16,406 nucleotides of DNA from Candidatus Magasanikbacteria bacterium RIFCSPLOWO2_02_FULL_44_11. Lineage in GTDB: Bacteria > Patescibacteriota > Patescibacteriia > Magasanikbacterales > GWA2-37-8. The translations under genes and the position numbers were made by a program. Below are positions 1-16,406 of the stretch, piece after piece (position 1 is the stretch's first letter; every line of letters starts with the position of its first letter). The stretch lies in contig MFQK01000034.1 in assembly GCA_001783035.1 (NCBI GenBank), positions 10,517-26,922 of the forward strand. Direction: 5' to 3'. Under the pieces are notes generated by a model. That model did no database searches. It worked only from the letters and a program-made list of their open reading frames with translations, and was not told where the DNA came from.

Positions 1-7
1 CGCGCCG

Positions 8-22
8 TCGGCTTTCAGCCGA
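8..22. repeat. short perfect hairpin with TTC loop
   Basis: TCGGCT-TTC-AGCCGA forms a perfect 6-bp stem with a 3-nt loop. It lies in the otherwise featureless stretch 1-126, which is downstream of the minus-strand lipoprotein gene. No gene is visible in 1-126. A hairpin of the same style (5-bp stem, TTC loop) recurs at 15819-15831. The role is unknown. Confidence 0.4.
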
Positions 23-126
23 ACCGAGCCAGCGCGCTGCGGATGTTGTGAAATACTACTGTTATTTTATACTTCGGAAACTGTTAAGCTCATTTGCCGA
101 CAAGTAACTTGTCTTCAAAAATTGCT

Positions 127-162
127 CGGCCTGGTGATGGATTATTACCCACCACCAGGCCG
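127..162 (-). terminator. Rho-independent terminator of the 351-aa lipoprotein gene
   Basis: A 10-bp stem plus 3 further pairs past one mismatch surrounds an 8-nt loop (141-148). On the minus strand it is followed by AGCAATTTTTG, a short U-run. It starts 33 nt after the lipoprotein stop. The arm and tail sequence (120-134) is repeated after the second lipoprotein gene at 1336-1350. Confidence 0.65.
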
Positions 163-194
163 TGTTGTTCCAGATCATCGACCGCCGCTACCCA

Positions 195-1250
195 CTAGGG
201 CACGACGATACGAATTATTGGGCTGCTTTCGACGGTATAGATACCGTCGACTAGCTTATTTCCGTTCACACGACACGTGTACTCACGGCCTGACTGAAGG
301 CCAGAGAATGTGACTAACCCGATTTGTTCTCTCGGGTAAGACACATTTTTAGACACGTAGTGCCCCCCACTGTAACAGTAAGTCTCTACAAAATCGTAGG
401 ACTTACTTACTTGCCATTGAAATTGGATCATGCCCGAGGCGGACCCCATTAAAAACAGATCCATCTCCGGAGCAGATGTCGAGATCGTGACGACGTTGCT
501 CACAATCTCGAGCGCGCCGTAATGATAAACGACGCGCGCCTTTATCGTGGATGGTTCAAATACGTAATAAAATCCACGATCCAATACTTCTGCATCACAA
601 ATAAAAGGCGCGCCAATATCCCAAAAATCCCCGCCATTTATTTGCCACTGCATTTGGCACACGCCATATTCTGGCGCGTTCGTTATCCTTACTTTGGCAA
701 CCCCACCCCTGCTCGTGATCGTATGGTACGACAACCCGACTTCCGACAAAATCGGAATCGGGAGGGTCACCGGCTGCGGCGGCGGTAGAAGAGGGCTAGT
801 ACGAACACCAACGTGTTTGGCGCTCGTATTCCCGGCTTGGTCGGTAGCTACAACCTTCACCACATACCCGCGACCAGCCACGAGCTCTCCAAACACCCAA
901 GAAAATTCGGGCGGCTTCCCACGGTTGCCACCGACCCGTAGGTCATCCGATTGAATTTCCTGGCCATCCTCTTCTAAAACCACTCTCACTTCCGAAACTT
1001 CGGACAACGAGATGATGACCGTCACCTCGGTGGACTCTGTCTGGTTCTCCATCCATTCGATGGAGATGTACGGCGCCGTTGTGTCCTCAACGGCATCGGG
1101 CCACGGACACACCGTCGCTGCCATCTCCGGCGCGGGCGACGCATCCCTGAGCTTGTCCTGATCACAGCCGAACAAGCCGATCAACAAGATACTAGCCGAC
1201 AACGCGAACTGCACAATTGTATTGCGCGCGAACCGCATCATCTTCCTCAT
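195..1250 (-). CDS. predicted lipoprotein with Ig/FN3-like domains
   Basis: This encodes 351 aa of unknown specific function. The N-terminus has basic residues (MRKMMRFAR), a hydrophobic core and a lipobox ending LFGC at Cys29, so it should be a lipid-anchored surface protein with a mature part of about 323 residues. Three beta-rich segments can be proposed. Residues 51-152 end in ATDQAGNTSA, a pattern common in FN3/Ig-like repeats. Residues 166-260 follow. Residues 262-351 contain FSGLQSGREYTCRV, which is FN3-like. No enzyme motif is visible. The start is set by a strong SD (AAAGGAGG) 5 nt before the ATG. That SD sits inside a small hairpin also present before the neighbouring lipoprotein gene. 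A weak -10 (TACAAT, complement of 1293-1298) may give it its own promoter. Otherwise it would be co-transcribed with the 125-aa gene upstream. Confidence 0.85.
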   Translation of the reverse strand: MRKMMRFARNTIVQFALSASILLIGLFGCDQDKLRDASPAPEMAATVCPWPDAVEDTTAPYISIEWMENQTESTEVTVIISLSEVSEVRVVLEEDGQEIQSDDLRVGGNRGKPPEFSWVFGELVAGRGYVVKVVATDQAGNTSAKHVGVRTSPLLPPPQPVTLPIPILSEVGLSYHTITSRGGVAKVRITNAPEYGVCQMQWQINGGDFWDIGAPFICDAEVLDRGFYYVFEPSTIKARVVYHYGALEIVSNVVTISTSAPEMDLFLMGSASGMIQFQWQVSKSYDFVETYCYSGGHYVSKNVSYPREQIGLVTFSGLQSGREYTCRVNGNKLVDGIYTVESSPIIRIVVP

Positions 1251-1253
1251 GAT

Positions 1254-1267
1254 CCCCTCCTTTGGGG
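1254..1267 (-). promoter_or_regulatory. SD-containing hairpin before the 351-aa lipoprotein gene
   Basis: On the mRNA, CCCC-AAAGGA-GGGG can form a 4-bp all-GC stem whose loop and 3' arm hold the ribosome binding site, three bases before the ATG. The 16-nt block 1254-1269 is identical to 1762-1777 before the other lipoprotein gene. This could expose or mask the SD. That function is inferred. Confidence 0.55.
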
Positions 1268-1292
1268 TTTCAGGAAAAAATTTCCGGTTTGA

Positions 1293-1298
1293 ATTGTA
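1293..1298 (-). promoter_or_regulatory. weak candidate -10 box for the 351-aa lipoprotein gene
   Basis: TACAAT on the minus strand is preceded by a short T-run (CTGTTT). The hexamer 17 nt upstream (ATCTCG) is a poor -35. The start site would fall near 1286, about 36 nt before the ATG. It may simply be chance sequence in an AT-rich gap. Confidence 0.25.
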
Positions 1299-1342
1299 AA
1301 ACAGCTATCTGCCAACGAGATAAACTCGCCTGCAGAATTGCT

Positions 1343-1370
1343 CGGCCTGGGATGGTTGTCCACCAGGCCG
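1343..1370 (-). terminator. terminator-like hairpin after the 125-aa lipoprotein gene
   Basis: An 8-bp GC-rich stem (CGGCCTGG/CCAGGCCG) lies 11 nt past the stop. It is followed on the minus strand by AGCAATTCTG, which is a poor U-run. The stem and tail match the terminator at 120-162 over 15 nt. Termination is probably weaker here, allowing readthrough into the next lipoprotein gene. Confidence 0.5.
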
Positions 1371-1381
1371 GAAAGAACTAC

Positions 1382-1759
1382 TTATGGGCTGTACCGACAA
1401 GCGGCAAACCCATTTTCAACCACCAATGCCCGGACCATGACTTGTGTTTCGGTCCAATTTCCAGCACGGCCGTCTTTTTCATAGAACAACTGAATCCGAC
1501 CGCAATACGCCTTGGCGCGATCGTCGACGAAAATCGTGAACTCCGGAGATCCTTGCCCGGTAAATACCGCAAACCCATAGCGGTTCCCCTTCCCATCCAG
1601 TTGTATCATTCTATAATCATTTCCGTCTATCATTTTCATAATGACGGAGTTGACCTTGATAGGAGTTTCGACCACCCACGTCTGCGCTGATCTTGTGGTC
1701 GTCGTCGGGACAGTGCTGCACCCGAAGAGCAACGTCACCACCACCATCATCGTCTTCAT
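1382..1759 (-). CDS. small predicted lipoprotein
   Basis: This encodes 125 aa and I do not recognise the family. A short signal peptide (MKTMMVVVTLLFGC) ends in the same LFGC lipobox as the 351-aa neighbour, with Cys14 as the lipidation site. A Thr/Ser-rich linker and a compact, beta-rich mature domain of about 100 residues follow. The domain has two Cys, at AYCGR and at AACRYSP near the C-terminus, which could form a disulfide. The start is supported by SD AAAGGAGG 4 nt before the ATG, within a 16-nt block identical to the one before the neighbour. Expression most likely starts from the consensus promoter near 1997, after a leader of about 230 nt. Confidence 0.75.
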   Translation of the reverse strand: MKTMMVVVTLLFGCSTVPTTTTRSAQTWVVETPIKVNSVIMKMIDGNDYRMIQLDGKGNRYGFAVFTGQGSPEFTIFVDDRAKAYCGRIQLFYEKDGRAGNWTETQVMVRALVVENGFAACRYSP

Positions 1760-1761
1760 GT

Positions 1762-1775
1762 CCCCTCCTTTGGGG
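1762..1775 (-). promoter_or_regulatory. SD-containing hairpin before the 125-aa lipoprotein gene
   Basis: This is the same CCCC-AAAGGA-GGGG stem-loop as at 1254-1267, two bases before the ATG. It is the second copy of the duplicated translation-initiation block. Confidence 0.55.
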
Positions 1776-1777
1776 TT

Positions 1778-1990
1778 GTTGCCCGAGTGAAAGCCCGGTC
1801 ATCTGGCCAGCGTGATTGCTGACAAGATAACGCGGTTTTTCACCCTTGTCTTAAAGAGTAGACGTGAAATTGGTTATTAAAGAACAAAACTCCCTGTTTT
1901 GAAAGAGTTATTGCTTGCCCGCCCTCTGGCGGGGCTAAAAATCTGATGATTTGGTAGGTCATGAACCAGCCTCTCTCGAACTGTTCACAA
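1778..1990 (-). other. structured 5' leader of the lipoprotein genes, with a possible 40-aa ORF
   Basis: The stretch lies between the consensus promoter and the 125-aa lipoprotein gene. Three stem-loops are visible: a 6-bp all-GC stem at 1918-1933, a perfect 6-bp CAAAAC/GTTTTG stem at 1885-1901, and a GACAAG/CTTGTC stem at 1821-1850. A possible 40-aa ORF (minus 1962-1840, beginning MTYQIIRFLAPPEGG) starts about 28 nt after the expected transcription start, with GAGAGAGG 7 nt before its ATG. Its sequence has no feature I recognise, so a structured leader or small RNA is as likely as a peptide. I could not match it to a known riboswitch, SRP RNA, 6S RNA or tmRNA. Confidence 0.4.
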
Positions 1991-1996
1991 CGAACC

Positions 1997-2025
1997 ATTA
2001 TAGCACAAAAAACTCCATTTGTCAA
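1997..2025 (-). promoter_or_regulatory. consensus sigma-70 promoter for the lipoprotein genes
   Basis: TTGACA (minus strand 2025-2020), a 17-nt spacer and TATAAT (2002-1997) match the consensus perfectly. The spacer ends in TTTTTTGTGC directly before the -10. The RNase P promoter has nearly the same spacer end. The expected start is near 1990. Confidence 0.85.
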
Positions 2026-2053
2026 TGAGTCGGACTAATTCTTAGCTAGAATA

Positions 2054-2067
2054 AGCCATTTTTGGCT
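2054..2067 (-). terminator. weak hairpin downstream of uvrA
   Basis: A 5-bp AGCCA/TGGCT stem with an A-rich loop lies 10 nt after the uvrA stop. No U-run follows, so termination here is doubtful. It is the only stem between uvrA and the next promoter. Confidence 0.25.
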
Positions 2068-2076
2068 GTGGATAAC

Positions 2077-4902
2077 CTACAGATATTTACCAGTCCAAGA
2101 TTTCTTATTCTTTTTGATATCCGCGGGAATGCCTTGGGCCACGATTTCACCGCCGCCTTTGCCGCCTTCCGGCCCCATATCGATCACCCAATCCGACGAC
2201 CGAATAACATCGAGATTATGTTCAATCACCAGCACCGAATTGCCCTTGGCCACCAACTGGGAAAGCACCTGGAGCAACCGTTTCGTATCTTCAAAATGGA
2301 GACCAGTGGTTGGCTCGTCCAAAATATATAAAGTATTGCCAGTTGAAACGCGAGATAATTCTTGCGCCAATTTTATACGCTGCGCCTCACCGCCGGAAAT
2401 CGTCGTGGCCGGCTGGCCGAGTTCCACATAACCTAAGCCCACTTCGCGCAAGACATTTAACTTTTCCGCAATCGAAGGAAATTCCACGAAAAACGTATAC
2501 GCTTCTTCTACCGTCATTTTCAAAACATCGGCAATATGTTTGTTGTGATATTTAATTTCCAACGCTTCCTGGTTATAACGCAAACCGCTACATTCATTAC
2601 ACTCGACAAACACATCCGCTAAAAACTGCATCGGGATACGGACATAGCCTTCACCGGCACAGGCTTCACAACGTCCGCCTTTGACGTTGAAACTAAACTT
2701 GCCGGCATCATAACCGCGCATGCGCGCTTCGGTAAGAGAGGAAAATAAATCACGGATCAAGGTGAACACGCCCGTGTAAGTCGCGGGGTTGGAACGAGGC
2801 GTGCGGCCAATCGGCGATTGGTCGATGGTGATGACTTTATCAATATTCGCCACACCTTTAATACTTTTATGCGAACCGGGTTCATCTTTGGCGCGATAAA
2901 AATATTTAGCGAGCGCTTTACCCAAAATATCTATAATCAACGTCGACTTACCGGAGCCGGACACGCCGGTCACCGCCACCAATTTCTGAAGAGGAATTTC
3001 CACCTCAATATTTTTCAAATTAAAAGCCTTCGCGCCAGTGATAACCAACGATTTTGGCGCGGACTTTTTCTTATCAGTCGATTTTTTCTTAAAGGTCTTC
3101 CGAAATTCTTCGGCAATGTCGATGCGACCGCTTAAATATTCCGCGGTCAGCGATTTTTTACTTTTCTTAAATTCGGCGAGCGTGCCGGCGGCAATAATTT
3201 CACCGCCGTAGACCCCGGCGCCCGGGCCGACGTCAATCACATAATCAGCCTGCTCCATCATGGCCGGATCATGCTCGACCACGATAACCGAATTTCCCAA
3301 ATCACGCAGATATTTCAACGTGTTGATCAATTTGTCGTTATCGCGGGGATGCAAACCAACCGATGGTTCATCCAATATATAGATAATGCCGGTCAAACCC
3401 GCCGACAATTGGCTTGCCAGCCGCACACGGGTCACTTCACCGCCCGAAAGGGTGTTCATTGAACGGCTCAAATGCAAATAACCCAAACCAACCTGATCCA
3501 AATTTTCCAAACGCGGTGTAATCTCGCGCACGATTGGCTCCACAATTTTCGATTGCGCATTTTTGGAAAGATCATTTCCCTTGGCGAATATTTTTTTGAG
3601 TAACACGATACTTTCTTCCACACTCATCGCCGCCACATCGGAAATCGTGTACTCCCCTATCCGGACAGCGAGCGATTCGACGCGCAACCGCTTGCCCTGA
3701 CAAATCGGACAAATACGTTCGCGCATATATTGTTCGATCTCCTTGCGTACATATTCGGAATTGGTTTCCAAATGTTTTTGCATCAAATCGGGAATTACGC
3801 CGGGGAAAGTTGCTTTTTTGTTATCCACTTCAAACTTCTCGTCGCCGCTACCATACAAAACAATATCGAGCGTCTTTGACGGCAATTCGCTGACCGGCGT
3901 CGAAACTGAAAAATTAAACTTTTCCGCGACCTTGACCAGAATTTTTTGATACCAACTTTGATTGCCGGTAATCCTAGTCCAGGGCTGGATAGCGCCTTCC
4001 GCCAACGTTAATTTATTATTCGGAATAACCAGACTCGGGTCAACTTCCATGGTCACGCCCAGACCGGTACAGCGCGGGCACGCGCCATACGGACTATTAA
4101 AACTGAAGCTGCGCATATCGAGCGAGGGCATGGTGCGACCACAACTCGGACATAAACCAATCGTCGAGAACAATTTCTGTCCACCGTCGCTTTCAACTTT
4201 CACCAAACCGTTCGACAAATCCGCCGCCACCTCGACCGCTTTGGTAGGATCTTCTTTTTTGATGTTAATTATTTTGCCGATCAACAGGTCAACATTATAC
4301 TTATTATTTTCCGCGAAATCAAACTCCAACAATTGATTTATTTTCATCATGGCACCATCCACCGACACCCATTCATAACCCGACTTCTCAACTTTTTCCA
4401 CCAATTCTTTTTTGCTGACTTTTTCGCCGCGCACTAATGGTGAAAATATTTTGACTTCTTTATTTTTGCGAGCAATTTCACGAGCCCGCTCCACGATTTC
4501 GCCGGTCGAATAAATTTTCACGGCCACATGGCACTCCGGACAGTACTGCGTACCGACGCGCGCGAAAAGCAGTCGGAAGTAATCATAAATTTCCGTAACG
4601 GTACCGACCGTCGAACGCGGGTTTTGCGTGGAAACTTTTTGATCAATGGCAATGGTCGGCGACAAACCGTCGATCGCGTCGACGTCGGGTTTGTCTTGCA
4701 CGTCCATAAACTGGCGCGCGAACGAGGACATCGATTCGGCGTAACGGCGTTGGCCTTCGGCGTAAATCGTATCAAAAGCCAAACTAGACTTACCGGAGCC
4801 CGACAAACCGGTCACGACGACCAGTTTATTTTTCGGGATTTCAAGAGAAATGTTTTTTAAGTTGTGCACGCGCGCACCTTTGATAATTATTTTGTCGTGC
4901 AT
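2077..4902 (-). CDS. uvrA: UvrA, excinuclease ABC ATPase subunit
   Basis: UvrA is the damage-sensing ATPase of nucleotide excision repair. It works as a dimer in the cytoplasm and loads UvrB on lesions. This protein has 941 aa, the usual length, with two ABC modules. The first has Walker A GLSGSGKS at 32-39, signature LSGGE at 485-489 and Walker B ILDEP at 509-513. The second has Walker A GVSGSGKS at 646-653, the C-terminal zinc finger with Cys at 745, 748, 768 and 771, ISGGE at 835-839 and ILDEP at 860-864. Further CxxC pairs near 121, 251, 275 and 398 belong to the insertion domains. The start chosen is ATG at 4902. A TTG two codons upstream is possible. No SD is visible. The gene begins 36 nt after the pilin-like gene on the same strand, so co-transcription is likely. 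uvrB and uvrC are not in the window. Confidence 0.98.
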
Positions 4903-4938
4903 ACGCAAAGTACGTAAAAGTACTGTAGCCTATCACAA

Positions 4939-6384
4939 TCACAGAGACTTGTAAACATCCCAACCTGCCGACGACTCAATATGATAAACTTTGTCGGCAC
5001 TAATGTCCATTATCACACTTTTTATTTCACTGTGAGGAATAAAATACTTTTCCAGATTTTTAGCGTCTATCATTTGTTTTACTTGCGAAAAGGATGCTGA
5101 CTTACCGTTAATAGGGAAATAATCATCGGGTCCAAGATCAATCCCGACCCTGCCTATACGGCCGATAACGTGCGTTTGGTCGTTTGGATTGCAATTCTTT
5201 TGCATTTCAAATGTTAAAACAAAACCGAGCACATTATCACTCCCGCATTTATTAGCGGTTTCGTCAATAGCTTTTTCTTCGGCAGCAATGATATATTGTT
5301 GACCATTACCGGATTCAAGTGTTTGAGCCACGGCCGACTGCACCTCATGATTTGAACCATTTTTACAAATAACCCACAATTCTTGTTCGCCGGGGTCGGT
5401 GGGGTCGGGGCTCTGCCAACCACGCGTCGCCGAAATACCGGGGGCAACCATTGCCAAACAATCGCTGGTATCAATAAGCAGATGCACTGGAGGAAAAATA
5501 TTTCCAATCACGGTCCCTTTTTTACAATCGTACGGATTCTGCTTCACCGTATCCTTATTACGTGTACTTCCTTTATCGTCAAAATTGGCGCAGACAAACC
5601 CTTTGCCGCAAACATTGCCAAAGCAGGCGCGGTCGCCGCCTTTTTCCATATAAAAACGGCTGCCACAGTCAAAAACTGATTGATCATTAATTTGGTCATA
5701 CTTGATGTCGTAGGAAATAGACTCGGTCATGGCGATGGTTTTAGTTTGTTCTTCCTTGCCAGCTACCTTAAAAAAAGCAGTGGTCGACGGCGCGGCCATG
5801 CAAAATTGCGGGATCATAGGTTGCGGACGAACCATCCAAGTTTGCGGCAAACGCAAATTTACCAGATTAGGGCTAATGGTCTGTAAAATAAAGTAAGACG
5901 TGTAAGCAATAAACAAACCGATCAACGCTCCGCCAATGCGAGTCTTCGCGCTCGAGATCGCTTCAGAATTTCCGCCCGATGTCACCCACTGAAAACCGGC
6001 CACAATAATCATGACCACAGCGATAATGGCGGCAATACTCAAAACATAATTGTAATTACTCTGGATAAAATCGCCGATGTTAATAAATTCTCGTTTGCCG
6101 CCGAAAGCAATCATGGTTTTGGCGGTGCTGGCCGGTAAACATTTGCCCCAGTCCCCGCTGGCGCACGGTTCTTCTTGCTTAAAACCTTCAGCCACATGTA
6201 CTTTTTCAGCATCAGTTAATTTTTCGTATGATCTGCCATTAGCAAATAATTTAGCGCGGATGTCCAAGCATTGTTGTTTACGCCAGCATAAATTATTAAA
6301 TTCCGGTATCGTTTCCTCCGCCAAAACCGACACTGGCGCCAGTAACATTATTCCAAAGATAAAAATTGCCAACAGTTTACGCAT
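4939..6384 (-). CDS. T4SS pilin-like membrane protein with Cys-rich extracellular domain
   Basis: Starting at ATG 6384, the protein has 481 aa and opens with a signal peptide ([14 protein letters not shown]... to about residue 22). Starting there places it 2 nt after the stop of the dsbA-like gene. An in-frame upstream ATG at 6423 would overlap that gene. Two membrane segments at about 113-132 and 149-170, with the short loop [21 protein letters not shown], resemble the TrbC/VirB2-type pilin domain often seen in Parcubacteria. The soluble remainder holds most of the 14 cysteines (33, 39, 74, 82, 195, 240, 254, 259, 265, 287, 309, 340, 380, 398), and their even number suggests disulfides. It may be a minor pilin or surface component of a secretion, uptake or attachment apparatus, but the exact role is unknown. 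It is much longer than a typical pilin (about 100 aa) because of the C-terminal domain of about 310 residues. Confidence 0.8.
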
Positions 6385-6386
6385 AC

Positions 6387-7142
6387 CTATTTCTTTAAAA
6401 CCGCGTTTAAATATTTTTGCCAAGCTTCAAACGGCACCACACCCTCGACACGCTCGCCGTTAATAAAAAAAGTCGGTGTACCGGCCACGCCAAACCGCGC
6501 TCCATCCAAATAATCTTGTTTCACTTCTTTAATAATTTCCGGCGATATCACGCATTGCCGCAACAAGGTATTATCCAGACCGCCCAGCAACGCCAATTGC
6601 TCCAAATCGGTAGCCGACAAAACCTCCGGCAAAAAGTCCTGCTGACTGAAAAGCACGTCATACATTTGCCAATAGCGTCCTTGGCGGCCGGCACATTCCG
6701 CCACCTGCGCTAAAAACGTCGCGCCGGGATGTAATGTTTCGGGAGGGAAATCACGAATAATTACTTTAACGCCATAACCATATCTTTCCGCCACTCGCTT
6801 CAAAATCGGAGCGGCCTGACGACAATTCGGACATTTATAATCCCAAAAAGCCACGATAACAACCGGTGCGTTTATCCGACCAAGAAAAGGATCGTCGCTG
6901 GTTTCAAGCTGTCGGCGGTCAACAAGCTTGGCCGCGGCCACCGAAGTCTTTAGCGCTGTAAATTGGCTATAATGCTCCTGTATAAACGCCGGCTCCAATC
7001 CGTTACGCAGCTGCCACCAATAGCGAATGGTCGTAACCAGAACCATTCCAAAAAAAAGAGCAACGAAGAATCCCAAGATAATAATAACTTTACCCCAAAC
7101 ACTGGTGTACCACCGGCGGGGATTGATGCTGTTAAGATCCAT
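6387..7142 (-). CDS. membrane-anchored DsbA-family thiol oxidoreductase
   Basis: This 251-aa protein has an N-terminal membrane anchor at about residues 17-38, so the catalytic domain faces outside. The thioredoxin-fold domain begins near residue 83 (DPFLGRINAPVVIVAFWDYKCPNC). The active site is Cys104-Pro-Asn-Cys107 and the cis-Pro loop is GTPTFFINGE (Pro223). This is the layout of the DsbA-like/Thioredoxin_4 group, which forms or isomerises disulfides in exported proteins. Two extra Cys (150, 197) may form a structural bond. The gene directly precedes the 14-Cys pilin-like gene, a probable substrate. No VKOR or DsbB partner is present in the window. A candidate promoter lies at 7176-7204, and no SD is visible. 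Confidence 0.92.
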   Translation of the reverse strand: MDLNSINPRRWYTSVWGKVIIILGFFVALFFGMVLVTTIRYWWQLRNGLEPAFIQEHYSQFTALKTSVAAAKLVDRRQLETSDDPFLGRINAPVVIVAFWDYKCPNCRQAAPILKRVAERYGYGVKVIIRDFPPETLHPGATFLAQVAECAGRQGRYWQMYDVLFSQQDFLPEVLSATDLEQLALLGGLDNTLLRQCVISPEIIKEVKQDYLDGARFGVAGTPTFFINGERVEGVVPFEAWQKYLNAVLKK

Positions 7143-7175
7143 ACTTAAATAACGATCGCGCGTTTAATACCCACT

Positions 7176-7204
7176 ATTATAACAAAAAAACCGCCACTCT
7201 CCAA
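7176..7204 (-). promoter_or_regulatory. promoter of the dsbA/pilin/uvrA run
   Basis: TATAAT (minus 7181-7176) lies 17 nt after TTGGAG (7204-7199), a half-consensus -35. The spacer ends in a run of seven T and GT directly before the -10. The expected start is about 28 nt before the dsbA-like ATG. It is back to back with the secG promoter. Confidence 0.65.
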
Positions 7205-7219
7205 CAAGCCGTGGCTTTA

Positions 7220-7248
7220 TTGACAAAAATGCCTAAATGGACTATACT
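7220..7248 (+). promoter_or_regulatory. promoter of secG
   Basis: TTGACA (7220-7225), a 17-nt spacer and TATACT (7243-7248) match the sigma-70 consensus at 11 of 12 positions. The expected start is near 7255, about 24 nt before the secG ATG. It diverges from the dsbA promoter. Confidence 0.8.
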
Positions 7249-7278
7249 TACTTCTATTATTAATCATCAAAGGCGGCT

Positions 7279-7494
7279 ATGCAGGATTCGATACTCATGA
7301 TTATCCAATTGGTTCTGGCCATTTTTCTGATCGCTATTATCGCCATCCAGCAAAAAGGATCCGGCTTGAGCGGTGTCTTTGGCGGGACAAGCAACATCTA
7401 TAGTACTAAACGAGGAATTGATAAAATTTTATTTTATACCACGATTGTTTTGTCAGCCACCTTTTTCGCATTGGGGCTTATCCGCTTCTTCTAA
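7279..7494 (+). CDS. secG: SecG, protein translocase subunit
   Basis: SecG is the small helper subunit of the SecYEG channel in the cytoplasmic membrane. This protein is 71 aa with two hydrophobic helices (about 5-23 and 48-70). They are joined by the diagnostic cytoplasmic loop QQKGSGLSGVFGG followed by a KRG-containing stretch. The length and pattern match short SecG proteins. The start is supported by AAAGGCGG three bases upstream and by a promoter 31 nt before it. The solute-binding protein gene follows 40 nt downstream on the same strand. Confidence 0.93.
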   Translation: MQDSILMIIQLVLAIFLIAIIAIQQKGSGLSGVFGGTSNIYSTKRGIDKILFYTTIVLSATFFALGLIRFF

Positions 7495-7534
7495 ATCCGC
7501 TCTTTTTTGTCTATTTTTTAATGTCTTTCCATCC

Positions 7535-9481
7535 ATGTCCTGGAAACGTCTCTTCGCGCGATTCAAAAAACCAAAACCAACATCGTATCAAGGCTTAGAC
7601 CACAAATTGGTCAAAAGCACCCAATCTTCATTTATACCTCGTGCGGCTCAATTTAAATATGTCGGTCATTTTTTAAGCTCGACAGAAAAACGAATCGTCC
7701 TCATTTGCGGGCTGATAGTCTTGGTCAGTGGAACACTCTGTGCCATACTCTTCGTTTCAAGCCACTTGGTCAGGATCCCCAAAGAAGGCGGCGAATATGA
7801 AGAAGCTTTAATTGGACAACCGAAATTAATCAACCCCTTGTACGCCGGTTTGAGTGATGTTGATACCGATTTGACCTCACTTATGTATGCCGGATTATTC
7901 CATTTTACCGGTGAAGGTAAAATCGAACCGTACCTGGCCAGCGACTACACAATTAGCGCCGACCAAAAAACCTATGAAGTGACGTTGCGCCAAGGCGCTT
8001 TGTGGTCGGATGGCGAGCCGATTAACGCCGACGATATCGTTTTTACCTTCGATTTAATACAAAATCCAGAAACCGGCAGCCCGCTTTTACCGGCCTTCCA
8101 AGGGGTTAAAGTCGAGCGAATTGATGATTATAAAATCAGATTTACTTTAAAAGACCCTTACGCTCCGTTTCTTTCCAGTTTAACGGTCGGTATTTTACCT
8201 ATGCATATTTGGAGTGAAATTCCTCCGACCAATCTCAAGCTGGCCAAACAAAACTTGCAGCCTATCGCCGCCGGCCCTTGGCAATTCAATAAACTTTTCA
8301 AAAACGAGACCGGCCAAATCGCCAACTATGTTGTCGTCAAAAACGAGCGTTTTTTCGGACAAAAACCGTATCTGAAAAGTTTGAAATTCACTTTCTTTAA
8401 CGAATATCGCGAAGCGATCGAAGCCATGCGAACCAACAACACCATGGGCCTCAGCTTCATACCGCACGCGCTGGAAAGTAAGCTAAATAAAAGAACTGTT
8501 GCCACCTATCCAATAAATCTGCCGCAATATACCGCCTTATTTTTTAATCAAACCGCCGAACCGGATCTGAAAAACGACGACGTTCGCTTGGCGCTGGCGC
8601 AAGCCGTCGACAAAGAAAAAATCGTAGTCGAGGCCCTGGATAGTTATGGAACCCCCGTCGAATCTCCGGTCTTGGAAAGTGAAATCGGGTTTAATCCTAA
8701 CCTTAAAAAAATAACTCCCGACACGGAAGCCGCCAATAAAGCTCTCGACAAAAAATGGACCAGCGTCGAACCGGAAGACTATTTTAAACTTGAATCCGAT
8801 TTGTTCCTAAAAAATAACCAGACCGATATTGACGCGTTCAAAAAAGCCAACAGCACCACCCCCGACAAGATTATTGAATATGAAGAACAAGTCAAAAAAG
8901 ATATTGCCGAAGCAGTCCGAAAAAACATGGACCCGGAACAGACTTTCTACCGCAAATCCAAAGATGCCGGCATCTTGGATCTGACTATTACTACCATCGA
9001 TACGCCCGAATACAGTAAAGCCGCCGAATTGATCAGTAAAATGTGGCAGTCCGTCGGTGTTAAAACAAGCGTGCAAAAAGTTAATCAGCAAATCATGCGC
9101 GAAATTATCAAAAAAAGAAATTACGAGGTTCTGCTGTATGGCGAGATCCTGGGTGTCGATCCGGATCCGTTTCCATTCTGGCATTCTTCGCAAAATGAAT
9201 ATCCCGGCCTCAACCTCGCTGGCTATAGCAATCGTGAAGCTGACAAAGTCCTCGATCAGGCTCGAGTGACCACCGATGACAAAAAACGCGAAGAATTGTA
9301 TAAAAAATTCCAGGAATATGTGCAGGCGGATATACCGGCAATTTTCCTGTACTCCCCCGTTCACACACTGGCTATAAACAGACAAATCCAGGGGGTCAAT
9401 ATCAAAAATATCAATAACCCTTCCGATCGTTTTTCCGCCTTAAATTCTTGGTATATAAAAACGAGTTGGCAGTGGAAGTAA
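7535..9481 (+). CDS. membrane-anchored family 5 (peptide-type) solute-binding protein
   Basis: Starting at ATG 7535, the protein has 648 aa. An upstream in-frame start would overlap secG and encode nothing typical. A basic cytoplasmic N-terminus (MSWKRLFARFKKPK) of about 50 residues is followed by a single membrane helix at about 54-76 with no lipobox, so it is a signal anchor rather than a lipoprotein. The rest is the SBP_bac_5 fold of DppA/OppA-type proteins. The evidence is GQPKLINPLYAGLSDVDTDL, the motif YEVTLRQGALWSDGEPINADDIVFTFD, and late segments such as LYGEILGVDPDPFPFW and LAGYSNREADKVL. A charged, Lys/Glu/Asp-rich stretch at about 395-480 interrupts the second lobe. No ABC permease or ATPase is adjacent, so the ligand and transporter partner are unknown. 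Confidence 0.9.
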   Translation: MSWKRLFARFKKPKPTSYQGLDHKLVKSTQSSFIPRAAQFKYVGHFLSSTEKRIVLICGLIVLVSGTLCAILFVSSHLVRIPKEGGEYEEALIGQPKLINPLYAGLSDVDTDLTSLMYAGLFHFTGEGKIEPYLASDYTISADQKTYEVTLRQGALWSDGEPINADDIVFTFDLIQNPETGSPLLPAFQGVKVERIDDYKIRFTLKDPYAPFLSSLTVGILPMHIWSEIPPTNLKLAKQNLQPIAAGPWQFNKLFKNETGQIANYVVVKNERFFGQKPYLKSLKFTFFNEYREAIEAMRTNNTMGLSFIPHALESKLNKRTVATYPINLPQYTALFFNQTAEPDLKNDDVRLALAQAVDKEKIVVEALDSYGTPVESPVLESEIGFNPNLKKITPDTEAANKALDKKWTSVEPEDYFKLESDLFLKNNQTDIDAFKKANSTTPDKIIEYEEQVKKDIAEAVRKNMDPEQTFYRKSKDAGILDLTITTIDTPEYSKAAELISKMWQSVGVKTSVQKVNQQIMREIIKKRNYEVLLYGEILGVDPDPFPFWHSSQNEYPGLNLAGYSNREADKVLDQARVTTDDKKREELYKKFQEYVQADIPAIFLYSPVHTLAINRQIQGVNIKNINNPSDRFSALNSWYIKTSWQWK

Positions 9482-9512
9482 GTCGGCATTCTGATATCCG
9501 ACATCTGATCAC

Positions 9513-9597
9513 GCGGACGTGGCGGAACTGGTATACGCGTACGTCTCAGAAGCGTATGGAGCAATCCTTGAGGGTTCGAGTCCCTCCGTCCGCACCA
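9513..9597 (+). tRNA. tRNA-Leu (anticodon CAG)
   Basis: This 85-nt type II tRNA has a 7-bp acceptor stem GCGGACG/CGTCCGC, a T-arm GAGGG-TTCGAGT-CCCTC, a long variable arm, and the anticodon loop CTCAGAA with anticodon CAG at 9547-9549, which reads CUG. The discriminator A and the CCA end (9595-9597) are encoded. It starts 31 nt after the solute-binding protein gene. A small GTCGG/CCGAC stem at 9482-9502 lies between them, with no separate promoter visible. Confidence 0.97.
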
Positions 9598-9631
9598 GTG
9601 CAATCATTTGTATTCGCATTTTATTTAATTC

Positions 9632-9648
9632 GAAGACCTGTCTTCTTT
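9632..9648 (+). terminator. weak terminator-like hairpin after tRNA-Leu
   Basis: GAAGAC/GTCTTC can pair closely (5-6 bp, very short loop) and is followed by TTT. It lies between the tRNA and the RNase J gene. It is weak by sequence. Confidence 0.3.
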
Positions 9649-9678
9649 AACCAGGCTCTTCTCTAATCTTTGGTAACT

Positions 9679-11538
9679 ATGGTAACAAAAGATCAAATGG
9701 GGGTCGCAAAAGCTCCCAGCCCGACGCCACTGCTATTATCGGCAGACAAACATGGCGGCGGCCGGCGGCCGCGGCGCTATCCGATGCGTACGGAACGCTC
9801 CACCAGCTACGCCATTCCTAACGCGCTCAATCGAAACGCGCCGGCCAACTCGCCAAAACCGCTACTTAACAACGCCGAAAAAAAACTGCGCGTGACGGTA
9901 TTGGGCGGTCTTGAAGAAATCGGCCGCAACTGTACGCTCATTGAATATGGCGATGATATTATTATCATCGATTTAGGTTTGCAATTCCCCGAAGAAGACA
10001 TGCCCGGTATCGACTATATCATCCCGAACATGAGTTATTTGAAAGGCAAGGAAAAAAATATCCGCGGCGTAATAATTACGCACGGCCACTATGATCATAT
10101 CGGTGGCATCCCCCACATTATGCCGATGATCGGGTTCCCGCCAATTTACGCACTCCCGATTACCAACGGTATTATCAAAAAACGCCAAGACGATTTCAAA
10201 GACGTCAAACCGCTGACAATCCACAATATCACCATTAATGATAAACTGCGTCTTGGTATTTTTGAAGTCGAATTCTTTCACCTTAACCACAACATTCCCG
10301 ATTCCATGGGTGTCATCATTCGCACGCCGGAAGGCATCATCATCCATACCGGCGATTGGAAATTCGATTACCAGCCGACCGGAGAGGCGCCGGCCGATTT
10401 ACAGCGCATCGCCCAAATTGGCAGCCAGGGCGTGCTCGCTCTTTTGAGCGATTCCACCAACGCTTCCCAACCAGGGCACCAAATCTCTGAAACCGAAATC
10501 GGCCACAATCTGGAGGATATCCTCGCCAAGGCATCCGGCCGCGTAATTATCGGCACATTTGCCTCACTGCTTTCGCGCGTCAAACAACTTATTGAAATTT
10601 CCGAAAAGATGGGCAAGGTCGTCGCGCTTGGCGGCTTTAGTATGAAAAGCAACGTCGAAATCGCCAAAGAATTGGGCTACATGAAATTCAGCCCGAAGAC
10701 TTTGGTTGATTTACGCACTATTAACAAGTACCCAGAAAACAAAGTAGTGATTATTTGTACCGGCGCCCAAGGTGAAAAGAACGCTTCATTGATGCGTATT
10801 GCCAACGGCGAACATCGCGACGTGACGCTTATTCCGGGCGATACCGTCGTCTTTTCATCTTCCGTCATTCCCGGTAACGAGCGCACGGTGCAGCGTCTTA
10901 AAGATACGTTGTTTAGAAAAGGCGCCGAAGTGCTCCATTATCAAATGATGGACGTGCACGCGGGCGGTCACGCCAAGGCCGAAGACGTTAAACTGATGAT
11001 CCGGCTCTTGAATCCTAAATATTTCGTGCCAATTCACGGCAACCATTTCTTGCTGCATTATAATGCTCGCGTGGCCTTATCGCTCGGCATGCCAAAAGAG
11101 CGCGTCTTTATCGCCGACAACGGCCAGGTCATGGAATTCCAAAAAAACGTAGGGGTGCTGACCAAAAATAAATTGCCCGCCGATTACGTTTTCGTCGATG
11201 GTTTAGGCGTCAGCGACGAAACAAACGTGGTGGTCCGCGACCGCCAAGTGTTGGCCGAAGATGGCATGGTGGTTATCATTGCGACCGTTGATAGTAAAAC
11301 CGGTAAACTGATCCAAAATCCGGATATTATTTCGCGTGGTTTCGTGTTCCTCAAATCCCACAAAGAATTAATTGAAGATTTGCGCCATCGTGTTAAAAAA
11401 ATGGTTATTGAATCCGATCCGCTCTCGTGGGCCGATACCAATTACATCCGCAATAAGATCCGCGATTACGTCGGCCAATTTCTGTTTACCAAAACCGAAA
11501 AACGCCCAATGATCCTGCCGGTGGTTATTGAAGTCTAG
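9679..11538 (+). CDS. rnj: ribonuclease J
   Basis: RNase J is an mRNA-processing and decay nuclease with 5'-exo and endo activity, using two metals. Starting at ATG 9679 it has 619 aa. A TTG three codons upstream is possible, and no SD is visible. Residues 1-68 are an unusual basic, Pro/Asn/Ser-rich tail (GGGRRPRRYP). The catalytic core starts at LRVTVLGGLEEIGRNCT, where other family members begin. The metallo-beta-lactamase motif HGHYDHIGG is at 135-143. Other core motifs are the Asp-containing IIHTGDWKFD and LLSDSTNA, the beta-CASP His motif in HYQMMDVHAGGHAKAEDVKL, and IHGNHFLL. The C-terminal part (from about 520 to 619) has the alpha/beta fold typical of RNase J. RNase P RNA is also in this window, but no functional link is implied. 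Confidence 0.95.
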   Translation: MVTKDQMGVAKAPSPTPLLLSADKHGGGRRPRRYPMRTERSTSYAIPNALNRNAPANSPKPLLNNAEKKLRVTVLGGLEEIGRNCTLIEYGDDIIIIDLGLQFPEEDMPGIDYIIPNMSYLKGKEKNIRGVIITHGHYDHIGGIPHIMPMIGFPPIYALPITNGIIKKRQDDFKDVKPLTIHNITINDKLRLGIFEVEFFHLNHNIPDSMGVIIRTPEGIIIHTGDWKFDYQPTGEAPADLQRIAQIGSQGVLALLSDSTNASQPGHQISETEIGHNLEDILAKASGRVIIGTFASLLSRVKQLIEISEKMGKVVALGGFSMKSNVEIAKELGYMKFSPKTLVDLRTINKYPENKVVIICTGAQGEKNASLMRIANGEHRDVTLIPGDTVVFSSSVIPGNERTVQRLKDTLFRKGAEVLHYQMMDVHAGGHAKAEDVKLMIRLLNPKYFVPIHGNHFLLHYNARVALSLGMPKERVFIADNGQVMEFQKNVGVLTKNKLPADYVFVDGLGVSDETNVVVRDRQVLAEDGMVVIIATVDSKTGKLIQNPDIISRGFVFLKSHKELIEDLRHRVKKMVIESDPLSWADTNYIRNKIRDYVGQFLFTKTEKRPMILPVVIEV

Positions 11539-11552
11539 GAAAACCACGAACA

Positions 11553-11651
11553 AGAGCGTCTCATTTTATTTTTGAGCGGGTTCGGTCGCTCAAAGCGACC
11601 GCCCTGAGGCCTCGCGGCCGAAGAAAGCGAAAAAATATAAAGAGACGCTCT
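11553..11651. repeat. 99-bp inverted-repeat-bounded extragenic element
   Basis: The element is bounded by a perfect 10-bp inverted repeat, AGAGCGTCTC (11553-11562) and GAGACGCTCT (11642-11651). Next to each arm are complementary AT-rich stretches that extend the pairing imperfectly to about 21 bp. Inside is a strong hairpin, GGTCGCT-CAA-AGCGACC (11584-11600), with outer GGG/CCC pairs, followed by GGCC-TCGC-GGCC (11609-11620). It lies 14 nt after the RNase J stop and could act as its terminator. It could also be a small mobile or REP-like element. No ORF is inside it. Confidence 0.6.
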
Positions 11652-11694
11652 GCTGTGGATAACTGCTATTGATGCAATTTAAAATTATTTGTGC

Positions 11695-11700
11695 TATACT
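11695..11700 (+). promoter_or_regulatory. -10 region of the nrdD operon promoter
   Basis: TATACT is preceded by TTTGTGC, the same extension seen before the -10 of the RNase P and lipoprotein promoters. No good -35 lies at 16-18 nt, and TTGATG sits at 20 nt. Transcription would start near 11707, about 130 nt before nrdD. No NrdR box or full FNR site was found. Confidence 0.5.
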
Positions 11701-11714
11701 AAATCTACAACCCA

Positions 11715-11751
11715 TAGTAAGCAAAAAGAAAATTTGCTACTACCGGTAGTA
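11715..11751 (+). promoter_or_regulatory. alternative stem-loops / palindrome in the nrdD leader
   Basis: TAGTAAGCAAA (11715-11725) can pair with TTTGCTACTA (11733-11742) with one bulge. The TACTA part of that arm also belongs to a perfect 14-bp palindrome, TACTACCGGTAGTA (11738-11751). The two structures exclude each other in RNA. In DNA, the palindrome just downstream of the expected start could be an operator. Confidence 0.4.
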
Positions 11752-11758
11752 TTCGCCT

Positions 11759-11821
11759 ATGACTGTGCCGTATAAGGAGTATCGCTGCAAAACCTGTCAT
11801 AAATTGTTCTTCAAAGGCTGA
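11759..11821 (+). CDS. 20-aa CxxC leader peptide upstream of nrdD
   Basis: The ORF reads MTVPYKEYRCKTCHKLFFKG and stops 17 nt before the nrdD ATG. The YRC-KTC-HKLFFKG pattern resembles the first half of the small zinc-finger Com family (Mu Com-like), which normally has a second CxxC that is absent here. It may be a leader peptide whose translation affects nrdD, a minimal metal- or redox-sensing peptide, or the remnant of a Com-like gene. No SD is visible, as for most genes here. The family resemblance comes from memory of the pattern. Confidence 0.4.
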   Translation: MTVPYKEYRCKTCHKLFFKG

Positions 11822-11838
11822 TTTTATTAATATAATCT

Positions 11839-13686
11839 ATGTCGACACCCGACCAAAATCACACAAAAAAAACCGTGGATGTTTTGTCCACCATCAACGA
11901 GTATCTTGATCGCAGCGATTGGCGTGTCAACGCCAATTCTAACCAAGGGTTCTCAATCGGCGGCATGATCCTCAACACAGCCGGCAAAGTCACGGCTAAT
12001 TACTGGTTATCGGAAATTTATCCGGCACAGATCGGCGAAGCGCACCGCGGCGGAGACCTGCACATTCATGATCTCGATATGCTTTCCGGCTACTGCGCCG
12101 GTTGGAGCTTGCGAGTGCTCCTCGAAGAAGGTTTTAACGGCGTTCCGGATAAAATCGAATCTGGTCCGCCGAAACACCTATCGTCAGCGGTTGCCCAGAT
12201 GATTAATTTTTTAGGCACCCTCCAAAACGAATGGGCCGGAGCACAGGCTTTTTCCAGCTTCGACACCTATCTCGCGCCATTTGTAAAAAAATACGAACTC
12301 GAAATCCGCGAAAAAATTTCCGCCTACGGTTTGCAATTTCCATCTGAAGCCGAAAAAGAAACCTACGTCGATGATGAAATTTACAACTACGTTCACCAAA
12401 ACATGCAGTCGTTCGTGTTTAATATGAACATTCCCTCGCGCTGGGGAACACAAACGCCTTTTACCAATATTACACTGGATTGGGACTGTCCTGCCGACCT
12501 TAAAGAAAAGCGTTTGCTCCTGGGCGGTAAACCATTCGACTTCACCTTTGGCGAATTGGGTAAGGAAATGGCGGTAATCAATCGCGCTTTCATCGAAGTC
12601 ATGACTAAAGGCGACGCCAAAGGACGGAGTTTTACTTTTCCGATTCCGACCTATAATATCGGCAAAGATTTTAAGTGGGATGACCCGAATAACTTACCAC
12701 TTTTTGAAATGACGGCAAAATATGGCACGCCATATTTCCAAAATTTCATCAATTCCGACTTAAACCCGGGCGATGTACGTTCCATGTGCTGCCGGCTCCA
12801 ACTCGATATGAAAGAACTGCGCAAACGCGGTGGCGGACTCTTCGGATCAGCCGAAATGACCGGTTCAATCGGCGTGGTGACCATTAATTCCGCTCGCATT
12901 GGTTATGTCTACAAAGGCGACAAAACCGGCTTTTTCAACCGGATAGGCCAACTGATGGATATGTCCAAGGACGCTCTGGAAATAAAGCGCAAAATGGTCC
13001 AAGCCTGGATTCACGGCGGATTATACCCGTTCACCAAACGTTATCTCGGCTTTCTTAAAAATCATTTTTCAACGATTGGCATCAACGGTCTCAACGAAGC
13101 TATCCGCAATTTTACCAATGACACGGAGAATATTAGCACGCCGGTCGGCCAGCAATTCGCGGAGGAAGTGCTAATTTTCATGCGCGAAAAATTACAACAA
13201 TACCAAACCGAAACCCGTAATTTATACAATCTCGAAGCAACTCCGGCTGAAGGCGCGACCTACCGCTTTGCTAAAGAGGACCAAAAAAGATATACCGGAA
13301 TTTTCCAGGCTGGCACAAACGAAGCGCCCTACTATACCAATTCATCGCAAATTCCCGTTGGCTACACCGATGACGTTTTCGAAGCGCTTATGCTCCAGGA
13401 TAAACTCCAAACCAAATATACCGGCGGGACCGTTCTCCATTGTTATATGAATGAACGCATCACCAGCGCCGAAGCCTGCCGAAATCTGGTCCGGAAAATT
13501 TTGTCCAATTTCCGCCTGCCGTACATTACCATCACGCCGACCTTTTCAATCTGCCCGACACATGGTTATCTCGCCGGTGAATATGATTTTTGTCCGCGTT
13601 GCGACGCCGAAAACAACCTGAAGAACGAACCGCGCTTCGACATGACCTTACGCGAAAAGCACAAGAGTTTAACTCCTCAGCTTTAA
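11839..13686 (+). CDS. nrdD: anaerobic ribonucleoside-triphosphate reductase, catalytic part without glycyl-radical domain
   Basis: Class III ribonucleotide reductase makes deoxyribonucleotides without oxygen, using a glycyl radical installed by NrdG. This protein has 615 aa and no N-terminal ATP-cone. The active-site core is present: HIHDLDMLSGYCAG with Cys86, and DVRSMCCRL with Cys317/318 as the probable thiyl-radical site. The C-terminus has the zinc region in altered form, CPTHG (572-576) and CPRC (585-588), with His575 where the usual CPxCG has Cys. The protein then stops after about 27 unrelated residues. The RVxGY glycyl-radical motif that should follow is missing and is encoded by the next ORF, 22 nt downstream in another frame. 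The gene opens an operon with that ORF, nrdG, a 38-aa ORF and D-lactate dehydrogenase. Confidence 0.96.
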   Translation: MSTPDQNHTKKTVDVLSTINEYLDRSDWRVNANSNQGFSIGGMILNTAGKVTANYWLSEIYPAQIGEAHRGGDLHIHDLDMLSGYCAGWSLRVLLEEGFNGVPDKIESGPPKHLSSAVAQMINFLGTLQNEWAGAQAFSSFDTYLAPFVKKYELEIREKISAYGLQFPSEAEKETYVDDEIYNYVHQNMQSFVFNMNIPSRWGTQTPFTNITLDWDCPADLKEKRLLLGGKPFDFTFGELGKEMAVINRAFIEVMTKGDAKGRSFTFPIPTYNIGKDFKWDDPNNLPLFEMTAKYGTPYFQNFINSDLNPGDVRSMCCRLQLDMKELRKRGGGLFGSAEMTGSIGVVTINSARIGYVYKGDKTGFFNRIGQLMDMSKDALEIKRKMVQAWIHGGLYPFTKRYLGFLKNHFSTIGINGLNEAIRNFTNDTENISTPVGQQFAEEVLIFMREKLQQYQTETRNLYNLEATPAEGATYRFAKEDQKRYTGIFQAGTNEAPYYTNSSQIPVGYTDDVFEALMLQDKLQTKYTGGTVLHCYMNERITSAEACRNLVRKILSNFRLPYITITPTFSICPTHGYLAGEYDFCPRCDAENNLKNEPRFDMTLREKHKSLTPQL

Positions 13687-13708
13687 TTATTATTAAACAT
13701 TCAACCAT

Positions 13709-13912
13709 ATGGAAAATTGTCCGCCCAACAAACGAACGCGTTGCGAAGTCTGGACCCGTGTGATGGGGTATCATCGTCCACTCTCGCATTTCAATATCGG
13801 CAAAAAATCGGAACATATCTCTCGTAAGCATTTTACGGAATGCACGGCAGCCAATAGTATTTTCGTCAAAAAATACGCCGGCCAACTTCTCTACACCGTG
13901 GCGCCTCGTTAA
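13709..13912 (+). CDS. stand-alone glycyl-radical domain of class III ribonucleotide reductase
   Basis: This encodes 67 aa. Residues 12-33 (CEVWTRVMGYHRP, then FNIGKK) match the C-terminal glycyl-radical loop of NrdD. Gly20 in RVMGY corresponds by motif to Gly681 of E. coli NrdD. The N-terminus adds Cys4 and Cys12, which might complete the zinc site of the large subunit. A tail of about 30 residues follows the usual motif. NrdG should activate this Gly, and the peptide must dock on the 615-aa subunit to work. The arrangement recalls the stand-alone glycyl-radical protein YfiD/GrcA that repairs pyruvate formate-lyase. It is not a simple frameshift: the frame differs from nrdD, a stop in its own frame lies just upstream (13694-13696), and it has its own ATG. 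It ends 5 nt before nrdG. Confidence 0.9.
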   Translation: MENCPPNKRTRCEVWTRVMGYHRPLSHFNIGKKSEHISRKHFTECTAANSIFVKKYAGQLLYTVAPR

Positions 13913-13917
13913 GATCT

Positions 13918-14619
13918 ATGCTGATCAGCGGCATACAACCGTTCACGCTGCTTGATTATCCGAACAAAACCTCCTGTATTGTTTTTGTTCCCGGTTGTAA
14001 TTTTCGCTGCGGCTACTGCCACAATCCGGAATTTGTCCTGCCGGAACGGTTGAAATTATTACAAAAAGACTTTATCAACGAGGACGCGCTCTTCAATTTT
14101 TTATTGCAACGCCGCGAATTACTAGATGGAGTAGTGATTTCTGGTGGCGAACCGACACTCGCCCCCGATCTTATTCCCTTTATGCAAAAAATACGGCGAC
14201 TTGGTTTTTCGATAAAACTCGACACCAATGGCAACCGTCCGGAAATAATTTCCAAAGCCCTGGAAGAACGAGTGGTCGATTATATCGCTATGGATGTTAA
14301 AGCCAGTCTGGAAGGCTATCGTGATTTAGTCGGACCGCTTATCAGACCGGACAACATCCAAAAAAGCATCGAGCTCATAAAAAACAGCAGCGTCCATTAC
14401 GAATTTCGTTCCACCTTACTTAAAGAGGTGCATTCTGCTATAATGCTCGAGAAGATGGCGAATTTGATAAAAGGAGCCAGACATTGGTTTCTCCAAAAAT
14501 TTCGCCCGGAAAATACTTTATCACCTCTTTTTGCAAACTACAACTCGTTTAGCGACCAAGAATTAGCCGACATCGCCGAACACTTCCGCGACCGCGTAAA
14601 TCGTATTTCTATTCGTTAA
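13918..14619 (+). CDS. nrdG: anaerobic ribonucleotide reductase activating protein (radical SAM)
   Basis: NrdG uses a 4Fe-4S cluster and S-adenosylmethionine to form the glycyl radical of NrdD. This protein has 233 aa. The cluster motif CNFRCGYC places Cys at 27, 31 and 34, and the SAM-binding GGE occurs in VVISGGEPTL. The opening ISGIQPFTLLDYPNKTSCIVF is typical of the NrdG2-type activases. The start is the ATG 5 nt after the glycyl-domain ORF, with no SD, so translational coupling is likely. Its probable substrate is the small separate glycyl subunit rather than a full-length NrdD. Confidence 0.95.
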   Translation: MLISGIQPFTLLDYPNKTSCIVFVPGCNFRCGYCHNPEFVLPERLKLLQKDFINEDALFNFLLQRRELLDGVVISGGEPTLAPDLIPFMQKIRRLGFSIKLDTNGNRPEIISKALEERVVDYIAMDVKASLEGYRDLVGPLIRPDNIQKSIELIKNSSVHYEFRSTLLKEVHSAIMLEKMANLIKGARHWFLQKFRPENTLSPLFANYNSFSDQELADIAEHFRDRVNRISIR

Positions 14620-14637
14620 TTTAATAATATAAAGCCT

Positions 14638-14754
14638 ATGCCACATAGCCAAAAAATAGCCCTTTTTCGAGCCGGACAATACTGGGGTTTAGAAAAATGG
14701 TGCCGGTCGCTTCCATTGTGCTCCAAATTTCCACGTTTACGCGGTTGGATCTAA
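14638..14754 (+). CDS. 38-aa small ORF between nrdG and D-lactate dehydrogenase
   Basis: The ORF runs MPHSQKIALFRAGQYWGLEK to LRGWI, is basic and rich in Trp (3) and has two Cys (at KWCRS and PLCSK). It fills the gap neatly, starting 18 nt after nrdG and ending 6 nt before the next ATG. Both neighbours are on the same strand. I do not recognise it. The tight spacing supports a translated gene, but no SD is visible and a chance ORF cannot be excluded. Confidence 0.5.
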   Translation: MPHSQKIALFRAGQYWGLEKWCRSLPLCSKFPRLRGWI

Positions 14755-14760
14755 ATATTT

Positions 14761-15768
14761 ATGCCGCCCAAAAAACCGGCTATTGCCTTTTTTGGTGTTT
14801 GGAAAGACATGGAAGTCTATTTGGCCGAACAGATGAAAGGGCTGCCCTACGCCAATTATCCAAGCGCGCTTGATCCGGTAAAAATTAATTCGTGTATCGA
14901 GCTCCTCGTTGTTTTTGTCGAATCAAAAGTTACTTCAGCGGTCATCCAGGCGCTTCCCCAACTAAAATACATCGCAACCATGAGTACGGGCTATGACCAC
15001 ATTGACCTCAAAGCCGCGAAAAAAAGAAATATCGCAGTCGCGAACGTGCCGGTTTATGGCAATGTGACGGTCGCCGAACACACTATGTCACTCATGCTCG
15101 GTTTGACGCGAAAATTATTCTTGTCTGCCGAACGCGTCAAAGAAGGTATCTATGATTTTCACGGCCTTCGTGGCGTTGATCTAGCCGGTAAAACACTCGG
15201 GGTCATTGGTACCGGACACATCGGCCAATCACTCATAAAGATGGCGCGCGGTTTTGGGCTTACTATCCTCGCTTACGATCTTTTTCCCAACCTCACCGCC
15301 GCGAAAAAACTCAATTTTACCTATACCAATCTCAACAGCCTGCTGAAGCGGTCCGATATCATCACTTTACATATTCCGCTAACCGCGGCAACATATCACT
15401 TTATTAACAAGAAAAATATCGCTTTGATAAAAAAAGGTTCGTATCTTATTAATACGGCCCGAGGCGCCTTAGTCGATCCGACAGCTCTTCTTAAAGCCTT
15501 GGAAAGCGGGCATTTGGCCGGCGCCGGTCTCGACGTACTTGAAGATGAAGACTTAATCCAAAATTACGAAGAGATAATACAGGGAACATGCACGGCCTGC
15601 GAACTTAAAACTTCTCTAATCAACAAACTGATTATCGAGCGCCAAAACACCATCGTCACGCCGCATAACGCTTTCAACAGTACCGAGGCTATCAAAAGAA
15701 TCGTTGACACCACCGTGCTGAATATTAAAGCCTTCATAAAAAATAAGCCGATTAACCTGGTCTGTTAA
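14761..15768 (+). CDS. D-lactate dehydrogenase-like 2-hydroxyacid dehydrogenase
   Basis: The enzyme reduces a 2-keto acid, most likely pyruvate to D-lactate, with oxidation of NADH. It has 335 aa, the usual length. The family features are MSTGYDHIDL at 74-83, NAD-binding GTGHIG at 150-155, catalytic Arg234 in NTARGALVD, Glu261 (or 263) in LDVLEDE, and His302 in TPHNAFNSTEA. The TPHNAF context and overall pattern favour D-lactate dehydrogenase over phosphoglycerate dehydrogenase, but substrate is not proven by sequence. It is the last gene of the nrd operon, and a terminator follows 15 nt after the stop. Confidence 0.93.
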   Translation: MPPKKPAIAFFGVWKDMEVYLAEQMKGLPYANYPSALDPVKINSCIELLVVFVESKVTSAVIQALPQLKYIATMSTGYDHIDLKAAKKRNIAVANVPVYGNVTVAEHTMSLMLGLTRKLFLSAERVKEGIYDFHGLRGVDLAGKTLGVIGTGHIGQSLIKMARGFGLTILAYDLFPNLTAAKKLNFTYTNLNSLLKRSDIITLHIPLTAATYHFINKKNIALIKKGSYLINTARGALVDPTALLKALESGHLAGAGLDVLEDEDLIQNYEEIIQGTCTACELKTSLINKLIIERQNTIVTPHNAFNSTEAIKRIVDTTVLNIKAFIKNKPINLVC

Positions 15769-15783
15769 ACGAAGAAAACAAAA

Positions 15784-15806
15784 ACACCGCTGGCGCGATG
15801 TTTTTT
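15784..15806. terminator. bidirectional terminator between ldh and RNase P RNA
   Basis: A 7-bp stem with one mismatch (ACACCGC/GCGATGT) and a TGGC loop is followed by six T on the plus strand. It is preceded by an A-rich run that gives a T-run on the minus strand. It can stop the nrd/ldh operon from one side and RNase P RNA from the other. Confidence 0.75.
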
Positions 15807-15818
15807 GTTGTTTATAAA

Positions 15819-15831
15819 GTCGCTTCGCGAC
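15819..15831. repeat. short perfect hairpin with TTC loop
   Basis: GTCGC-TTC-GCGAC is a perfect 5-bp stem with a 3-nt loop, in the same style as the hairpin at 8-22. Confidence 0.35.
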
Positions 15832-15842
15832 ATACAAACTTA

Positions 15843-15874
15843 TTCGCTCGAAAGAGCGAAGCAAGCTTCGCTCT
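15843..15874. repeat. three-arm alternative hairpin downstream of RNase P RNA
   Basis: TTCGCTC (15843-15849), GAGCGAA (15854-15860) and TTCGCTC (15867-15873) lie in a row. The middle arm can pair left, giving a GAAA tetraloop, or right, giving a stem of up to 10 bp (15853-15874). On the minus strand it starts 15 nt after the RNase P RNA 3' end and may aid 3' processing or termination. Confidence 0.5.
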
Positions 15875-15888
15875 TCCTCACTCATTTC

Positions 15889-16330
15889 GTTTATAGCTAT
15901 AAGCCGAATTTTGTTCCTTGCCCTGGCGGACAAGTGATAATCATTTCTCTAGCCCGGCCATTACTGACCGAATCATAATGCGAGCGAACTTTTCCAAACG
16001 CTTATCGCGTAAGGCTGCTCTTGCACCAGGTAGGGTTTAGCACTGGCTCGCTCTTGCGAACGAGTCGAGTATGGTAGCTCTGGTCTCGAGAACCACAACT
16101 TCCATACACTTTTCACCTTTCGCGAGCAATAGAAATTGCGAGCAGTCGCCTCTGGCGACCATCGTACTTCTAAACTCACTAGTATTGTCTCTGTGCCACT
16201 TTCCCGCCACCGACATCACTGCCGGCAGGGTGGGTATTACCCACTGCCTTTGACTCAGCGATTACTCACTGAGGGTGTTCGGACTTTCCTCCAACCGCAC
16301 CGAAGCGACAGGCGATTATCCACTATAAAC
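15889..16330 (-). ncRNA. rnpB: RNase P RNA (type A-like)
   Basis: This is the catalytic RNA that trims the 5' leader of tRNA precursors. On the minus strand, GGAGGAAAGTCCG near the 5' end and ACAAAATTCGGCTTATAG near the 3' end are the two halves of conserved region P4. In between are GGGAAAGTGGCACAGAGA, AAGGTGAAAAG and GCTAAACCCTACCTGGTGCAAG, all in the expected order. The ends pair as helix P1, GTTTATAG with CTATAAAC (8 bp). The length is about 442 nt, somewhat above the usual 350-400. Small ORFs on both strands here are artefacts. Confidence 0.97.
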
Positions 16331-16336
16331 ACCAAT

Positions 16337-16365
16337 ATTATAGCACAAAAACCCGAAGATGTCAA
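16337..16365 (-). promoter_or_regulatory. consensus promoter of RNase P RNA
   Basis: TTGACA (minus 16365-16360), a 17-nt spacer and TATAAT (16342-16337) match the consensus perfectly. The spacer ends GTTTTTGTGC. The predicted start falls on 16330, the first base of helix P1. Nothing else is seen from 16366 to 16406. Confidence 0.88.
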
Positions 16366-16406
16366 GGTTTGACCGAAAGTTGTCGCCCCAAAATGATAAT
16401 GTCACC

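Follow-up and report, generated by a model that had tools for sequence, protein, structure and literature searches.

In the class III ribonucleotide reductases (RNRs) of the searched literature, as far as its available text goes, the enzyme is a homodimer with the glycyl-radical domain (GRD) in the same chain. The window analysed here, a stretch of 16,406 nucleotides from Candidatus Magasanikbacteria bacterium RIFCSPLOWO2_02_FULL_44_11 (contig MFQK01000034.1), departs from this arrangement, in that its nrdD gene ends before the GRD, which is found on a separate small open reading frame (ORF) downstream. The question which this locus raises is whether the two ORFs are the debris of a broken gene, the two halves of one recoded protein or the genes of a genuine two-subunit enzyme and, if the last, what might be gained by the separation. 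From the evidence below, a working class III RNR composed of two different chains, NrdD and the 67-residue GRD protein, is very probable.

Organisation of the locus

The features are collected in Table 1. The NrdD matches NF006126/PRK08270 (E 1.4e-296) and TIGR02487 (445.9 bits, against a cut-off of 326), and in a profile search it aligns with positions 2-532 of the 562 in PF13597 (E 2.1e-171), such that the C-terminal part of the family is missing and RVxGY is absent from the 615-residue ORF. That missing part is supplied by the 67-residue ORF, which is a GRD only and covers positions 523-562 of PF13597 (E 9.6e-8; 31.6 bits, gathering score 26.2). No other family is matched by the small ORF at E values up to 1, the PFL-type Gly_radical family being among those not matched, and no PDB sequence is matched at E up to 10. 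An earlier note on this DNA, which had proposed a split NrdD with its GRD on a gene of its own, is thus borne out, as is its account of the reading frames: the ORFs lie in frames 1 and 2, nrdD stops at TAA 13684-13686 and a second TAA (13694-13696) precedes the small ORF in the frame of the latter, within a spacing of 22 nt. Gly20, which the note had named as the radical site, lies in RVMGY and is invariant in 17 small GRDs chosen for alignment, as are R9, C12, R17, Y21, R23, P24, N29, G31, K32, E35 and R39. On the NrdD side, Cys317/Cys318 of the MCCR motif are taken here to be the finger-loop radical cysteine.

The zinc site calls for a different reading from that of the note, which had seen it as altered and possibly completed between the subunits. 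Its C..HGY...C..C pattern is the usual form, found in 40 of the 42 split NrdDs of the survey (the other two being a masked sequence and a distant NrdD) and in 30 of the 37 fused ones. Sharing of the zinc between subunits finds no support, the pattern being complete within the split NrdDs.

The host genome (983 kb in 56 contigs, 95% complete) contains a single GRD match and also encodes, on another contig, a large subunit of class I/II type. In an Rfam scan of the window no RNA was found near the nrdD/GRD pair, the only hits being the RNase P RNA and one tRNA. Judged by lengths and alignment ends, the N-terminal ATP-cone seen in relatives of ~710 residues is absent here (11839-11900), and likewise in the split NrdDs of loci L004, L008 and L114.

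Table 1. Coordinates of the features in the window and, in the last row, of the corresponding ORFs of Cupriavidus necator H16
Feature	Position	Strand	Remarks
nrdD, class III RNR catalytic subunit without GRD	11839..13686	+	615 aa, frame 1
Finger-loop motif M316-C317-C318-R319 (MCCR)	12784..12795	+	Invariant in 14 chosen aligned NrdDs
Zinc site C572-x2-H575 ... C585-x2-C588, all inside NrdD	13552..13602	+	Invariant in 14 chosen aligned NrdDs; metal binding predicted
NrdD tail after CPxC, 27 residues, first Asp	13603..13683	+	
Separate glycyl-radical subunit gene	13709..13912	+	67 aa, frame 2; PF13597 match
RVMGY, radical site Gly20 (codon 13766-13768)	13757..13771	+	R17, G20, Y21 invariant in 17 small GRDs
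nrdG2, radical-SAM activase	13918..14619	+	233 aa; TIGR02495 NrdG2 E 1.7e-55; PF04055 E 3.1e-18
RNase P RNA	15884-16331	-	Rfam
tRNA	9513-9594	+	Rfam
C. necator H16 pHG1, long ORF and short ORF	L364:374-2404 and 2547-2747		676 aa and 66 aa

Distribution of the split

A GRD match is found in 26 of 57 close relatives (family and order), a check which the earlier note had called for. Far from all being fused, in 21 of the 26 the GRD occupies a separate short frame and in five a full NrdD frame, these five belonging to another NrdD branch of the tree. At the level of the phylum, a GRD match is present in 79 of the 379 genomes sampled, and these divide into 43 split, 35 fused and one unclassed (G116); the regions of 78 genomes were read, and the 43 comprise 42 pairs of a GRD-less NrdD with a short GRD, plus the present locus.

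Beyond the phylum, the split is also present in Pseudomonadota, including C. necator H16. In a protein collection, 825 proteins of similar length match the GRD of this locus, while 1132 and 6190 of comparable length match GRDs from Campylobacter and C. necator, respectively, in sets that overlap and from which fragments are indistinguishable. Names were taken from the best 120 matches of each set: among those listed for the Campylobacter GRD are Campylobacter fetus, Aliarcobacter butzleri, Poseidonibacter and Niabella (as names of short proteins only), and among those listed for the C. necator GRD are Cupriavidus, Hydrogenophaga and Roseateles. A row of long ORF, short 'nrdD' and activase is annotated on plasmids of C. 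necator H16 (pHG1; lengths in Table 1), Sulfuricurvum kujiense (704 and 58 aa) and Bradyrhizobium ottawaense (678 and 63 aa). By the look of their sequences, C. metallidurans CH34 and Paracoccus versutus are split too; the NrdD of Acidithiobacillus ferrooxidans is fused.

In other words, the gene pair is already visible in public annotation and has gone unremarked in the searched literature. The NCBI entries for pHG1, 'ribonucleoside triphosphate reductase' followed by a short 'nrdD' and an activase, describe an identical pair, as labels only, with no account of a two-subunit enzyme found in the literature searched. No description of a separate NrdD GRD was found in the full text searched, a body which most subscription papers fall outside, nor in the available portions of PMC4390871, PMC9669993, PMC9531940, PMC3653736, PMC8683613, PMC12288474, PMC2795772, PMC3019208, PMC2864759, PMC5645315 and PMC11226230.

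This distribution also bears on the possibility of an assembly error or a decaying pseudogene in the Magasanikbacteria genome, for which a metagenome-type draft in 56 contigs gives some cause. The recurrence of the same split in relatives, in other phyla and on complete plasmids, as well as the conservation of the radical and zinc residues, makes it vanishingly improbable, and the earlier note had rightly discounted a sequence error.

Two further observations from the survey may be recorded. In six NrdD frames of 1025-1557 aa (L117, L131, L148, L153, L154 and L160) the matched parts are separated by large inserts, which are most likely inteins. In G078 a very distant type of NrdD is followed by a GRD-like short ORF (L179:3319-3528, minus strand; 26 bits), perhaps a further split.

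The glycyl-radical domain as an independent gene

It could be argued that a ribosomal frameshift or read-through of the stop joins the two ORFs into a conventional fused NrdD, all the more so with genes 22 nt apart here and overlapping at some other loci. Such recoding would be expected to favour one reading frame; among the 42 nrdD-GRD pairs, offsets 0, 1 and 2 occur 15, 13 and 14 times, with gaps of -41 to 226 nt (median 26). In L015 an intact dihydroorotate dehydrogenase gene, pyrD (3336-4448, plus strand), lies between nrdD and the GRD gene. Linkage itself may be lost, as is seen in the Campylobacteraceae, where a GRD match occurs in 84 of 150 genomes, 82 of them in short frames. Each of the 30 genomes of this family that were checked has one NrdD, from which the GRD is separated by <200 nt in 21, by ~1.6 kb in two and by at least 58 kb of the same contig in six (G472, G534, G540, G542, G546 and G556), and in one it is on another contig; in G472 and G546, the two that were read, a radical-SAM gene, read as NrdG, adjoins the distant GRD. 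Because of the even spread of frame offsets, the intervening pyrD and the unlinked genes, frameshifting and read-through are rejected, and with the in-frame stop that precedes the small ORF counting against them as well, recoding is highly improbable. The GRD is a gene of its own, independent of nrdD.

Evolution of the split

NrdD sequences were trimmed at the zinc site to give 92 cores, with L118 and L183 excluded, and the tree built from them by a quick search with no bootstrap needs five changes between split and fused forms, of which at least four are forced by starred branches. The split type of the window (WTRVMGYHRP) has five fused sisters, and a second large group of splits (YSRVVGY) is nested among other fused NrdDs. 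A single origin of all the splits is ruled out by AU tests, in which L179 and L181 were left out and the groups were named after the tree had been seen: all splits as one clade are rejected at p 4.3e-5, and the two main split groups as one at p 8e-89. By these tests the split has arisen repeatedly, although re-fusion in place of repeated fission may fit as well, with splits of both the W and Y types having Asp after CPxC.

This Asp is characteristic of the split NrdDs, being the residue after CPxC in 39 of 40 split NrdDs as opposed to one of 32 fused ones. It may reflect either convergence on a C-terminal end suited to docking or the trace of an older split with later re-fusion, and the tail itself may have a role in docking the GRD. 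A structure model was made for the linked homologue L035, as opposed to the pair of this locus. If the alignment contains no fused homologues, the fold leaves the GRD unplaced; once these are included, the GRD takes up its usual position, with Gly745 and the finger loop 419-432 at pLDDT <50, which is too low for a Gly-Cys distance to be read. The model superposes on T4 NrdD (residues 126-752 on 26-587) with an rmsd of 2.4 over 489 residues. At most, the folding is consistent with docking of the GRD.

Function and the case of Cupriavidus necator

Two genomes, G036 (one contig, 99% complete) and G029 (100%), encode a split NrdD and contain no class I/II large subunit (PF02867). The split NrdD must therefore function in these organisms.

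Further indications come from Cupriavidus. According to the available text of PMC2864759, nrdDG of C. necator H16 is essential for full denitrification, and the genes of C. metallidurans CH34 are given there as Rmet_5137 and Rmet_5139. The gene number skipped in CH34 is presumably that of the GRD ORF. In H16, RVMGY stands in the 66-residue ORF, where its glycine is Gly36; in the 676-residue ORF, residue 650 is a glycine that belongs to the zinc motif CPTHGY. It is this G650 which Siedow et al. in 1999 reportedly took as the radical glycine, from a G650A mutant. If the assignment was indeed made in this way, it is probably wrong, judging by the motifs in which the two glycines lie.

Extra glycyl-radical domains in prophages and phage contigs

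In 10 of the 30 Campylobacteraceae genomes two or three GRDs accompany the one NrdD, making 12 extra copies, and no NrdD is found near any of the 12 within up to 6 kb on each side (less at contig ends). Eleven are tied to phage genes, seven by PHROG profiles of their neighbours (terminase, tail sheath, major head, tail fibre, endolysin, tape measure or Mu-type transposase) and four by an adjacent endolysin homologue; for the remaining one (L215) the phage context was read by eye only. In seven genomes (G544, G554, G572, G574, G546, G511 and G474; loci L222, L226, L227, L228, L224, L221 and L220) the solo prophage GRD lies directly 5' of the endolysin homologue, an odd place for a gene of nucleotide metabolism.

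These extra copies and the solo GRDs of phages are together the strongest argument for a detachable subunit, one which the earlier note did not contain, and the phage GRDs are the most surprising part of the result. A scan of IMG/VR with two GRDs as queries gave 100 loci, of which 87 have a short GRD standing alone, neither NrdD nor NrdG being present in the stretch read (up to 8 kb each side), a count which describes GRD neighbourhoods, such that longer contigs may carry an NrdD elsewhere. Of the other 13, seven are cut by an end, two have an NrdD, two lie in frames of at least 200, one is fused and one has no GRD over 25 bits. At three loci (L273, L301 and L322) profile matches confirmed genes for phage structure or lysis; at L281 the one protein tested by profile gave no match. 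Seven tested solo GRDs match phrog_4132, labelled 'unknown function' in PHROGs. The phage solo GRDs at L275, L280, L308, L311, L340 and L355 have an N-terminal Cys-rich stretch. Phages also carry NrdD itself: the best 80 of 231 such loci include 52 fused, 24 called split (among them L422, a fragment whose GRD lies upstream, and L371, which is the contig of L361) and four undecided. A tblastn search of INPHARED with the GRDs of L222, which has no match, and L305, which has two weak partial ones, revealed no solo GRD of this type in isolate phage records.

It is conceivable that these phage GRDs do not serve the NrdD of the host at all, acting instead as decoys which bind and inhibit NrdD or NrdG, or serving some other glycyl-radical enzyme. 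Their place in a late or lysis region, directly 5' of endolysin in the seven Campylobacteraceae genomes, would suit such a role. Their motif, however, is of the NrdD type (PF13597), and it is whole in 86 of the 87 (75 distinct cores), an intactness partly built in by the search, which found them by exact 8-residue words, some containing the radical glycine. On balance a decoy or a foreign partner appears unlikely, if not strongly so. The reading favoured here, with less certainty than that of the two-chain enzyme, is that phages carry the GRD such that it would provide a fresh radical subunit for the host NrdD.

Proposed mechanism and comparison with known systems

In the mechanism proposed, NrdD would contribute the barrel, the finger-loop Cys317/318 and the complete zinc site, and the 67-residue protein would contribute the glycyl-radical loop, docking into NrdD non-covalently and acting in trans. 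NrdG2 would place the radical on Gly20, from which it would pass to the cysteine of the finger loop. Since oxygen cuts the chain at the radical glycine, a separate small GRD could be discarded and replaced after cleavage. Such an exchange, akin to that of YfiD/GrcA with pyruvate formate-lyase (PFL) and less certain than docking, would be the natural gain of the split, and would fit microaerophiles and phages. The earlier note had drawn the same analogy; it stands as plausible and is strengthened by the additional GRDs, unlinked to nrdD, which prophages and phage contigs carry.

Against exchange can be set a permanent heterodimer, in which the gene was split neutrally and the two chains remain tightly bound for life. 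Gene fission is a common neutral event, and in most genomes each nrdD adjoins a single GRD gene, an arrangement which fits this picture equally well. It accounts less readily for several independent splits at the same place, for a GRD far from nrdD in six of 30 genomes, for the extra GRDs of the 10 genomes with one NrdD and for the solo GRDs of phages. A permanent heterodimer is accordingly a real possibility, if a somewhat doubtful one.

The nearest likeness to an exchangeable subunit is to YfiD/GrcA and T4 Y06I, which, in the available text of PMC8683613, are also small free-standing GRDs for a larger enzyme, with a phage-borne version and a need for a radical-SAM activase. They differ in being added to a complete PFL with a GRD of its own. 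Here, NrdD has no GRD at all and the genome only one, from which it follows that the small protein is obligatory; moreover, it is of the NrdD type (PF13597) and not the PFL type. The prophage GRDs elsewhere are likewise extra to a split pair and not to a complete parent enzyme. From the same partial source, only two PFL spare parts have been validated, and others have been speculated upon.

With the fused class III RNRs (T4 NrdD, 1h7b; Prevotella copri NrdD, 8p2s; Thermotoga maritima NrdD, 4coi) the present enzyme has in common the fold, the zinc site, the RVxGY loop and NrdG, as well as the MCCR-type finger loop that occurs in part of that family; the difference is that their GRD forms the C-terminus of the same chain. 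Other RNR chains are also encoded in pieces, such as the class II NrdJ of Pseudomonas aeruginosa, as far as the accessible literature describes it, and phage RNR genes, which in the available text of PMC3653736 are divided by introns, inteins or unexplained fragmentation, none of the pieces being described there as a separate GRD. What is found here is a variant of a known enzyme, and one much wider than first supposed.

Implications

The broadest form of the proposal is that of a widespread two-subunit class III RNR with an exchangeable radical subunit, for which many phages carry the spare part to the GRD-less NrdD of their host, phrog_4132 being that part, and in which the G650 reported for C. 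necator would be a zinc-site residue and Gly36 of the 66-residue ORF the true radical glycine. As a whole, this proposal might equally turn out right or wrong. If it is true, a phage takes over or sustains anaerobic synthesis of DNA precursors by means of a 50-residue gene, and phrog_4132 gains a proposed function. A separate radical subunit is open to swapping, labelling or titration, which changes the ways in which activation, turnover and damage by oxygen may be studied. It also offers testable candidates for the question, put in the available part of PMC8683613, of whether there are spare parts beyond PFL. More practically, genome surveys which demand a full-length NrdD, or which read the radical glycine off the long ORF, misjudge many genomes.

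Two variants of the arrangement are worth recording in this regard. G330 alone, among the 379 genomes, has a fused NrdD with an additional solo GRD, a rarity which weighs against the proposal: at L172 a complete fused NrdD (3850-6117, plus strand) is followed by a second, solo GRD (6223-6504, plus strand), which includes a zinc-knuckle-like stretch of its own (NRDD positions 510-562). From its sequence this GRD is a candidate for a genuine spare part and possibly an intermediate stage towards the split; the split L166 is sister to L172 in the tree. In G364 (L114:5998-6444, plus strand) a GRD that adjoins a GRD-less NrdD is fused to a glutaredoxin domain (PF00462, E 4e-6), which hints at redox coupling of the GRD.
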